Positions 1 to 57,614 of a DNA stretch of 57,614 bases are shown here, in pieces (position 1 is the stretch's first letter; each line of letters begins with the position of its first letter). This DNA is from Vulcanimicrobiota bacterium (lineage in GTDB: Bacteria; Vulcanimicrobiota; Vulcanimicrobiia; Vulcanimicrobiales; Vulcanimicrobiaceae), in NCBI GenBank assembly GCA_019236975.1, contig JAFAHZ010000099.1:1-57614 (forward strand), given 5' to 3'. The position numbers were made by a program, and so were the translations under genes. The notes below the pieces were generated by a model, which saw only the letters and a program-made list of their open reading frames with translations, made no database searches and was not told the origin of the DNA.

Positions 1-1
1 C

Positions 2-169
2 GGCGTTGGTTACGTTGCGTCCATCGATCGCCGGACGGTCGGCGACGGCGCGATGGGACCGGTCACGCGTCGTCTGCGCGATTACTACGAACGCGTCGTT
101 ACCGGCCGGGAGCCGCGCTACGCGCAGTGGCTGACGCCGACGTACGCTCGCACGAAACTCGCAGTCTGA
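2..169 (+). CDS. ilvE: branched-chain amino acid aminotransferase, C-terminal fragment
   Basis: The window opens inside this gene. The last 55 codons are in frame and end at TGA 167-169. The translation carries the tail typical of class IV PLP aminotransferases of the IlvE type: a VGDGAMGPVTRRL-like stretch, then a DYYE helix and a final YAQWLTP motif. IlvE transaminates branched-chain 2-oxo acids with glutamate in the cytosol as the last step of Val/Leu/Ile synthesis. The catalytic lysine and most of the fold lie upstream of the window. The family call rests on the C-terminal motif only; a D-amino acid aminotransferase is the main alternative. Confidence 0.75.
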   Translation, partial: GVGYVASIDRRTVGDGAMGPVTRRLRDYYERVVTGREPRYAQWLTPTYARTKLAV

Positions 170-190
170 ATTTCGGAGTCGAGAGTATCG

Positions 191-291
191 AGAAGGCGAG
201 TATTTCGTTCGGGCCTAGGCGCCGAGGCCGACGTTTACTTTGGTAAACGAGGCCGAAGGCAACACGGGCCTCGAGCGAAATAGCGCCTTCT
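191..291. repeat. long nested inverted repeat between ilvE and the serine hydrolase gene
   Basis: Bases 191-215 and 267-291 are imperfect inverted copies. Both arms share AGAAGGCG, TATTTCG, TCG and GGCC blocks, interrupted only by one- or two-base bulges. Inside sits a second, perfect 7-bp hairpin, CGTTTAC 232-238 and GTAAACG 243-249, with a TTTG loop. GAGGCC occurs twice between the arms. The element fills the gap between two convergent genes and its right end covers the stop codon of the minus-strand gene. It could act as a bidirectional terminator, though there is no T tract, or be a small dispersed palindromic element. Confidence 0.7.
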
Positions 292-1330
292 AGCCGCCGC
301 CGCCGCCGGACCCGACGTCGTCGACCCCATCATTTGGCGATCCGGTGCTCCAATAACGCAGATCGGGGGTCATCCCCGCCGGTACGTGGCCGCCCCCGGC
401 CGAAAACGAAGAGACGAATCCCGTTTCCTCGCGCCAGCGGGCGAAGTTTTCCTCGTCGCTGTAGACCAGGCGCGACAGCGAATGAATGAACGAGCGGCCG
501 AGATCTTGCGAAGGCAGCGCCGTCGTCATGACGGCAATGACGTACGGAGCGTCGGAGGCATATACGATGCCCGCGTCGTTGAGCGTATCGAAAAACGAGC
601 CCGTCTTGTGCGCGATCTCGACGTCTTCCGGTAACGGCTCGGGCAGCAGCGTATTGATCTGATCCTCTTCCAGTATCGAAATCATCTCGTTCGACGACCA
701 CTCGTCGACGAGCTCGCGGCGCGCCATCATCGACAACAAATGAACGAGATCGTGCGGCGAGGTGCGCAGCCCGCGGCGAATGGACCAATCGCCGGTGCGA
801 ATGTCTTCCGACAAGCGCGTGCGCGTCAGACCGAGATCCTGCATCGTCGCGTTGATGTTGCGGCGCCCGACGAGGCGGATCAACATATTGGTCGCCGTGT
901 TGTCGCTGATGTCGATCATTTTTTCGAGCAGCTCGGCAATCGAGTACGTCGTGCCGACCGGAGCGTCGCACAGTTCGCCGGACCCCCAATCCTTGTCGCG
1001 CGCGAGCAGCGTCACGCGACGATCCAAATCGAACCGTCCCGTCTGTAACTGTTGGAAAACTTCCACCATGACCGGAATCTTGATCGTGGAGGCGGCCGGC
1101 ATGCTCGCCGTCGCGTTAAACCCCGCGCGATAGCCGGTGCTGAGATCGAAGACTTCCAGCGCGGTCGGAGCCGGAATGCGTACCGCTAAGCTGCGAACGT
1201 CGTGCTCGAGCGCGGCCAGCGGCCCCGGCAACTCGGCGAGCGCCGCGCGCGGACATGCGGCTACGGCAACGGTGGCAATCGCAACGATGGTCGCGATGCG
1301 GCGCAGCATGGACACGCGTTCGTTTCGCAT
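290..1330 (-). CDS. exported class A beta-lactamase-fold serine hydrolase, omega-loop glutamate not found
   Basis: Protein of 346 aa. Start ATG 1328-1330 is chosen because AGGAG lies 9 nt upstream on the minus strand. The N-terminus is a signal sequence (hydrophobic about 11-25) with a possible lipobox VAAC ending at C26, or a signal peptidase I site after ALA. The penicillin-recognising core is present: S81-T-I-K84, S142-D-N144 and K242-T-G244. The stretch between SDN and KTG where class A beta-lactamases carry E-x-x-L-N (about 172-190) shows no such motif, so the deacylating glutamate appears to be missing. It may therefore be a cell-wall or ester hydrolase, or a beta-lactam-binding protein, rather than a true beta-lactamase. 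The C-terminus ends in five glycines. Confidence 0.8.
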   Translation of the reverse strand: MRNERVSMLRRIATIVAIATVAVAACPRAALAELPGPLAALEHDVRSLAVRIPAPTALEVFDLSTGYRAGFNATASMPAASTIKIPVMVEVFQQLQTGRFDLDRRVTLLARDKDWGSGELCDAPVGTTYSIAELLEKMIDISDNTATNMLIRLVGRRNINATMQDLGLTRTRLSEDIRTGDWSIRRGLRTSPHDLVHLLSMMARRELVDEWSSNEMISILEEDQINTLLPEPLPEDVEIAHKTGSFFDTLNDAGIVYASDAPYVIAVMTTALPSQDLGRSFIHSLSRLVYSDEENFARWREETGFVSSFSAGGGHVPAGMTPDLRYWSTGSPNDGVDDVGSGGGGG

Positions 1331-1398
1331 CGGCAGCCTCTCCTGCCAAGAACTATCGGCAGCTAGGCGGCTCGCCTTAGGCGGCGAACGCCGCGAAG

Positions 1399-1848
1399 AT
1401 GGATGCGAGGGACCTGCGTGCCGGCCCGCCGCGACGGTGGAACGAACGCACGGCGGGCATGTATTGGCTGCCGCGGCTGATCGATAAGGCACGCGCGTGC
1501 CTGGGTGGAACGCTGGGCGACTACCTCTACGGCCAGAGTCCGATGGATCGCGGGCTGCTGCGGGAGTTGCGGCTGTCGCATCGCGAGTTCGCCGAAATCG
1601 TCGCAGCCGCACCGGACGACGGCGCGGTCGTCGCAGCTATTGCCGCGCGCGACCCGGCGGCGATCGATCGAGCCCGCGCTTGGAGCGAACGTCTGCCGAG
1701 CGAGCACCGGCTGTTTTTTTGGTTCATCGACGTCGACGACGGCTATCGCGCCGGCGGCTGGCTCGTCGAGCCGGTTCGGGTCGCTTGCCGAGGGATCTCG
1801 CGGGCGGCGAAGCGGCTGTGGCCGCGCAGTTACGGAGCGGCGCGATGA
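1399..1848 (+). CDS. DUF5069 family protein
   Basis: Protein of 149 aa, soluble and without a signal peptide. It shows the DUF5069 signature near residues 21-48: MYWLPRLIDKAR, then LGGTLGDYLYG and a following PMDR. The biochemical role of the family is unknown to me. The gene is divergent from the serine hydrolase and is the first of a tightly packed plus-strand run. Its TGA overlaps the ATG of the transporter gene (ATGA), which implies translational coupling. Start ATG 1399. Confidence 0.8.
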   Translation: MDARDLRAGPPRRWNERTAGMYWLPRLIDKARACLGGTLGDYLYGQSPMDRGLLRELRLSHREFAEIVAAAPDDGAVVAAIAARDPAAIDRARAWSERLPSEHRLFFWFIDVDDGYRAGGWLVEPVRVACRGISRAAKRLWPRSYGAAR

Positions 1849-2948
1849 ACGACCGCGGATCGAATCCTTGGCGCGGGCTCACCGATGCCCGCTTAACGTT
1901 TGCCCTCAAGATTTTGATGGTCGTCGTGCTCGCCATCTACACGGCGCAATTCGCGATGGCATTTCTCGATCGCATCCGCGGCGTCGTGTACGTGCTGATC
2001 GGCTCGATCTTCTTTTCGTACCTCATTTATCCGGCGGTGCAGTGGCTGCGCCGCCGAATGCCGCTCGGCGCCGCGATCGCCGTCGTCTATGCGGCGATCC
2101 TCGTCAGCGTCGTCGTCGCCGTCTGGCTGATCGTTCCGCGTCTCGTCGACGAAACGCAGACGCTGGTGCAGCGCTATCCCGATTTCGTCGTTCGAATGAA
2201 CGCACTCGTCAACGATCCGAACGATCCGGTGACGTCGCGCTTGCCGGATTTCGCGCGAAGCGAGCTGGGCAAGCTTCCCACGCAAATCGTCGCTTGGGGG
2301 CGGCTGCACGGTTTGGAAGCGTTCAGTCACATTTTGAGCGTCTTGGCCGGAACGTTCGTCATCGTCGCAACGTTCGTTATCATCCCGTTGATTACGGCGT
2401 ACCTGCTGCTGGATTTGGACAACCTCAAGCTGGCGCTGGCGTCGATCGTGCCGGAAGCGCATTGGCGAGCGACGACGTCGCTGCTGTCCGATATCGATCG
2501 CGTCTTCGGCGGTTTCGTGCGCGGCCAGCTGCTGGTGGCGCTCACCGTCGGCATTCTCATTACGGTTGCGATGACGATCTTGCGCGTCCCGTATCCGTTC
2601 TTACTGGGACTGGTCGCCGCGGTCGGGGATTTGGTGCCCTACGTCGGCGCGATTCTCGCCTTCATTCCGGCGTTTTTATCGGCGTTGATCAACAACGGCA
2701 TCGGCAACTCGCTGATCGTTGCCGTCGCCTTCGTCGCGATCTTCGAAGCCGAAGGGCACATCATCGCGCCGAACATCGTGAGTAAAACGGTTCGCCTCAG
2801 CCCGTTTGCCGTGTTGCTGGCCATTCTGGCCGGCGCCGAGCTGGGCGGCATCATCGGCGCGCTCGTCGCCATTCCCGTGCTGGGCGCTCTTCGGGTGATC
2901 GCTCTGCGGGTGTTCCGCCCGCGCGAAGCGAACGAGCCGCAACCGTGA
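1845..2948 (+). CDS. AI-2E family transporter (putative permease, formerly UPF0118/PerM)
   Basis: Protein of 367 aa with the family architecture. About two N-terminal membrane helices (20-40, 45-62) are followed by a third. A soluble stretch follows (VDETQTLVQRYPDF region), then a block of C-terminal helices carrying the diagnostic PYPFLLGLVAAVGDLVPYVGA-type loop near 255-275. Members export small molecules or ions; AI-2 itself is transported only by a few, so the substrate is open. Start ATG 1845 is set by the ATGA overlap with DUF5069; a longer reading frame upstream would run through that gene. It overlaps the arginase start (GTGA). Confidence 0.88.
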   Translation: MNDRGSNPWRGLTDARLTFALKILMVVVLAIYTAQFAMAFLDRIRGVVYVLIGSIFFSYLIYPAVQWLRRRMPLGAAIAVVYAAILVSVVVAVWLIVPRLVDETQTLVQRYPDFVVRMNALVNDPNDPVTSRLPDFARSELGKLPTQIVAWGRLHGLEAFSHILSVLAGTFVIVATFVIIPLITAYLLLDLDNLKLALASIVPEAHWRATTSLLSDIDRVFGGFVRGQLLVALTVGILITVAMTILRVPYPFLLGLVAAVGDLVPYVGAILAFIPAFLSALINNGIGNSLIVAVAFVAIFEAEGHIIAPNIVSKTVRLSPFAVLLAILAGAELGGIIGALVAIPVLGALRVIALRVFRPREANEPQP

Positions 2949-3832
2949 ATCGCGTGGCAGCCGCTACTCGCAGGGTCGACGTCGTCGGCGTGCCGATGGA
3001 TTTGGGCGCGAGCCGGCGCGGCGTCGACATGGGGCCGTCCGCGATTCGCTACGCGCGCTTGCACGAGAAGCTCGAACGGCTCGGCGTCGAGTCGATCGTC
3101 GATCACGGCAATCTACAAGTGCCGATTCGCGAATCCGCGGCGCTCCACGACGCTTCGGCGAAATATTTTACGGTCATCCAAGAAGTGTGCGACCGTTTAG
3201 CCGCGGTCGTGGAAGAATCGGTGCGCGAGGGCGGGCTGCCGATCGTGCTCGGCGGCGATCACTCCATCGCGATGGGGACGCTCACCGGCCTGACGCGCGC
3301 GCGCGGCGAGCCGCCGGGAGTCGTGTGGATCGACGCTCACGCCGACATCAACAGTCCCGATAGCTCGTCATCCGGCAACGTCCACGGCATGCCGTTGTGG
3401 TTTGCTTTGAAAAATGGCTTTGCGCGTGCCGAAACGACGGTGCAGATCGGTCTGCGCGACGTCGATCCGGGCGAGAAGCGCATGCTGCGCGAGCTTGGCG
3501 TGCGCGCGTTTTCGATGACCGACGTCGACAAGCTCGGCATGATGCGCGTGATGGAAGAATCGCTGCGAATCGCCGGGTCGGAAGGCCGGCCGATGCACGT
3601 CTCATTCGATATGGACGGCATCGACCCGAGCGAGGCGCCCGGCACCGGCACGCCGGTCAAGGGCGGCCTCAGCTACCGCGAAGCGCATCTCGTGATGGAA
3701 GTGCTGCACGACAGCGGGCAGCTCGGTTCGATCGAGATGGTCGAAATCAACCCGATTCTCGATCATCGCAATCAGACCGCAGCGCTCGCCGTCGGTCTCA
3801 TCTGCTCGGGACTGGGCAAGTCGATTCTGTAG
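2945..3832 (+). CDS. rocF: arginase
   Basis: Protein of 295 aa, the normal length for bacterial arginases. It hydrolyses L-arginine to ornithine and urea with a binuclear manganese centre. Metal ligand motifs are intact: GGDH106, D130-A-H132-A-D134, and D222-M-D224 in SFDMDGIDP. The following PGTGTPVKGGLS loop and the C-terminal E-I-N-P-I-L-D segment also match arginases and distinguish it from agmatinases. GTG start at 2945 overlaps the transporter stop by 4 nt. No ornithine-using or urease gene is nearby. Confidence 0.93.
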   Translation: MNRVAAATRRVDVVGVPMDLGASRRGVDMGPSAIRYARLHEKLERLGVESIVDHGNLQVPIRESAALHDASAKYFTVIQEVCDRLAAVVEESVREGGLPIVLGGDHSIAMGTLTGLTRARGEPPGVVWIDAHADINSPDSSSSGNVHGMPLWFALKNGFARAETTVQIGLRDVDPGEKRMLRELGVRAFSMTDVDKLGMMRVMEESLRIAGSEGRPMHVSFDMDGIDPSEAPGTGTPVKGGLSYREAHLVMEVLHDSGQLGSIEMVEINPILDHRNQTAALAVGLICSGLGKSIL

Positions 3833-4413
3833 CGCTCTCGTTCGCGTTCGTTCGCGCCGGCGGGCTGCAGCGAGCCGGAGCGGCGCTTTCGCTCGCCGCG
3901 TTTTTCTCCGGCGAAGATCCCGCAGTCGCGGCGATCAGCGAAATCGACGCCGGCGATGCGTTGGCCGCAGCGACGCGATTCGACCGGCAATGGGCCCATC
4001 GCGGCGGCCAGGCGTTGCTGTGGAAGCGCGACTTCGCCGCAGGCGACGTGCGCGATCTCTACCTGCCGGCACCCGCGATGCGACCGTTCGACCGGCGCGG
4101 GTTCTTACGAGTCGACGGAACGCATGCGGGAACCAGCCTGCATCTTTTCTGCACGCAATTCGCTGCCGACCGCAACGGCATCCGCGACCTCCGCTTCGCG
4201 CGCCGGGCGGTGCGCGAAGTCTCCGGCAACGTCCTCTTGTTCGTTGCCGATCCCGTCGCGTCGCACGCGGGGTTCGGCGATCTCGGATTGCAGACGCTGT
4301 TGGGATCGAGCGACGTGATGGTGTGCGCGCGCGGCTACGGAATCGACGACATTCGCGCCGCGGACGTGCCGGGTTTGAGCGCAATCGTAACGGCGCGCGC
4401 CGTTAGAGTTTGA
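3802..4413 (+). CDS. endonuclease/exonuclease/phosphatase-like metal-dependent hydrolase, start unresolved
   Basis: The frame is open from inside the arginase gene to TGA 4411-4413. It reads as a compact EEP-fold protein: a SFAF strand in place of the usual TYN strand, an AAISEID motif resembling the LQEvD metal site, the HLFCTQFAADRNGIRDLRFARR strand-helix, and VLLFVADP in place of the usual D-x-N. No ATG, GTG or TTG lies near the conserved N-terminus; the nearest in-frame candidate is CTG 3802, used here provisionally, and the first canonical one, TTG 3961, would delete the first conserved strand. The last residues overlap the convergent tonB gene by 11 nt. Several catalytic residues look degenerate, so the activity is uncertain. 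Confidence 0.5.
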   Translation: MLGTGQVDSVALSFAFVRAGGLQRAGAALSLAAFFSGEDPAVAAISEIDAGDALAAATRFDRQWAHRGGQALLWKRDFAAGDVRDLYLPAPAMRPFDRRGFLRVDGTHAGTSLHLFCTQFAADRNGIRDLRFARRAVREVSGNVLLFVADPVASHAGFGDLGLQTLLGSSDVMVCARGYGIDDIRAADVPGLSAIVTARAVRV

Positions 4414-5101
4414 TCGTCGCCTGGCCTTCGCAGGAGATGCCCCCGCCGCAGACGGCTGGATCCCATGGCGCGTCGGCGAGCAGCGCTTCGATTTGCTTCT
4501 CGAGCTTCGGATCGATCGGCGGCTGAAAGACGACCTGTTCCGTTTTGCCGTCTTCGTTCACGGTGACGACCAGCGTCACGTGAACGTCGAGCGCTTCGAG
4601 TTGTTTGCGAACGCCGGCATCGAGCACGGGATCGGGCTGTTCGGCCGTAAACGGCAGGTAGCCGCCGGCGGAGTGTCCGCCGACGCTCGCGACGGATCGC
4701 TCGACCGGCTTGGCGGTGGCTTGCGGCGCCGGCGAACCGTCGCTGCTGCCCGTTCCGACGTGCTGCTCCGACGCAACGGTTGGAGCGGCGGGCTGGACCT
4801 GGCTGACCATTGGCGGCGGCGACGCGGTGTGGCGCGACAACACGTGCGCCATTTCGACGTGGACGGCGTTGCTGACGATCACCGTTACGTGCTTGATGGG
4901 GGCGGCCGGACGCGGTTGCGGACGGGGAGTCGGCTTCGGCACGATGGCGATGTGGGTGACGCGGACGAAGCTGATGGTCTCGACCGGGGGCGCCGTTGAG
5001 GGCAGAAATGCCAGGGCCGGAATGAGCAGAGCGGCCAGTGCGTGCAGCACCAGCGAAGCGAGCGAGCTCCCCATCACGCGAGTTTCGGTAGCCGCGGTCA
5101 T
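4403..5101 (-). CDS. TonB family energy-transducing protein
   Basis: Protein of 232 aa with TonB architecture. A short cytoplasmic N-terminus leads to one membrane helix (about 12-34). A Pro/Lys/Arg-rich periplasmic stretch follows (KPTPRPQPRPAAP). A C-terminal TonB_C-like domain (about 170-232) has the VTVNEDGKTEQVVF strand and a late cysteine pair. TonB couples the proton motive force via ExbBD to outer-membrane receptors. No exbB, exbD or receptor gene is in the window. Presence of such a protein supports an outer membrane. Start ATG 5101; an internal ATG ten codons in is possible. Confidence 0.75.
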   Translation of the reverse strand: MTAATETRVMGSSLASLVLHALAALLIPALAFLPSTAPPVETISFVRVTHIAIVPKPTPRPQPRPAAPIKHVTVIVSNAVHVEMAHVLSRHTASPPPMVSQVQPAAPTVASEQHVGTGSSDGSPAPQATAKPVERSVASVGGHSAGGYLPFTAEQPDPVLDAGVRKQLEALDVHVTLVVTVNEDGKTEQVVFQPPIDPKLEKQIEALLADAPWDPAVCGGGISCEGQATIKL

Positions 5102-5165
5102 GCCGGTCGTTCCTTCGTGAATCGAACGCGCAACCGCCTTCCACCGTGACGGCGTTTAGGATGGC

Positions 5166-5402
5166 ATGATCGTGCTCTATCAGACCGACTGGTGCTCCTA
5201 CTGCTTGCGAGTCCGCAACGCGTTCGACGAGCTGGGCGTGGAATACCAAACGGTCAACGTTCCCGACGACCACGCCGATCGCGACCAGGTGCGCGATCTC
5301 TTCGGAACGACCGGCGTTCCGTCGATAACCGACGGCGACCTCAAGATTGCCGACGACGACGACGCGATCATCGCCTACGCCCGAAAAAAATTTAAGAAGT
5401 AA
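5166..5402 (+). CDS. glutaredoxin-family protein
   Basis: Small 78 aa thioredoxin-fold protein with the dithiol motif C9-S-Y-C12 preceded by YQTDW. The cis-proline loop is TTGVPS and the C-terminal helix is DDDDAIIAYARKK. It resembles NrdH/mycoredoxin-type glutaredoxins that reduce disulfides or mixed thiols in the cytosol. It is divergent from tonB and convergent with the MT-A70 gene, overlapping it by 11 nt. A -10-like TAGGAT lies at 5157-5162, too close to the ATG to be certain. Confidence 0.85.
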   Translation: MIVLYQTDWCSYCLRVRNAFDELGVEYQTVNVPDDHADRDQVRDLFGTTGVPSITDGDLKIADDDDAIIAYARKKFKK

Positions 5403-6021
5403 GGTCCGCTCCCCACGCGTCCCAGCCGCGGCTGCGTTCGCGCGCGAACAGCTCGATGCGCGGCCGTTTCCCGCACAACTGCTCGATCTTGGTTCGAAAG
5501 ACCGGCGGTTTGGTGCTATGCGCCGTTCGTCCGTGCAAGATCACTTGACCTTGCGCGAGATCGAGCAGCGGAAACGGGCGCCCCTGCGGCAGGGTCGTCG
5601 CGGCCAGCACGAGTTCCGTGGTGGGTTTGGTAAACGTCGGCGGAACGCCTTGACCGCTGATGATCTCGCCGCGCCCGTTCGTCTTCACCCACACGTACGC
5701 AACGCCGCGATAGTGTAATCCCCATCGCTCGATGAGTTCGATGGCAAAGTTCAACCGCGGACACGTCGCCCACAGAAAAAGCGCGCTCTTGCGCGCCATG
5801 ATGTTGCGTACCGGTAGCCGCGCCAGCTCGTCTTGCGACATGAGGGGATAATGCTTGGCGGCGGCCGCATCTTTCAGCTGACTGCCGTAATAGTACCACG
5901 GCGGATCGGCATACACGATGTCGTACGGGCCCTGCGGAAGAGGCGGCAATACCGAGTGATTCGCGCAAACGCGCCGCCGCGATAGACGCGCGAGGTGGCG
6001 CAGGTTCTTTTCGGACGGCAC
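5392..6021 (-). CDS. MT-A70 family adenine-N6 DNA methyltransferase
   Basis: Protein of 209 aa, the full length of bacterial MT-A70 (IME4-like) methyltransferases. The catalytic D39-P-P-W42 motif follows YDIVYA. The S-adenosylmethionine pocket region and the C-terminal IELFARERSRGWDAWG motif are intact. It is expected to methylate adenine N6 in DNA. GTG start at 6021 gives MPSEKNLR; the frame upstream has no other start before a stop at 6064. It lies 42 nt downstream of DUF92 on the same strand, at the tail of the tetrapyrrole operon. No restriction endonuclease or specificity gene is adjacent, so it looks like an orphan methyltransferase. Confidence 0.87.
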   Translation of the reverse strand: MPSEKNLRHLARLSRRRVCANHSVLPPLPQGPYDIVYADPPWYYYGSQLKDAAAAKHYPLMSQDELARLPVRNIMARKSALFLWATCPRLNFAIELIERWGLHYRGVAYVWVKTNGRGEIISGQGVPPTFTKPTTELVLAATTLPQGRPFPLLDLAQGQVILHGRTAHSTKPPVFRTKIEQLCGKRPRIELFARERSRGWDAWGADLTS

Positions 6022-6063
6022 GACGATGCATTTGGGCGCTCGTTCGAGAACCCTGCCGGTCCG

Positions 6064-6861
6064 CTAGGGCGAGCCTTTACGCGTCGCGCACAATAACGCG
6101 GCTACGGCGGCACCGCACAGCGTCGCAGCGAGATTGACGGCGTCGTTCTCCATCCACGCAAGACCGCGCCGCAATACGGAAGGCGTGCCGCAGGCGTGCG
6201 GATCGGTCTCGCACGCGCGCTCGCAACGCGGGCACCAGCGCAGCGCCTGCGCGCTCGCACCGAGCAGCGAATCGAAAAAAGCCCCCGCAACGCCGCCCAA
6301 AGCCACCGGCAGAAACGGCGCGACGCCGGCAAGGCGCGCGACGAGGGCGACGGCAGCAGCTCCCGCCAGAGTGGCCGCGGTTCCGGCACGCGTGATGCCG
6401 CCGGAGAGTCCCGCTGCGATCGGGCGAAAGGTGAGAATCGAGCGCGGGGAGGACGGTGCTAGCGTACCGATTTCCGTTCCCCACGTATCGGCGGACGCAG
6501 CCGCGAAGGCGCCGGCGAAAGCGGCCGACAGCACTGCGTTCCACGGAGGCGCCAACGTTGGGGCCAGTACGGCGCAGGCGGCGGCGACGCCGCCGTTGGC
6601 CAGCACTTGCCACGCATCGCGCGGCCCCTGTTTTCCGGTATCCGCGAGCGCGCGTTTACGCGCTTTGCCTACGCGCGAAAGCGCGACCGATGGAATGAAG
6701 AATGCGAAGAGCACGGCCGCTGCCGGCCATCCGCCGCAACCGAAGACGGCCGTACCGACCGCAAAGGCGGCGATCGCTCCACTTGCCGAAAGCGCTCGCG
6801 CGCGCCACGCCGCGATGCCGGCGGCGGCGGCAAACGACGCGGCCAATGCGAACGCCGTCAC
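6064..6861 (-). CDS. DUF92 family integral membrane protein (VTE6-like)
   Basis: About 265 aa, nearly all membrane-embedded. Family motifs seen: GCGGWPAA with a following FFIPS, RDAWQVLANGG, and ASADTWGTEIGTL followed by GLSGGITRAGT. Plant and cyanobacterial relatives (VTE6) phosphorylate phytyl phosphate; the bacterial substrate is unknown, but an isoprenyl phosphate is plausible. The start is set at GTG 6861 because it forms a GTGA overlap with the end of the cobA-hemD gene; longer frames upstream translate the opposite reading of that gene. It is cotranscribed with the tetrapyrrole operon. Confidence 0.82.
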   Translation of the reverse strand: MTAFALAASFAAAAGIAAWRARALSASGAIAAFAVGTAVFGCGGWPAAAVLFAFFIPSVALSRVGKARKRALADTGKQGPRDAWQVLANGGVAAACAVLAPTLAPPWNAVLSAAFAGAFAAASADTWGTEIGTLAPSSPRSILTFRPIAAGLSGGITRAGTAATLAGAAAVALVARLAGVAPFLPVALGGVAGAFFDSLLGASAQALRWCPRCERACETDPHACGTPSVLRRGLAWMENDAVNLAATLCGAAVAALLCATRKGSP

Positions 6862-8366
6862 GACGCCGCAAAGTGCGCGAGAAGTGCGTCGAGCAAGCCG
6901 TCGGCGGTGTATTCGCGCGCGACGACCTCGACGCGTAGTCCCGCGGCGCGCGCGGCCTGGGCCGCGATCGGCCCGATGCACGCCACGACTTTACCGCGCG
7001 TCGCTTCGCACGCGTGCGCGTCGCCGCCGAGCAGCGCCGAGAATCCCGTTACCGTGCTCGCGCTGCTGAACGCGATTGCGTCGGCGCTCCGGACTTTCGC
7101 CGCAAAATCGGGATCCCGCACCCCGACGGTTTTGTACGCGGAAACGACGGTCGTTTGCAGGCCGGCGTCGGCGAGCATCTGGGGCAGCACGTCGCGCGCT
7201 TCTTGCGCGCGATAGATCAGCACGCGGTCGCCGGGGCGCGCCGCTTCGATGAGCGTCCGTGCGAGCTCCTCGCTCACGAATTCGGCCGGTGTGAGATCCG
7301 GGCGGACGCCGTAATGCCTCAATCGCTGCGCGGTTTTACTGCCGATTGCGGCGACGCGCGTCTTTCCGACGTAGCGAGCGTCGGCATCGAGGGCGGCGAG
7401 CCGCTCGAAAAATGCGTCGACACCGTTGCGCGACGTAAAGACGACCCAGGCGTAACCGCTCAGTTCGTCGATCGCACGATGGGCGGTGCGCAGATCGTCG
7501 GGCGGCTCGACGGCAATGGTCGGCGCGACGACGGGATCGCCGCCGAGCGCGCGGATCGCTTCGGCAAGCTCGGCTGCCTGCGCGGCGGGCCGCGTGAGAA
7601 GGATTCGTTTCCCGAAGAGCGCGCCCGTGTCGAACCAGGCGATGCGCTCGCGCAAGCGGACGACGTTGCCGATGACGACCACCGCCGGCGCGCCGATACC
7701 GGCGCGCTCCATCTCGGCGGCGATGGTCTTCAGCGTGCCGACTGCGGTGCGTTGCGTGGGCCGCGTGCCGTCCTGCACGACGGCCGCCGGCGTCGACGGC
7801 GGCAATCCGCCTTCGACGAGACGTAGTGCGATCTCGCGCAGCGTTCCGCTCGCCATGACGAACACCAGCGTGCGATGCGGATCGGCCAGCTTCGCCCAAT
7901 CCAGCGTGGATTGCGCTTTCGCCGGATCCTCGTGCCCGGTCGCGACCGTGAACGCGGCGTTGTACTCGCGATGCGTTAACGGAATCCCCGCGTACGCCGG
8001 CGCGGCGATGGCCGAGCTTACGCCGGGAACGATTTCGAACGCAACGCCGGCCGCGGCGAGCGCCTCGGCTTCCTCACCGCCGCGACCGAAGACGAACGGA
8101 TCGCCCCCTTTGAGCCGCACGACCCGCTGGCCCGCGCGCGCGCGTTCGATTGCGAGCCGCTCGATCGCATCTTGCGCCATAGCGTGATTGCCGCCGCGCT
8201 TTCCCACGAAGATGCGCTCGCAGGCGACCGGCGCTAAATCGACGATTGCATCGGCGACGAGTGCGTCGTAGAGCAGCACGTCGGCAGCGCGCAGTACCGA
8301 GGCGCCGCGTAAGGTCAACAGACCCGGATCGCCCGGGCCCGCGCCGACTAAGTAGACTTTGCCGAC
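6858..8366 (-). CDS. cobA-hemD: uroporphyrinogen-III C-methyltransferase / uroporphyrinogen-III synthase fusion
   Basis: About 502 aa in two domains. Residues about 1-245 are SUMT (CobA): GAGPGDPGLLT, GGDPFVFGRGGEE, and a GVSSAIAAPAYAGIPLTHRE region. Residues about 255-502 are a full two-lobed HemD with the ILLTRP start, VVFTSRNGVDAFF and IAFSSASTV motifs. Together they cyclise hydroxymethylbilane to uroporphyrinogen III and methylate it twice to precorrin-2. The fusion is known in several phyla. The oddity is the start: the conserved GKVYLVGAG begins inside the 3' end of hemA, in the -1 frame, and no ATG, GTG, TTG, CTG or ATT-type codon precedes it nearby. The coordinate 8366 marks a GTC where the domain begins. 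Confidence 0.88.
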   Translation of the reverse strand, partial: VGKVYLVGAGPGDPGLLTLRGASVLRAADVLLYDALVADAIVDLAPVACERIFVGKRGGNHAMAQDAIERLAIERARAGQRVVRLKGGDPFVFGRGGEEAEALAAAGVAFEIVPGVSSAIAAPAYAGIPLTHREYNAAFTVATGHEDPAKAQSTLDWAKLADPHRTLVFVMASGTLREIALRLVEGGLPPSTPAAVVQDGTRPTQRTAVGTLKTIAAEMERAGIGAPAVVVIGNVVRLRERIAWFDTGALFGKRILLTRPAAQAAELAEAIRALGGDPVVAPTIAVEPPDDLRTAHRAIDELSGYAWVVFTSRNGVDAFFERLAALDADARYVGKTRVAAIGSKTAQRLRHYGVRPDLTPAEFVSEELARTLIEAARPGDRVLIYRAQEARDVLPQMLADAGLQTTVVSAYKTVGVRDPDFAAKVRSADAIAFSSASTVTGFSALLGGDAHACEATRGKVVACIGPIAAQAARAAGLRVEVVAREYTADGLLDALLAHFAAS

Positions 8367-9667
8367 GGCAGCAGGCTCGCGATTTCGCCGGAAAGATTGA
8401 GCTCGAACAGTTCGTCGAGCACGCGCGCGTGCGAGAGCGCTTCGTCGCTGTCCAGGGTGGCTTTTTCGCGCATCTTCAGAACGACCGAATGCAGCATCTT
8501 CGAAACGATAGTCATCGTCGTTCCGGTCACCAGCATCCGCTCGCGTTCGGTCAACTCGGGACAGCGCGCGAACAGCCGCTCCAGCTCGGCCACGCGAATA
8601 GCTTCCGCTTTTTGCGTGAGCATCGCGATCACGGGAACGGCGATCATCGAATGGTACCAATGTTTGAAGCGCTGTACGAACTCCGCGACGATTTCTTCCA
8701 CTGCGGGAACGTGCTCGCGCCGCGCCTCGAGCTTCTCTTCGACGACCGACTTGAGACCGTCGATATCCACCAGCGACACGTTGGGAATCGTTGCGATTTC
8801 CGGATCGGCGTCGCGCGGCACCGCGATGTCGACGACGAATAGAGGGCGATCCGGCCGCCGCGACATCGCGTCGCGCACGCGCGCGACGTTGAGTACGAAG
8901 TGCGACGCGCCGGTCGAAGCCACGACGAGATCGGCGGACCCGAGCGCGTCCGTCAGTCCGGGCAGCTCGACGGCTTCGCCAAACCCGGCATCGGCGACGA
9001 TTTCTCGAGCACGAGACATCGTGCGATTCGTTACGATGAGATTGGTCGCACCCTCCTCGCGCAGCCGGCGCACCGCGGAACGCCCCATCTTACCCGCGCC
9101 GACGACGAGCACGGATTTTCCGGCTAGCGTTCCCAACCGCGCGCGGGCGGCGTCGACCGCAGCGGTCGCGACCGACACGGAATCGCGTGCGATACCGGTT
9201 TGCGAACGCGCCGTTTTTCCGGCGGCGAGCGCTTCGCGGAAGAGGTGATGCAGCGTTTTGCCGAGCGACTTCGCGTGTTGCGCTGCGACGTACGCCTCTT
9301 TGACTTGTCCGAGAATCTCGGCTTCGCCGATGAGCATCGAATCCAACCCGGTCGCAACGCGGAACAGATGCTCGACGGCGCGTTGTCCCAGGTGGGTGTA
9401 GAGAAAAGATTCGATGTCGTAGCCGGTCGAGCCGTGCCGAAAGTTGCCGAGGAACGACTTGATTTCGGCGACGCCCGATTCGAAATCTTCCACGTCGGCG
9501 TAGATCTCGAGGCGGCCGCACGTCTGCAGCATCGCGGCCTCGGAGACGACGCGATAGTCGCGCAGCGCGACGAGCGCTTCGCGCATGCGCGATGCCGGGA
9601 ACGCGTGGCGCTCGCGGACCTCGACGGGCGCGGTTTTGTGCGAAAGACCGACGCAGACGATCGGCAT
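8348..9667 (-). CDS. hemA: glutamyl-tRNA reductase
   Basis: Protein of 439 aa with normal three-domain HemA layout: a catalytic domain (1-150), the NADPH-binding VLVVGAGKMG motif (about 185), and a helical dimerisation domain. Catalytic Cys50 sits in LQTC50GRLEIY; the asparagine usual after it (TCNR) is glycine here. SHKTAPVEVRE near residue 9 is canonical. It reduces glutamyl-tRNA to glutamate-1-semialdehyde, the committing step of C5 tetrapyrrole synthesis. ATG 9667 shares one base with the hemL stop (TGATG). Its last 18 nt overlap the cobA-hemD frame. Confidence 0.95.
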   Translation of the reverse strand: MPIVCVGLSHKTAPVEVRERHAFPASRMREALVALRDYRVVSEAAMLQTCGRLEIYADVEDFESGVAEIKSFLGNFRHGSTGYDIESFLYTHLGQRAVEHLFRVATGLDSMLIGEAEILGQVKEAYVAAQHAKSLGKTLHHLFREALAAGKTARSQTGIARDSVSVATAAVDAARARLGTLAGKSVLVVGAGKMGRSAVRRLREEGATNLIVTNRTMSRAREIVADAGFGEAVELPGLTDALGSADLVVASTGASHFVLNVARVRDAMSRRPDRPLFVVDIAVPRDADPEIATIPNVSLVDIDGLKSVVEEKLEARREHVPAVEEIVAEFVQRFKHWYHSMIAVPVIAMLTQKAEAIRVAELERLFARCPELTERERMLVTGTTMTIVSKMLHSVVLKMREKATLDSDEALSHARVLDELFELNLSGEIASLLPSAKST

Positions 9668-10992
9668 CAGCGACTCACCGGGGTCGCGGCCTGCGCGCGC
9701 TGCGCTGCCGCGTGGGCCATGGACGCGTCCGCAGCGGTCAGCGTTTGCTCTACGTGCCGCGTGGTGTGTGCCGTCGACACGAAACCGGCTTCGAACTGCG
9801 ACGGAGCCAGGTAAATACCGCGATCGAGCATGGCGGCGTAATATTTTGCGAAGAAGGCGGTATCGGATTTCATGGCGCTCTCCAAGTCTACAACCGGGCC
9901 GTCGGTGAAGAAGATGCCAAACATCGAACCGGCCCTCGCGACCGTGTGGGCGATGCCGTGCTTGGCGGCGATCTCGCTCAAGCCTTCGGTCAGCACGCGA
10001 GTGAGCACCTCGAGCCGCTCGAAGAGGGTGGCGTCGTCGCGTATCGCGCGCAGCGTGGCGAGTCCGGCGGCCATTGCCAAGGGATTGCCCGAAAGCGTGC
10101 CCGCCTGGTAAACGGGGCCTTCCGGCGAGAGATAGGACATCACGTCGGCGCGGCCGCCGAACGCACCGACCGGCAGCCCGCCGCCGATGACCTTGCCTAA
10201 CGTCGTCAAATCCGGCACGACGCCGGTGCGCGCTTGCGCGCCGCCGGGCCCGACGCGAAAGCCGGACATCACTTCGTCGAAGATCAGCAGCGCACGATGC
10301 TCGGCGCACAACTCGCGTAAACGCTTCAAGTAATCCGGCTGCGGCAGCACGAGCCCCATGTTTCCGGGATACGGCTCGACGACGACGGCGGCGATGGCGT
10401 CGGGATGTTCGACGAACGTGCGCTCGACGGCGGCGGCGTCGTTAAACGGCAGAACGATCGTGTCGCGCGCGGTGCCTTCGGTGACGCCGGGCGAGTTCGG
10501 CACGCCGTTGGTGAGCGCACCCGAGCCGGCCGAAATGAGAAACGCATCGGCGTGCCCGTGATAGCAGCCGGCAAACTTCACGATCTTCGGGCGCCGCGTG
10601 TATCCGCGCGCCAAACGAATCGCGCTCATCGTCGCTTCGGTGCCGCTCGAGACGAAGCGAATGCGTTCGATCGACGGCATCGCTGCGACGATGCATTCGG
10701 CCAGCTCGGTTTCGATTTCGGTGGGCGTTCCGAACGACGTCCCGCGGGCCGCCGCGGCCGCGATCGCCTTGACGACGGCGGGATGAGCGTGGCCGAGCAG
10801 CAGCGGTCCCCACGAAAGCACGTAATCGACGTAGTGCCGTCCGTCGACGTCGGTGAGTATCGCGCCGCTGCCGCTCTTCATGAAGACTGGCGATAGTCCG
10901 ACTGCTCGAAACGCACGCACCGGCGAATTCACGCCGCCGGCGATGACGTTCTTGGCGCGCCCAAAGGCGGCGATCGAGCGTTCGAAGCTCAC
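9667..10992 (-). CDS. hemL: glutamate-1-semialdehyde 2,1-aminomutase
   Basis: Protein of 441 aa, a fold type I PLP enzyme. The Schiff-base lysine is K267 in TLGKVIGGGLPVGAFGG. VNSPVRAF (21-28), FVSSGTEATMSAIRLARG (about 113-130), CYHGHAD and FDEVMSGFR are all diagnostic of HemL rather than other class III aminotransferases. It converts glutamate-1-semialdehyde to 5-aminolevulinate and is paired with HemA. It starts within the mobA-like stop (ATGA) and overlaps hemA by one base. Confidence 0.96.
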   Translation of the reverse strand: MSFERSIAAFGRAKNVIAGGVNSPVRAFRAVGLSPVFMKSGSGAILTDVDGRHYVDYVLSWGPLLLGHAHPAVVKAIAAAAARGTSFGTPTEIETELAECIVAAMPSIERIRFVSSGTEATMSAIRLARGYTRRPKIVKFAGCYHGHADAFLISAGSGALTNGVPNSPGVTEGTARDTIVLPFNDAAAVERTFVEHPDAIAAVVVEPYPGNMGLVLPQPDYLKRLRELCAEHRALLIFDEVMSGFRVGPGGAQARTGVVPDLTTLGKVIGGGLPVGAFGGRADVMSYLSPEGPVYQAGTLSGNPLAMAAGLATLRAIRDDATLFERLEVLTRVLTEGLSEIAAKHGIAHTVARAGSMFGIFFTDGPVVDLESAMKSDTAFFAKYYAAMLDRGIYLAPSQFEAGFVSTAHTTRHVEQTLTAADASMAHAAAQRAQAATPVSR

Positions 10993-11570
10993 TGCCGCTC
11001 CGAGAGTGCCGCCAAATCGGCGGGCGTATTGACGTTGGCAAAGTACGCTGCCGGAAGATCGATAAACCGCGTTTTGAGCCGATCGATCAGTTCGTGCATC
11101 GCGTCGTTAGACTGCCCGAAGAGCGTGAAAGATTCGTGAAGCAGCGACGGCCGGTGATAGAGGGCGGCCAACGGCTCGATGCGGCCGTCGTGCCGGGGCA
11201 CGACGGCGGTGTCGCCCGGCTCCCGCGCGCTCACGATACGTTCGATGAGCGGCGCATCGATGCGCGGTGCGTCGGCTGCCATCGCGAAAACCCACTCGTT
11301 TGCGAGCGCACCGCAAGCCGAGTGGAGGGCGCGCAGCGGCCCGCCGTGCGCCCAGCGGTCGATCGCGACCGGCGCGTCGAGCAGGCGATCCACCGCGCTG
11401 CCGAACGCACCTTTCGTCGCAATCAGCACGGGAAAGCCGGTCGTACGCGCGGCGCGGTACGCGCGCAGCAGCATCGGCTCGCCGTCGACCAGCGATTCGA
11501 GCTTGCCGGGAAAGCGCGACGCTCGGCCGCCGGCCAGCAGGACGATCGCGACGTCGGGACGGTCAGCCAT
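10989..11570 (-). CDS. MobA-like nucleotidyltransferase (putative molybdenum cofactor guanylyltransferase)
   Basis: Protein of 193 aa with the MobA signature LAGGRASRFPGK at about 12-24, and a MAADAPRID strand in place of the usual D-M-P. MobA attaches GMP to molybdopterin; relatives such as MocA/CobY-like enzymes use other substrates. The aspartate that follows the central strand is present, but the classic QxPF region is not obvious. The gene overlaps hemB (8 nt) and hemL (4 nt), so it is an integral operon member. A CobY-type or tetrapyrrole-related role is a possible alternative, but this is only inference from position. Confidence 0.7.
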   Translation of the reverse strand: MADRPDVAIVLLAGGRASRFPGKLESLVDGEPMLLRAYRAARTTGFPVLIATKGAFGSAVDRLLDAPVAIDRWAHGGPLRALHSACGALANEWVFAMAADAPRIDAPLIERIVSAREPGDTAVVPRHDGRIEPLAALYHRPSLLHESFTLFGQSNDAMHELIDRLKTRFIDLPAAYFANVNTPADLAALSERQ

Positions 11571-12531
11571 GCCGGCGAGCGTACTCCTTTGCGAAATACG
11601 TGATGACGATGTCGGCCCCCGCACGTACGAACGACGTCAGTACTTCGTCGACCGCGCGGTCGCCGTCGATCCACCCTTGTGCGATTGCGGCTTTCAGCAT
11701 TGCGTATTCGCCGCTGACGTTATAAACCGCGATCGGCACGTCGAAGTTGTCGCGTGCCGCGCGCACGACGTCGAGGTAGGGCAGTCCGGGCTTGACCATG
11801 ACGATGTCGGCCCCTTCTTCGACGTCGAGCGCGATCTCGCGCAGCGCCTCGCGCGCATTTGACGGATCCATCTGGTAGCTGCGCCGGTCGCCGAACTGCG
11901 GCGTTGCCCCGGCCGCTTCGCGAAACGGTCCGTAGAACGCGGACGCGTACTTCGCACTGTACGACATGATGGCGACGCCGGCGAACGCACGCGCGTCGAG
12001 CGCCGAGCGTATCGCGCCGACGCGGCCGTCCATCATGTCCGAAGGTGCGACGACGTCGACGCCGGCTTCGGCGTACACGGCGGCGGTTCGAACCAGCAGC
12101 GCGACCGTCGCGTCATTATCGACGTCGCCGTGCGCGTCGAGAATGCCGCAGTGCCCGTGGTCCGTGTACTCGCAGTTGCACAGGTCTGCAACGATCACCA
12201 TCTCGGGCAGAGCGGCTTTCAAAGCGCGAATCGTCTGCGGAACGATGCCCTGCGGATCGTAGTTCGACGAAGCACGCGCGTCTTTGTGCGCGGGAATGCC
12301 GAACAGCAGGACGCTTTTGATGCCGAGCTCGTAGAGCTCGCGCGCTTCGCGCACCGTCGCCTCTCGCGTCAAACGGTCGACTCCCGGCATCGACGCAATC
12401 GGTCCGGCGTCTTCGGCGCGTTCGGCGACGAAGATCGGTGCGATCAACTGGTCGACGTGGACGCGGTTCTCGCGAACCAGCGATCGGACGACGTCGGTGC
12501 GCCGCAGCCGGCGCGGGCGGATGGCGATCAC
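11563..12531 (-). CDS. hemB: delta-aminolevulinic acid dehydratase (porphobilinogen synthase)
   Basis: Protein of 322 aa. The two active-site lysines are K194 (SYSAKYASAFYGPFRE) and K247 (MVKPGLPYLD). The zinc site is the three-cysteine type: C118, C120 and C128 in DLCNCEYTDHGHCG. It condenses two 5-aminolevulinates into porphobilinogen. GTG 12531 is preferred because it overlaps the upstream stop as GTGA and matches the family N-terminus IRPRRLRRT; longer frames upstream are spurious. Confidence 0.96.
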   Translation of the reverse strand: MIAIRPRRLRRTDVVRSLVRENRVHVDQLIAPIFVAERAEDAGPIASMPGVDRLTREATVREARELYELGIKSVLLFGIPAHKDARASSNYDPQGIVPQTIRALKAALPEMVIVADLCNCEYTDHGHCGILDAHGDVDNDATVALLVRTAAVYAEAGVDVVAPSDMMDGRVGAIRSALDARAFAGVAIMSYSAKYASAFYGPFREAAGATPQFGDRRSYQMDPSNAREALREIALDVEEGADIVMVKPGLPYLDVVRAARDNFDVPIAVYNVSGEYAMLKAAIAQGWIDGDRAVDEVLTSFVRAGADIVITYFAKEYARRHG

Positions 12532-14405
12532 GCGCGTTCGAGGCGCTTGCGCGCCAGCTCGACGAGCGCCTCGACGGAAGGCGCAGAAGCCTCCGCATCG
12601 GGCGCGAAACCGGCTCCGGCAGCCGCAGCGCTCGTTCGCGGCCCGATTGCGGCGACGATCGGCTTCCGCGTCAGGGCGCGAAGGCCCCGGAGATAGGGCT
12701 CGGCCGCGGCGACGGCACCGCTCGAAGCAAAAAGCAGCATATCCGGCATTCGTTCGGCAGGGTCGGGCCAGGCATCCCCCGCCCTCAACTCGACGACTTC
12801 GGCGCCGAGCTCGCGCAACGCCCCGGCGACGCGGCTGGGGCGCGCCTGCGTCCTCGGAACGACGACCAAGCGACCGGAGAGCGGCGACCGCAACGCATCG
12901 GCCAGCCGCGAGCCCAGCGAATCCGCCTCTCGCATCGAACGCACCGCGTCGCGAAGAAGAGCGCGCCGCGGCTCGGCGTCCGCTCCGCCGAAGAATCCGC
13001 GTACGGTCATGATATCTCCGTCGAGCGATGCGTGCACCCCGAGCGGAACGCTGCAGCCGGCGCGCAGCGCGCGCAAAGCGGCGCGTTCGCAACCGATGCA
13101 GAGTTCGGTCGTCACGTCGTTGACGGCGTCGCGCAACGTCCGCGCGATGGGTGCGTCGTTCGCGAGCGTTTCAATCGCGAGCGCGCCTTGCCCGACGGCC
13201 GGCACGACGTCTTCGACCGAAAACGCAACGGTGTGGGTAGCGCCAGCGCCCAGCCGCTTCAGCCCCGCCATCGCCAGCACGATTGCGTCGTAGTGCCCCT
13301 CTTGCAGTTTGCGCAGTCGAGTATCGACGTTGCCGCGCATCTCGCGGTAGTCGAGATCGGGACGCAGGAGCGCGAGTGCGGCGCGTCTGCGCGGGCTCGA
13401 CGTGCCGACGATCGCTCCCGGCGGCAAATCGGCAAATCGTTCGTAACGTTCGCTGCAGAATCCGTCGCGCGGATCTTGACGAGCGGAGATGGCGGCGATC
13501 GTCATATCGGCGGGAAGCTGGCTCGGGAGATCCTTACACGAATGCACTGCGTAGTCGGCTCGACGCTCGCGCAGCGCGATTTCCAGCTCTTTCACGAATA
13601 CGTTAACCCCCAGGCTTTCGATCGGCCGTTCGCGATCGCGATCGCCCGCAGTCGTCACCGGGAGTATGGTTGTGGCGACGCCGCGTTCGGCGAGCTTGGA
13701 GGCAACCCAGCGCGTTTGCGTCATCGCGAGCGCGCTTCCGCGCGACGCGCAACGTAACGTCGAAGTTGCTCGCGTCGTATCGCCTCGCAGGCGCGCGACG
13801 GCCGCTTCCACCTCGTGCTCGGCTTGCGCCGGATTCATCGCGGCGAGTTCGGCGATCGGCATCGCGGAGAGCGCGATCAGCGCGGCGCGCCGTTCCTGCG
13901 GCGAGAGTGCCGTTTTTGCATAGGTTCGCATGCGCGCCAGCGTTTCGAGCGCCCGGCCGTAGTCTGCGTCCAGCGTCGCGCCGATCTCTTCCAGCACGCG
14001 CTTGGAAAACGCGGGCGCGGCGCCTCCCGTATCGACGGCGATCGTCAGTTCGCCGATCCGCGCGGCTGCGGGCATCGTGCAGTCGCCGCGTTCGCCGTCG
14101 GTTGCATCGCACACCAGAATCCCCGCCGCGCGCGCATCCTCGACGACGCGCGCGTTCACTGCATCGTCTCCGGTCGCGGCGACGACAAAACCGGCGCCTG
14201 CGACGTCGCTCGATTCGTACGCGCGCTCGGCACACTCTCCGCCGCGGCGTGCCAACAGGTCGCTCAGGCGGCCGTCGATGACCGGCGCGACGACGAAAAC
14301 GGGAAAACCTGCGGCGACGAGCGACTCCGCTTTGCGCAGGGCGACGCCGCCGCCGCCAACGATGACGGCACGGCGGCCGTCGGGGCGCAAGGCAATAGGT
14401 AGCAT
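12528..14405 (-). CDS. hemC: precorrin-2 dehydrogenase / porphobilinogen deaminase / half HemD-like triple fusion
   Basis: Protein of 625 aa. Residues 1-210 are Met8/SirC-like: the dinucleotide motif VIVGGGGVALRKAESL and TDGERGD...MPA, expected to oxidise precorrin-2 to sirohydrochlorin. Residues 215-500 are porphobilinogen deaminase: K291-D292 in VHSCKDLP, GTSSPRR 334-340, and the dipyrromethane-bearing Cys451 in RAGCSVPLG. Residues 508-625 look like only about half of a uroporphyrinogen-III synthase (LVVVPRTQ, LLFASSGAV, IAAIGPRT). The full HemD is in the downstream cobA-hemD gene. Start ATG 14405 matches the Met8 N-terminus. It is the first gene of the operon. Confidence 0.9.
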   Translation of the reverse strand: MLPIALRPDGRRAVIVGGGGVALRKAESLVAAGFPVFVVAPVIDGRLSDLLARRGGECAERAYESSDVAGAGFVVAATGDDAVNARVVEDARAAGILVCDATDGERGDCTMPAAARIGELTIAVDTGGAAPAFSKRVLEEIGATLDADYGRALETLARMRTYAKTALSPQERRAALIALSAMPIAELAAMNPAQAEHEVEAAVARLRGDTTRATSTLRCASRGSALAMTQTRWVASKLAERGVATTILPVTTAGDRDRERPIESLGVNVFVKELEIALRERRADYAVHSCKDLPSQLPADMTIAAISARQDPRDGFCSERYERFADLPPGAIVGTSSPRRRAALALLRPDLDYREMRGNVDTRLRKLQEGHYDAIVLAMAGLKRLGAGATHTVAFSVEDVVPAVGQGALAIETLANDAPIARTLRDAVNDVTTELCIGCERAALRALRAGCSVPLGVHASLDGDIMTVRGFFGGADAEPRRALLRDAVRSMREADSLGSRLADALRSPLSGRLVVVPRTQARPSRVAGALRELGAEVVELRAGDAWPDPAERMPDMLLFASSGAVAAAEPYLRGLRALTRKPIVAAIGPRTSAAAAGAGFAPDAEASAPSVEALVELARKRLERA

Positions 14406-14455
14406 GGACGTTTCAAAAGACTTCCCCGCCGTTCTGCCAAAAACCGCTAGCAGAT

Positions 14456-16129
14456 ATGGATTCGGCGGAACCGGTAAAACCGGCGGAACGCCCCGCACGT
14501 GCGGCTTTTGTGGGCGCCGTCGTCGCGGCGCTTTTTACACTACCCGGCCTCGGATCCGGCACGTTGTGGGATAACAGCGAGACCAACTACGGCGAAGTCG
14601 CTCGCGAAATTCTGCTGACCCACGATTGGGCGGTCATGCATTTTAACCTCGCCCCGTTTTTCATTCAGCCGCCGCTCTATTTTTGGCTCGGAGCGCTGTG
14701 CGCGATGTTGTGGGGCGCAACGTCCTTCGCGATGCGCTTTCCGTCGGCGCTCGCGACGATCGCGCTGGGTGCGGCTATGGGGTACGCGGCCGCGCGACAA
14801 GCCGGGACGCGCGTCGGCATCTACGCGAGCATGATCCTCTCGAGCTGTCTGATGCAAGCGGTGATCGGCCGGCTCGCCATCATGGACGCGCTGCTCGATC
14901 TGTTCGTCGCCATCACGATTTTTTGCTGGTTTCGCGCGCTGCAGACGGGGCGCGAGAGTTATTTCGTTTGCGGCTGGCTGGCTGCGGGTGTTGGATTTCT
15001 GGCTAAAGGTCCGGTCGCGCCGGCCGTCGCGCTCTTGGTCGTCGTGCCGTACTTTTTCTGGAATCGGCGCCACGAGCGCACGTTCGCACCAACCGCGCGC
15101 GCTTGGCTTTACGGCGCACTGGCGTTCGCTGCCGTCGCGTTGCCCTGGCCGGCAATACTGATCGCGCGTTACGGATGGACGCCGCTCCATCAGCTCATCG
15201 GCGTCTACACGATCGGCCGGTACACGGGCGTCATCGAGAATCAATCCGGACCGGTCTGGTACTATCTGCCCGTCATCGTCCTTGGGTTCTTCCCGTGGAT
15301 CGCGTTCGTTCCGATGGCAGTTGCCTACGCCGTTCGCACGTTGCGGACGGAATCCGACGGCGACGGACCGCTGATTCGCCTCGCGCTCGTGTGGTGCGTC
15401 GTTCCGTTCGTCTTCTTCAGTTTAGCCGGAACCAAGCTCCCGAACTACGTCGCGCTCGAGTTGCCCGCACTCGCAATCCTTACGGCGCGTTACTTCGATT
15501 CGGTCGTACGCAAAGGCGGAACGCTTTCGGCCGCCGTCTCGGCGGCATTCGTACCTTTGACGATCGGCTTGCTCGCCGTCGCCATCGTCGTCTTTGCCAA
15601 CGAGAACCGGCTCGGCACCGAAGGATCGCTCGCTCTTTCCGCGCTTACCGCGCCCGGCATCGCCATCTTCGTCGGGTCGCTGGCCACCGCGATTTTGGTC
15701 GCGCGTCCCGAGGCGGTCCGGATCGCACCGTACGCGCTGGCGATCGCGACCCTCCTCGCATTCGACGGCATTACGACGATCGTGCTGCCGCGCGGCGAGG
15801 CATTCAAACCGATTCCGCGCTTGGCTTCCATCATCGAACGCGATCGCCGTCCCGGCGACGCCGTGGCCATACAAGATATGTCCGGCGGTAACGCGCTGAT
15901 CTTCTACACCCGTCCCGTCGTCGACGTGCTTGCAAAGACCGGCGAGCACGACACCCGCACGGGTATCGTCGATCCGCGCGTGGAGATTTGCAAATCGTCG
16001 CGGGTGTGGGTAGTCGCTCCGCGCGATCGTCCGCCCGACGATCCGCCCTACGGACGTCATCGCACCGTCGTCGCCACCGATGCGAAAGCGGCGCTGTATC
16101 TCTACGACGGTCCGCTCTGCAAAGGTTGA
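14456..16129 (+). CDS. GT39/ArnT-like membrane glycosyltransferase
   Basis: Protein of 557 aa with a GT-C fold: about 11-12 membrane helices. The first periplasmic loop carries the catalytic acidic motif LWDNSETNYGEVAREIL (about 37-53), with the later QPPLYFWLGAL motif typical of ArnT/PMT enzymes that use polyprenyl-phosphate sugars. A C-terminal periplasmic domain follows (about 440-557). It is probably a lipid A, arabinose-type or protein glycosyltransferase; the acceptor is unknown. It is divergent from the tetrapyrrole operon with only 50 nt between, and overlaps the convergent next gene by 28 nt. Confidence 0.82.
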   Translation: MDSAEPVKPAERPARAAFVGAVVAALFTLPGLGSGTLWDNSETNYGEVAREILLTHDWAVMHFNLAPFFIQPPLYFWLGALCAMLWGATSFAMRFPSALATIALGAAMGYAAARQAGTRVGIYASMILSSCLMQAVIGRLAIMDALLDLFVAITIFCWFRALQTGRESYFVCGWLAAGVGFLAKGPVAPAVALLVVVPYFFWNRRHERTFAPTARAWLYGALAFAAVALPWPAILIARYGWTPLHQLIGVYTIGRYTGVIENQSGPVWYYLPVIVLGFFPWIAFVPMAVAYAVRTLRTESDGDGPLIRLALVWCVVPFVFFSLAGTKLPNYVALELPALAILTARYFDSVVRKGGTLSAAVSAAFVPLTIGLLAVAIVVFANENRLGTEGSLALSALTAPGIAIFVGSLATAILVARPEAVRIAPYALAIATLLAFDGITTIVLPRGEAFKPIPRLASIIERDRRPGDAVAIQDMSGGNALIFYTRPVVDVLAKTGEHDTRTGIVDPRVEICKSSRVWVVAPRDRPPDDPPYGRHRTVVATDAKAALYLYDGPLCKG

Positions 16130-17403
16130 GCGGAACCCTCGAAGCGGCGCAGCGAAAGGACGACGGCGGCGGGCAGCACGATTCCCAGCGTCCAAAGCCG
16201 CGTCAGGGACGGCTCCGCAAGCATCGCGACGAATGGAAACGTCAGCGCAAGATACGTGAGGACGCGACGCGCACCGAGGGCGTACGGAACGCTCCACAGC
16301 GCGTACCACGGCGCGGTATAGGCGCCGAGCATCGGAAAAAGCCACACCGCACCGCGCAGACGCCGCCGTCCCGCTAACGCCGCGACGACGGTGCCGGCGG
16401 CGGCGAGTCCTGCAGCAACGTGCAATCCGTTTTCCAGCCCGGACGACGTAGCGTGCAGCGACAGCGCGTGCAGGTACGGTGCGCCGCCGGCGAACCACGA
16501 AGCGGCTAATGCCGAAGCGACCGCGAGTGCGGTTGCGGCAACGCGAGTTACCGGCGATCGGACGCCCGCCAGCACCGGCAGCCCTGCGAGCGCGTACGGC
16601 GCTTTGACGAGCGCTGCGGTCGCGATCAAGAGCGCGGCAAGCCAGGGGAGTGCCGGTGCGACGATTGCTGCCGCAACGGCGATACACGTGGGAAGTGCGT
16701 CGTTATGCGCGTTGAGCACGAACTCGAAATACAGCGCTGGATTGAGCGCGACGATCGCGAGAATCCGAGCCGGCACGCCGTACGCGCGCAGGAGCAGCAC
16801 CAGCCCGGCGAGCGACGCCGCGCCCAGCGTGCGAAGCGCGACGAGCTTCATCGCGAGCGTCGTAAATGGTTCGGTGACCGTGCGCGCGACGGCTAACCAC
16901 AGCGGTCCGTACGTCGTCGGCGGCATCGGGGCGTGCCACCAGACGTTGATGGCGGCGAGATCTCCGGCGAACGGAACGCTCGGCGGGGTGTAGGCAAAAC
17001 GTCCCAGCAGGCCGTTTCCCGCGTAGGCGTAGAGGTCGGCATTCGTGACCACCGGCGCAAACGACATTGCCGCCATAGCGAGCGCGGCACCGACGACGAG
17101 CGGCGTTCGTGCGCCCGAACGGTATAATCCCAGCAGGGCGTATGCTTGCAGCAAACCGATCGCGAGAAGCGCGGCGACCGCGCCGGTCGCGTCTTCTTGC
17201 CAGCGTACTACCGCCAACGGCCAGGGGCCGGCGGTCGCTATCGACGCGCAGATCGTAACCTGGAGCGCGTACGTGCAAACGAGGGCGCTCACCCAGAGCG
17301 CGGGCGGGCAGCGCGGCGTGGGAATCGCGGGCGCGCGCGCCGGGCGAAACAGCTCTGCGCCCGCCAACGCCAGGGCACCCAGATAGTAGACGAAGAAAAT
17401 CAT
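16102..17403 (-). CDS. polyprenyl-phosphate-dependent membrane mannosyltransferase-like protein (GT87/MptB-type)
   Basis: Protein of 433 aa, strongly hydrophobic with about 11-12 predicted helices. The TNADLYAYAGNGLLG loop and the PPTTYGPLWL motif near 160-170 resemble the conserved first loops of GT87 and alpha-1,6-mannosyltransferase (MptA/B) families. FEFVLNAHNDALPT is another family signature. Members elongate glycans on the outer face of the inner membrane. It lies 42 nt downstream of the cytochrome gene on the same strand. Exact sugar and acceptor cannot be judged. Confidence 0.68.
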   Translation of the reverse strand: MIFFVYYLGALALAGAELFRPARAPAIPTPRCPPALWVSALVCTYALQVTICASIATAGPWPLAVVRWQEDATGAVAALLAIGLLQAYALLGLYRSGARTPLVVGAALAMAAMSFAPVVTNADLYAYAGNGLLGRFAYTPPSVPFAGDLAAINVWWHAPMPPTTYGPLWLAVARTVTEPFTTLAMKLVALRTLGAASLAGLVLLLRAYGVPARILAIVALNPALYFEFVLNAHNDALPTCIAVAAAIVAPALPWLAALLIATAALVKAPYALAGLPVLAGVRSPVTRVAATALAVASALAASWFAGGAPYLHALSLHATSSGLENGLHVAAGLAAAGTVVAALAGRRRLRGAVWLFPMLGAYTAPWYALWSVPYALGARRVLTYLALTFPFVAMLAEPSLTRLWTLGIVLPAAVVLSLRRFEGSAQPLQSGPS

Positions 17404-17409
17404 CGCGCG

Positions 17410-17445
17410 TCACACGTCGGAAAGCTTAGTGTGACACGAAGTGTC
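17410..17445 (-). terminator. two overlapping, mutually exclusive hairpins after the cytochrome gene
   Basis: A perfect 5-bp hairpin (GACAC 17433-17437, GTGTC 17441-17445, loop of three) sits directly after the cytochrome stop codon. A second pairing (TCACAC 17410-17415 with GTGTGA 17429-17434) uses two of the same bases, so both cannot form at once. The two could tune read-through into the following glycosyltransferase gene. Stems are short and there is no T tract, so a terminator is only a possibility. Confidence 0.35.
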
Positions 17446-18960
17446 TTACGGTTTGTATCCCGCTACTTGCTTCTCGGTGACCGCCGACGCTTTGTTGCTG
17501 CCGAGAGAGCCGCGGATATACGTGATGACGTCCGCGACGTCGCCGTTCGAGAGCGTCCCCTTCCAGGGCGGCATCTGGCCGTTGTACGTCGAGCCGCCGA
17601 CGACGATCGATCCGTGCAAGCCGTCGAGCACGATACCGATGAGTTTGTTCGGATCGCCCGTGACGACCGGATTATCGGCTAACGGCGGGAAGGCGCCGGG
17701 GCTGCCCTGACCCTGCGCGCCGTGGCAGGACGCGCAGTTCGTCGAGAAAACTTTCGCGCCGTTGGCGTTTGCGGGTGCTCCGGCAGCGCCGCTGACGCCG
17801 GGTCCGGCGGCCGTCCCGCCCGAGGTGGACGCGGCTTCTGCAGGCGCCGCGAGCACTTCCGTCTCCGGCGGCGAGGGCGGCCCCGCGGCTTGCTTGGCCA
17901 TAATCCCGATCTGCGCGTAAATCGAAAGTCCGACGATCGCCGCGACGACGAGCGCCGTCGGCCACAAGATCGCTTTGCGCGAGCCGAACGCCCGCGTCGT
18001 GCTGCGGTCGAGCCACGGCAGAATCAGCACGACGATCAAACCGATCGTCGGAACGATAATCGCCGCGAGCAGCTCGGCGAACGGCCCGTTGCCCAAGAGG
18101 ATCGGAACCAAATTCAGCAGGCCGAAAAGCGAGAGGAAATACCAGGCCGGGTACGGCACGAACGCGCCGTTCGTGGGATCCGCTTTAGCATCGAGGAACG
18201 GCGGAAATACCAACGCGAGAAAAACGATGATGATGAAGACGATCATCGAAAACGCGCCGTCCATGAACATCTGGTCCGGCCAGAAGCGTCCGACCTTGAG
18301 CTTACGCGGATCGTCGGTGACCGGGCCCGCCGAACCGTTGTGCCGGAAGATGGCGAGATGCGCGCCGACCAGTGCGACCAGCGCCGCCGGCATGAGCCAG
18401 ACGTGCAACCCGAAGAAACGGTTGATCGTGTTGGTTCCCATCACCGTGCCGCCTTGCGCGATGTTTTGCAGGATCGCGCCGCCCGGCGGCAGGCCGGTAA
18501 TATTGAGCGAGACTTGCGACGCAAAATACGCGTCCATGTCCCACGGCAGCAGATAACCGGTGAGTCCGAGCACGAGCGTAATCAGCAGCAGCAAGACGCC
18601 GACGACCCACTGAATTTCGCGCGGCGACTTATACGCGCCGAAGATAAGAACTTGCAGCAAGTGCAGGAAGACGAGCGCGATCATTGCGGACGCGCCCCAA
18701 TAGTGCACCGACAGCAGAAAATGCGTCCACGGATTGAGGTAGATCGCGCGGGTGGATTCCCAGGCCGTCGCCGCCGACGGCGCGTAGAAAAAGGTCAGGA
18801 AGATGCCGGTAACGATCTGCACGATCATTGCGAAGAGCGTCGCGCTGCCGAACACGTACCAGTAGCTGGCGCCGCCGGGAACGTCCTCGGTGAGGAACTC
18901 CTGCGTCATCGATACGAAGCCGGTGCGCTTCTCGACCCAATTCAACACGGCAGACAACAT
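17446..18960 (-). CDS. cytochrome b (b6 plus subunit IV) fused to cytochrome c, menaquinol oxidoreductase
   Basis: Protein of 504 aa. The b domain (about 1-350) has heme ligands H86/H100 and H186/H201; spacing of 13 and 14 residues between the pairs is the b6-type pattern. The quinol-site motif reads P271-A-W-Y274 where most enzymes have PEWY. After an Ala/Gly/Pro linker (about 360-400) comes a class I cytochrome c: C409-A-S-C412-H413, with M463 in GQMPPWKG as likely axial ligand. It accepts electrons from menaquinol and passes them to the Rieske and c hemes across the membrane. It follows the Rieske gene by 19 nt. Bacillus-type enzymes split b6 and subunit IV-c into two genes; here all are one chain. 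Confidence 0.93.
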   Translation of the reverse strand: MLSAVLNWVEKRTGFVSMTQEFLTEDVPGGASYWYVFGSATLFAMIVQIVTGIFLTFFYAPSAATAWESTRAIYLNPWTHFLLSVHYWGASAMIALVFLHLLQVLIFGAYKSPREIQWVVGVLLLLITLVLGLTGYLLPWDMDAYFASQVSLNITGLPPGGAILQNIAQGGTVMGTNTINRFFGLHVWLMPAALVALVGAHLAIFRHNGSAGPVTDDPRKLKVGRFWPDQMFMDGAFSMIVFIIIVFLALVFPPFLDAKADPTNGAFVPYPAWYFLSLFGLLNLVPILLGNGPFAELLAAIIVPTIGLIVVLILPWLDRSTTRAFGSRKAILWPTALVVAAIVGLSIYAQIGIMAKQAAGPPSPPETEVLAAPAEAASTSGGTAAGPGVSGAAGAPANANGAKVFSTNCASCHGAQGQGSPGAFPPLADNPVVTGDPNKLIGIVLDGLHGSIVVGGSTYNGQMPPWKGTLSNGDVADVITYIRGSLGSNKASAVTEKQVAGYKP

Positions 18961-18979
18961 GCGCTGCTAACGTCCTTCT

Positions 18980-19660
18980 TTACGACTGATACGAGAGGAT
19001 GACGCGGTCGGGAACCGACGACCGATAGCGGATCCACATCACGTCGGCGACGCCGCTCTGCTCGCGCAGCGGCAGCGGATCCATTCCGCGCGGCGCGGGT
19101 CCCGCGAGGTGCGCGCCGTCGAGGTCGAACTGGGAACCGTGGCACGGACACTGGAAGCGGTTGGCGTCCGCGCTCCAAATCGGCCGGCAGCCGAGATGCG
19201 GACAGATCGGGCTCAAGATGACGAAGCTCATGTTTACGACGTCGTAGCTGCCGTCGGAGAACGGAAGCTTTGCGGGCAGATCCGGGCGTGCGGCTTTGAA
19301 CTTCGCGGGATCCACCTTGACGCCCCAAACGTAGTCGCCGAACGTCTGCTCGGGCAGATACGCGTCCTTCGTTTTCATCGAAAACTCGAGCTTGACCGGT
19401 TTGTCGGTCGCCTTCTGTAAATCGTTCCACTCCGCGGTCGTCAGCGGCGACCAGGTCCCCTTGGCGCCCGCGCCGCTCGGGATCAGCGAGCCGACGATGG
19501 GGATCGCCAAAATGACTCCGACGATGCCGCCGATGGTCAGGGTCGCGCCGGCCATGAAGCTGCGCCGCGAGATGTCTTCGGAGGTTTCCGGCATGTCGTA
19601 TGCCGTCAAAATCTTACGCTGAACGCCTTGAGAAGCGTCGGCCGGCGAATGGTTCGACAA
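18980..19660 (-). CDS. Rieske iron-sulfur protein of the bc complex
   Basis: Protein of 226 aa if started at TTG 19660, which has GGAGAG about 8 nt upstream; ATG 19594 would shorten it by 22 residues but has no visible ribosome site. A twin-arginine signal S31-R-R-S-F-M-A-G precedes one membrane anchor (about 38-60). The 2Fe-2S cluster motifs are C153-P-H-L-G-C158 and C171-P-C-H174-G-S. It moves electrons from quinol to cytochrome c. Its need for Tat export fits the tatA/tatC genes 3 kb upstream on the same strand. Confidence 0.93.
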   Translation of the reverse strand: MSNHSPADASQGVQRKILTAYDMPETSEDISRRSFMAGATLTIGGIVGVILAIPIVGSLIPSGAGAKGTWSPLTTAEWNDLQKATDKPVKLEFSMKTKDAYLPEQTFGDYVWGVKVDPAKFKAARPDLPAKLPFSDGSYDVVNMSFVILSPICPHLGCRPIWSADANRFQCPCHGSQFDLDGAHLAGPAPRGMDPLPLREQSGVADVMWIRYRSSVPDRVILSYQS

Positions 19661-19749
19661 GGTTGCTCTCTCCGGGGAAGCAGGGGCCGTTGCGGTCCCT
19701 TTTCCCAAGCATAATAAGCCTGCCCTGTCGCGGAGGCGATAACAAAGGT
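19661..19749. promoter_or_regulatory. divergent promoter region, Rieske operon and small lipoprotein
   Basis: The 89-nt gap separates divergent starts. An A/T-rich core at 19710-19717 gives CATAAT on the plus strand (19710-19715) and TATTAT on the minus strand (19711-19716), so one patch could serve as -10 for both directions. A TTGCGG lies at 19690-19695, 14 nt before the plus-strand hexamer, which is short spacing. No clear -35 was found for the minus strand. Confidence 0.35.
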
Positions 19750-20058
19750 ATGAAGCGGTTTGCATCGGTCGCCCTCGGCGCCGTCCTGCTCGCGGCATGC
19801 GGCCGGGCGCCGCAGCCGGCGGCCTCGCCGGCGCCCTCCGTCGACCCGGAGATCCTGCGGTTACGATCGGGACTGGCGGAGATGCGGGCGGAGCGCGACG
19901 CGGCGCTCGCGCGCTTGCACGCTGCCGAGCGGAAACCGGGCGTGGTCCGCGTTGTGGTGCGGGAACCGGTTGCCGCCGCGCCGTCGCCGCACGCCGACGA
20001 ATCCGCTCAGCCTCCGAACCGCGTTTTTACCAATCTCTCCACGTCGGCTTCACCCTGA
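19750..20058 (+). CDS. small coiled-coil lipoprotein
   Basis: Protein of 102 aa. N-terminal signal MKRFASVALGAVLLAAC ends with a good lipobox (LLAAC). A Pro/Ala linker is followed by a heptad-like helix (EILRLRSGLAEMRAERDAAL), then a basic and Pro-rich tail. It is probably anchored in the inner or outer membrane. It sits alone on the plus strand between two respiratory operons. No family recognised. Start ATG 19750 gives the shortest signal peptide; longer in-frame starts would bury it. Confidence 0.65.
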   Translation: MKRFASVALGAVLLAACGRAPQPAASPAPSVDPEILRLRSGLAEMRAERDAALARLHAAERKPGVVRVVVREPVAAAPSPHADESAQPPNRVFTNLSTSASP

Positions 20059-20072
20059 CCCTCGAAGCGCGG

Positions 20073-20966
20073 TTACAATTTGTAGCTGTGCAATCCCGAG
20101 ATCCAAATGTTGACGCCGAAGTAGCAGAACAAGATCGAGAGAAAGCCCAGCACGCTGACCCAGTTCGTCCGTAATCCGCGCCACGAGTGGCGTGTGTGAA
20201 GGTGCATGTACGCGAGATAGACTATCCACGAAAATAGCGCCGCCGTCTCTTTCGGATCCCATTGCCAATACGCGCCCCACGATTCTTTCGCCCACATCGC
20301 GCCGGTAATAATCCCAATCGAAATCAACGGCAGTCCGATCGCCACCGCACGATAGACGATCGTATCGAGCTGCGCGAGCGTCGGAAGTGTCTGCATCCAC
20401 TGGGCGAGAGGATTTCCGGCGGCCGCCGCGGCGACGGTTGCGCCGCCTTCGGCTGCAAAGGCCACCTCCCGCGCGAACGCGCGCTCCGCGTAATATTTCA
20501 TGAGGTACGCGCACGAGAAGACGAACGATACGAGAAACGCAGCGTACGAGGAAACGACCAGCGGTACGTGAATTTTCGCCCAATACGATTGCAACGACGG
20601 CACCGGCGGCATCGTCCCTTCGTTCCACGTCACGCCGTAGGCGAGAAAAATCGCGGCCAACCCGACGACGAAGCCGCCCGCCCACCACGCTTTGTAGCGA
20701 AAAGCGAAGCCGATGTAGATGGCGACGGCCATTGCGGCAAAGAGCGAAAGCGAACCGTAGAGATTGAGCAGCGGCCATACGCCGGTCAACTCGTAGCGTG
20801 CGACAAGCTGGGCGAATTGGGCGACGCAGCCCAGGATCGCCAGTGGGGCGCCGACGTGCTGCAGCCACTCTTCGCGCGAGAAGAAGTAGACGAGCAGCGC
20901 GAGTGCGGCAAGCACGTAGGAGCCGAGCGCGGTAACCATTAGGACTTCGTCGAGCGACATTTTCAC
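20073..20966 (-). CDS. ccsA: cytochrome c biogenesis protein CcsA (System II)
   Basis: Protein of 297 aa with about eight membrane helices. It carries the tryptophan-rich heme-handling motif WGAYWQWDPKETAALFSW (WWD domain) near 235-250 and conserved histidines in the flanking helices. With ResB/Ccs1 it exports heme and ligates it to CxxCH apocytochromes on the outer face of the membrane. GTG 20966 overlaps the resB stop as GTGA; ATG two codons later is an alternative. The fused cytochrome b-c is the obvious local client. Confidence 0.92.
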   Translation of the reverse strand: MKMSLDEVLMVTALGSYVLAALALLVYFFSREEWLQHVGAPLAILGCVAQFAQLVARYELTGVWPLLNLYGSLSLFAAMAVAIYIGFAFRYKAWWAGGFVVGLAAIFLAYGVTWNEGTMPPVPSLQSYWAKIHVPLVVSSYAAFLVSFVFSCAYLMKYYAERAFAREVAFAAEGGATVAAAAAGNPLAQWMQTLPTLAQLDTIVYRAVAIGLPLISIGIITGAMWAKESWGAYWQWDPKETAALFSWIVYLAYMHLHTRHSWRGLRTNWVSVLGFLSILFCYFGVNIWISGLHSYKL

Positions 20967-22312
20967 GGTTCCGTTACCTCTTTCAAGCGTACCACCAAAC
21001 GCTCGAACTCGTTGGAGAAAACGTCGTACCCTTTGACGGTGGTTGCGGCCATGCCGACGCGGCTGCGGCCGGGTCCGTCTTCGTCGACTCGAACGTACAG
21101 CCGTGCGGGAAGAAAGTAAAAGGAAACGATGAGGCCGCCGAGCAGCACGAACGCGCCGATGCCCACGAGCGGGATGCCGGGGTCGTAGCGGTACTGGAAG
21201 CCGCTGTACAGCACGTATCGCTCGGGAACGACCCGCCACCCTTCGCCGAGGTCGACGCTGCTGCCCAGCGCAAAAAGGGCGTCGCCCAGCGACCGGCCGT
21301 TTTCGGTCGCGCCCAGCGCGACCGCCGGATCGTTGACGCGCGGATCGGCGGACGGTAGCCCCGATTGTTTATCGACGGTCGGTACGAAACGTTCGTACGT
21401 TACGCTGCGCGCGGTTGCGGGAATGTCGAACGATTCGCCTTCGAACAGCACGCGTCCGGGTAAACCTGGAACGGTTCTTCCGTCGTGCGTGACCACAAAG
21501 CGCATGCCGAACCCGTAGCTCGACTGATAGTAGAGCGTACCGTCGACGTCGATCGGGTGGTTGACGCGTACTACCTCCTTACGCGGAACCGCGTCCTTTC
21601 CGGTCACCGTCACGTGCGAGACGTAATCGATTGGCTGATACACGATCCCGCTTTTCGTCATGATCGGTTGAATCGTGTAGTGAAAATCGTCGAGGCGAAT
21701 CACCGCGTGCGTTTCGGGGACGTCGACGGCCTGGCCGCTGAATACGGCGGTTTCTCCGGAGAATCCGCGCGCCCAATAGATCGTGGTTCCGGCGGCAATT
21801 ATGACGAAGCCGAGGTGAGCGATGAGTACGCCTCGTCTGGCCCAGTTGTGCTTATCGGCAAACGTCCATTCGACGCCGTCGAAAACGCGGTCGCGCACTT
21901 GCCAGCCGCGCTCGGCAAACCATGCCGCAACCTTCCGGCGCACGCCTGCGGCGTCGCCGGCAACGTCGTAAACGGCGTGCAGCGGAATCTTGTCGACCTT
22001 GACGGGATGCAGCGGCGGCAGCCGCGCGGGAATGACGCGCTTGAACGTGCAGACCGTTAGCGACAGAAGAATGAGCCCGATAGTGCCGACGTACCACGGC
22101 GAGTGGTAAACGTTGTCGAACTGCAGTCGCAGGATCGCGCGCGCGATCGGAGCGGCGTAGGAAGCAAAATATGCCGGTGCGTCTTTGCCCTGGTCTACGA
22201 CGACGCCGACGAGCGTGAGCAAACCCCAAACGACGAACAGGCACACGGCGAACAGCACGTTGCCGAACGTGCGGACGAAATCGCCGTATAGGTCTTTTAC
22301 GCGTGCCGCCAC
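20963..22312 (-). CDS. resB: cytochrome c biogenesis protein ResB (Ccs1)
   Basis: About 449 aa. Three N-terminal membrane helices (first near 15-45, then about 70-90 and 155-175), a large periplasmic region containing NHPIDVDGTLYYQSSYG (a ResB hallmark), and a fourth helix near the end. It works with CcsA in System II cytochrome c maturation. The start is not certain: GTG 22312 overlaps tatC by 16 nt, while TTG 22339 would add nine residues and overlap by 43 nt. Neither has a strong ribosome site. Confidence 0.9.
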   Translation of the reverse strand: MAARVKDLYGDFVRTFGNVLFAVCLFVVWGLLTLVGVVVDQGKDAPAYFASYAAPIARAILRLQFDNVYHSPWYVGTIGLILLSLTVCTFKRVIPARLPPLHPVKVDKIPLHAVYDVAGDAAGVRRKVAAWFAERGWQVRDRVFDGVEWTFADKHNWARRGVLIAHLGFVIIAAGTTIYWARGFSGETAVFSGQAVDVPETHAVIRLDDFHYTIQPIMTKSGIVYQPIDYVSHVTVTGKDAVPRKEVVRVNHPIDVDGTLYYQSSYGFGMRFVVTHDGRTVPGLPGRVLFEGESFDIPATARSVTYERFVPTVDKQSGLPSADPRVNDPAVALGATENGRSLGDALFALGSSVDLGEGWRVVPERYVLYSGFQYRYDPGIPLVGIGAFVLLGGLIVSFYFLPARLYVRVDEDGPGRSRVGMAATTVKGYDVFSNEFERLVVRLKEVTEP

Positions 22313-23001
22313 GTTCGTTCGAGAAGCACGATCACCCAAATCGACAGTTCGTACAGCACGTACATCGGCAGCGCGAGCAGCGCCATCGTGAGCGGGTTAC
22401 CGTCCGGTGCGGCGATTCCCCCGGCCACGAACATACCGAAAATGGCGTGGCGCCGATAGCGCATGAGCGAGCGCGCGCTTACGATGCCCAGCCGTGCCAG
22501 CCCGACGAGCACCACGGGCGTCTGAAAGATAATGGCAAACAGCGCGAAGAGGATGATAATGAAACTCAGCGTCGAGGCGACGCCGAACGTCGGCGTCGCA
22601 ACCGCGTTCGTGATCGCCAGCAGCGCGGCAACGACGCGCGGGATGACGACGAAATGCGCGAACGCCAATCCCGCTAATGCCAGGAGCAGCGACGGTGCGA
22701 CGAAGGCGTACACCATTCGGCGCGTGCGCGGATGGATCGCGGGCACGACGAACAGCCAGAGCTGCTGCAGCAGAATCGGCAGTCCGAGCACGATGCCGCC
22801 CACGATCGAAAACTTGAACTCGGTGAAGATGACGTCTGCGGGGCCGAACGCATGCAGCTCCGTTCCCTTGAAGTACTCCTGCGCCATCCAAACGATGACC
22901 GCGTGCGACGGCCAGAAGAGGAGCACGGCGATCGCGCCGACGGTGGCAATCGAGATCAATAGACGCGTACGGAGCTCCCGCAGGTGCTCCGTAAACGGCA
23001 T
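22297..23001 (-). CDS. tatC: twin-arginine translocase subunit TatC
   Basis: Protein of 234 aa, six membrane helices. The first residues MPFTEHLRELRTRL carry the conserved E-H-L-x-E-L-R signature that binds twin-arginine signals. A P-x-L-x-Q-x-x-x-F region (ILLQQLWLFVVPA) and the FQTPVVL helix also match. It forms the receptor complex with TatA/B-type subunits. The frame is open a little upstream (ending DQKE before the ATG), but no start codon is visible there. It is 44 nt downstream of tatA. Confidence 0.95.
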   Translation of the reverse strand: MPFTEHLRELRTRLLISIATVGAIAVLLFWPSHAVIVWMAQEYFKGTELHAFGPADVIFTEFKFSIVGGIVLGLPILLQQLWLFVVPAIHPRTRRMVYAFVAPSLLLALAGLAFAHFVVIPRVVAALLAITNAVATPTFGVASTLSFIIILFALFAIIFQTPVVLVGLARLGIVSARSLMRYRRHAIFGMFVAGGIAAPDGNPLTMALLALPMYVLYELSIWVIVLLERTWRHA

Positions 23002-23045
23002 CTCTTTCTGATCCCACGCTTCGTCGGGGACCGGCTGCAGCGAGT

Positions 23046-23348
23046 TTATGCGCTCGGGGTCCCTTTGCCGGGTGTCGGCGGGGGAACCGCTTCACCGGCG
23101 GCGTTGCCGATCTCCACGTTGTTCATGACGTCGGCATGAGCGGCCGACGCGCGCTGACGCGCCTCTTCGCGGGCTTTAATGGCCGCCTCGTCGGCCTCAA
23201 TTTGCCCCATCATGAACTCTTTCTTGGCCGCTCCGGCGCTGCGCGCGAGCTTCGGCAGCTTCTCGGCGCCGAACAAGAGCGCACCGACCACGAGGATGCC
23301 GATAATAATCGGCGCGTCGATGATCGCGAGAAGGGGGTGAATCGCCAT
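23046..23348 (-). CDS. tatA: twin-arginine translocase subunit TatA/TatB
   Basis: Protein of 100 aa. One N-terminal membrane helix (about 5-25) leads to the hinge FGAEKLPKLARSAGAAKKEF, then an amphipathic helix, and a Glu/Ala-rich then Pro-rich tail. Only one Tat A/B gene is seen here, so it may serve both A and B roles as in Gram-positive minimal systems. It forms the pore for folded proteins such as the Rieske protein encoded nearby. Confidence 0.92.
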   Translation of the reverse strand: MAIHPLLAIIDAPIIIGILVVGALLFGAEKLPKLARSAGAAKKEFMMGQIEADEAAIKAREEARQRASAAHADVMNNVEIGNAAGEAVPPPTPGKGTPSA

Positions 23349-23369
23349 ACTGATCTCCTTGGTTTCTAC

Positions 23370-24332
23370 CTATTCTACGAGCAGCGCGTCGGCAAGGTTC
23401 GCGAGGCTGGTCTTCGCCGTACCCGCAGCGATAGGCTCCAACGCCTGCTTGGCCTGCCGGACGAATGCCGCGATCCTCTCGCGCGTACCGGCCAGGCCGC
23501 CTTGCCGGGCGATTCCGTCGACGATCGCCGGCAGTGCCGCGTTATCGTTCCCGCCATAGAAGCGACGGACGTCCGACTGAAAATTGCGGTCGCCTCGCGC
23601 CATCGCTTCGATCAGCGGAATGGTGACCTTGCGCTCGGTGAGATCGTTGCCGACCGGTTTGCCGAGCGAGCGTTCGTCGGCCGTCACGTCCAACAGATCG
23701 TCCTTCATTTGGAACGCGACTCCGAATGCGTCGCCGTACGCTTGCAGCGCCAAAACGTCGGCCGGGGTCCCGCCGCCGACGATCGCGCCGCACTGCGCGG
23801 AAGCCGCAAACAGCGAAGCCGTTTTCTTGCGCGCGACTTCCACGTATGCGTCGACCCCCAAATCCAAGTCGCCGGTCGCGCGCAGCTGAAGCACTTCGCC
23901 GTCGCAGATATCGGCCAGCGTCGCCGACAGGATATTGGGAATCGGCGGCGCGTACGTCGACGTCACGTTCTTGAAGATCCACGCGAAGAGATAGTCGCCC
24001 GCCAGGACGCTGACGCGATTGCCGTAGTCGACCGCAGTTGCGTTGACGCCGCGGCGCGTTTGCGCGTTGTCCACGACGTCGTCGTGGACGAGCGTCGCGA
24101 CGTGAATGAGCTCCATATACGCGGCGAGATGCAGGTGCTCTACCGGATTGCCGCCGCACGCCGCCGACGACAGCAGCGTTATACGCGGCCGCAGCCGTTT
24201 GCCGCCGGCCGACAGCATGCGTTTGATCGCCTCGGTGATGATGCGGTTGTCGGTCGAAAACGTGGAACGAAAGAACGTCTCGACCTGCTCGTACAGGTCG
24301 GCTTCGCTCTCGAGGCGTGACTTGGCGATCAC
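23370..24332 (-). CDS. trans-polyprenyl diphosphate synthase (menaquinone side chain)
   Basis: Protein of 320 aa. First aspartate-rich motif D84-D-V-V-D88 and second MKDDLLD are present, as is the GGKRLRPR motif near 43-50 for isopentenyl diphosphate binding. Small residues before the first motif and the family likeness suggest a medium/long-chain synthase (HepT/IspB type). It lies directly after menG (ATGA overlap), so it probably makes the menaquinone tail. Confidence 0.92.
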   Translation of the reverse strand: MIAKSRLESEADLYEQVETFFRSTFSTDNRIITEAIKRMLSAGGKRLRPRITLLSSAACGGNPVEHLHLAAYMELIHVATLVHDDVVDNAQTRRGVNATAVDYGNRVSVLAGDYLFAWIFKNVTSTYAPPIPNILSATLADICDGEVLQLRATGDLDLGVDAYVEVARKKTASLFAASAQCGAIVGGGTPADVLALQAYGDAFGVAFQMKDDLLDVTADERSLGKPVGNDLTERKVTIPLIEAMARGDRNFQSDVRRFYGGNDNAALPAIVDGIARQGGLAGTRERIAAFVRQAKQALEPIAAGTAKTSLANLADALLVE

Positions 24333-25036
24333 GGTTTGGTTCCGTAGTGGATGGCGATGGAGCCGCCCACGAGCGGCAGGTAACCCGGCGCGTCGAAGCC
24401 AGCGCGCGCGAAGCGCTCTTTCAGCTCGCGCGCGTTGGGATGATGCGTGAGCGAGTTGGGAAGGTACGTGTAGGCCTCACGCGAGCCTCCTACCAGGCCC
24501 CCGATCAGCGGCACGACGCCGTAGAAGTAGGCGTCGAAACAGCGCTTCCACAGGCGGTTAGGCGCTTTGCTCACGTCGAGATTCACGAAACGCGCGCCGG
24601 GCCGCAGCACGCGCAGCGTCTCGCGCAGCACGGCATCGACGTCGACCACGTTGCGCAGCGAAAATCCCATGGTCGCCCCGTCGAACGCGCTGTCGGCAAA
24701 CGGAAGCTCCATGACGTCGGCTTCCACGAACGATGCCCGGACGCGCGAAGAAGCGCGTTCGCGCGCGCGCGCCAGCATCGGCTCGCAGAAATCCGCGCCG
24801 GTGACGTTGAGGGTCGGATCGACGCGCAGCAAATGAAACACGAGATCGCCGGTACCGCAGCAGAGATCGAGAATCGTGCCCCCACGCGGCGGTGCGAGAA
24901 TGGCGATCGCTTTCTTACGCCACACTTCGTCGAGACCGGCAGTGAGCAGGCGGTTCGCCAGATCGTAGCGCGGCGCGATTCGCCCGAACATCTCGCGGAC
25001 GAACGCTCCCTTTCCGCCAGCCGTTGCCATGGTCAT
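24329..25036 (-). CDS. menG: demethylmenaquinone methyltransferase
   Basis: Protein of 235 aa of the UbiE/MenG family. The SAM motif is ILDLCCGTGDL, preceded by APRYDLANRLLTAGLDEVWRK. The family's GFSLRNV and SLTHHPNARELKE motifs are intact. It adds the methyl group to demethylmenaquinone. No ubiquinone-specific gene is nearby, which favours menaquinone. Two ATGs, 25036 and 25030, are possible starts. It is first in the operon menG, polyprenyl synthase, tatA, tatC, resB, ccsA. Confidence 0.93.
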   Translation of the reverse strand: MTMATAGGKGAFVREMFGRIAPRYDLANRLLTAGLDEVWRKKAIAILAPPRGGTILDLCCGTGDLVFHLLRVDPTLNVTGADFCEPMLARARERASSRVRASFVEADVMELPFADSAFDGATMGFSLRNVVDVDAVLRETLRVLRPGARFVNLDVSKAPNRLWKRCFDAYFYGVVPLIGGLVGGSREAYTYLPNSLTHHPNARELKERFARAGFDAPGYLPLVGGSIAIHYGTKP

Positions 25037-25088
25037 CGGTGTTGCCTTCGACCCTTGCTGCGGGCGATCTTTGTGGGATTGCGCCGCG

Positions 25089-25877
25089 ATGCTTCAGCTG
25101 AGTTCGCTTTCCGCGCTGTTCGGCGCGCTGCGGTGCGGCCGCACGGTCGAAGCGCAGGCGTACACGCTCAGCCGGAAGGTCCTGCAAGCGCTCGAAGCGG
25201 CTGCGCGACGCGGGGCCAGCGTTGCGGTTCGTCTGGAAGCCGACCCCGTGTCCGATCGCAAGGGCGCCCTCGCGAAGTACAATCGCCGGCTCGTCGGCGA
25301 GATGCGCGCCGCGGGCGTCGACGCCGCGCTCGAGTCGCACGTTCACGCAAAATCGATCGACGTCGACGGCACGCGCTACCTCGACGAAAAAAACTTCGCC
25401 GGCGATAGCGACTTGGTGTTGGCCGACGACGACCCGGCCGATCCGGCGGTTGCGACGCGCAAGAGCGACGCGCTCGCCGCCGAGACGGCACTGCTGAGAT
25501 CCGCGCGTGCGCCGGACGACGTGATCGTGGAAAGCGAAACGTTCGGCGCGACGAGCGTTTCGCGCGCGCTGCGCGAACTGGCGGCGGCGGGCGTCGCCGC
25601 GCGGCTGATAATCGCCGGCCGTTCGCTAAAAGAAAACGCGAACGAGCGCGAGGAACTTGCGAGTCTCGCGGCTGCGGGCGTTCGAATCCGCAGATGTAAC
25701 GACAGCTCCAAGCTCGCCGTTGCGGGCAACGCCGCATGGGCCGGCTCTGCGAACGCCACGTCCGCATGGGGACGGTACGACATGACCGATTGGGGCGCGC
25801 GCACCGGCGACGCGGCCATCGTCGGGGCCGTGCGCGACCGGTTGGAAAAATTGTGGGCGCACGCCCGCCCGTTGTGA
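25089..25877 (+). CDS. phospholipase D-like domain protein with one intact HKD motif
   Basis: Protein of 262 aa. An intact HxKx4D motif, H86-A-K88 with D93, is followed by DEKNFAG. A second copy near residue 210 keeps the lysine (DSSKLAVAG) and the GSAN turn, but the histidine is Ser and the aspartate is Gly. So the fold is the two-lobed PLD type with one degenerate half. It might act as a dimer, or be a nuclease-like or binding protein. Start ATG 25089 is chosen because it begins the folded part; the frame is open up to 25029. No signal peptide. Confidence 0.6.
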   Translation: MLQLSSLSALFGALRCGRTVEAQAYTLSRKVLQALEAAARRGASVAVRLEADPVSDRKGALAKYNRRLVGEMRAAGVDAALESHVHAKSIDVDGTRYLDEKNFAGDSDLVLADDDPADPAVATRKSDALAAETALLRSARAPDDVIVESETFGATSVSRALRELAAAGVAARLIIAGRSLKENANEREELASLAAAGVRIRRCNDSSKLAVAGNAAWAGSANATSAWGRYDMTDWGARTGDAAIVGAVRDRLEKLWAHARPL

Positions 25878-25888
25878 CCGATTTGCAG

Positions 25889-25894
25889 TATGAT
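25889..25894 (+). promoter_or_regulatory. -10 element of a likely leaderless promoter
   Basis: TATGAT lies exactly six bases before the ATG at 25901. Transcription normally starts about seven bases after a -10 box, so the message would begin at or next to the start codon. No convincing -35 was seen at the proper distance. Confidence 0.4.
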
Positions 25895-25900
25895 GGCGGC

Positions 25901-27145
25901 ATGAAGTACGCTCCAATGCTCGCGCTGGTTTTGGCTGCGTCTTGCGCTCGCGGCAGCGCCGTCGCCCCGCTTCCCCAAACCGCATGGGCATCGATCGCTC
26001 GCGCCCACGATACCTGTACGGTGAAGGAGCAAACGCTTCCAAATCTCGGGACCGCTTGGGACCTCGTCCGTATATCGAACGCCGCCGACTACTCGAGTTC
26101 GTCGTCCTCGTCTTCTTCGTCGTACGAGGCGTGGGCGTACGCCGTTGGAGAGTACGACAGCTCCCGCTACGCGCTGGTGCTGAACTGGGACGGTGCGGAC
26201 TGGAAGCAGTCGCCGGCAGTCAATCCCAGTCCGAAAATCAACGCGTTTTTCGGCGTCGACGTCGTTTCGAAGAACGACGTTTGGGCAGTAGGCCAGTATT
26301 TGACGAGTTCGAACGTCCTCGTGCCGCTCATCGAACACTTTGACGGTCACCACTGGGGGATTTCTCCGAATCCATCGGTGCTTCCGTACGGCGGCTACTT
26401 GAGCGGCGTGAACGCGTTCAAGGCTAACGACGTCTGGGCCGACGGAGCGTTGGTCACGAGTTCCAAGGGCACGTTCGTACCGCTCGTCGAGCATTGGGAC
26501 GGCAACAAATGGATCAAAATCGACGACGTCTTTCATCCGAAGCCGCATCACGACTACCTTTTGACGGGAGCTCCTATCCTGGATTCGGGGCTCAAAGATC
26601 TGCAGATCGCGCCCATTATTTTCGACGTCAAGAAGGAGCAGCTCGCCGGTCTCGTGTTTCGGCCGAGCGAGACGTCGCTATGGACCATCCACCAAATGGT
26701 GCTGCCGAAAGGCGCGATCAACACGAACGTCAACGGCATCTCGCCTTGGGGCGGGACCATCATTACCGTTGGAAGCTACGGCGTTTTGGGACAGTCGCTT
26801 CCGCAGCCGATGGCGCAAATTTGGAACGGCACGTCGTTCGACGTTCAGACGCTGCCGAAAGTGGGAGTCGCCGCGTCGCTGGCAGGGGTCGCGTACGGCA
26901 AGGCGCACGCGTTTGCATACGGCTCGTATTACCCGAAGTTCACGTCGGTGGCCGAGTACGCGCTAGGGCTTGCCTACGACGGCAAAGAGTGGTCCAATAT
27001 TACGTTTCCGAAGATTTCCGGCGCGTTCGCATCGGCCGTGCCGCTCCCCGGAAAGAGCGGCTTCTGGGTCGCCGGCAACCGGTTCGATATCAAAACCAGC
27101 ACGAGCGAAGGCTTTATCGACGCGCTCAAGTGTCCGGTGTTCTAG
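25901..27145 (+). CDS. secreted beta-propeller-like protein with polyserine tract
   Basis: Protein of 414 aa. A signal sequence (hydrophobic 5-15, then a weak lipobox before C15) is followed by a low-complexity stretch of ten serines (65-74). The rest is built of repeats of the kind NDVWAVG...VPLIEHFDGHHW: a D-V-W-A turn, a strand, then E-H-x-D-G-x-x-W. At least four or five such units are visible (about 78-115, 120-155, 165-200, 240-275, 295-340). This fits a Kelch-like or galactose-oxidase-like propeller on the cell surface. No catalytic residues recognised. Start ATG 25901. Confidence 0.7.
   Translation: MKYAPMLALVLAASCARGSAVAPLPQTAWASIARAHDTCTVKEQTLPNLGTAWDLVRISNAADYSSSSSSSSSSYEAWAYAVGEYDSSRYALVLNWDGADWKQSPAVNPSPKINAFFGVDVVSKNDVWAVGQYLTSSNVLVPLIEHFDGHHWGISPNPSVLPYGGYLSGVNAFKANDVWADGALVTSSKGTFVPLVEHWDGNKWIKIDDVFHPKPHHDYLLTGAPILDSGLKDLQIAPIIFDVKKEQLAGLVFRPSETSLWTIHQMVLPKGAINTNVNGISPWGGTIITVGSYGVLGQSLPQPMAQIWNGTSFDVQTLPKVGVAASLAGVAYGKAHAFAYGSYYPKFTSVAEYALGLAYDGKEWSNITFPKISGAFASAVPLPGKSGFWVAGNRFDIKTSTSEGFIDALKCPVF
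26093..26122 (+). repeat. ten consecutive serine codons
   Basis: Ten serine codons in a row, mostly TCG with TCC, TCT and one AGT. The codons are mixed, so this is a maintained amino acid tract rather than a pure slipping triplet repeat. Confidence 0.85.
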
Positions 27146-27152
27146 GCGGGCG

Positions 27153-27917
27153 TTAGACGCCGAACAGCGTGTAGGCGTTGCGATCCGTCGTTGCGACGAT
27201 CTCCTCGAATCCGATGGCCAAGACTTCGGCGAGTTTGTCCGCCGTGTGGCGCAGGTAGGCGGGTTCGTTGCGCCGTCCGCGCATCGGCATCGGCGCGAGA
27301 TACGGACAATCGGTTTCGAGCACCACGTTTTCGATGCCGACGGCTCGCACTGCCGCTCGCAGCGCGTCCGCTTTGGAAAACGTCACGACGCCGCCGATTC
27401 CGAGGCGCAGATCGAAGTCGCCGACGAGCGTGCGCGCCTGCTCGGCGTTGCCGGTGAAGCAGTGCACGACGCCGCGCATCTCACCGGGTACGAACTCTTC
27501 GCGCAGGATCGCGACGAAATCGTCGAACGCGTCGCGCTGATGGAAAATAACGGGTAAGCCCCGTTCGCGCGCGAGCCGCAGCTGAGCGCGCAGCACGCGC
27601 GCTTGCGCCTCGCGCGGGCTGTGATCGTAGTAGTAGTCGAGGCCCGTCTCCCCGATGGCGACCACGCACCGCTCGATCAGTAACGGACCGAAATCGGGCG
27701 TCAAGTTCTCGGGCGCATTTTTGGCCTCGTGCGGATGGATGCCGGCCGACGCGCTCAACGAAAAGTGTTTCGCGATCTCGATCGCGCGCCGGCTATCCTC
27801 GAGATCGCAGCCGACGAGAACCATCGCCGTGAGGCCGGCGTCGTACGCGCGCGCGATCGTCTGCTCGCGGTCGCCGTCGTACTGTTTGTCCTGCAGATGG
27901 CAGTGGGTGTCGATCAC
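27153..27917 (-). CDS. tatD: TatD family metal-dependent deoxyribonuclease/hydrolase
   Basis: Protein of 254 aa, TIM-barrel amidohydrolase. Motifs: MIDTHCHL (metal histidines), GIHPHEAK, AIGETGLDYYY, VVHCFTGN and LETDCPYLAPMPMRGRRNEP. TatD enzymes act as 3'-5' exonucleases in DNA repair or turnover and are not part of the Tat translocase. It is the last gene of the run rsmI-metG-GGDEF-tatD, a grouping in which metG/tatD/rsmI neighbours are common in bacteria. Confidence 0.95.
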   Translation of the reverse strand: MIDTHCHLQDKQYDGDREQTIARAYDAGLTAMVLVGCDLEDSRRAIEIAKHFSLSASAGIHPHEAKNAPENLTPDFGPLLIERCVVAIGETGLDYYYDHSPREAQARVLRAQLRLARERGLPVIFHQRDAFDDFVAILREEFVPGEMRGVVHCFTGNAEQARTLVGDFDLRLGIGGVVTFSKADALRAAVRAVGIENVVLETDCPYLAPMPMRGRRNEPAYLRHTADKLAEVLAIGFEEIVATTDRNAYTLFGV

Positions 27918-27937
27918 GTGCCGGCGGCTCTAAAAAT

Positions 27938-29614
27938 TTAAGCCGATTCCGCGACGCCTTCGATGATGCGATTGCGTCCGGCGCGCTTGGCTTCGTAAAG
28001 TGCGGCATCGGCGCGCGCGACCAGCGTCTCGGCCGTGTCGCCGATGGTCGCCGCTGCGACGCCTAAGCTCGCCGTGACCGGGTCGCCGGTGGCGTGGCGC
28101 AGCCCGCTGAGTGAAATCGACAGCCGCAACCGTTCGCCGACCATCATCGCCGAATCCGACGTCGCTCCGGGCATCACGACGAGAAACTCTTCGCCGCCGA
28201 TTCGGCCGACGGCGTCGCCCGCGCGCACGGAGTCGAGCGCGATTTCCGAAACGCGCCGCAGCACCTGATCGCCGGCGGCGTGCCCGAGCTCGTCGTTGAT
28301 ACGCTTGAAGTGATCGAGATCGAACAGCAGGATCGCGCCGTTGCGAACGACGTCGCCGAGCATCGCACGGAGCCGATCGAAGATGGCCGCACGATTTTTC
28401 AGGCCGGTGAGCGCGTCCGTCGTTGCGGCGCTCTGCTGCGCGGCGATCGAACGGATGTCCCGCAGCAGCGGCGCGATCTCGCGCGCGGCGGCGACGTACT
28501 GCTTCTGCGCGTTGTCGGGAACGGGTGCGCCTTTGCGCCGAACCAGCAGCGCCCCGAGCAAATCCTCGTCGTCGCTGAGCCGGATTCCGAACGCGTGCAT
28601 CGATGCGTAATCGCCTTGCAGCACGACGCTGGGCATTCCGGCGAACTTCAACCGCGATAGCGTTCGGCGGCGCAGCTCGACGTCGGCCGTCGTAGGCTGC
28701 TGCCCGAGCGATGCGACGACCTTCCAATCGTCGACCGCCGGGCTGCTCGCCGTGATGATGGAGATCGTCTCGTCGATGAGCGTTCCGTGAATCGACGACA
28801 GAATAGCGTTGATCTGCGGCAGCGGATCGCGCGCGCCGAGCATCGCCTGCACGGCGTCGCGCACGAGTCGCAAGCGGTGCAGCTCGACCGCTTGATCGTC
28901 GATGCGCCGCAGCAACAGCGAATACGCGACCACCGGCAGCCACAAGCTGATGATCGCCGCCGGAACGCCGCTCGGCGCGAGGCGCGCGATCACGTAACTC
29001 CAAAATACGGTAACGAAGACGCCGGACCACAAGCGCTTGTCACGGCCCAGGCGCTGCATCGCGACGCCCAGCGAAAGACTGGTATGGAGTGCGACGAACG
29101 GGAGCGAGCAAACGAAGACGATACAGAGCGCGGCCGCCGTTCCCAGGATCATGAACCAGATCGCGCCGCCCACCGTGGGAGCCAGCGCCAAAGCGAGGAG
29201 GTCGGGACGCAGCGGCGCCAGCAGCAAGACGAGCAGTGCGCGTACCGCGCCGTGACGCAGTAAATCGAGCCGCCCGGGTCCGGTGCGGAGTGCGGCAGCC
29301 AGCGTAAACCCCCCGAGTGCTGCAATGGCGGCCGACTCCGGACTCATGAGGGCAAAAAGCGGAATTTCCACAGGCGCGTCTTGGAACAGCGCTTCGGCCG
29401 AGAAATCTCCCCGCCGAATACGCAGACCGCGCACCGGCAAGCCGTTGATGGCAATCAGCGTAATCACGAGGGCGCCCACGATGGAGAGTAACGCCGCCGG
29501 CCAGCTCACTCGCTGGCGCGAAACAAGCGGTAAGGCGACGACCAGCAGCGCGGCCACCACGAAAACCGCGATGCTGGCGAAGGCGTGGAGCCGCTGACGT
29601 CGTTCGAGCGTCAT
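27938..29614 (-). CDS. membrane-bound diguanylate cyclase (GGDEF)
   Basis: Protein of 558 aa. Residues 1-240 hold about seven or eight membrane helices resembling a 7TM sensory module. Residues about 250-390 form a GAF-like cytosolic linker. The C-terminus is a GGDEF domain with active site G473-G-E-E-F477 and the metal aspartate in FDLDHFK. The inhibitory I-site R464-A-G-D467 sits five residues before it, so product feedback is expected. It makes cyclic di-GMP from GTP. ATG 29614 overlaps the metG stop (ATGA), so it is cotranscribed with housekeeping genes. Confidence 0.92.
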   Translation of the reverse strand: MTLERRQRLHAFASIAVFVVAALLVVALPLVSRQRVSWPAALLSIVGALVITLIAINGLPVRGLRIRRGDFSAEALFQDAPVEIPLFALMSPESAAIAALGGFTLAAALRTGPGRLDLLRHGAVRALLVLLLAPLRPDLLALALAPTVGGAIWFMILGTAAALCIVFVCSLPFVALHTSLSLGVAMQRLGRDKRLWSGVFVTVFWSYVIARLAPSGVPAAIISLWLPVVAYSLLLRRIDDQAVELHRLRLVRDAVQAMLGARDPLPQINAILSSIHGTLIDETISIITASSPAVDDWKVVASLGQQPTTADVELRRRTLSRLKFAGMPSVVLQGDYASMHAFGIRLSDDEDLLGALLVRRKGAPVPDNAQKQYVAAAREIAPLLRDIRSIAAQQSAATTDALTGLKNRAAIFDRLRAMLGDVVRNGAILLFDLDHFKRINDELGHAAGDQVLRRVSEIALDSVRAGDAVGRIGGEEFLVVMPGATSDSAMMVGERLRLSISLSGLRHATGDPVTASLGVAAATIGDTAETLVARADAALYEAKRAGRNRIIEGVAESA

Positions 29615-31164
29615 GCCGACACGAGGTCGATTCGCGGGAAGAGCGCGTCGCCCGGAACGACGGCGGTGCCCGGAGGCAGCGACCCGTCGTCCCCCCAGGC
29701 AGCTAACGATTGCCGCCAATCGCCCTCGATTCGGCCGCGCGCACCGAGCTGCCGCCACATTTCGGCGGCGCGTTCGGGCATGAACGGGTGAAGCAGAATC
29801 GCCAGCCAGCGCAGGCCCTGGCAGAGATCGTACAGCAGTGCCGCCAGTTCGTGCTGCCGCCCTTCCTTATGTAGATTCCACGGCTTGCGCTCGTCGATGG
29901 CCCGGTTCAAAGCGGTGACGAGCTCCCAGATGGCCTCGAGCGCCTCGCGGAACTGCAGCTGCGTGACGAGCCCGGCAACGCGCTCGCCGAGATGCGTCGA
30001 AGGATCGGCGAACCTCATAGAGAGGGACGTTCGCTCTCCCGGCTCCGGAACGATGCCGGAGTGGTATTTTTGAACCATGGTCAACGTTCGCCTGAGCAGG
30101 TTGCCCAAATCGTTGCCGAGGTCGTTATTGTGACGTTGTGCGATTTTTTCTTCCGAATACGAGAAGTCGCTGCCGAACGGCGCTTCCCGCAGCAAGAAAT
30201 AGCGCATCGAGTCGGCGCCGAAGCGTTCGGCCAATGCAAACGGATCGACGGCGTTGCCGAGGCTCTTGCCGATCTTTTGACCTTCGACCGTGATCCAACC
30301 GTGCGCGAAGACGAGTTCCGGCGCCGCTTCGCCGATCGACCATAACAGCGACGGCCAAATCAGCGTGTGAAAGCGCGCGATTTCCTTGCCGATGAGCTGC
30401 ACCGAAGCCGGCCAGAACGTGCGAAAGCGTTCGCCGTCGGGCCATCCCAATGCGGTAACGTAGTTGAGCAGCGCGTCGAACCACACGTAGATGACGCCGC
30501 GCCCCGAGCCGGCCGAAGGACCTGGTATCGGAATCCCCCATTCGAGATTGGTGCGCGAGATCGACAGATCTTCGAGGCCTTCTTCGAGGATCGCCATCAT
30601 CTCGTTGTAAACGCTGCGGGGGCGCACCCACTGTGGATTGGCGCGATAGTGCGCGAGCAGACGATCGCGATACTTCGAAAGGCGGAAAAACCAATCTTCT
30701 TCCGAGATCCATTGCACTTCGCGACCGCACGTCGGGCAGCGTCCCTCGGCGAGTTTCGATTCGAGCCAGAACGTCTCGTCCGAAACGCAGTACCAGCCCT
30801 CGTACGTCCCCAGATACACGTCGCCGTTTTGGCGCATCCGCTCGAAGATCGCCTGTACCGCGGTTTCGTGACGCGCCTGCGTCGTGCGAATGAAATCGTC
30901 GTACTCGACGTGGTAGGCCGCGAACAACGCCTGCCAGCGCGGCACGAGCTCGTCGGTCCACTCTTGCGGCGTCTTTCCGTGCTCGGCCGCCGCGTTCGCA
31001 ACTTTTTGGCCGTGTTCGTCGGTACCGGTCAGCATAAACGCCGGTCCGCGCGTGCGCGCGCTGCGCGCGAGCACGTCGGCAACCACGGTGGTGTAGGCGT
31101 GACCGATATGCGGATTGCCGCTGATGTAATAGATCGGCGTCGTGACGTAGTACGGGCGGGTCAT
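29611..31164 (-). CDS. metG: methionyl-tRNA synthetase
   Basis: Protein of 517 aa, class I synthetase. HIGH motif at 19-22 (GNPHIGHAYT), KMSKS variant K297-I-G-K-S301, and a zinc knuckle C143-P-T-C146 plus C126. The anticodon-binding helical domain occupies about 370-517. There is no C-terminal EMAP/Arc1-like tRNA-binding extension. It charges initiator and elongator tRNA-Met. It overlaps rsmI and the GGDEF gene by 4 nt each. Confidence 0.96.
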   Translation of the reverse strand: MTRPYYVTTPIYYISGNPHIGHAYTTVVADVLARSARTRGPAFMLTGTDEHGQKVANAAAEHGKTPQEWTDELVPRWQALFAAYHVEYDDFIRTTQARHETAVQAIFERMRQNGDVYLGTYEGWYCVSDETFWLESKLAEGRCPTCGREVQWISEEDWFFRLSKYRDRLLAHYRANPQWVRPRSVYNEMMAILEEGLEDLSISRTNLEWGIPIPGPSAGSGRGVIYVWFDALLNYVTALGWPDGERFRTFWPASVQLIGKEIARFHTLIWPSLLWSIGEAAPELVFAHGWITVEGQKIGKSLGNAVDPFALAERFGADSMRYFLLREAPFGSDFSYSEEKIAQRHNNDLGNDLGNLLRRTLTMVQKYHSGIVPEPGERTSLSMRFADPSTHLGERVAGLVTQLQFREALEAIWELVTALNRAIDERKPWNLHKEGRQHELAALLYDLCQGLRWLAILLHPFMPERAAEMWRQLGARGRIEGDWRQSLAAWGDDGSLPPGTAVVPGDALFPRIDLVSA

Positions 31165-32030
31165 CGTTCCGCGAGAGGTTCGGGGGACGGTGCGCCCTCG
31201 CCCTTGGCGTCCCTGGCTCGTTTGAGCGCGCCGGCGCGAGCGTAGAGCTCGTTACGGTCACCTCGGCCTTCCTTAGCAAGCGTCTTGGCGACGTCGGCAA
31301 CGCGAAGGCCGCGCGCGAGCAGCGCCCCGATGTCGGCGTCGCTCGCGGCGTCCGGCTCCGGTTGCAGCGCGAGCGGTGCGATCGCGAAGGCGATCTCTCC
31401 TTTTACCGAGGGTCCGAGTGCGGCGCCGACCGATTGCGGCGTTCCGGCGAGCTGCTGTTCGTGCAGCTTGGTATATTCGCGAACCAAGAAGACTGCGGCT
31501 TCGGGTGCGACCGCCGTCAGATCGGCGAGCGCGGCACGGATGCGGCGCGGCGACTCGAACCAAACGGTCGTGCGGCCGCCGCGCAGTGCGTCGAGAAATT
31601 GCCGCCGCCGCGCGCCGGACGTTCGCGCGGGAAAACCTTCGAAGCTGAAGCGCCGCAGCGGAAAGCCCGATAACGCCGCCACGCCGAATGCGGCGCTCGG
31701 GCCCGGAAGGACGACGATCTCGATGCCGCCGGCACGTGCCGCCGCCACGAGCTCCGCACCCGGATCCGAGATTCCCGGCATCCCCGCATCGGTCGTTACC
31801 GCGACGCGCTCGGAGCGAGCGCGTTCGAGAATGCGCGCGGTGACGGCGGCCGCGTTCTGCTCGCGATAGCTCCACAGCTCCGGTGCCGGAATATCGAGCG
31901 CGTGCAGCAGCTTACGGGCAACGCGCGTGTCTTCCGCGACGATCAGGGTCGCGCCGCGCAGCGCCTCGAGCGCGCGCAGCGTCACGTCGCCCAAGTTGCC
32001 CAACGGCGTCGGAACGAAGATCAGAGTCAC
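31161..32030 (-). CDS. rsmI: 16S rRNA (cytidine-1402-2'-O)-methyltransferase
   Basis: Protein of 289 aa of the tetrapyrrole-methylase fold. Motifs: VPTPLGNLGDVTLRALE, AEDTRVARKLL, TDAGMPGISDPG, LPGPSAA, and FEGFPART. It methylates the ribose of C1402 in 16S rRNA. GTG 32030 fits the family N-terminus (MTLIFVPTPLGN); a longer start at 32075 would fall in the hairpin just upstream. It is first gene of the operon with metG, GGDEF and tatD. Confidence 0.94.
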   Translation of the reverse strand: MTLIFVPTPLGNLGDVTLRALEALRGATLIVAEDTRVARKLLHALDIPAPELWSYREQNAAAVTARILERARSERVAVTTDAGMPGISDPGAELVAAARAGGIEIVVLPGPSAAFGVAALSGFPLRRFSFEGFPARTSGARRRQFLDALRGGRTTVWFESPRRIRAALADLTAVAPEAAVFLVREYTKLHEQQLAGTPQSVGAALGPSVKGEIAFAIAPLALQPEPDAASDADIGALLARGLRVADVAKTLAKEGRGDRNELYARAGALKRARDAKGEGAPSPEPLAER

Positions 32031-32043
32031 GCGTAAGAATAAG

Positions 32044-32074
32044 CCACGGCGAGAGAGGGAACCTCGCCGTGGCA
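32044..32074. repeat. perfect 11-bp hairpin immediately upstream of rsmI
   Basis: GCCACGGCGAG (32044-32054) and CTCGCCGTGGC (32064-32074) are perfect inverted copies with a 9-nt loop. On the minus strand the hairpin ends 13 nt before the rsmI GTG. It may be an operator, a 5' leader structure, or a terminator for transcription entering from the other side; there is no T tract on either strand. Confidence 0.65.
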
Positions 32075-32215
32075 ACTTATCGCTTTCCTGCGCCTTCGCA
32101 TCGTCTCAGAGTTCGCGCGCGCATACAAGACACCGGCGTCACTTCTTACCGATAATTTACGCTGCGTGGATTGCGCGTTGACGCGTTAACGGTTTTTCGT
32201 TTGCACCGCTGCTGC

Positions 32216-32221
32216 TATAAC
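32216..32221 (+). promoter_or_regulatory. -10 element of a likely leaderless promoter
   Basis: TATAAC ends seven bases before the GTG at 32229, the spacing expected if transcription starts at the start codon. No ribosome site is visible before this GTG. No good -35 at 16-18 nt. Confidence 0.4.
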
Positions 32222-32228
32222 TAAGCGA

Positions 32229-32630
32229 GTGAGCCGCCAATTCGATCGAGGTTCTATTGAGCCTTCGACGGGGGAGCCGTCTTCGCACGCTCGCGTCGCA
32301 ACGCCATACGGCGATATTTCGGCGGCGATTGCGCTGCTCGACGCCGACTGGAAACGGTGGATGGCTACCTACCTCGTCCGCATCGTCAACGGCAGCGAGC
32401 TTCTGCTGCGCGCGACGGTACGCGGCGATCGTTCGGCCGGCGCGACGGTAGGGTCGTTCTGCGTGTACGAGCGTACGATGGCGATTCCAATCCCGCAGAG
32501 CGGTGTCGCCGATGCGATCGACGTCCAGGGTTGCGGCGTCTCGTTCACGGTCGACGTTCCACTGCCCGACCGGGGGCCGGACGGGCGCGAGCGCGGCACC
32601 ACGACCGGCAGCATTCGCACGAATCCCTAA
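32229..32630 (+). CDS. hypothetical protein with a domain resembling the N-terminus of the 467-aa protein downstream
   Basis: Protein of 133 aa, no signal peptide or membrane helix. The central part (about 41-112) looks like a small beta-sandwich with Y48-L-V-R-I-V-N-G-S near its start. This resembles Y50-S-L-A-L-A-N-D-S of the membrane-anchored protein encoded at 32951: shared Y, N, S, L, T and R positions, then a hydrophobic strand. The likeness is weak and by eye. The tail is Arg/Gly/Thr-rich. GTG 32229 is the only good start. Function unknown. Confidence 0.55.
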   Translation: MSRQFDRGSIEPSTGEPSSHARVATPYGDISAAIALLDADWKRWMATYLVRIVNGSELLLRATVRGDRSAGATVGSFCVYERTMAIPIPQSGVADAIDVQGCGVSFTVDVPLPDRGPDGRERGTTTGSIRTNP

Positions 32631-32668
32631 GGGGGCTTGTCCCGGCCCGACCCGAAGCGTAGGGGCCA

Positions 32669-32929
32669 ATGGCGCGAACCATCGACGTCGAGCACGTGCC
32701 GGCGGGAGCAGCGGTCGAGCTGTATATCTCGCCGACCTGTCCCTATTGCGCGCAGGCCATGTCGCATTACGACCGGGCCGGCGTTCGCTATAGCGCGTAC
32801 GACGCGCAGAACGACAGGGTGCTGCGCGAGCGCATGTTTTCTTACACCGGCGGTGACCCTACCGTCCCCGCCATCATCGTCGACGGTCGTTACGTTCAAT
32901 CCGGTTGGGGCAAACCGCCCCGCGGTTGA
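32669..32929 (+). CDS. thioredoxin-fold/glutaredoxin-like protein with CPYC motif
   Basis: Protein of 86 aa. YISPTC24-P-Y-C27 is the glutaredoxin active site. The cis-proline segment TVPAIIVDG follows, and the C-terminus is YVQSGWGKPPRG, a tail seen in UXX-star or thioredoxin-like Grx proteins. It may reduce disulfides in the cytosol. It sits between two uncharacterised genes on the plus strand. Start ATG 32669; 21 nt separate it from the next gene. Confidence 0.75.
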   Translation: MARTIDVEHVPAGAAVELYISPTCPYCAQAMSHYDRAGVRYSAYDAQNDRVLRERMFSYTGGDPTVPAIIVDGRYVQSGWGKPPRG

Positions 32930-32950
32930 ACGGTGCATTGAACGGACGCC

Positions 32951-34354
32951 GTGAGCGTTTCGAATAGCAACCTTCCCGTACCGATGCACGCCGCAGCGCT
33001 GGTCATGCGCGAGCTTCCGGCGTCGAGTTTGCTGGTCGAATCCGACGGCAATCGCCTGGGCGGCGAGCTGCGCCGTTTGCGCGGCTGGCGCGCGCGCTAC
33101 AGTCTCGCGCTCGCCAACGACTCGCCGCTGCACGTGATGGTGACGCTGCGCGCGCGGCGCGGCGATATCGAGCGGCGCTTACCGCCCGGCGAGTTTTGGA
33201 TCGATCCGCAATCGCACGCCGATCTCACGATCGACGTTCCGACGCACGTCGCTTATGCGGGCGGTTCGCTGGTCGTGCGATTGGTCAACGCGCAGATTCA
33301 CGAGATGGTGGCACCGCTGCCCGGGCCGGCCGGGATCTTCGGCGCGCTGCTCGGCGGTTTCGCGGTCGCCGCGGTTGCGGCGGGTTTCGTGTTTGCGACG
33401 CCCCGCATCGACGTCTTCGCCGTGCCGCCCATCGGCGTTTCGAACTCGCTGCTGCGCGTACCGTATCGGACCGCCGGTTTGGGCTCGAGCGCGTACGCGC
33501 TGATCGACGATCGCGGTGTGACGGTTCGCTCTGGCGACGTACGCAAGCGGGCTGGAACTCTCGCCTTTACGCTGCCTTCCGCGCAACGCACGCAGAGCTA
33601 CATCTTACAGATGCGCGAGACCGGGCCGCTGGGCGAAGCGGAACGAGCGGAGCCCGTGACCGCGCTGCCCGAACCGGCGCCGCCGATGACCGGTGCGGCA
33701 TCGGCGCTCATCGATTCGCTCGCGATCGATTCGTGGCAAATTCCCGACGGCGGCGTCGTAACCGTGCGCTACCGCACGAGCGCGCGCAGCGGCGTCGTTT
33801 CGATCAAGGACGCGCAGAACACGGTCTGGGCATCGGATAAAATCTCGCCCGACGGCGTGACGCAACTGCGGATCCCGCATTTCGGCCACGACAAGGAGCT
33901 GCGCGTTGCGCTGGCGGTCGCGCGCGGCGACGTGCACGCGGCGTCGTCGCTGGGCGTACAGGTCGTCGCGGCGCCGAAGCCGGCGCCCGCACCCGCCGCG
34001 GTGCTTGCGGCAGCCGCCGCACCGGTGGCAGTCGCACCGCAGGCTGCGGCACCACCGCGCGACGATCCGCCCGCGCAGACGCCGCCTCCGGTAGAGCAAC
34101 AACACGTCAACGTCGTTGGAACCAACGTCGCGGGCTACACGGTGCGGACGTCGATCGTTCCGGGAGCAACGAACGTGCGATTGGCACTCGAAACCGCGGA
34201 CGGTCAAACGATTGCTTCGGAGTACGTACAGGACGGCGCCACGACGGCGAGCGTCGACGCTCCGCCCGGAACGCATGGGAGGATCGTATTGATCGCGACG
34301 TACGATTTAGGGCAGGGTCAAGAGTCGACCGTCAAAACGATCGATATTCCGTAG
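32951..34354 (+). CDS. uncharacterised membrane-anchored multi-domain protein
   Basis: Protein of 467 aa with a clear layout. Residues 1-120 are a beta-rich cytosolic domain like the 133-aa protein upstream. One membrane helix lies at about 127-149. Then come three beta-sandwich-like extracytoplasmic modules (about 150-235, 245-335, 390-467). A Pro/Ala-rich linker (about 337-388) precedes the last module. The modules share a pattern of alternating strands ending in a V-T-x-x-I or V-Q-V-V edge, as in Ig-like or FN3-like folds. No enzyme motif. GTG start at 32951. Its 3' end faces the minus arm of the Tad pilus locus 10 nt away. A surface-adhesion or envelope-scaffold role is a guess. Confidence 0.6.
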   Translation: MSVSNSNLPVPMHAAALVMRELPASSLLVESDGNRLGGELRRLRGWRARYSLALANDSPLHVMVTLRARRGDIERRLPPGEFWIDPQSHADLTIDVPTHVAYAGGSLVVRLVNAQIHEMVAPLPGPAGIFGALLGGFAVAAVAAGFVFATPRIDVFAVPPIGVSNSLLRVPYRTAGLGSSAYALIDDRGVTVRSGDVRKRAGTLAFTLPSAQRTQSYILQMRETGPLGEAERAEPVTALPEPAPPMTGAASALIDSLAIDSWQIPDGGVVTVRYRTSARSGVVSIKDAQNTVWASDKISPDGVTQLRIPHFGHDKELRVALAVARGDVHAASSLGVQVVAAPKPAPAPAAVLAAAAAPVAVAPQAAAPPRDDPPAQTPPPVEQQHVNVVGTNVAGYTVRTSIVPGATNVRLALETADGQTIASEYVQDGATTASVDAPPGTHGRIVLIATYDLGQGQESTVKTIDIP

Positions 34355-34364
34355 CTCGCTTACG

Positions 34365-35057
34365 CTAACAGTTCGAGGGGACGGTCGAAGGCGACGGCAT
34401 CGGCTCGGCGATGGGCGTCGGTTTGGCCAGCGTATCGAGTGCGGGCTGTGCGGCGGGCGTCGGCTGCAGCGACGGCCCGAGCACGTTCTGCATACCGGTA
34501 TGGCAGTTCAGCATCGTCGACATATCTGCCGGCCGGATGAAGTTGAGCTGACCGCTTGCCGGGAGCTGCGTGAGGCCGCCGAAGATCGACTGTAAGTAGT
34601 TGGGGACGAGCACTTGCGCGGAAACGACGGGCGTGTTGCTGAGCGCGATCGCCGGCTGATTCAAACCAGTCGTGTACACCGCCGTTTGCGAGTTCGTTCC
34701 GTTCGCGCAGGAGAGCGTCGGCGGAGCCGCCGTTGCTTGCCAGAACGGTCCGCTGGTTGGACCCGGATACGAGCCGCTGTTGCTCATCGCGTCGGTCGAG
34801 GGGGCGTTGCAGGTCTGCACCGGAATCGGCGAGTTGGTCGTCGTCGTGCCCAAGCTGTTGTAGAGCACGTACATGCTGTATTGCGTGAACGGATTGATTT
34901 GGTTGGCGATCAGACCGCTATAGCGAATCGCGCCCTGCACGCGCTCGCTGAGCACGCCGTATTGCGCCGCCCAGATGATGCCCCACAGCGTCAACAGGAT
35001 GAGCGGCATGAAGAGCGCCGTCTCGGTGAGTGCTTGTCCGCGCGAGCGTGCCGTCAT
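34365..35057 (-). CDS. TadE-like pseudopilin
   Basis: Protein of 230 aa. N-terminal SRG followed by QALTE (glutamate at +5 after the glycine) is the prepilin cleavage site, with a hydrophobic helix after it (about 15-40). The remainder is a Ser/Thr/Asn/Pro-rich exported domain with several cysteines and a Pro-rich C-terminal tail. TadE-type minor pseudopilins are needed for Flp pilus assembly. Start ATG 35057 gives an ATGA overlap with the tadG-like gene; ATG 35066 is possible. Last gene of the minus arm. Confidence 0.75.
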   Translation of the reverse strand: MTARSRGQALTETALFMPLILLTLWGIIWAAQYGVLSERVQGAIRYSGLIANQINPFTQYSMYVLYNSLGTTTTNSPIPVQTCNAPSTDAMSNSGSYPGPTSGPFWQATAAPPTLSCANGTNSQTAVYTTGLNQPAIALSNTPVVSAQVLVPNYLQSIFGGLTQLPASGQLNFIRPADMSTMLNCHTGMQNVLGPSLQPTPAAQPALDTLAKPTPIAEPMPSPSTVPSNC

Positions 35058-36211
35058 GAGTTCCACGGCGTGTTCGAGTTACAGTTTCCGGCGGCGGGGG
35101 TGAACGTGCCGGAATACGGCGAGACGGGAATCGCGCTCCACCAGCCGGTCCACGTCGAAAATTCTTCGGTTGTGATGCCGGCGATGTAGCCGCCGAAGAC
35201 CGGAGGCAGGTTGTTGCCCGGATTGTTCGTGATGCTGCGCCAGTTGTTGGCGCACCAGTGTACGGCATACCAGTCGTAGGCCGCGTTATCCGAGTTGCAG
35301 AACGTACCGGCATTGTAGAACGACGGCTGTGAGTCGGTCGCGCTTTCGACGAACTCGGGTCCGTTGTACGCGCCTTGCGAGGGCGACTGCGGGTTGTTTT
35401 GCAGCCCCGGATTGAACCACTCTTGCGTCACCAGCGTCGTCGTCGCGCCGGCTCGGCCTACCGCCGTAAACGGCGCCGCGAGACCGAAGACCTGCGTGCC
35501 GCCGAGCTTCCACAGCGCGGCGAAGGGCGAGCTGACTTGCGCGCACGTGTCGACTTCGATTTGCAACGGATTGAGATCGGAAACGATCGCGCCGCCGTTG
35601 GGAAGCGGTACCCCGTCGCCGTTGTCTTCGCCGCCGGCGTCGGAGAGCGCGCCCGAAAGCGATGGCCGCGCCGTCGGCGCCGCGATCGTGTACTTGAACG
35701 CGCAGTCGCCGGCGGTGGGGCTGTTGCCGCCGGCGCAGTGGCTCGCGTACTGATCGGCGATCGTCTGCATGTCGGCGAGCTGCTGCGTCTGCGAATATTC
35801 GGAAAGCGCCGCCATCTGCTGCACGAGCTGCCCGTAACGCGCCACCTGCTGGATGTAGTTGTTGCGCAGGCTGTTGTACGCGGCCGCGCAATCGATCCAG
35901 CCCGTCGCCGTCAGCGTGCCGTATTTACATCCGCCGCTTCCCTTGAGAAGATTCAGCATCGCCTGCATGGTGCGCCGGATGCGATATTCTTCGATGCCGG
36001 CCGCGTGCACGTTTGCGGTGATCGAGTTGAAGTGCGCCGCCTGGACGCTGACGATGCCTTGCGCGACCGAGTCCGCGGCGTTCTGCGCGCGAATTTGCCA
36101 GCGCACCGCGTTGGCATAGTTAAAGACCGCCATCATCAGCCACAACAGCGTGAGGATGCCGAAAATCCAAACGGGGAACGTTTGACCGCGCTGTGCGTGC
36201 AACGTACGCAT
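35054..36211 (-). CDS. TadG-like pilus assembly protein
   Basis: Protein of 385 aa. It begins RGQTFPVWIF and then has one membrane helix (10-32). NAADSVAQGI is the Tad/TadG N-terminal signature. It lacks the E+5 prepilin glutamate, as TadG proteins do. The rest is a long exported domain, Asn/Gly/Ser/aromatic-rich with cysteines; no von Willebrand A domain was recognised. Start ATG 36211, two bases after the stop of the preceding gene. Confidence 0.72.
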   Translation of the reverse strand: MRTLHAQRGQTFPVWIFGILTLLWLMMAVFNYANAVRWQIRAQNAADSVAQGIVSVQAAHFNSITANVHAAGIEEYRIRRTMQAMLNLLKGSGGCKYGTLTATGWIDCAAAYNSLRNNYIQQVARYGQLVQQMAALSEYSQTQQLADMQTIADQYASHCAGGNSPTAGDCAFKYTIAAPTARPSLSGALSDAGGEDNGDGVPLPNGGAIVSDLNPLQIEVDTCAQVSSPFAALWKLGGTQVFGLAAPFTAVGRAGATTTLVTQEWFNPGLQNNPQSPSQGAYNGPEFVESATDSQPSFYNAGTFCNSDNAAYDWYAVHWCANNWRSITNNPGNNLPPVFGGYIAGITTEEFSTWTGWWSAIPVSPYSGTFTPAAGNCNSNTPWNS

Positions 36212-36213
36212 CG

Positions 36214-37572
36214 TTAGTAGGCCGGATCCCCGGCGGTGGTCGCGCCGGCGAGCGGGTTGGTGGGCGCGAAGCCGGCGCCGAGGCCGTTCGGAATGCCCGG
36301 CTGATCCCACCAGTAGACGAGTGCGAACGACGCGCCGTTCCAGCTGCCATTGTTACCGGTGGGCGAGCCGCAGTTCGGGCCTTCCGGGCCGTCGTTGCCG
36401 GCGTCGGACGGGTAGGCGTACGAGGGTGCGCCCACCGCTACGCTCGTGTTGCCGCCAAAACGGTTAATGCCGAACGGCAGGTGCCCACCGTACGCCTTGG
36501 CGGCGATGTTGCCGCTCTTTTCCCACCAAGCCATCTCGTCGTAGTAGTACATCGGGAGCGATTGCGGCACGCCGCCGCAATCGCCGCCGTTGAGGAATCC
36601 CAGCACCGTGGATGCTTGCGCCGACGCATTGCCTTGGATCGCCGTCGCAACGTTAAAAAGGATCACGTCGCCGGCTTGGCTATTCGTGACGAACGGAAAT
36701 GCGGGAATCAGGTCCGCGAAAATGCGCTGATGCGCCGCCATCACGCCGAAGACTTGCCCGTTGTTGACGCCCATACCGTTCGGAGCCGCGTAGTTATAGT
36801 TCGAGAGATAGGACGCGACGCCGTAGTACCAGTTCACGTCGTTGTTGCACGTCTGCCCGAAAGCGCCGGCGCCAAAATTCCCCGTTCCCCCGTTACCGCC
36901 GCCCGACCACGTGTCGGCGCACACCTTCGTAAAGGTGGCGGGAACGTAATACGGTGGCGTGTTCATGTTGGCGATGACGGCATCGCTCTGCGGTAAGAAC
37001 GGGCTCGCGTACGTGGGGTTGAGAACGTTCGAGCCCTCGAACGAGTTCGGGCCGCCGCCGAGCTGATCCATCTGATTTTGCGTCATCAGGTAGTAGCCCT
37101 CGACGCTGCCCGAAGAAATCGGAACGTTAGCGTAGCCGTAGATGCCCGACATGTTCCACTGCGCGGTCGCGCCGTTGCCGGCGTTTTGATTGAGCGACAC
37201 GGAGTAGTTCTGCGGACGAACGAGGGTGAAGCCGCCGTTGCGCGAGTTTTGGCCGCCGGCCTGCATGTTCGAACCGTACATGACGTTGAACGGACTCGGG
37301 TCGACGCTGGGCGGCGGTGCCGGCGAATACGTGAGCGCGTTGGTGATCATCGGCGGCACGAGATTGCTGATGTTGGCCGAGATGTTGGCTTGGGTGACGC
37401 CGAGCGTGTACCAGTGCGCGGCAAAGAAGACGGCTGCGTCGCCGGCAACTTGCAAGTAGCCGATGAGCACGATCTGCAGCATGCCGAAGAGCGAGACGAG
37501 CGTAAAGGCGAGCACCGCTGCGGTCTCGGCGAGCGCGGCGCCACGACAGGCGTGCCGGCGGTCGGGCTTCAC
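36214..37572 (-). CDS. TadE-like large pseudopilin
   Basis: Protein of 452 aa. CRG then AALAE fits the prepilin cleavage site with E at +5, followed by a 22-residue helix. The exported part (about 55-452) is rich in Asn, Gly, Tyr and Pro, unlike the Ala/Arg-rich proteins around it, and resembles secreted pilus tip or shaft proteins. GTG start 37572 overlaps the pilin stop (GTGA). Confidence 0.65.
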   Translation of the reverse strand: MKPDRRHACRGAALAETAAVLAFTLVSLFGMLQIVLIGYLQVAGDAAVFFAAHWYTLGVTQANISANISNLVPPMITNALTYSPAPPPSVDPSPFNVMYGSNMQAGGQNSRNGGFTLVRPQNYSVSLNQNAGNGATAQWNMSGIYGYANVPISSGSVEGYYLMTQNQMDQLGGGPNSFEGSNVLNPTYASPFLPQSDAVIANMNTPPYYVPATFTKVCADTWSGGGNGGTGNFGAGAFGQTCNNDVNWYYGVASYLSNYNYAAPNGMGVNNGQVFGVMAAHQRIFADLIPAFPFVTNSQAGDVILFNVATAIQGNASAQASTVLGFLNGGDCGGVPQSLPMYYYDEMAWWEKSGNIAAKAYGGHLPFGINRFGGNTSVAVGAPSYAYPSDAGNDGPEGPNCGSPTGNNGSWNGASFALVYWWDQPGIPNGLGAGFAPTNPLAGATTAGDPAY

Positions 37573-37772
37573 GGCACGACGGTCGGCGGTGGACTCTGTT
37601 GAACCCCAGTCATTCCGGTCGTCCCCGCGTTATAAGCGGTGTTGGCATTTTGCGCGATGTTCAGAAACGCTGCCGAACAGGCTAACGCGAAGAGCGCCAG
37701 CACCAGCGCGTACTCCATGATCGCGCCGCCGGACGTATCGCGCAGGAGCCGCGTCAGCAGCCCTTTCGTCAC
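37569..37772 (-). CDS. Flp-family type IVb pilin (second pilin)
   Basis: Protein of 67 aa. T-S-G then GAIMEYALVL gives a Flp cleavage site with E at +5 and the EY pair, then a hydrophobic helix and a short Gly/Thr/Pro tail. It is polymerised into, or caps, the Tad pilus. Unlike the plus-arm pilin it lies with secretin and pseudopilins. ATG 37772 overlaps the secretin stop. Confidence 0.82.
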   Translation of the reverse strand: MTKGLLTRLLRDTSGGAIMEYALVLALFALACSAAFLNIAQNANTAYNAGTTGMTGVQQSPPPTVVP

Positions 37773-39211
37773 TGATTGATCACCGTCGGTAACATAACGA
37801 AGACGACGTTGGTTTCGTTGTTGGTATAGTGCACGGACTGGAACAGCGCTCCGAGGATCGGAATCGCGCTCAGTCCGGGGACCTTGAAGATCTCTTTCTG
37901 CTGTAGATGCCGCAGCAGACCGCCCATGACGATCCCCTCGCCTTCGCTCGTAATAACGTCGGTCGAAAGCTGGCTAATCTTGAGACCCGGCACGGTCGTT
38001 CCGTTCAGGCTGACCGCATTGGTATAGTCCAGGTCGGAGACGGTCGGCGCGATCTTCGTTTCGATCTTGCCGTTGCCTAGAATCGTCGGCGTCACGTCCA
38101 ATTGAACGCCGTACTGCTGGAACTGGACGCTGACCGAACCAAAACCTGACGAATACGTGTACGGGATTTGTCCGCCGACCAAGAACTTGGCCTCTTCGCC
38201 GGGCAGAGTAACCAGGTCAGGGGACGACAGAATGCGCCCGTGCCCGCTCTGCAGTACGAGATCGAGCGTTGGCATCAGGAAGACGTTGCGGAAGAACGCG
38301 CCGATCGTGAACGCCTTGCCGGGATGGCCGGCGTTCCCGTTTTCGATGATTGGGAACGACGGCGGAACCGGCAGGATCTCGGCGGGATTACTCGGGTTGG
38401 GCTGGCCGCCCTGGAAGTTCACGCCAAGCTGGGAGAGGCCCGAGTTGTCCATCTCGAGGACGTAGACTTTCACGTCCACCTGGCTCGTGAGGTCGACGGC
38501 GAGCCGGTCGATGACTTTGGCGTTGGTCGCCAGGAAGCGTCCGGCCAGGCCCCGCGCCTTATCCATGACCATCTCGGCCTGCTGGCGGTCGCGCACTTCA
38601 CCGCTGACGATGATGTTGCCGGCCCCGGCCGTGGACTGGTCGTAGTCGAGGTGGATGTTCGAAGCGCCCGGGATATGCGCCAGCTCTTCTTCGATGGCGC
38701 CCAGCGGATGAGGAACGTAGAGCGCGTTGACGAGGGTCTGATTCTGGGCCTTCGCCAGGGCGGTAAAGCGGCTCAGCACCGAGTCGACGTAGTCCGAAAC
38801 CGCCTGATCCTTGACCGTGCCGCGGACGACGACCGCGTTGCGGAAGCTGACGACCTGCACGTTGGGCACGTTAAGCGCCGCGCGGATCATCTTGGCCAGA
38901 TCGTTGGGGACTTGCCCCGAAACGTAGACCTGGTACTTCGTCACGCCGCCGTAGCTAGCCCAAACGTAGACCGTCGTGCGGCCCGGAGCCTTAGCGTTGA
39001 TGACCACCTGGCCCGTCCCCAGCGGAACGACGCCGGCGATCGTGGCGTCGCCGGTGGCCACGCGCGTGAGGCCGGGCGCATCCACGATCGTGGACGAGCC
39101 GGTCTCGAGGACGATCACGTCGGAATCGGCTCTCGCGGCCAGCGTCGAGCCAAAGCAAAGTGCTACGCCAAAAAGCAGCGCTGCGAGAACGCGCGCATTA
39201 AAGCTCCTCAT
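37769..39211 (-). CDS. cpaC: Tad pilus outer-membrane secretin (CpaC/RcpA)
   Basis: Protein of 480 aa with a cleaved signal peptide (about 1-28, ending AARA). A pilus-secretin N-domain comes first (IVLETGSS...VATGDATIAGV). A BON-like domain follows (residues about 110-225). The C-terminal secretin channel has the VPGLSAIPILGALFQS motif. It forms the outer-membrane pore for Flp pili, which argues for a diderm envelope. First gene of the minus arm; the divergent gap to 39363 holds promoter signals. Confidence 0.93.
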   Translation of the reverse strand: MRSFNARVLAALLFGVALCFGSTLAARADSDVIVLETGSSTIVDAPGLTRVATGDATIAGVVPLGTGQVVINAKAPGRTTVYVWASYGGVTKYQVYVSGQVPNDLAKMIRAALNVPNVQVVSFRNAVVVRGTVKDQAVSDYVDSVLSRFTALAKAQNQTLVNALYVPHPLGAIEEELAHIPGASNIHLDYDQSTAGAGNIIVSGEVRDRQQAEMVMDKARGLAGRFLATNAKVIDRLAVDLTSQVDVKVYVLEMDNSGLSQLGVNFQGGQPNPSNPAEILPVPPSFPIIENGNAGHPGKAFTIGAFFRNVFLMPTLDLVLQSGHGRILSSPDLVTLPGEEAKFLVGGQIPYTYSSGFGSVSVQFQQYGVQLDVTPTILGNGKIETKIAPTVSDLDYTNAVSLNGTTVPGLKISQLSTDVITSEGEGIVMGGLLRHLQQKEIFKVPGLSAIPILGALFQSVHYTNNETNVVFVMLPTVINQ

Positions 39212-39324
39212 AGGAAATCGCGCTTCCGCGCGGTTGCTTTGTTTCCTGCGTATGGTAGAGGGTTTGTCGCCCCTCGTGTGAGAATCAGGAGCGCACGGGT
39301 AAAGACAATTTTTCGCGGCCCCCC

Positions 39325-39353
39325 TTGCTTAAAAGGAGCCGAGAGTATATTTT
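39325..39353 (+). promoter_or_regulatory. sigma-70-type promoter upstream of the secreted-protein gene
   Basis: TTGCTT (39325-39330) and TATTTT (39348-39353) are 17 nt apart. Predicted transcription start is about 39360, so the GTG at 39363 would be nearly leaderless. Confidence 0.5.
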
Positions 39354-39362
39354 GAGGGCCAG

Positions 39363-39803
39363 GTGCTAAACAAATTTGTGGCAGCGGCGGTACTGACCGT
39401 CGCGGTCTCGCCGTTCTCCGGAGCCGCTGCAAGGGCCGCCAACAACGTCCCCGCACCCGTCTCCGTCAACGGCGCAATGAGCGTAACGGTCGCGCCGGCC
39501 ACCGGCTCCGAGGCGATTACCGTCTCGGGAACGGCGCCGGCTATGGCACCCGTCGTCGTGCTGTTGCACGCGACGATTTCCCGCGATCTGCCCAACGTGT
39601 TCGTGAATCGCCGCGACGTCTTCGCCGACGCCGACGGCCATTTCTCGACCGTCGTGCCGATCGGGCCGGATTTTTGGCGCGGGAGCATCCTCACCGTTTC
39701 AGTAAGCTCGTCGTCGGCCACGGCCTCGGCGAACGCACAAACCATCGTGACCCTTCCCAACCCGGGCGTCGTCCTACCGGCCGACGACGTGCCGAGTCAT
39801 TAA
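39363..39803 (+). CDS. small secreted protein at the head of the pilus plus arm
   Basis: Protein of 146 aa with a signal peptide (about 1-26, ending ARA). The mature part is strand-rich (SVTVAPATGSEAITVSGTAP, then VVVLLHATISRDLPNVF) like a small Ig-like beta-sandwich. It is followed 37 nt later by the Flp pilin gene. No family recognised. Possibly a periplasmic or pilus-associated protein. GTG start 39363. Confidence 0.65.
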   Translation: MLNKFVAAAVLTVAVSPFSGAAARAANNVPAPVSVNGAMSVTVAPATGSEAITVSGTAPAMAPVVVLLHATISRDLPNVFVNRRDVFADADGHFSTVVPIGPDFWRGSILTVSVSSSSATASANAQTIVTLPNPGVVLPADDVPSH

Positions 39804-39840
39804 CCGGCCGGATAACTCTCCTGGAGGCACGCGGTTACCA

Positions 39841-40002
39841 ATGATCCAGACCCTCAAAGCCATGCTCGCTAACGAAGACGGAGCTTCGCTGGTCGAATAC
39901 GCGCTGATCGTCGCGCTCATCGCCGTCGTCGCGATCATCGTTCTCAAGACGCTCGGCAACAACGCAAGCTCGGTACTCGGAACGGCAGCAACCAGCGTCT
40001 AG
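39841..40002 (+). CDS. flp: Flp-family type IVb major pilin
   Basis: Small protein of 53 aa. NEDG then ASLVEYALIVALIAVVAI is a textbook Flp prepilin: cleavage after G, glutamate at +5, EY pair, then a 20-residue hydrophobic helix and a short polar tail. It is likely the major subunit of the Tad pilus. GGAGG lies 13 nt before the ATG, somewhat far. It is followed directly by the prepilin peptidase gene. Confidence 0.93.
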   Translation: MIQTLKAMLANEDGASLVEYALIVALIAVVAIIVLKTLGNNASSVLGTAATSV

Positions 40003-40012
40003 TACTCCCAGT

Positions 40013-40474
40013 ATCTCGGCGCTCTTACCCTACGTCTGTTCGCTGATCGCTTGTGCGGCTGCGGCCGTCTCCGACCTTCGGACGCGTAGGATCCCCAATA
40101 CGATCCCGTTAGCGCTTGCGCTTTTTGGCGTAACGTTTAACGTATTCGGCGGATGGCGTCCGGCGCTGTCCGCCGTTGCGGCCGGGATCCTGGTGCTCGT
40201 CGTGGGCACGCTGCCGTTTTCACTGGGCGCGCTCGGAGGCGGCGACGTTAAGTTGCTGGCCGCCTGCGGGTGCGTGTTCGGTCTGAGCGAGCTGCTCCCA
40301 CTCGTTGTTTACACCGCCCTAATAGGCGGTGCAGTTGCGCTTGTGTTCCTGGTGCTGCGCCGTATTTCGGGGACGAAGGAGCGAGTCAGATTACCGTACG
40401 CGATCGCGATCGCGGGCGGAGTGCTGTGGATCTCGCTGGCCGATACGGCGCTGCCACACTTGAAAATCGTTTAG
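40013..40474 (+). CDS. A24 prepilin peptidase (TadV/CpaA-type), start unresolved
   Basis: About 153 aa, five or six membrane helices. Catalytic aspartates are in VSDLRTRRIPN and GALGGGDVK, both intact. It removes prepilin leader peptides. The N-terminal helix begins right after the pilin stop codon, where the only candidate starts are non-standard (ATC 40013 or CTG 40043). The first canonical codon in frame, GTG 40193, would lose the first catalytic aspartate. The true start is therefore unclear; 40013 is used as a marker. Confidence 0.75.
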   Translation: MSALLPYVCSLIACAAAAVSDLRTRRIPNTIPLALALFGVTFNVFGGWRPALSAVAAGILVLVVGTLPFSLGALGGGDVKLLAACGCVFGLSELLPLVVYTALIGGAVALVFLVLRRISGTKERVRLPYAIAIAGGVLWISLADTALPHLKIV

Positions 40475-40519
40475 TTTGCCGCAAAGAAACGCGCCCTTGC
40501 TGCACGAACGGATACCTTT

Positions 40520-41308
40520 ATGAATAGGCGGACAATAACGATTGCCGTCGTCGCCGTCTTAGCTTTCGGCGTCGCGCTGATCGTTTACGGAGTTCTCACG
40601 GCGCCCCGCAAATCGGCGGCGCCGCCTCGCAACGTGGTCATCGCGTCGATGAACATTCCCGCCAGCGCGCGCATCGTCCCGAGCATGGTCAATACGGTTC
40701 AGAAGCCGGCCGACCAAGTCGAACCCGACGCGTTTAGCGACCCATCCGACGCGGTCGGCATGATCGCGACGTCCGACATCCCCCTCGGCGCCGCGCTGAC
40801 GCCGGCCCGGCTGGCGCGGCCCTCACCGCCGCCGCAGGGACCGCAAGTCGCCGTCGGTATGCGCGCCATCACGATTCCCATCGACGTCATCAAAGGCGTC
40901 GGAGGATTGCTCCAGCCGGGCGATCACGTCGACGTGCTGGCCTCGCCGCCCCGCGGAGCGAGTCAGCCGGTCGCGTTCGCGATCGTTCGCGACGCCATCG
41001 TGCTGGCTGTCGGAACCAATCTCGCGCCGGTGCCGCAGGCCAGCGGGTCCCCCGCTCCTAACGCCACGCCGGCGCCGCCCGCAACGACGGCAACCCTGCT
41101 GGTGACGCCGCCGCAAGCTGCGACCATCCTGTCCGCCGATCTCAACAGCATCTTGCGTCTGGCCCTGCGCTCGCCCCACGAACCGATGCGCTCGCTCGCG
41201 TCCCAGATCATCGTCTACCCGACGCCGCTTCCGGCACCGCTGCCGACCGGAACGCCGCGCGGTATCCCCGTCGTCAACGGTGACGCGGTCATATCGGTGC
41301 AGCCGTAA
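40520..41308 (+). CDS. cpaB: Flp pilus assembly protein CpaB/RcpC
   Basis: Protein of 262 aa. One N-terminal membrane helix (7-25) precedes a SAF/antifreeze-like domain (VVIASMNIPASARIVPSMV, then DIPLGAALTPARLA). The RcpC core follows with AITIPIDVIKGVGGLLQPGDHVDVL. It binds peptidoglycan or stabilises the secretin. A Pro/Ala-rich insert lies at about 175-195. The stop overlaps the next start as TAATG. Confidence 0.9.
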   Translation: MNRRTITIAVVAVLAFGVALIVYGVLTAPRKSAAPPRNVVIASMNIPASARIVPSMVNTVQKPADQVEPDAFSDPSDAVGMIATSDIPLGAALTPARLARPSPPPQGPQVAVGMRAITIPIDVIKGVGGLLQPGDHVDVLASPPRGASQPVAFAIVRDAIVLAVGTNLAPVPQASGSPAPNATPAPPATTATLLVTPPQAATILSADLNSILRLALRSPHEPMRSLASQIIVYPTPLPAPLPTGTPRGIPVVNGDAVISVQP

Positions 41309-43377
41309 TGTCCGCCTCAGTCATCACCATCATTGGTGCGAAGGGCGGCGTCGGCTCGACGACGCTTTCGTACGAACTCGCGCAGGCGCTCTCCAAACGC
41401 GGCCGCATCGCGCTGGTCGACGGCGACTTCGGCGGCCGCCGCACGATCGCGCTGCTGACGAACTGCGTCAAGGAGCTCGACGAAGCACGCGACGAGTCCA
41501 ACAATCTCTCGTTCGTCACGCTGCGTGACGGCATCACCGCCGTCGAACTCGCGCACAACATTCACGCCGGCTTTACGCTCAAGCCCGAAAAGGTTGAGGC
41601 GCTCGTCCAGAACTTTGCGCAAACCGGGACGTCGGCGATCGTCGACGCGCCGCAGCCGTTCGCTGCGGCCATCCGCCCGTTCATCGTACGCTGCGCGAAG
41701 TTTTTCTTGGTCGTCGAACCGACGCTGCTCGGCCTCGCCGGCGGCAAAGCGATGATGGCCGAGCTGCAAAAGTTCGGCATTTCGATTTCGCAGATCGCCG
41801 CCGTGAGCGTGCAGCGCGACGCCCACTCGGAGTTTGCAAAGAACGACATCGAACGCGCGCTGGGCGTCAAGCTCGCCGCAGAGATTCCGCCGAAGAGCGA
41901 TCGCCGCTACGCGCGTGCGGTCGAGCAGCTCGTCGAATACGCGAGCGGATTTCTTTCGGCGCAGGATCAGACGCTCGATCTGGGTCCGTCGATCCGCTCG
42001 CCGCTCGGCGATCGCCGTCTTGCAAAACTGCGCGCCCCCACGCAGCTGCAACCGGGCATGGAGGGACGCAAAACCTCCGGCATCGACCACGAAAAAATAG
42101 AGCGCATCAAGGCGAGCACGCACGAAGCGCTTACGAAGCGGCTCGATCTAGCGGCGTCGCGCGATCGTTCCGACCCGCTCAAAGCCGAAGAGCTGCAAAA
42201 AGAAGTCCAGATGGTGGTCAACGAGCTGATCACCGAAGAGGCCGTCGGATCGGCCGAAGAGGTGGCTCAGCTGCGCCAAGAAGTCATCGACGAAGCGCTG
42301 GGGTACGGCCCGATCGAGGACCTGCTGCGCGACCCGGACGTCACCGAAATCATGGCAAACGGTCCGGATCATATCTACGTCGAGCGCGGCGGCCGCCTGC
42401 AGCTTTCGAGTAAACGGTTCACCAACGAACGGCAGCTGCGCTTGGTCATCGAGCGCATGATCGCGCCGATCGGCCGCCGCATCGACGAATCGACGCCGAT
42501 GGTCGACGGCCGTCTTCCCGACGGCTCGCGTATCAACGCGATCATCGAGCCGCTGGCGATCAGCGGCGCGACGCTAACGATCCGGCGATTCGGTACGGAA
42601 CGGCTGCACATCTCGAATCTCCTCGAGAAACGCTCGCTCGTCCCAGGCATGGTCGACTTCCTGCGCGCGTGCGTGGAAGGACGCCTCAACATCGTGGTCA
42701 GCGGCGGTACGGGTTCCGGCAAGACCACGCTGCTCAACATTCTCTCGAGCTTCATTCCGGAGTCCGATCGCATCATCACGATCGAAGACGCTGCCGAGTT
42801 GAAGATGGAGCAGGATCACGTGGTGCGCCTCGAGGCGCGGCCGCCGAACTTGGAAGGCCGCGGCGAGATCCGCATCCGCGACCTGGTTCGCAACGCGCTG
42901 CGTATGCGTCCCGACCGTATCATCGTCGGCGAGTGCCGCGGCGGCGAAGCGCTCGACATGCTCCAGGCCATGAACACCGGCCACGACGGATCGCTCACCA
43001 CCATTCACGCCAACACGCCGCGCGACTGCCTGTCGCGTATCGAAACGATGGTCATGATGGCCGGTTTCGACTTACCGTCGCGAGCGATTCGCGAGCAAGT
43101 CTCCAACGCCATCGACCTGGTCGTCCAGGTCGCGCGTCTGCGCGACGGCAGCCGCAAGATCATCGCGATTACCGAAGTCGTCGGCATGGAAGGCGAGACG
43201 GTAACGACGCAAGACATCGTGACGTTCGCGCAGCGCGGTCTCGATAAAGAAGGCCGCGTCGTCGGAGACTTCGTCTACAGCGGCGTCCAGCCGAACTGCG
43301 TCGACCGCTTCAGCGAGTACGGCATTTCGTACGACATCCGCGGCCTGTCGGAAATGACCGCGGCGATCAAGTGGTAG
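41308..43377 (+). CDS. CpaE-CpaF fusion: TadZ-like ATPase joined to TadA secretion ATPase
   Basis: Protein of 689 aa. Residues 1-230 are a MinD/ParA-type domain with the atypical loop G10-A-K-G-G-V-G-S-T that is usual in TadZ/CpaE (Ser replaces the P-loop lysine) and the LVDGDFGG strand; no receiver domain. A linker follows (about 235-330). Residues 330-689 are CpaF/TadA: Walker A G466-G-T-G-S-G-K-T473, [30 protein letters not shown], and [13 protein letters not shown]. CpaE positions the pilus machine; CpaF powers it. These are normally separate proteins. Start ATG 41308 with TAATG overlap. Confidence 0.9.
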
Positions 43378-44234
43378 CCAACTGGACCATCTATCCGATC
43401 GTCGGCGTCATCGCCGGCGCGGTCGGATATATCGGTTGGCGCTTTTGGGGCGTCGTCATCCAGTTCATCACGCCTTATACCGAACCGTACCAGGCGCGTT
43501 TGGAGCGCGCCGGTATCAAGACGGACGCCAATGACCTCGCCTTCCGCATTTTGGCCGGGTCGATCCTCTTGTGGGGCGCGTACGTCTTTACCATGCGTCC
43601 CAACGTGTGGTTTGCGTTTCTCGCGCTGCCGGCGTGTTTTGCACTGATGTTCTACGGGACCGGTTCGTGGATCAAAATCCGCACCGGTCAGCGCCTCGAG
43701 AAATTCAACAACCAGTTGGAGATTGCGCTGCGTTTGATGACCAGCGGCTTGCGGGCCGGTCTCGGCTTGCGGCAGGCCATGGTGGTCGTCGTCAGCGAGA
43801 TGCCCGATCCGATTCGCGGCGAGTTCAATCGCGTGCTCAACCAAACGTCGATCGGCGTCAGCATCTACGACGCCCTGGACAGTTTCAACGAACGCATGCC
43901 TAGTCAAGAGATGCTAATGCTGACGCGGGCCATCCGTATTCTCTCGAAAACCGGCGGTAACTTGGGCAAAACGCTCGAGACCTTGGCCGAGACGATCAAG
44001 CAGCGGCGCCGTATCGACCGCAAAGTGCGCGCGCTGACGGCCGAAGCTCGGGCGTCGGGCTTTGTCATGACCGCGCTGCCGATCGTCGTCCTCTTATTCA
44101 TCATCGCGTTCGAGCCGCAGATGCGCGATGATCTGCTCGGCAGCAACTTCGGGCGCCTCTCGGTCGTCGGCGCTCTAGGACTTTGCGGATTGGGACAATA
44201 CGTGATGACAGCCATGTCGAGAATCGACGTATGA
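43371..44234 (+). CDS. tadB: Tad pilus inner-membrane protein TadB
   Basis: Protein of 287 aa, type II secretion F domain. The N-terminal helices are at 10-30 and 65-95. The cytosolic part carries the F-domain signature LEIALRLMTSGLRAGLGLRQAM and GNLGKTLETLAETI. Two more helices are at the C-terminus. It forms the platform with TadC. GTG start at 43371 overlaps the cpaF stop by 7 nt; ATGA overlap with tadC. Confidence 0.92.
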   Translation: MVANWTIYPIVGVIAGAVGYIGWRFWGVVIQFITPYTEPYQARLERAGIKTDANDLAFRILAGSILLWGAYVFTMRPNVWFAFLALPACFALMFYGTGSWIKIRTGQRLEKFNNQLEIALRLMTSGLRAGLGLRQAMVVVVSEMPDPIRGEFNRVLNQTSIGVSIYDALDSFNERMPSQEMLMLTRAIRILSKTGGNLGKTLETLAETIKQRRRIDRKVRALTAEARASGFVMTALPIVVLLFIIAFEPQMRDDLLGSNFGRLSVVGALGLCGLGQYVMTAMSRIDV

Positions 44235-45073
44235 TTATTATCGTCGTCGGCGTCGCCGCGCTCATTATTGCCGGCGTCCTCGTTTACTACTTCCTCTCGT
44301 TCCAGAAAAACGACATTCATCGCCGTCTCGCCGAGCTCAACCTCGACACGCCGGTCGAGTCGGTGACGACGGTCGCCATCCACAAGCTCCTCGACGATTC
44401 GCAGCAGCGCTCGCTCGCGCGGCGTCTGAACGAAGCTGGATGGTACACCATGACGCCCGTAAAGATGATGGGCTTCATGCTGGTCGGTACGGGCTGCGGT
44501 GCGGGTCTGGGCATCTTGTTAGGTATTGCGCTCGGTAAGCTCGACGTGCAGACCATTTCGATATTCATCGTGCTGACGGTCTGCGGTTTCATGTTCCCCA
44601 ACGCCATGATCGACCGCGCGATCGCCGCGCGCAAGCGCAGCGTTCAACGCGAGCTTCCGAACCTGCTCGACATGATCTCCACCAGCGTGGAAGCCGGAAC
44701 CGCGTTGAGCCAAGCGCTCAACATTGGCCTCGACGCCGTATCGGGACCGTTGAAGGAGGAACTCAACCTCGTCAACGACGACATCCGGCTCGGCCGCTCG
44801 CGTCAGGAAGCGCTGGCGGCAATGGCGCACCGCGTGCGCGAGCCCGACCTCACGACCTGCGTCACCGCGATCGTTCAGGCCGAGAAGCTCGGCGGAAACG
44901 TCGCGGAAGTGTTGTATTCGCTCAGCGGCGAGGCGCGCGAACGGCGGACGCTGCGCGCCGAGGAGATCGCCGCGGCGCTTCCGGTGAAGATGGTCTTTCC
45001 GATGGCGCTCTTCATGTTGCCCGCGCTCGTCATGATCATCTTCGGGTCGGTCGCGGCCCAATATTTCAAATAG
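44231..45073 (+). CDS. tadC: Tad pilus inner-membrane protein TadC
   Basis: Protein of 280 aa, second type II secretion F-domain protein of the locus. Helices are at about 1-22, 75-120 and 250-275. Cytosolic signatures: LPNLLDMISTSVEAGTALSQAL and AEKLGGNVAEVLYSLSGEARERR. ATG 44231 overlaps the tadB stop. Confidence 0.92.
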   Translation: MIIIVVGVAALIIAGVLVYYFLSFQKNDIHRRLAELNLDTPVESVTTVAIHKLLDDSQQRSLARRLNEAGWYTMTPVKMMGFMLVGTGCGAGLGILLGIALGKLDVQTISIFIVLTVCGFMFPNAMIDRAIAARKRSVQRELPNLLDMISTSVEAGTALSQALNIGLDAVSGPLKEELNLVNDDIRLGRSRQEALAAMAHRVREPDLTTCVTAIVQAEKLGGNVAEVLYSLSGEARERRTLRAEEIAAALPVKMVFPMALFMLPALVMIIFGSVAAQYFK

Positions 45074-45086
45074 CGCGAGTTTCGGC

Positions 45087-45710
45087 GTGCTTTTTTTGAT
45101 CGGTACGGCACTAGCCGGAGCGCTCGTCTTCGGCGCGGCCGCGGTGTGCGGGCTGCTCGCCGCGACGGCGCTGCTTCCCCGGCTCCATCGCTTTGAAGAT
45201 GGGCCGGCGCCCTTTCACGTGCACCCCGGCTGGATCGTCGGCGCCGGCGCGCTGCTCGGCGCGATCTTGGCGCTCAAACACGTTCCGCTGGGTGCGTTCG
45301 CTATTGCCGGCGTCGTCGTGGTCGCGCTCGTCGGTATCTTCGAGTGCGATTCGCGCACCGGCATCGTGCCCGACGTCTTTACTCTGGTGCCGCTGGCCAT
45401 TTTGATCGGCGATAGTTTGGTGCTGCACCAGTTCGTGATGCCGGCGATCTCGGCACTGGTCGTCTTTACGCCCTTTGCGATTGCCGCACTGGTGACGCGC
45501 GGCCACGGGATGGGTTGGGGCGACGCAAAGCTCGCCGCGCTCGGCGGTGCGCTGCTCGGTATGTTCGCCGCGACGCTGTCGTTCGGCATCGCCTCGCTTG
45601 CTGCGGTGATCGTGACGTCCATAAAGTACCGCTCCAAGGCCGTGCCCGTCGCGTTCGCTCCGTATCTCGTCGGAGCCATCGCGGTTTCGATGGCGCTGCA
45701 GGCGCGGTGA
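45087..45710 (+). CDS. second A24 prepilin peptidase
   Basis: Protein of 207 aa, about six membrane helices. Catalytic aspartates lie in FECDSRTGIVPDVF and GMGWGDAKLAALGG. Longer than the first peptidase (40013) and closer to the bifunctional PilD family core, but without its N-terminal cysteine methylase domain. It may handle a different subset of the four to five prepilin-like substrates in the locus. GTG start; GTGA overlap with the DUF192 gene. Confidence 0.85.
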   Translation: MLFLIGTALAGALVFGAAAVCGLLAATALLPRLHRFEDGPAPFHVHPGWIVGAGALLGAILALKHVPLGAFAIAGVVVVALVGIFECDSRTGIVPDVFTLVPLAILIGDSLVLHQFVMPAISALVVFTPFAIAALVTRGHGMGWGDAKLAALGGALLGMFAATLSFGIASLAAVIVTSIKYRSKAVPVAFAPYLVGAIAVSMALQAR

Positions 45711-46078
45711 CCGGCGAGCTGCGCGATGCCGATACGCAACGACTTCTCGTTCCGCACGTGGTTGCCGCCGAAAGTCCGGTCGCACGCACCGTCGGTCTCA
45801 TTGGACGGCGAAGCCTCAACGAAGGCGAAGCTCTGTGGTTCGACCGCACTTCGGCGATCCATACGTTTTTCATGGCGTTTCCGATCGACGTCCTTTTTCT
45901 CGACGCGGCTACCGTCGCGACCGGCATCGCTGCCGCCGTGCCGCCGTGGCGACCGTTCGTCGGCGTACGCGGTGCGCGCAGCGTCTTGGAGTTGGCAGCC
46001 GGGAGTTGCGAACGGCTCGGCATAGCGAAAGGCATGAAGCTGACGCTGCGATGGGACCCGCATATCTCGTCGTCCTAA
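45707..46078 (+). CDS. DUF192 family protein
   Basis: Protein of 123 aa. Motifs VARTVGLIGRRSLNEGEALWF and HTFFMAFPIDVLFLD match the DUF192 core. The domain is a small beta-barrel of unknown function, often beside Tad genes in some phyla. No signal peptide. GTG 45707 overlaps the peptidase stop. Confidence 0.85.
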   Translation: MTGELRDADTQRLLVPHVVAAESPVARTVGLIGRRSLNEGEALWFDRTSAIHTFFMAFPIDVLFLDAATVATGIAAAVPPWRPFVGVRGARSVLELAAGSCERLGIAKGMKLTLRWDPHISSS

Positions 46079-47514
46079 TCGTCTGCGCGGCCTTTGCGGG
46101 TCGCTTGATACGATTGCCGTATACGGGTGCGCTGGGCGACTTGTATTGGCAGCAGCAGCTCGGCCGGTACATTTTCGAGCACCATAACCTTCCGACGGCG
46201 CTGGGCGCGGAGACGTTCACCGCACCCGGTGCGCCATGGGTGCCGCAGGAATGGCTCATGGGCATCGTCGTGTACCTCGCGATGTCGCACGGCGCGCTAT
46301 GGATCTTGGGTCTTTTGGCCACGGCCGCGTTGGCCGTCGCACTGCTCTTGACGGCGCGCCGCGCGCAGCGCTTCGGCGCATCGGGCACCGGCATCGCGAT
46401 TTGCGTTCTGCTCGCGATGCTGTCGGTGGAAGGCTCGTTCGGCATTCGCGCGCAGGCATTTGCGTGGCTATTTTTCGCCTCGCTGCTCTATACGCTCGAC
46501 CTCGAAGGCCCCGGCGCGTTCGCGGCGCTTGCGATCGTCGTCGCGTGGGCGAACGTTCACGCCAGCGTCATGCTTGCCGTGCCCGTAGTCTGGATCGATG
46601 CGGCCGTCGCGCTGCTGCAGCGCGGCGCGGCCAACGCGCAGGCGCGGAGAAAGCTCGCGCTGGCGGCACTCGTACCGCTGGCGACGCTCGCTACGCCGCT
46701 CGGCGTGGAGCTGCCGCGCTACGCGCTGATGCTCGTGCAAAGCCCGATACGCCATTCCATCGAGGAGTGGCAGCCGATATCGCCGCACGCGACCTTCTTT
46801 TGGTACGGTGCGTTCCCGCTCGTTGCGCTCGTCGTCGCCGGCTTGCGGACCTTGTGGCGAACGTGTCCGCGCGATCTGCTGTGGACTGCGCTGCTGCTCG
46901 CGATGACCGTCGGCGCCGCGCGCAACGCCGCGCTGCTGGCATTCGTAGCCGCGCCCCCCGCGGCACTCGCCTACACGACGTTGATCGCCCGTCTGCGGTT
47001 GCCGCAAACGGCGTCGCGTGTGGGGCCGCGCCGTCTCGCCGTCGCGGGAGGCATCGTCATTGCGATCGTGGCGTTCGTTTGGAACGTGCGCGCGCCCATC
47101 CGGCCGGACGATCCGCAACCCCCGCTCGCAACGCTCGATCGCGTCGCGGCAATGCCGGGCGTGCACCGCGTTTTTTGTTACGATTTTTCGGTATGTTCCG
47201 TCGCGCTGGCCTACGGCAACTTGCGCGTATTCATGGACGGGCGGGCGGATCCGTATCCGTTAGCAGTATGGAACGATTTCAATCTCGTGCGTAACGGCCG
47301 AGCGCGCTGGCTCGACGTTCTGAATGCCTACGGCGTCGACGTGGTCATCGCGCGAACGGGGGATCCGCTCGATCGCGGCCTGCGCGACCGGCGCGACTGG
47401 ACGGTGCAGCCGAAACTCGATTATTGCTGTCGCGCGTACGTCCGCGCGAATCGTCCGCTACGGAGTGCGCAGCGTGGTCCAAACCTGGCGCAGCGTCGGA
47501 GGTCGTCCGTATAG
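46051..47514 (+). CDS. polytopic membrane protein, GT-C-like
   Basis: Protein of 487 aa with about ten membrane helices and a C-terminal soluble domain (about 370-487). The first loop has GDLYWQQQLGRYIFEHHNLP, followed by PWVPQEWLMGIVVYL. This pattern (D-x-x-W, then H/Q-E-W-L) is common in uncharacterised GT-C-fold proteins. No sugar-transfer residues can be assigned. It overlaps DUF192 by 28 nt, and its end overlaps the convergent ABC permease by 57 nt. Start ATG 46051. Confidence 0.65.
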   Translation: MGPAYLVVLIVCAAFAGRLIRLPYTGALGDLYWQQQLGRYIFEHHNLPTALGAETFTAPGAPWVPQEWLMGIVVYLAMSHGALWILGLLATAALAVALLLTARRAQRFGASGTGIAICVLLAMLSVEGSFGIRAQAFAWLFFASLLYTLDLEGPGAFAALAIVVAWANVHASVMLAVPVVWIDAAVALLQRGAANAQARRKLALAALVPLATLATPLGVELPRYALMLVQSPIRHSIEEWQPISPHATFFWYGAFPLVALVVAGLRTLWRTCPRDLLWTALLLAMTVGAARNAALLAFVAAPPAALAYTTLIARLRLPQTASRVGPRRLAVAGGIVIAIVAFVWNVRAPIRPDDPQPPLATLDRVAAMPGVHRVFCYDFSVCSVALAYGNLRVFMDGRADPYPLAVWNDFNLVRNGRARWLDVLNAYGVDVVIARTGDPLDRGLRDRRDWTVQPKLDYCCRAYVRANRPLRSAQRGPNLAQRRRSSV

Positions 47515-48696
47515 CAGCATCCCGACGCGGTAGAGCCTGCCGGCGACGACGGCAATGGCTACCAGCGCCAGCGCGTTGATCGCGCCAGATAGAAGAATTT
47601 GCCACAGCGGCGGCTGATCCGTTGCGATGCGCGCGAACATCGTAAAAGGTGCCAGCAGCGGGATGAACCCGGTCGCAACGACGACTGGCGCATTGGGCGC
47701 GTCGAGTGCGGCAATGGCGATGATGAGTGCCGAAATGATCGGCAGAATCATCGCCGCGTTGATGCTGCCCAGATCTTCCGGCCGGCTGATCAGCGAGCCG
47801 ATGCCCGCGAAGAGCGTGGAAAACTGCAGCAAGCCCACCAGCAGAAAAAAAACGAAGGCGAGACCGATCGAAGGCGTAACCGCTCCGGCGAGCGCGCCTC
47901 CCAAATTGAACGGCGTCGCCGACGTCGCGGCGGTTGGGTTCCCGGGAACCGAGGTCATGCCGGCCGCAATCGCGCACAGCATCCAAACGACCATCTGCAT
48001 CAAGCCGAGCGACGCGCCCGCAAGAATTTTACCGTACAGCAGCGCCAACGGATCGACCGACGAGACGAGCAGCTCGGCGATACGGTTGGTCTTCTCTTCG
48101 ATCACGCCGGCCATGGTGAGCTGGCTGTTCAGAAGTACGAGCAAATACAGAAAGAAGATGAGCGTAAACGTTACGCCGCGGGATATTTGGGCTTGTTCGA
48201 CCGACTGCGTCGAGCCCGCGCTTTCGATTGCGACGCGAAAGTTCGCCAAGCGCTGAGCGGTTGCCGGCGCGAGATGCGCGCCGAGCTGCAAATTGAGTGG
48301 GAGCAGCAATCGCGCGATACGCCGCGCGTCGACGCTGGCCGGATCGGTCGAATACATCGTCGCTTTTAGCCCGCGGCCGTCGGCGCTCAACGCTAAGAAA
48401 CGCCCCGCGCCGAGCCGATCGAGCCGATCCAGCGGCGGCGCCGTCGTCGACTCCTGTTGAGCCGCGATAACGAAGTCGTGAGAGAGCAACTGTGCCGCGC
48501 GCGCTCGCAGCGACGGGGCGCCGGCCAGCACGATGCGTCCCTGTTCGACGCCGACGTGTTCGTTCATGAATGCGGGCAGCCGCGCCAATCCCGCCAAACC
48601 CAGGCCTCCGATGAGCAGCCCGATCAAAAAGGGGCGCGAGCGCAAGCGCCGCACGAACTCGGCGCGATAAACGATGAGCAGATCACGAAGCAGCAC
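47458..48696 (-). CDS. ABC-2 type transporter permease (NatB-like)
   Basis: Protein of 412 aa. One N-terminal helix (22-42) is followed by a large extracytoplasmic domain (about 45-180). A block of five or six helices comes after. The family signature VIEEKTNRIAELLVSSV is at about 215. NatB-type permeases export Na+ or antibiotics; the substrate is unknown here. GTG start 48696; the ATP-binding partner overlaps by 14 nt. Confidence 0.88.
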   Translation of the reverse strand: MLLRDLLIVYRAEFVRRLRSRPFLIGLLIGGLGLAGLARLPAFMNEHVGVEQGRIVLAGAPSLRARAAQLLSHDFVIAAQQESTTAPPLDRLDRLGAGRFLALSADGRGLKATMYSTDPASVDARRIARLLLPLNLQLGAHLAPATAQRLANFRVAIESAGSTQSVEQAQISRGVTFTLIFFLYLLVLLNSQLTMAGVIEEKTNRIAELLVSSVDPLALLYGKILAGASLGLMQMVVWMLCAIAAGMTSVPGNPTAATSATPFNLGGALAGAVTPSIGLAFVFFLLVGLLQFSTLFAGIGSLISRPEDLGSINAAMILPIISALIIAIAALDAPNAPVVVATGFIPLLAPFTMFARIATDQPPLWQILLSGAINALALVAIAVVAGRLYRVGMLLYGRPPTLRQVWTTLRTP

Positions 48697-49594
48697 GTTC
48701 GTACTCTTCGACAGTCTGCAGGTAGATGTCGTGGAGCGACGGCTCGACGACCTCGAAGTGCGTCACCGCGTCGACGGCAACCAAACGATTGAGGACCTCC
48801 GGAAACGGTGTGGCCGCCGGGACCTCGTACTGCAGGGCGCCGACGAGCGTGTCGAGCGCTCGCGCGCCGTCGATGGATTCCAGCACCCGCCGTATTGCGC
48901 GCGAAACCGGCGCGACGCGGACAACGCGCGTTGGCCACTGCTCGCGCAGTTCGCGTAAGCTTCCCGCGACGCGATTCGACCCGTCCGCTACGATACAGAA
49001 CGCGCCGCAGAGTTCCTCGAGCTGCCACATCTGATGGCTCGAGAGGACCAGCGTCGTGCCCCGGGCACGCAGTTCGCTCAGCACGCCGAGCAGCATCTGT
49101 GCGTTGATGGGATCGAGCCCCGAAAACGGCTCGTCGAGCACGAGGAGCTCGGGCGCGTGAACCGCCGCGCACGCGACCTGCACTTTCTGCTGGTTACCCT
49201 TTGAGAGTTCCGCACAGGGACGCTCCGCGAATGCGCCGATTCGCAGACGATCGATCCACTCGCCGGTGCGCGCTGCCGCATCGCGCTCGCCCAGACCGTG
49301 CAAGCGTGCGAAATAGCGAATCTGATCGCGCGCCGTCATTCGGCCGTAAAGCCCGCGCTCTTCGGGCAGGTAGCCAAAGCGCCGGCGCATCGCGCCCACG
49401 ATCCGCTCGCCATTCCACGTCACGGTACCGGCGTCGGGAGTGAGGATGCCCAACAGCATGCGCATCGTCGTGGTCTTCCCCGCGCCGTTGGGTCCGATCA
49501 GGCCAAACGTCGTCCCGCCGTCAATTGTGAAGCTCACGTCGCGCACGGCGACGACGCTGCCGAACTCCTTACGGAGATGCTGCGCTACGAGCAC
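48683..49594 (-). CDS. ABC transporter ATP-binding protein (NatA-like)
   Basis: Protein of 303 aa. Walker A GPNGAGKTT, Q/EERGLYGRM in place of the usual Q-loop, signature LSKGNQQKVQ, Walker B LLVLDEPFSGLD, and H-loop SSHQM. The LSKGNQQK form is typical of NatA-type exporters. The C-terminal 90 residues are an extra domain (SLHDIYLQ). GTG 49594 gives the normal N-terminus; GTG 49645, with a GAGGGG ribosome-like site, would add 17 residues but leave almost no room for promoters. Confidence 0.9.
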   Translation of the reverse strand: MLVAQHLRKEFGSVVAVRDVSFTIDGGTTFGLIGPNGAGKTTTMRMLLGILTPDAGTVTWNGERIVGAMRRRFGYLPEERGLYGRMTARDQIRYFARLHGLGERDAAARTGEWIDRLRIGAFAERPCAELSKGNQQKVQVACAAVHAPELLVLDEPFSGLDPINAQMLLGVLSELRARGTTLVLSSHQMWQLEELCGAFCIVADGSNRVAGSLRELREQWPTRVVRVAPVSRAIRRVLESIDGARALDTLVGALQYEVPAATPFPEVLNRLVAVDAVTHFEVVEPSLHDIYLQTVEEYERAAS

Positions 49595-49682
49595 GGATAA
49601 GCGTAAATCCTGCGCACGGTGGGAGGAGGTATTGGCTAAGGTCACGCATGGGCCCCTCACCACCTTTCGTTGGAGGCTTTGC

Positions 49683-49985
49683 GTGAATTCAGCAGATTCT
49701 TCAAATGCCGCGGCTGCCGGCATTGTCGGCGTAGTCTTCCTCGTGTACTTCGTGATCTTGATCGCGATCGTCGCGTTCATGATCTGGGTGTATTGGCGCA
49801 TCTTCACCAAGGCGGGCTATAACGGAGCGCTAGCGCTGCTCAACCTCGTCCCTGGGGTCGGGCCGCTCATCTGCGTCTGCATTCTCGGCTTCGGTCGCTG
49901 GCCTATCGAAGACGCGCTCGCGGCAGCGCAAGGCCATTCACCGGGCCCGGGGTACGCGCCGCCTCTGCCCGTAAACCCGCAATAA
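49683..49985 (+). CDS. small membrane protein, DUF5684-like
   Basis: Protein of 100 aa. Two hydrophobic stretches (14-40, 50-72) flank W-x-x-F-T-K-A-G-Y-N-G, a DUF5684-like motif. The C-terminus is Pro/Gly-rich. Start GTG 49683 is supported by GGAGG 7 nt before it; longer readings upstream have none. Divergent from the ABC genes. Function unknown. Confidence 0.7.
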   Translation: MNSADSSNAAAAGIVGVVFLVYFVILIAIVAFMIWVYWRIFTKAGYNGALALLNLVPGVGPLICVCILGFGRWPIEDALAAAQGHSPGPGYAPPLPVNPQ

Positions 49986-51377
49986 CTAAGCGGTAGACCA
50001 CACCTCCGCGATCCAATCTTCGACGGCGCCGGCCTTCGACGGTAGGATCGCGGAGAGGTTTTCGGCCCCGGCGGCGGCCACGACGACGTCGTCTTCAATA
50101 CGTACGCCGATGCCGCGAAACTCGGCGGGGACCGTTTCGTCGTCGGGCTGGAAATACAATCCCGGCTCGACGGTGAGCACCATCCCTTCGCGCAGCCGGC
50201 CGTGACGGTACTCTTGCGCGCGCGCTTTGGCGCAATCGTGTACGTCCAGCCCAAGCATGTGACTGACGTTGTGCAGCGTGTAGCGCCGGTAATACTGCCG
50301 TTGCGGATCGAGCGCTTCGTCGAGGGAGCCCGAAAGAATGCCGAGATCGATCAGGCCTTTTGCCAGCACGCGCATCGCGCGGCGGTTCGGTTCGAGGAAA
50401 TCGTTACCCGGCCGGACCGCCTCGATTCCAGCGCGCTGCGCTTCCCAGACCAAGTCGTAAACGACGCGCTGCGCAGCCGTGAAGCGTCCGCCGATCGGCA
50501 GCGTGCGCGTGACGTCGGCGGTGTACAGCGAGTCGCACTCGACGCCGGCGTCCAGCAATAACAGCGCGTCCGAGCGCATCGCGCCGTCGTTGCGGTTCCA
50601 GTGCAGCGTGCACGCGTGTTCTCCGGAGGCCGCTATCGTCAAGTATCCGACGTCATTGGCCTCGATGCGCGCGCGACTCCAGAAAGCCGCCTCGATTTCG
50701 CGCTCCGTCTTGGCACGGCGCATCGCGCGAATCGCGTCCTCGAATCCTCGTTTGGTAATTTCGCACGCTTTGCGCAACTCGGCTAGTTCGTACGCGTCTT
50801 TGATCAACCGCATCTCGGAGAGGTACTCCGCCAGTTCCGCGTCTTCGTCGCTCCGCCGAACCGCTGCGCCGCTGCGCCCTAGCTCCTCCAGGTACGCCGG
50901 GATCGCCGACAACGGGCGGCAGGCATCGACGCCGTAGTACAACTGGCTCTCGTCGACGCCGCGGTGGCGCCCGACCCACAGCTCGCCGTGTACGCGATCG
51001 GTAAAAAACTCCGCTCGGCCCCGATTGTGTTCGCGTGCAAACAGCAGCGAGCGGTGTCCGCCGGCATGCGGTTCGAGAACGAGCATCGCGCCCGGTTCGC
51101 CGTCGCCCATGAGGTATGCAAACTCGGTTGCCGTCCGGAAGCGAAAGAACGTATCGTTGGCGCGCACGCGTTCCGCGCCCGATGGGACGAGCAGATACGC
51201 CCCGGGATACGCGCGCGAGAGCGCCTCGCGCCGCTCGCGCAGGCGAGCCAACTGCGGATGGGCGCGCGCGGCGAGCGGACGTTCGGACCAGCCGCCCGAC
51301 ATGAATTCGACCAAAGCCTCGGGGGTGTCCGGATCGTATGCGGTCTGAGGGCGCGCCTGTCGCTGTTGCGTATCCAT
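49986..51377 (-). CDS. pepP: M24 family Xaa-Pro aminopeptidase
   Basis: Protein of 463 aa. An N-terminal creatinase-like domain (1-190) precedes the pita-bread catalytic domain. Metal ligands: LLLDAGVECDSLYTADVTRT (two aspartates), HNVSHMLGLDVHD (histidine), TVEPGLYF (glutamate) and GVRIEDDV (glutamate). It removes an N-terminal residue before proline. Start ATG 51377; upstream codons in frame belong to the antisense of the DUF202 gene. Confidence 0.93.
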   Translation of the reverse strand: MDTQQRQARPQTAYDPDTPEALVEFMSGGWSERPLAARAHPQLARLRERREALSRAYPGAYLLVPSGAERVRANDTFFRFRTATEFAYLMGDGEPGAMLVLEPHAGGHRSLLFAREHNRGRAEFFTDRVHGELWVGRHRGVDESQLYYGVDACRPLSAIPAYLEELGRSGAAVRRSDEDAELAEYLSEMRLIKDAYELAELRKACEITKRGFEDAIRAMRRAKTEREIEAAFWSRARIEANDVGYLTIAASGEHACTLHWNRNDGAMRSDALLLLDAGVECDSLYTADVTRTLPIGGRFTAAQRVVYDLVWEAQRAGIEAVRPGNDFLEPNRRAMRVLAKGLIDLGILSGSLDEALDPQRQYYRRYTLHNVSHMLGLDVHDCAKARAQEYRHGRLREGMVLTVEPGLYFQPDDETVPAEFRGIGVRIEDDVVVAAAGAENLSAILPSKAGAVEDWIAEVWSTA

Positions 51378-51437
51378 AAAACCCGCCTTCGCCGCCGGCG
51401 CGGGTCCCACCCGGACCACGTCGAAGGCGAAGCAACC

Positions 51438-51824
51438 GTGCAGCAGACGATCGAGGGGCGTAGCGACGTCCGAGCTACCGATACGCTGGCGAACGAGCGC
51501 ACCTACCTTGCCTACGTACGCACCGCGCTGGCCTTTATCGCATTCGGCTTCGTCATCGCGCGCTTTTCGCTCTTCGCGCGCGAGTTCTCGGCCTTCGTCC
51601 ACGCCGACGTTCCCGAAAAAGGGTTCTCGATCGGCTTCGGCACCGGAATGGCGATCTTCGGAATCGTGGTTGCGGTCCTCGGCGCGTGGCGCTATGCGGC
51701 GACGGATCGCGGCCTGCGGCGCGGCGTGCTCGTTACGCTCTCGGAGAGCGGCGGCTACTTGATTTCGCTGTTCGTCACGGTCGTCGGCGCGATCGTTGCG
51801 CTGACTCTTCTTTCGTATCGTTGA
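51438..51824 (+). CDS. DUF202 family membrane protein (YidH-like)
   Basis: Protein of 128 aa, three membrane helices. TDTLANERTYLAYVRTALAFIAFGFVIARF is the DUF202 signature, seen at about 14-43. The function of the family is unknown. GTG 51438 gives the usual length. Divergent from the M24 peptidase by 60 nt, convergent with the glycosyltransferase 12 nt on. Confidence 0.85.
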   Translation: MQQTIEGRSDVRATDTLANERTYLAYVRTALAFIAFGFVIARFSLFAREFSAFVHADVPEKGFSIGFGTGMAIFGIVVAVLGAWRYAATDRGLRRGVLVTLSESGGYLISLFVTVVGAIVALTLLSYR

Positions 51825-51836
51825 GCGCGCGAACGA

Positions 51837-53324
51837 TTAGATGAACCGGCGTACGCCGCTCCAAAACGTCGCCACCGGCTCGCGCAAACCGTAGCAGACC
51901 GAAATCGGCAGGCCAATTTCGGGCGGCAGCGCCCACCGGCTCGCGGTTCGAGCGACGGCGATTGCCGCGCGCTGGAACTGCGGACTGCACGTACCGCCGA
52001 CTTCGATGAGCACGCTGCCGTCGTAGCCGCGCGGGCCCCACAGCCAGTAGTTGTTGTGTCCCGAGATGGCGTGGGGAAGACCGTATGCCGCACCGTACAC
52101 GTCGATCGCGCCGGCTTCGCCGAAGTTGTTTGCAAAGATTGCGGCGCGCGCACGATCGGCAGCTGGGAGCCCTCGATAGACGCGCGCGACCGTCGCAGCC
52201 AGTTCCGGCCAGCCGTGCATGTCGGCGAAGTTCTGCGTAATCGGCGAGGCGTCGCTGCGCGCCGATCGCATCTCGAGGTGCGCGAACCGCTGCGCGCCCT
52301 CGATCGTAGCGGCCAGTTGCGCTTCGTCCACCACCGGATACACAAAGGGGAAGGTCAGGAAGGCAATCGCGACGATCGCAACGACGATGACGGAACGATA
52401 GCGTTGCAGTGCGGCCGTTCGTTCGATCGCGAGGGCCCCGGTGGCGGCGAGGAGCGGATAAACGTCGCCCGGGTAATAGTTGTGGCCGTGCAGCCCGATC
52501 ATGGCAACGATCAGCAGCACGTACGTCCAGCCGATCCAGCGCAGACGCGGTCGCGCAAATGCGTAGACCAAACCCGCGACGAGTACGGGAGCGAACGCCG
52601 GATTGACGATCAGCATCTGCTGCACGACGTAGGCAAGCGGGCCGTAGATAACGGCGGTACCGGCTTGTTGGCCTTCGAGCATCGTGACGAACGGCCAGCC
52701 GTGGGCGATCTGCCAGAGCAGGCTCGGCAGCGAGATGGCCGATCCGGCGACAACGCCCGCAAGAAACCACGGCGTCACGAGAATTCGGCGAACCGGTGAA
52801 AGCGCGATTCCCACAATCATTGCCGCCGCGAAAAAAAATACCGTGTACTTCGCTTCGGCACAGATGCCGAGCGCGACGCCCGCAGCCAGCCACCAGCGCG
52901 GCGATCCGCCGTTGATGATGCGCGCGACGCAGAAGGCGGCAAACGGCCAAAAGAAAAGCCCCGGCGTATCGGTCGATACTTTGGTTCCAAAAGCGTTCAA
53001 AATCGGAACGAACGCCGTCAACAGTGCCGTGACCAGGACGCCGTAGCTGCCGGCGCCGATTTCGAGCGCTAAGAGGCATGCCATATAGACGCTGCCCGCC
53101 GCGAAGATCGCGGGCAGGGCGCGTATCGCAAAGAGCGAGGTGCCGAACATTTGCGTGCCGGCGGAGAGCAGCGGAACCAGCGGCGGTTGATCCACATATC
53201 CCCAATCGGGATGGCGGCCGCAAACGATGAAGTACAGCTCGTCGCGAAAGAAGCCGTAGTGCGGATTGGCGACGAGATGCAGCGCGAAAGTAGCGAGTGC
53301 CGCGTAAAGCGGAAGGCGCTTCAC
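51837..53324 (-). CDS. GT39-family membrane glycosyltransferase
   Basis: Protein of 495 aa with about 10-11 helices. First-loop motif NPHYGFFRDELYFIVCGRHPDWGYVDQPPL carries the catalytic F-R-D-E-L and DQPP signatures of PMT/ArnT-like enzymes. The C-terminal soluble domain has ANNFGEAGAIDVYG and SGHNNYWLWGP. The donor is likely a polyprenyl-phosphate sugar; the acceptor is unknown. GTG overlaps the nadC stop (GTGA), so it is probably cotranscribed with nad genes. Confidence 0.87.
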   Translation of the reverse strand: MKRLPLYAALATFALHLVANPHYGFFRDELYFIVCGRHPDWGYVDQPPLVPLLSAGTQMFGTSLFAIRALPAIFAAGSVYMACLLALEIGAGSYGVLVTALLTAFVPILNAFGTKVSTDTPGLFFWPFAAFCVARIINGGSPRWWLAAGVALGICAEAKYTVFFFAAAMIVGIALSPVRRILVTPWFLAGVVAGSAISLPSLLWQIAHGWPFVTMLEGQQAGTAVIYGPLAYVVQQMLIVNPAFAPVLVAGLVYAFARPRLRWIGWTYVLLIVAMIGLHGHNYYPGDVYPLLAATGALAIERTAALQRYRSVIVVAIVAIAFLTFPFVYPVVDEAQLAATIEGAQRFAHLEMRSARSDASPITQNFADMHGWPELAATVARVYRGLPAADRARAAIFANNFGEAGAIDVYGAAYGLPHAISGHNNYWLWGPRGYDGSVLIEVGGTCSPQFQRAAIAVARTASRWALPPEIGLPISVCYGLREPVATFWSGVRRFI

Positions 53325-54202
53325 GCGATAAAATCGAGGCCGATGTCGAGGGCGGGCGCGCTATGCGTGAGCGCGCCGACGCTAACGAGATCGACGCCGG
53401 TGCGGGCGATTTCCGCAACGGTATCGAGGTTGACGCCGCCACTCGCTTCGGCGATCGCGCGTCCTCCTATGGCGGTTACCGCGTTCGAGAGTTGCTCGGT
53501 CGTCATGTTGTCGAGGAGCACCGCATCGACTTCCGCGACGAGGGCTTCCGAGAGTTGATCGAGCGTATCGACTTCCACCTGGATCTTCACGGTGTGGCCG
53601 ACGCTGCGCCGTACCGCTTGCACGGCGGCCGCTATCGAGCCCGCAATCGCAAGGTGGTTGTCTTTGATCAGCACCGCATCGTCGAGACCGAACCGGTGAT
53701 TGACGCCACCGCCGCAGCGCACTGCATATTTTTCGAGCGCGCGCAGTCCCGGCGTCGTCTTGCGCGTATCGGCGATTCGCGCCTTCGTTCGGGCAACGCG
53801 CTCGACGAAGCGGCGCGTCAGCGTGGCCACGCCGCTCAAACGGCACAGCAGATTGAGCGCCGTGCGTTCGCCGGTGAGCAGTGCGCGCGCGTCCCCATGC
53901 ACTTCGGCGATCGCACCGCCGGCAGATGCCGCTTCGCCGTCCGGCACGATCGTCGTGCACTCCGTGCGCGGGTCGAGTAAGGAGAACGCCAAGAGTGCGG
54001 CGTCCAAACCGGCTACGACGCCGCCGGCGCGCGCGACGAGTCGCGCGCGCGCTGGCGTGCGTTCGTGCAGGATCGCGCCCGTCGTTAAATCGCCGCCGTG
54101 GGTCACGTCTTCGAGCAGCGCCGCCCGAACCAGCGGTTCGAAGAGAACGCGCGGAGGCGGGTTAAGCGGGCGTACGGAGACGGGTGAACGAGCGTTTGGC
54201 AA
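53321..54202 (-). CDS. nadC: nicotinate-nucleotide diphosphorylase (carboxylating)
   Basis: Protein of 293 aa. Motifs: DVTHGGDLTT, GERTALNLLCRLSGVAT, ADTRKTTPGLRALEKYAVRCGGG, NHRFGLDDAVLIKDNH and VEVDTL. It makes nicotinate mononucleotide from quinolinate and PRPP. TTG 54202 is chosen because GGAGGAGG lies directly in front with normal spacing; it starts 41 nt inside nadB. Third gene of nadA-nadB-nadC. Confidence 0.95.
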   Translation of the reverse strand: MPNARSPVSVRPLNPPPRVLFEPLVRAALLEDVTHGGDLTTGAILHERTPARARLVARAGGVVAGLDAALLAFSLLDPRTECTTIVPDGEAASAGGAIAEVHGDARALLTGERTALNLLCRLSGVATLTRRFVERVARTKARIADTRKTTPGLRALEKYAVRCGGGVNHRFGLDDAVLIKDNHLAIAGSIAAAVQAVRRSVGHTVKIQVEVDTLDQLSEALVAEVDAVLLDNMTTEQLSNAVTAIGGRAIAEASGGVNLDTVAEIARTGVDLVSVGALTHSAPALDIGLDFIA

Positions 54203-55706
54203 AGGCCTCCTCCGTCCGCGGATAATCGCTGCGGTAGTGACTGCCGCGGCTTTCGGGCCGCGCGAGTGCGGCTTCGGCTATCAGACGGCCGACGACCAGC
54301 AAGTTGCGCAGTTCGTTGGCAGCGGCAGCATCCCCGGCGTCGAGTTCGCCGATCCGCAGAAGGGCTTCGCGCAGCCCCCGCTCGGTACGGATCAAGCCGA
54401 CGTTGGCGTACATAACGTTGCGCAAATCGCTGAGCGCTTGTGCGCGATCCACGGACCGAACGCTCTCGGTCGCAAAACCCTCGACAGAAAGACGCGGCTC
54501 GCGACCGTGCGGCGTCACGCTGCCCGCAATATCGGCTGCGACGCGCGAACCGTAAACGAGCGCCTCGAGCAGCGAGTTGCTGGCTAGACGATTGGCGCCG
54601 TGTACCCCCGTCGCGCTGGTCTCGCCGCATGCCCAGAGGCGTCCCAGAGACGCGCGTCCCCACTCGTCCACGGCAATGCCGCCCATGTGGTAGTGCGCGG
54701 CGGGCGCAACGGGGACGTTTTGCACGCGCGGATCGATCCCGGCAGCGATACAGAAGCCGAACACCGTCGGAAACATCTCGGGAAAACGCGCGCCGACGGC
54801 GGCGCGCGCGTCGAGTCCGACGGTCCGTCCGGCCCCTAACTGTTCGAAGATCGCGCGCGCGACGACGTCACGCGGTGCCAACTCCGCATCCGGATGGACG
54901 CCGAGCATGAATCGCTCGCCTAGGTCGTTGACGAGGACGGCGCCCTCGCCGCGCACGGCTTCGGTGACCAGCGGCATCGGGTCGCGCCCGATCGCGAGCG
55001 CGGTCGGGTGAAACTGAACGAACTCCATGTCGGCAAGCAACGCGCCGGCACGCGCGGCGATGGCAATGCCGTCGCCGGTGGCTTGAACCGGATTGGTCGT
55101 GTAGCGATAGAGGCGCCCGATACCGCCGGTTGCGAGCACGACGGCGTCGGAGCGAAATGCGATGAGGTCGCCGCTCGCGTTGTCGCGCGCGTAGACGCCG
55201 TACGCGCGATCGCCGTCGACGATTGCGTCGAGTGCGGTGACGTTTTCGACGACTTCGATCGACGGATGCGAACGAACCGCTTCGATCAGCGTCTTGAGAA
55301 TCTCGTGACCGGTCGCGTCGCCTCCGGCTTTAACGATGCGCCGGCGCTGGTGTGCGGCCTCGCGTCCGAGGGCGAGTTCGCCGGCATCGTCGCGATCGAA
55401 GGCCGCGCCTAGTTCGAGCAGCTCTTCGATGCGTGCCGGTGCGTCGCGCGTGAGAATTTCGACGATCTGCCGATCGTTGATCCCCGCTCCCGCGACTTGC
55501 GTGTCGATCGCGTGCAGCCGGGGCGAGTCGTCTTTGCCGATCGCCGCCGCGATGCCGCCCTGCGCCCAATCCGTCGCGGCGCCTTGGCCCAAACTCGTTT
55601 TGCACAACACCGCAACGCGCATGGGAGCGAGTTTGAGCGCCGCCATGAGCCCCGCGATACCGGCGCCCACGACCAGCACTTCCGACTTGTGCTGCGACTC
55701 TGTCAT
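54162..55706 (-). CDS. nadB: L-aspartate oxidase
   Basis: Protein of 514 aa. FAD motif VLVVGAGIAGLMAALKL, substrate-side GQGAATDWAQGGIAAA, REAAHQRRRIVKAGGDATG, FVQFHPTAL, and HGANRLASNSLLEALVYG. It oxidises aspartate to iminoaspartate, which NadA uses. The C-terminal helical domain is complete. ATG 55706; 14 nt after nadA. Confidence 0.95.
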   Translation of the reverse strand: MTESQHKSEVLVVGAGIAGLMAALKLAPMRVAVLCKTSLGQGAATDWAQGGIAAAIGKDDSPRLHAIDTQVAGAGINDRQIVEILTRDAPARIEELLELGAAFDRDDAGELALGREAAHQRRRIVKAGGDATGHEILKTLIEAVRSHPSIEVVENVTALDAIVDGDRAYGVYARDNASGDLIAFRSDAVVLATGGIGRLYRYTTNPVQATGDGIAIAARAGALLADMEFVQFHPTALAIGRDPMPLVTEAVRGEGAVLVNDLGERFMLGVHPDAELAPRDVVARAIFEQLGAGRTVGLDARAAVGARFPEMFPTVFGFCIAAGIDPRVQNVPVAPAAHYHMGGIAVDEWGRASLGRLWACGETSATGVHGANRLASNSLLEALVYGSRVAADIAGSVTPHGREPRLSVEGFATESVRSVDRAQALSDLRNVMYANVGLIRTERGLREALLRIGELDAGDAAAANELRNLLVVGRLIAEAALARPESRGSHYRSDYPRTEEAFAKRSFTRLRTPA

Positions 55707-55720
55707 CCGAGCGTAGCGAC

Positions 55721-56746
55721 TTAGTCGCGGAGAGGGGCGCTGTACGCCAGCATGCGCTCTACGGCGGCTCGCGCGCGATCGGCAACGTCCGGCGCGACGG
55801 TCACTTCGTACTCCATCGCTTCCAGACTGTGGAGCACTTTCGGAAGCGTATTGCGTTTCATGTGCGGGCAAAGATTGCACGGCCGCACGAATTCGACGCT
55901 CGGATATTTGCCGGACACGTTATCCGCCATCGAACATTCCGTCATCAACAACACTCGCGCCGCTTTGGTGTCCGCCATCTTGCCGACGTATTCCGTCATG
56001 CCTTGCGTCGACCCGACGTAATCGGCCTCGGCCAGCACGTCCGGCGGGCATTCGGGATGCGCGATGACGATCAACGACGGATCGTCGCGGCGAAACCGGC
56101 GCACGTCTTCCCCCGTGAAGCGCTCGTGGACTTCGCAGTGACCTTTCCACGCAACGATTTCGACGTTCGTTTTCGATGCGACGTACTTCGCCAAATATTC
56201 GTCGGGAAGAAAGATAACGCGCGAGACGCCCAGGGCTTCGACGATCTGCACCGCGTTGCCGCTGGTCACGCAGACGTCGGATTCGGCTTTGACCTCGGCC
56301 GACGTGTTGACGTAGGTGACCACCGGTACGCCCGGATAGCGCTCCCGCAAAAGCCGCACGTCGGCGCCGGTAATCGATTCGGCCAGCGAACACCCGGCTC
56401 GGAGATCGGGCACGAGCACCGTCTTGGAGGGGTTGACGAGTTTTGCGGTCTCGGCCATGAAATGCACGCCGCATAGGACGATGATATCGGCGTCGGTTTT
56501 TGCCGCTTGCATCGCCAGCGCGAGCGAATCCCCGACGATGTCGGCCACCGTGAAGAAAATCTCGGGAACCTGGTAGTTATGCGCTAGAATCACCGCGTTG
56601 CGCTCGCGCTTGAGGCGGTTGATGGCCGCGACGTAGGGGGCGTGAAGCGGCCACTCGACCTCGGGAATGACGCCACGGACGCGCTCGAAGATCGGGCGCG
56701 TCTCGCGGTCGACGTCGTTCGTGAAGGGGAGATCGATGACGCTCAT
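55721..56746 (-). CDS. nadA: quinolinate synthase
   Basis: Protein of 341 aa. It condenses iminoaspartate with dihydroxyacetone phosphate using a 4Fe-4S cluster. Candidate cluster cysteines: C119 in DLRAGC119SLAE, the cysteine in MTECSMADN, and those in [17 protein letters not shown] and HPECPPDVL are also family motifs. The stop codon lies in a small hairpin (GCGAC 55716-55720, GTCGC 55724-55728). The leader upstream contains two overlapping GC hairpins. First gene of the NAD operon. Confidence 0.95.
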
Positions 56747-56762
56747 GTCGTGGGTACGGTCT

Positions 56763-56787
56763 TCCGGCCGGGGGGCCGGACGCCCCC
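56763..56787 (-). promoter_or_regulatory. overlapping alternative hairpins in the nadA leader
   Basis: Stem 1: GGGGGC 56771-56776 with GCCCCC 56782-56787. Stem 2: TCCGGCC 56763-56769 with GGCCGGA 56774-56780. The stems share bases 56774-56776, so only one can form. On the transcript stem 1 would form first. Stem 2 would bury the only GGAAG-like ribosome site near the nadA ATG. A switch is plausible but unproven. Confidence 0.4.
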
Positions 56788-56795
56788 TTCAGGCT

Positions 56796-56939
56796 TCATA
56801 ACCGCACTATCGTATCGTGCGGGTGCACGACGAGGAGGATACTTATGCCGAGTGCGTCGATCCGGAGCGTCGCGCCGCTGCACCCTCCCACGAGCAGAGC
56901 GAGAGCGAGCGCCCCCACGCGGAGCGCGCCGCTACGCAT
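56796..56939 (-). CDS. 47-residue putative lipoprotein
   Basis: Very small protein. MRSGALRVGALALALLVGGC ends in a lipobox (VGGC), followed by about 27 residues, strand-rich (ISILLVVHPHD). ATG 56939 overlaps the end of the XRE gene. It lies between that regulator and nadA. It could be a real mini-lipoprotein of the XRE operon; the short length keeps confidence low. Confidence 0.4.
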   Translation of the reverse strand: MRSGALRVGALALALLVGGCSGATLRIDALGISILLVVHPHDTIVRL

Positions 56940-57132
56940 CGGGGTCCGGCTCGAAGATCTCCTCGACCGCCTTGCTGAAGACTCTGCCGATTTTGAACGC
57001 CAGCGGAAGGCTTGGGGCGTACTTACCGGCTTCGAGCGCCACCACGGTTTGTCGCGCGATGCCGAGGGCGTCGGCAAGCTGGGCTTGCGACCAGTCGCGC
57101 TCGGCGCGCAGCACCTTGAGACGGTTCCTCAT
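56932..57132 (-). CDS. XRE-family transcriptional regulator
   Basis: Protein of 66 aa, only a helix-turn-helix domain: LKVLRAERDWSQAQLADALGIARQTVVALEAGKYAPSL with the recognition helix ARQTVVALEAG, then FSKAVEEIFEPD. The type (Cro/YgzD-like minimal XRE) often follows a small membrane protein gene. Its ATG overlaps that gene (ATGA). It is the likely binder of the 24-bp dyad upstream of the operon. Confidence 0.92.
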   Translation of the reverse strand: MRNRLKVLRAERDWSQAQLADALGIARQTVVALEAGKYAPSLPLAFKIGRVFSKAVEEIFEPDPDA

Positions 57133-57533
57133 CGATAGTACCGGCCGACGATCGGTCGAGCGATCGCCCACGAGATCGTCAGAACGCACCACGTCCACCA
57201 CGCCGATGGGTGCGGCATGCCGCCGACCTCGAGGAACCCGTACGTCACGGCCACCATCGCGGTGACGCCGCCGGCGATCGCCAGCGACTCAGTCTGAAGG
57301 CGGCGTTCGAACTCGTCGGTTTCGCGCAGATAGCGCACGACGATCGGAACCAGCAGCGCGACCGGAACGAGCGGCAGCAAGGCGACGACGTAGTGCAGGG
57401 GCCCGGCGGATAGATGCTTGAGCGTCTCGACCGAGGCGAAGAGCACGATGACGTAGGCGGCGGTGACGACGAGCATCTGGCGCTGGTATCGCCGGCAGGC
57501 AGCCGAGGTAGGGTTAGGGGATGTCTGGTTCAT
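57129..57533 (-). CDS. four-helix membrane protein cotranscribed with XRE regulator
   Basis: Protein of 134 aa, about four membrane helices (22-40, 45-65, 85-105, 110-128) with a cytosolic RYLRETDEFERRLQTESLA segment. This arrangement (small membrane protein then XRE gene) is frequent in bacteria; the membrane protein may sense a signal or influence the regulator. No ribosome site before ATG 57533, consistent with a leaderless message. Confidence 0.75.
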   Translation of the reverse strand: MNQTSPNPTSAACRRYQRQMLVVTAAYVIVLFASVETLKHLSAGPLHYVVALLPLVPVALLVPIVVRYLRETDEFERRLQTESLAIAGGVTAMVAVTYGFLEVGGMPHPSAWWTWCVLTISWAIARPIVGRYYR

Positions 57534-57539
57534 GCGACT

Positions 57540-57563
57540 AAAAGTAATGTATACAAGACTTTT
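57540..57563. promoter_or_regulatory. 24-bp dyad, probable operator of the XRE operon
   Basis: AAAAGTAATGTA / TACAAGACTTTT: ten of twelve positions are symmetric, with a perfect TGTATACA centre and AAAAGT/ACTTTT ends. It spans the space between the -35 box and the start codon, so a bound dimer would block transcription. Confidence 0.65.
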
Positions 57564-57569
57564 TGTCAA
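57541..57569 (-). promoter_or_regulatory. sigma-70-type promoter of the membrane protein-XRE operon
   Basis: On the minus strand, consensus TTGACA (57569-57564) is followed after 17 nt by TACTTT (57546-57541). Transcription would start about 57534, next to the ATG at 57533. Confidence 0.55.
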
Positions 57570-57594
57570 CTATACCAGCCTCGCAGTGCCACCA

Positions 57595-57611
57595 GGCGGC
57601 AAGATGCCGCC
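57595..57611. repeat. short GC hairpin at the window end
   Basis: GGCGGCA and TGCCGCC form a perfect 7-bp stem with a 3-nt loop. No T tract. It may terminate a gene beyond the window. Confidence 0.4.
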
Positions 57612-57614
57612 GCC

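Follow-up and report, generated by a model that had tools for sequence, protein, structure and literature searches.

The stretch of DNA analyzed here, a window of 57,614 nucleotides, encodes within one protein a TadZ-type ATPase domain joined to a complete CpaF, the motor of the Tad pilus. That both parts reside in one protein had been proposed in the original prediction, and it is confirmed by the single open reading frame, by Pfam and NCBIfam domain assignments and by the match of the C-terminal part to CpaF structures. The gene (41308-43377, plus strand) is an uninterrupted, ATG-started frame of 689 codons. On its 5' side the nearest in-frame stop ends at 41283 and no alternative start exists, which means that no further upstream domain has been missed. 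The protein consists of a TadZ-like ATPase domain (aa 1-217), a disordered linker (218-260) and complete CpaF/TadA. Pfam assigns residues 4-197 to CbiA/AAA_31/ParA and residues 331-612 to T2SSE (E 3.2e-62). The NCBIfam TadA-family model TIGR03819 matches the C-terminal part; for the N-terminal part the CpaE homolog model TIGR03815 ranks first, followed by MinD models, all of these N-terminal matches being below the curated cut-offs. All parts of the fusion are members of known families, and searches of openly accessible literature found no description of a TadZ-TadA fusion.

Table 1. Features of the tad locus and of the fusion gene, in order of position in the window. Residue numbers refer to the fusion protein.
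Feature	Position	Strand	Evidence
Three TadE/F/G-like pseudopilin genes (34365-35066, 35054-36310, 36214-37572)	34365..37572	-	Pfam; recurrence by the secretin
Secretin gene rcpA/cpaC, divergent	37769..39211	-	Secretin E 3.8e-38; T2SS-T3SS_pil_N
flp, major pilin, 53 aa	39841..40002	+	Flp_Fap E 3.6e-10
Open frame of a TadV-like prepilin peptidase; actual start inside the frame, uncertain	39908..40474	+	Peptidase_A24 E 1.7e-19
rcpC/cpaB; stop codon overlaps the fusion ATG by one base	40520..41308	+	RcpC E 1.1e-21; SAF
tadZ-tadA (cpaE-cpaF) fusion gene	41308..43377	+	Single ORF; Pfam and NCBIfam domains; end-to-end orthologs in 56 Vulcanimicrobiales genomes
N-terminal TadZ-like ParA/MinD-fold ATPase domain, aa 1-217	41308..41958	+	Mean pLDDT 82.5; Foldseek; TadZ profile above MinD profile in 33/33
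Deviant Walker A KGGVGSTT, aa 12-19	41341..41364	+	Signature lysine retained; P-loop lysine replaced by serine
Disordered linker, aa 218-260, ~42 aa	41959..42087	+	pLDDT < 50 at 219-259
Conserved linker motif L-x-x-S-...-[D/E]RR, aa 225-237	41980..42018	+	L225, S228, R236 and R237 invariant in 14 aligned proteins
CpaF NTD1, three helices, aa 261-331 (CpaF's own, not linker)	42088..42300	+	Helices 261-278, 290-311, 316-330
CpaF/TadA motor core (NTD2 + CTD)	42301..43374	+	T2SSE E 3.2e-62; catalytic motifs invariant in alignment A3
CpaF Walker motif, aa 466-474	42703..42729	+	Invariant in alignment A3
tadB, platform protein; overlaps the fusion stop	43371..44234	+	T2SSF E 4.6e-21
tadC, platform protein	44183..45073	+	T2SSF E 1.1e-20
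Second prepilin peptidase gene	45087..45710	+	Peptidase_A24 E 9.5e-10

The fusion within its tad locus

In ordinary tad loci tadZ and tadA are separate neighboring genes. Here the fusion occupies their usual position, after rcpC and before tadB-tadC, in a locus that is otherwise ordinary and whose arrangement around the fusion recurs in relatives. The parts of a Tad (T4c) locus that are present comprise the Flp pilin, a prepilin peptidase, RcpC, the secretin, TadB, TadC and TadE/G-like proteins. Among the three pseudopilin genes the middle one exceeds the Pfam cut-off for PF13400 (Tad), the first stays just below that for TadE and the third has no match; all three recur beside the secretin in related loci. 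This one locus carries two different prepilin peptidase genes, one by flp (39908-40474) and one after tadC (45087-45710). Between secretin and flp lies a gene for a small exported-looking protein (39363-39803) that is conserved across the order, and a longer homolog of it weakly matches one copper-amine-oxidase-N domain and one Ig-like domain.

The C-terminal part matches the C. crescentus CpaF structures (9e24, 8rjf) with an E value of about 5e-126 from CpaF residue 86 onward. CpaF of Caulobacter starts with a disordered NTD0 (residues 1-79), followed by a three-helix NTD1 (80-149) (PMC11300603). Taken together, this layout, the alignment and the three helices of our full-length AlphaFold model, placed with low to medium confidence (Table 1), revise the linker of about 100 residues that had been put forward earlier: it consists of a linker of ~42 residues with low pLDDT and the roughly 70 residues of CpaF's own NTD1. 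In the CpaF core the full-length model, built on a shallow alignment, is of low quality (mean pLDDT 64.7), and it gives no arrangement of the N domain relative to the motor. The fusion shares with C. crescentus TadA/CpaF the complete NTD1, NTD2 and CTD with their catalytic motifs, but where CpaF has the disordered NTD0 it has a folded ATPase domain of 217 aa and the linker. The linker motif is kept in most members and is lost or degenerate in some others.

Distribution and origin of the fusion in Vulcanimicrobiales

The source is a draft genome of 336 contigs, a circumstance in which an assembly or annotation artifact might be suspected. A sister species with a fusion that is 84% identical, its occurrence in 56 genomes and its presence in G009, a genome consisting of a single contig of 3,508,363 bp, rule this out and leave the artifact with practically no probability.

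Other Tad loci had been named in the original prediction as the place to look for the same architecture, and it was found there, within a single order of little-studied soil bacteria, the Vulcanimicrobiales ("Eremiobacterota"). At E 1e-30 the fusion is matched by 69 of the 103 genomes of the order. At least 66 loci in 56 of these genomes align over nearly the entire fusion within one open frame, and in a further three (G020, G090 and G093) both pieces share a frame; these numbers were counted by hand from the match table. All other strong matches are pieces that are truncated or lie at a contig edge, or have a frame that is interrupted inside CpaF, and the weak ones are distant ATPases. Splits inside CpaF were seen in L027 and L029 (G029:C145, G016:C71) and in G062:C50, where they represent either sequencing errors or real breaks. 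With a threshold of E 1e-60, matches were obtained in 66 of the 149 genomes of the phylum, every one of them in Vulcanimicrobiales, and there are no matches in the other 46 genomes.

No intact unfused CpaF was found in the order. One candidate of 476 aa (G008:C78) was rejected as it runs off the contig end, and the copies in G077 and G040 that consist of the N domain only are likewise cut off by the end of a contig. Outside the order, 66 loci from one GTDB genome scan, on which the absence of the fusion from other phyla rests, contain CpaF without a TadZ fusion; upstream of it there is usually a TadZ-like gene that is separate. Full-length tblastn spans in Actinomycetota, Chloroflexota and Planctomycetota resolved into adjacent separate genes and were rejected as fusions.

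The fused CpaF domains form one clade with a support of 100 and the fused N domains likewise form one clade (100/100). Moreover, pairwise identity in the N part tracks that in the C part (Mantel r 0.84, p at most 0.0005), which is to be expected of domains inherited together. As each domain is a single clade and the two co-vary, there was one ancient fusion event. Mean identity among fused proteins is 42% for the N domain compared with 71% for the C part. In one genome a free copy of the TadZ-like domain (L115 9014-10042, minus strand; G019:C82) is located directly upstream of the fusion gene. It branches with the fused domain of the same lineage (99/97) and is thus a local duplication.

Identity of the N-terminal domain

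AlphaFold predicts a confident ParA/MinD fold for residues 1-217. The top Foldseek matches, MinD (4v02) and 3ea0, a ParA-family ATPase of Chlorobium tepidum, have similar scores, and fold comparison cannot separate TadZ from MinD. Sequence profiles favor TadZ. The TadZ profile scored above the MinD profile in 33 of 33 fused N domains, and with hhalign the fused-domain profile aligned to TadZ at E 8.5e-27 versus 1.9e-16 for MinD, the TadZ alignment being also the more diverse. The best PDB match of both the TadZ and the fused-domain profiles is 3ea0, which we take to be itself a TadZ.

A separate cpaE elsewhere in the genome, which the original prediction had named among its checks, was sought with the same TadZ profile. 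None was detected in the source genome, which is 90.5% complete, or in eight other genomes including the one-contig relative; in the source genome two further long frames matched weakly (E 3e-4 and 2e-3). The other ParA relatives of that genome are two MinD proteins, a Soj-like and an Mrp-like protein, the latter two with canonical P-loops. Both minD genes exceed the family cut-off and lie in tandem (L120 5139-7574; G000:C181), and two minD copies occur in all 21 genomes searched across the class.

The domain might instead derive from a MinD- or Soj-type P-loop protein that was captured by CpaF. Consistent with such a capture are the similar fold scores of MinD 4v02 and 3ea0 and the phylogeny, in which the grouping of fused domains with TadZ reaches a support of only 55/75 and rival MinD groupings are not rejected (p-AU 0.13 and 0.077). 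Nevertheless, we regard capture as improbable: the TadZ profile wins in every fused domain, the best NCBIfam model is a CpaE homolog, the domain sits exactly at the tadZ position with no other TadZ found, and both MinD copies as well as Soj and Mrp are present elsewhere in the genome. Profile scores, gene position and the lack of another TadZ, together with a phylogeny that favors it, make a TadZ origin of the N domain very probable.

The original prediction had also counted the P-loop, described as the usual atypical one, among the TadZ-like features. The motif KGGVGSTT is indeed atypical, but by itself it is not diagnostic of TadZ, because separate TadZs vary widely, from canonical or near-canonical P-loops (KGGVGKT) in many Bacillota, Actinomycetota and Chloroflexota to those of Planctomycetota, in which both the signature and the P-loop lysine are lost. 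Within the fused proteins the pattern is more uniform. The P-loop lysine is replaced by S, A, T or V in 33 of 33 proteins examined, and the signature lysine is retained except in the contig-end copy of G040, where it is also lost. The signature lysine of deviant Walker A ATPases reaches across the dimer. K12, G13, G14, G16, D38, D40, D113 and P115 are invariant in the fused N domains (alignment A2, n=14). MinD and FlhG/FleN share the fold and the retained signature lysine with the fused domain; unlike it, they retain the P-loop lysine and are unfused.

Compared with the sister species, the N domain is 77% identical and the CpaF core 91%. For this pair NG86 yields a dN of 0.161 and a dS of 0.602 in the N domain, indicative of purifying selection, which is stronger on the CpaF core (dN 0.071, dS 0.561). 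Since the N domain evolves faster and has lost the P-loop lysine, its use of nucleotide could be vestigial. Taken further, these two traits would fit a decaying remnant, a mere N-terminal extension like the variable NTD0 of other CpaFs, as would the finding that in Caulobacter the loss of NTD0 leads to less retraction (PMC11300603). We consider this explanation decidedly unlikely, as K12, D38, D40 and D113 are invariant, the domain is under purifying selection and it has been retained in every complete copy seen.

Proposed working of the tethered domains

A receiver domain and a membrane-targeting helix are thought to position CpaE in other bacteria. The receiver (REC) domain is absent from the fusion, there being no coding room 5' of the P-loop, while among six separate TadZs scanned from other phyla five match Response_reg, three of these below the Pfam cut-off. 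A MinD-like membrane-targeting tail motif is found in 19 of 45 separate TadZs versus 0 of 33 fused linkers; this motif is a simple pattern chosen after the tails had been inspected, and the contrast is descriptive. Scanning the linker region for amphipathic helices mainly brought up the first NTD1 helix of CpaF itself. Judged from its sequence, the fused linker is without a recognizable C-terminal membrane-targeting helix of the usual kind. These observations bear on the idea, part of the original prediction, that the TadZ domain is a localizer and that the motor, through the fusion, becomes intrinsically targeted to the pole. In its favor, the N domain is TadZ-like, and TadZ/CpaE has been reported at the pole early, where it recruits other Tad parts (PMC6668835). 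With neither a receiver domain nor a membrane-targeting motif in the linker, however, the fusion does not bear out intrinsic polar targeting, and we consider a localizer unlikely.

In the Caulobacter machine the CpaF hexamer was docked and a surrounding ring was fitted with six CpaE dimers; receiver domains were suggested to join these dimers and an amphipathic helix to extend to the membrane, while in the piliated state CpaE moves to the CpaF base (PMC13170226). The fusion protein resembles TadZ/CpaE (E. rectale TadZ, C. crescentus CpaE) in its ParA/MinD-fold ATPase domain, the deviant Walker A and the gene position. It differs in being joined to CpaF, in having neither receiver domain nor recognizable C-terminal amphipathic helix, and in the fixed 1:1 ratio of its TadZ domain to the motor. 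The fused CpaF is presumably hexameric like its relatives, in which case there would, by arithmetic, be six N domains per motor.

On balance we favor the interpretation that a TadZ ATPase domain was fused once, long ago, to the N-terminus of CpaF and provides a nucleotide-binding collar tethered 1:1 to the motor. Six TadZ domains would hang from the CpaF hexamer on tethers of ~42 aa, where they would bind ATP and pair, probably with a neighbor on the same ring. Because the P-loop lysine is missing, their ATP hydrolysis is predicted to be poor. As a collar encircling the motor, the paired domains would stand in for the Caulobacter-type ring of separate CpaE dimers around CpaF, and this collar would hold the motor at the platform and gate extension or retraction. 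The covalent tether would do the job of the receiver-domain contacts and fix a ratio of one TadZ domain to each subunit of the motor, and cell-pole targeting, if any, would come from elsewhere. Six tethered domains could build at most three dimers per ring unless a free copy joins; the free copy of G019 would allow six heterodimers.

Several findings weigh against the collar. The modest support for the TadZ grouping, with MinD groupings not rejected, and the faster evolution of an N domain that has lost its P-loop lysine have been described above; the extra free copy beside the fusion in G019 suggests that 1:1 is not always enough, and the six-dimer ring of Caulobacter is itself a fitted model. 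More tentatively, the separate TadZ ring may have been replaced in the order by six motor-tethered half-dimers, with the TadZ domain acting mainly as a nucleotide-controlled gate of the motor and not as a pole localizer. If this gating were true, it would suggest gating as the core function of TadZ in Tad pili generally.

In the current picture of TadZ/CpaE with CpaF, six CpaE dimers encircle the CpaF hexamer as a fitted ring. A natural fusion that is fixed across a bacterial order provides independent evidence that the two proteins act as one complex, and it sets a 1:1 ratio of TadZ domain to motor subunit. It also suggests that, with TadZ and CpaF tethered, neither the receiver domain nor the usual membrane helix is needed. 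For biochemical work the fused protein offers one polypeptide to purify as opposed to a weak complex, and a cultured species probably carries it.

Domains added to CpaF were also seen outside the order. In Lentisphaerota (L069 2415-4517, Pfam) an extra domain likewise precedes NTD1 in one frame, but there it is an FHA domain and in the fusion a ParA/MinD ATPase. A CpaF of Verrucomicrobiota (L080 2993-4987) looks like this FHA-CpaF, a likeness by appearance. CpaF of the Abditibacteriota type (L064 6075-9692 and L076 6933-9692) follows, in the same frame, on another N-terminal region of CpaF-like but partial character and on a proline-rich stretch of some length.
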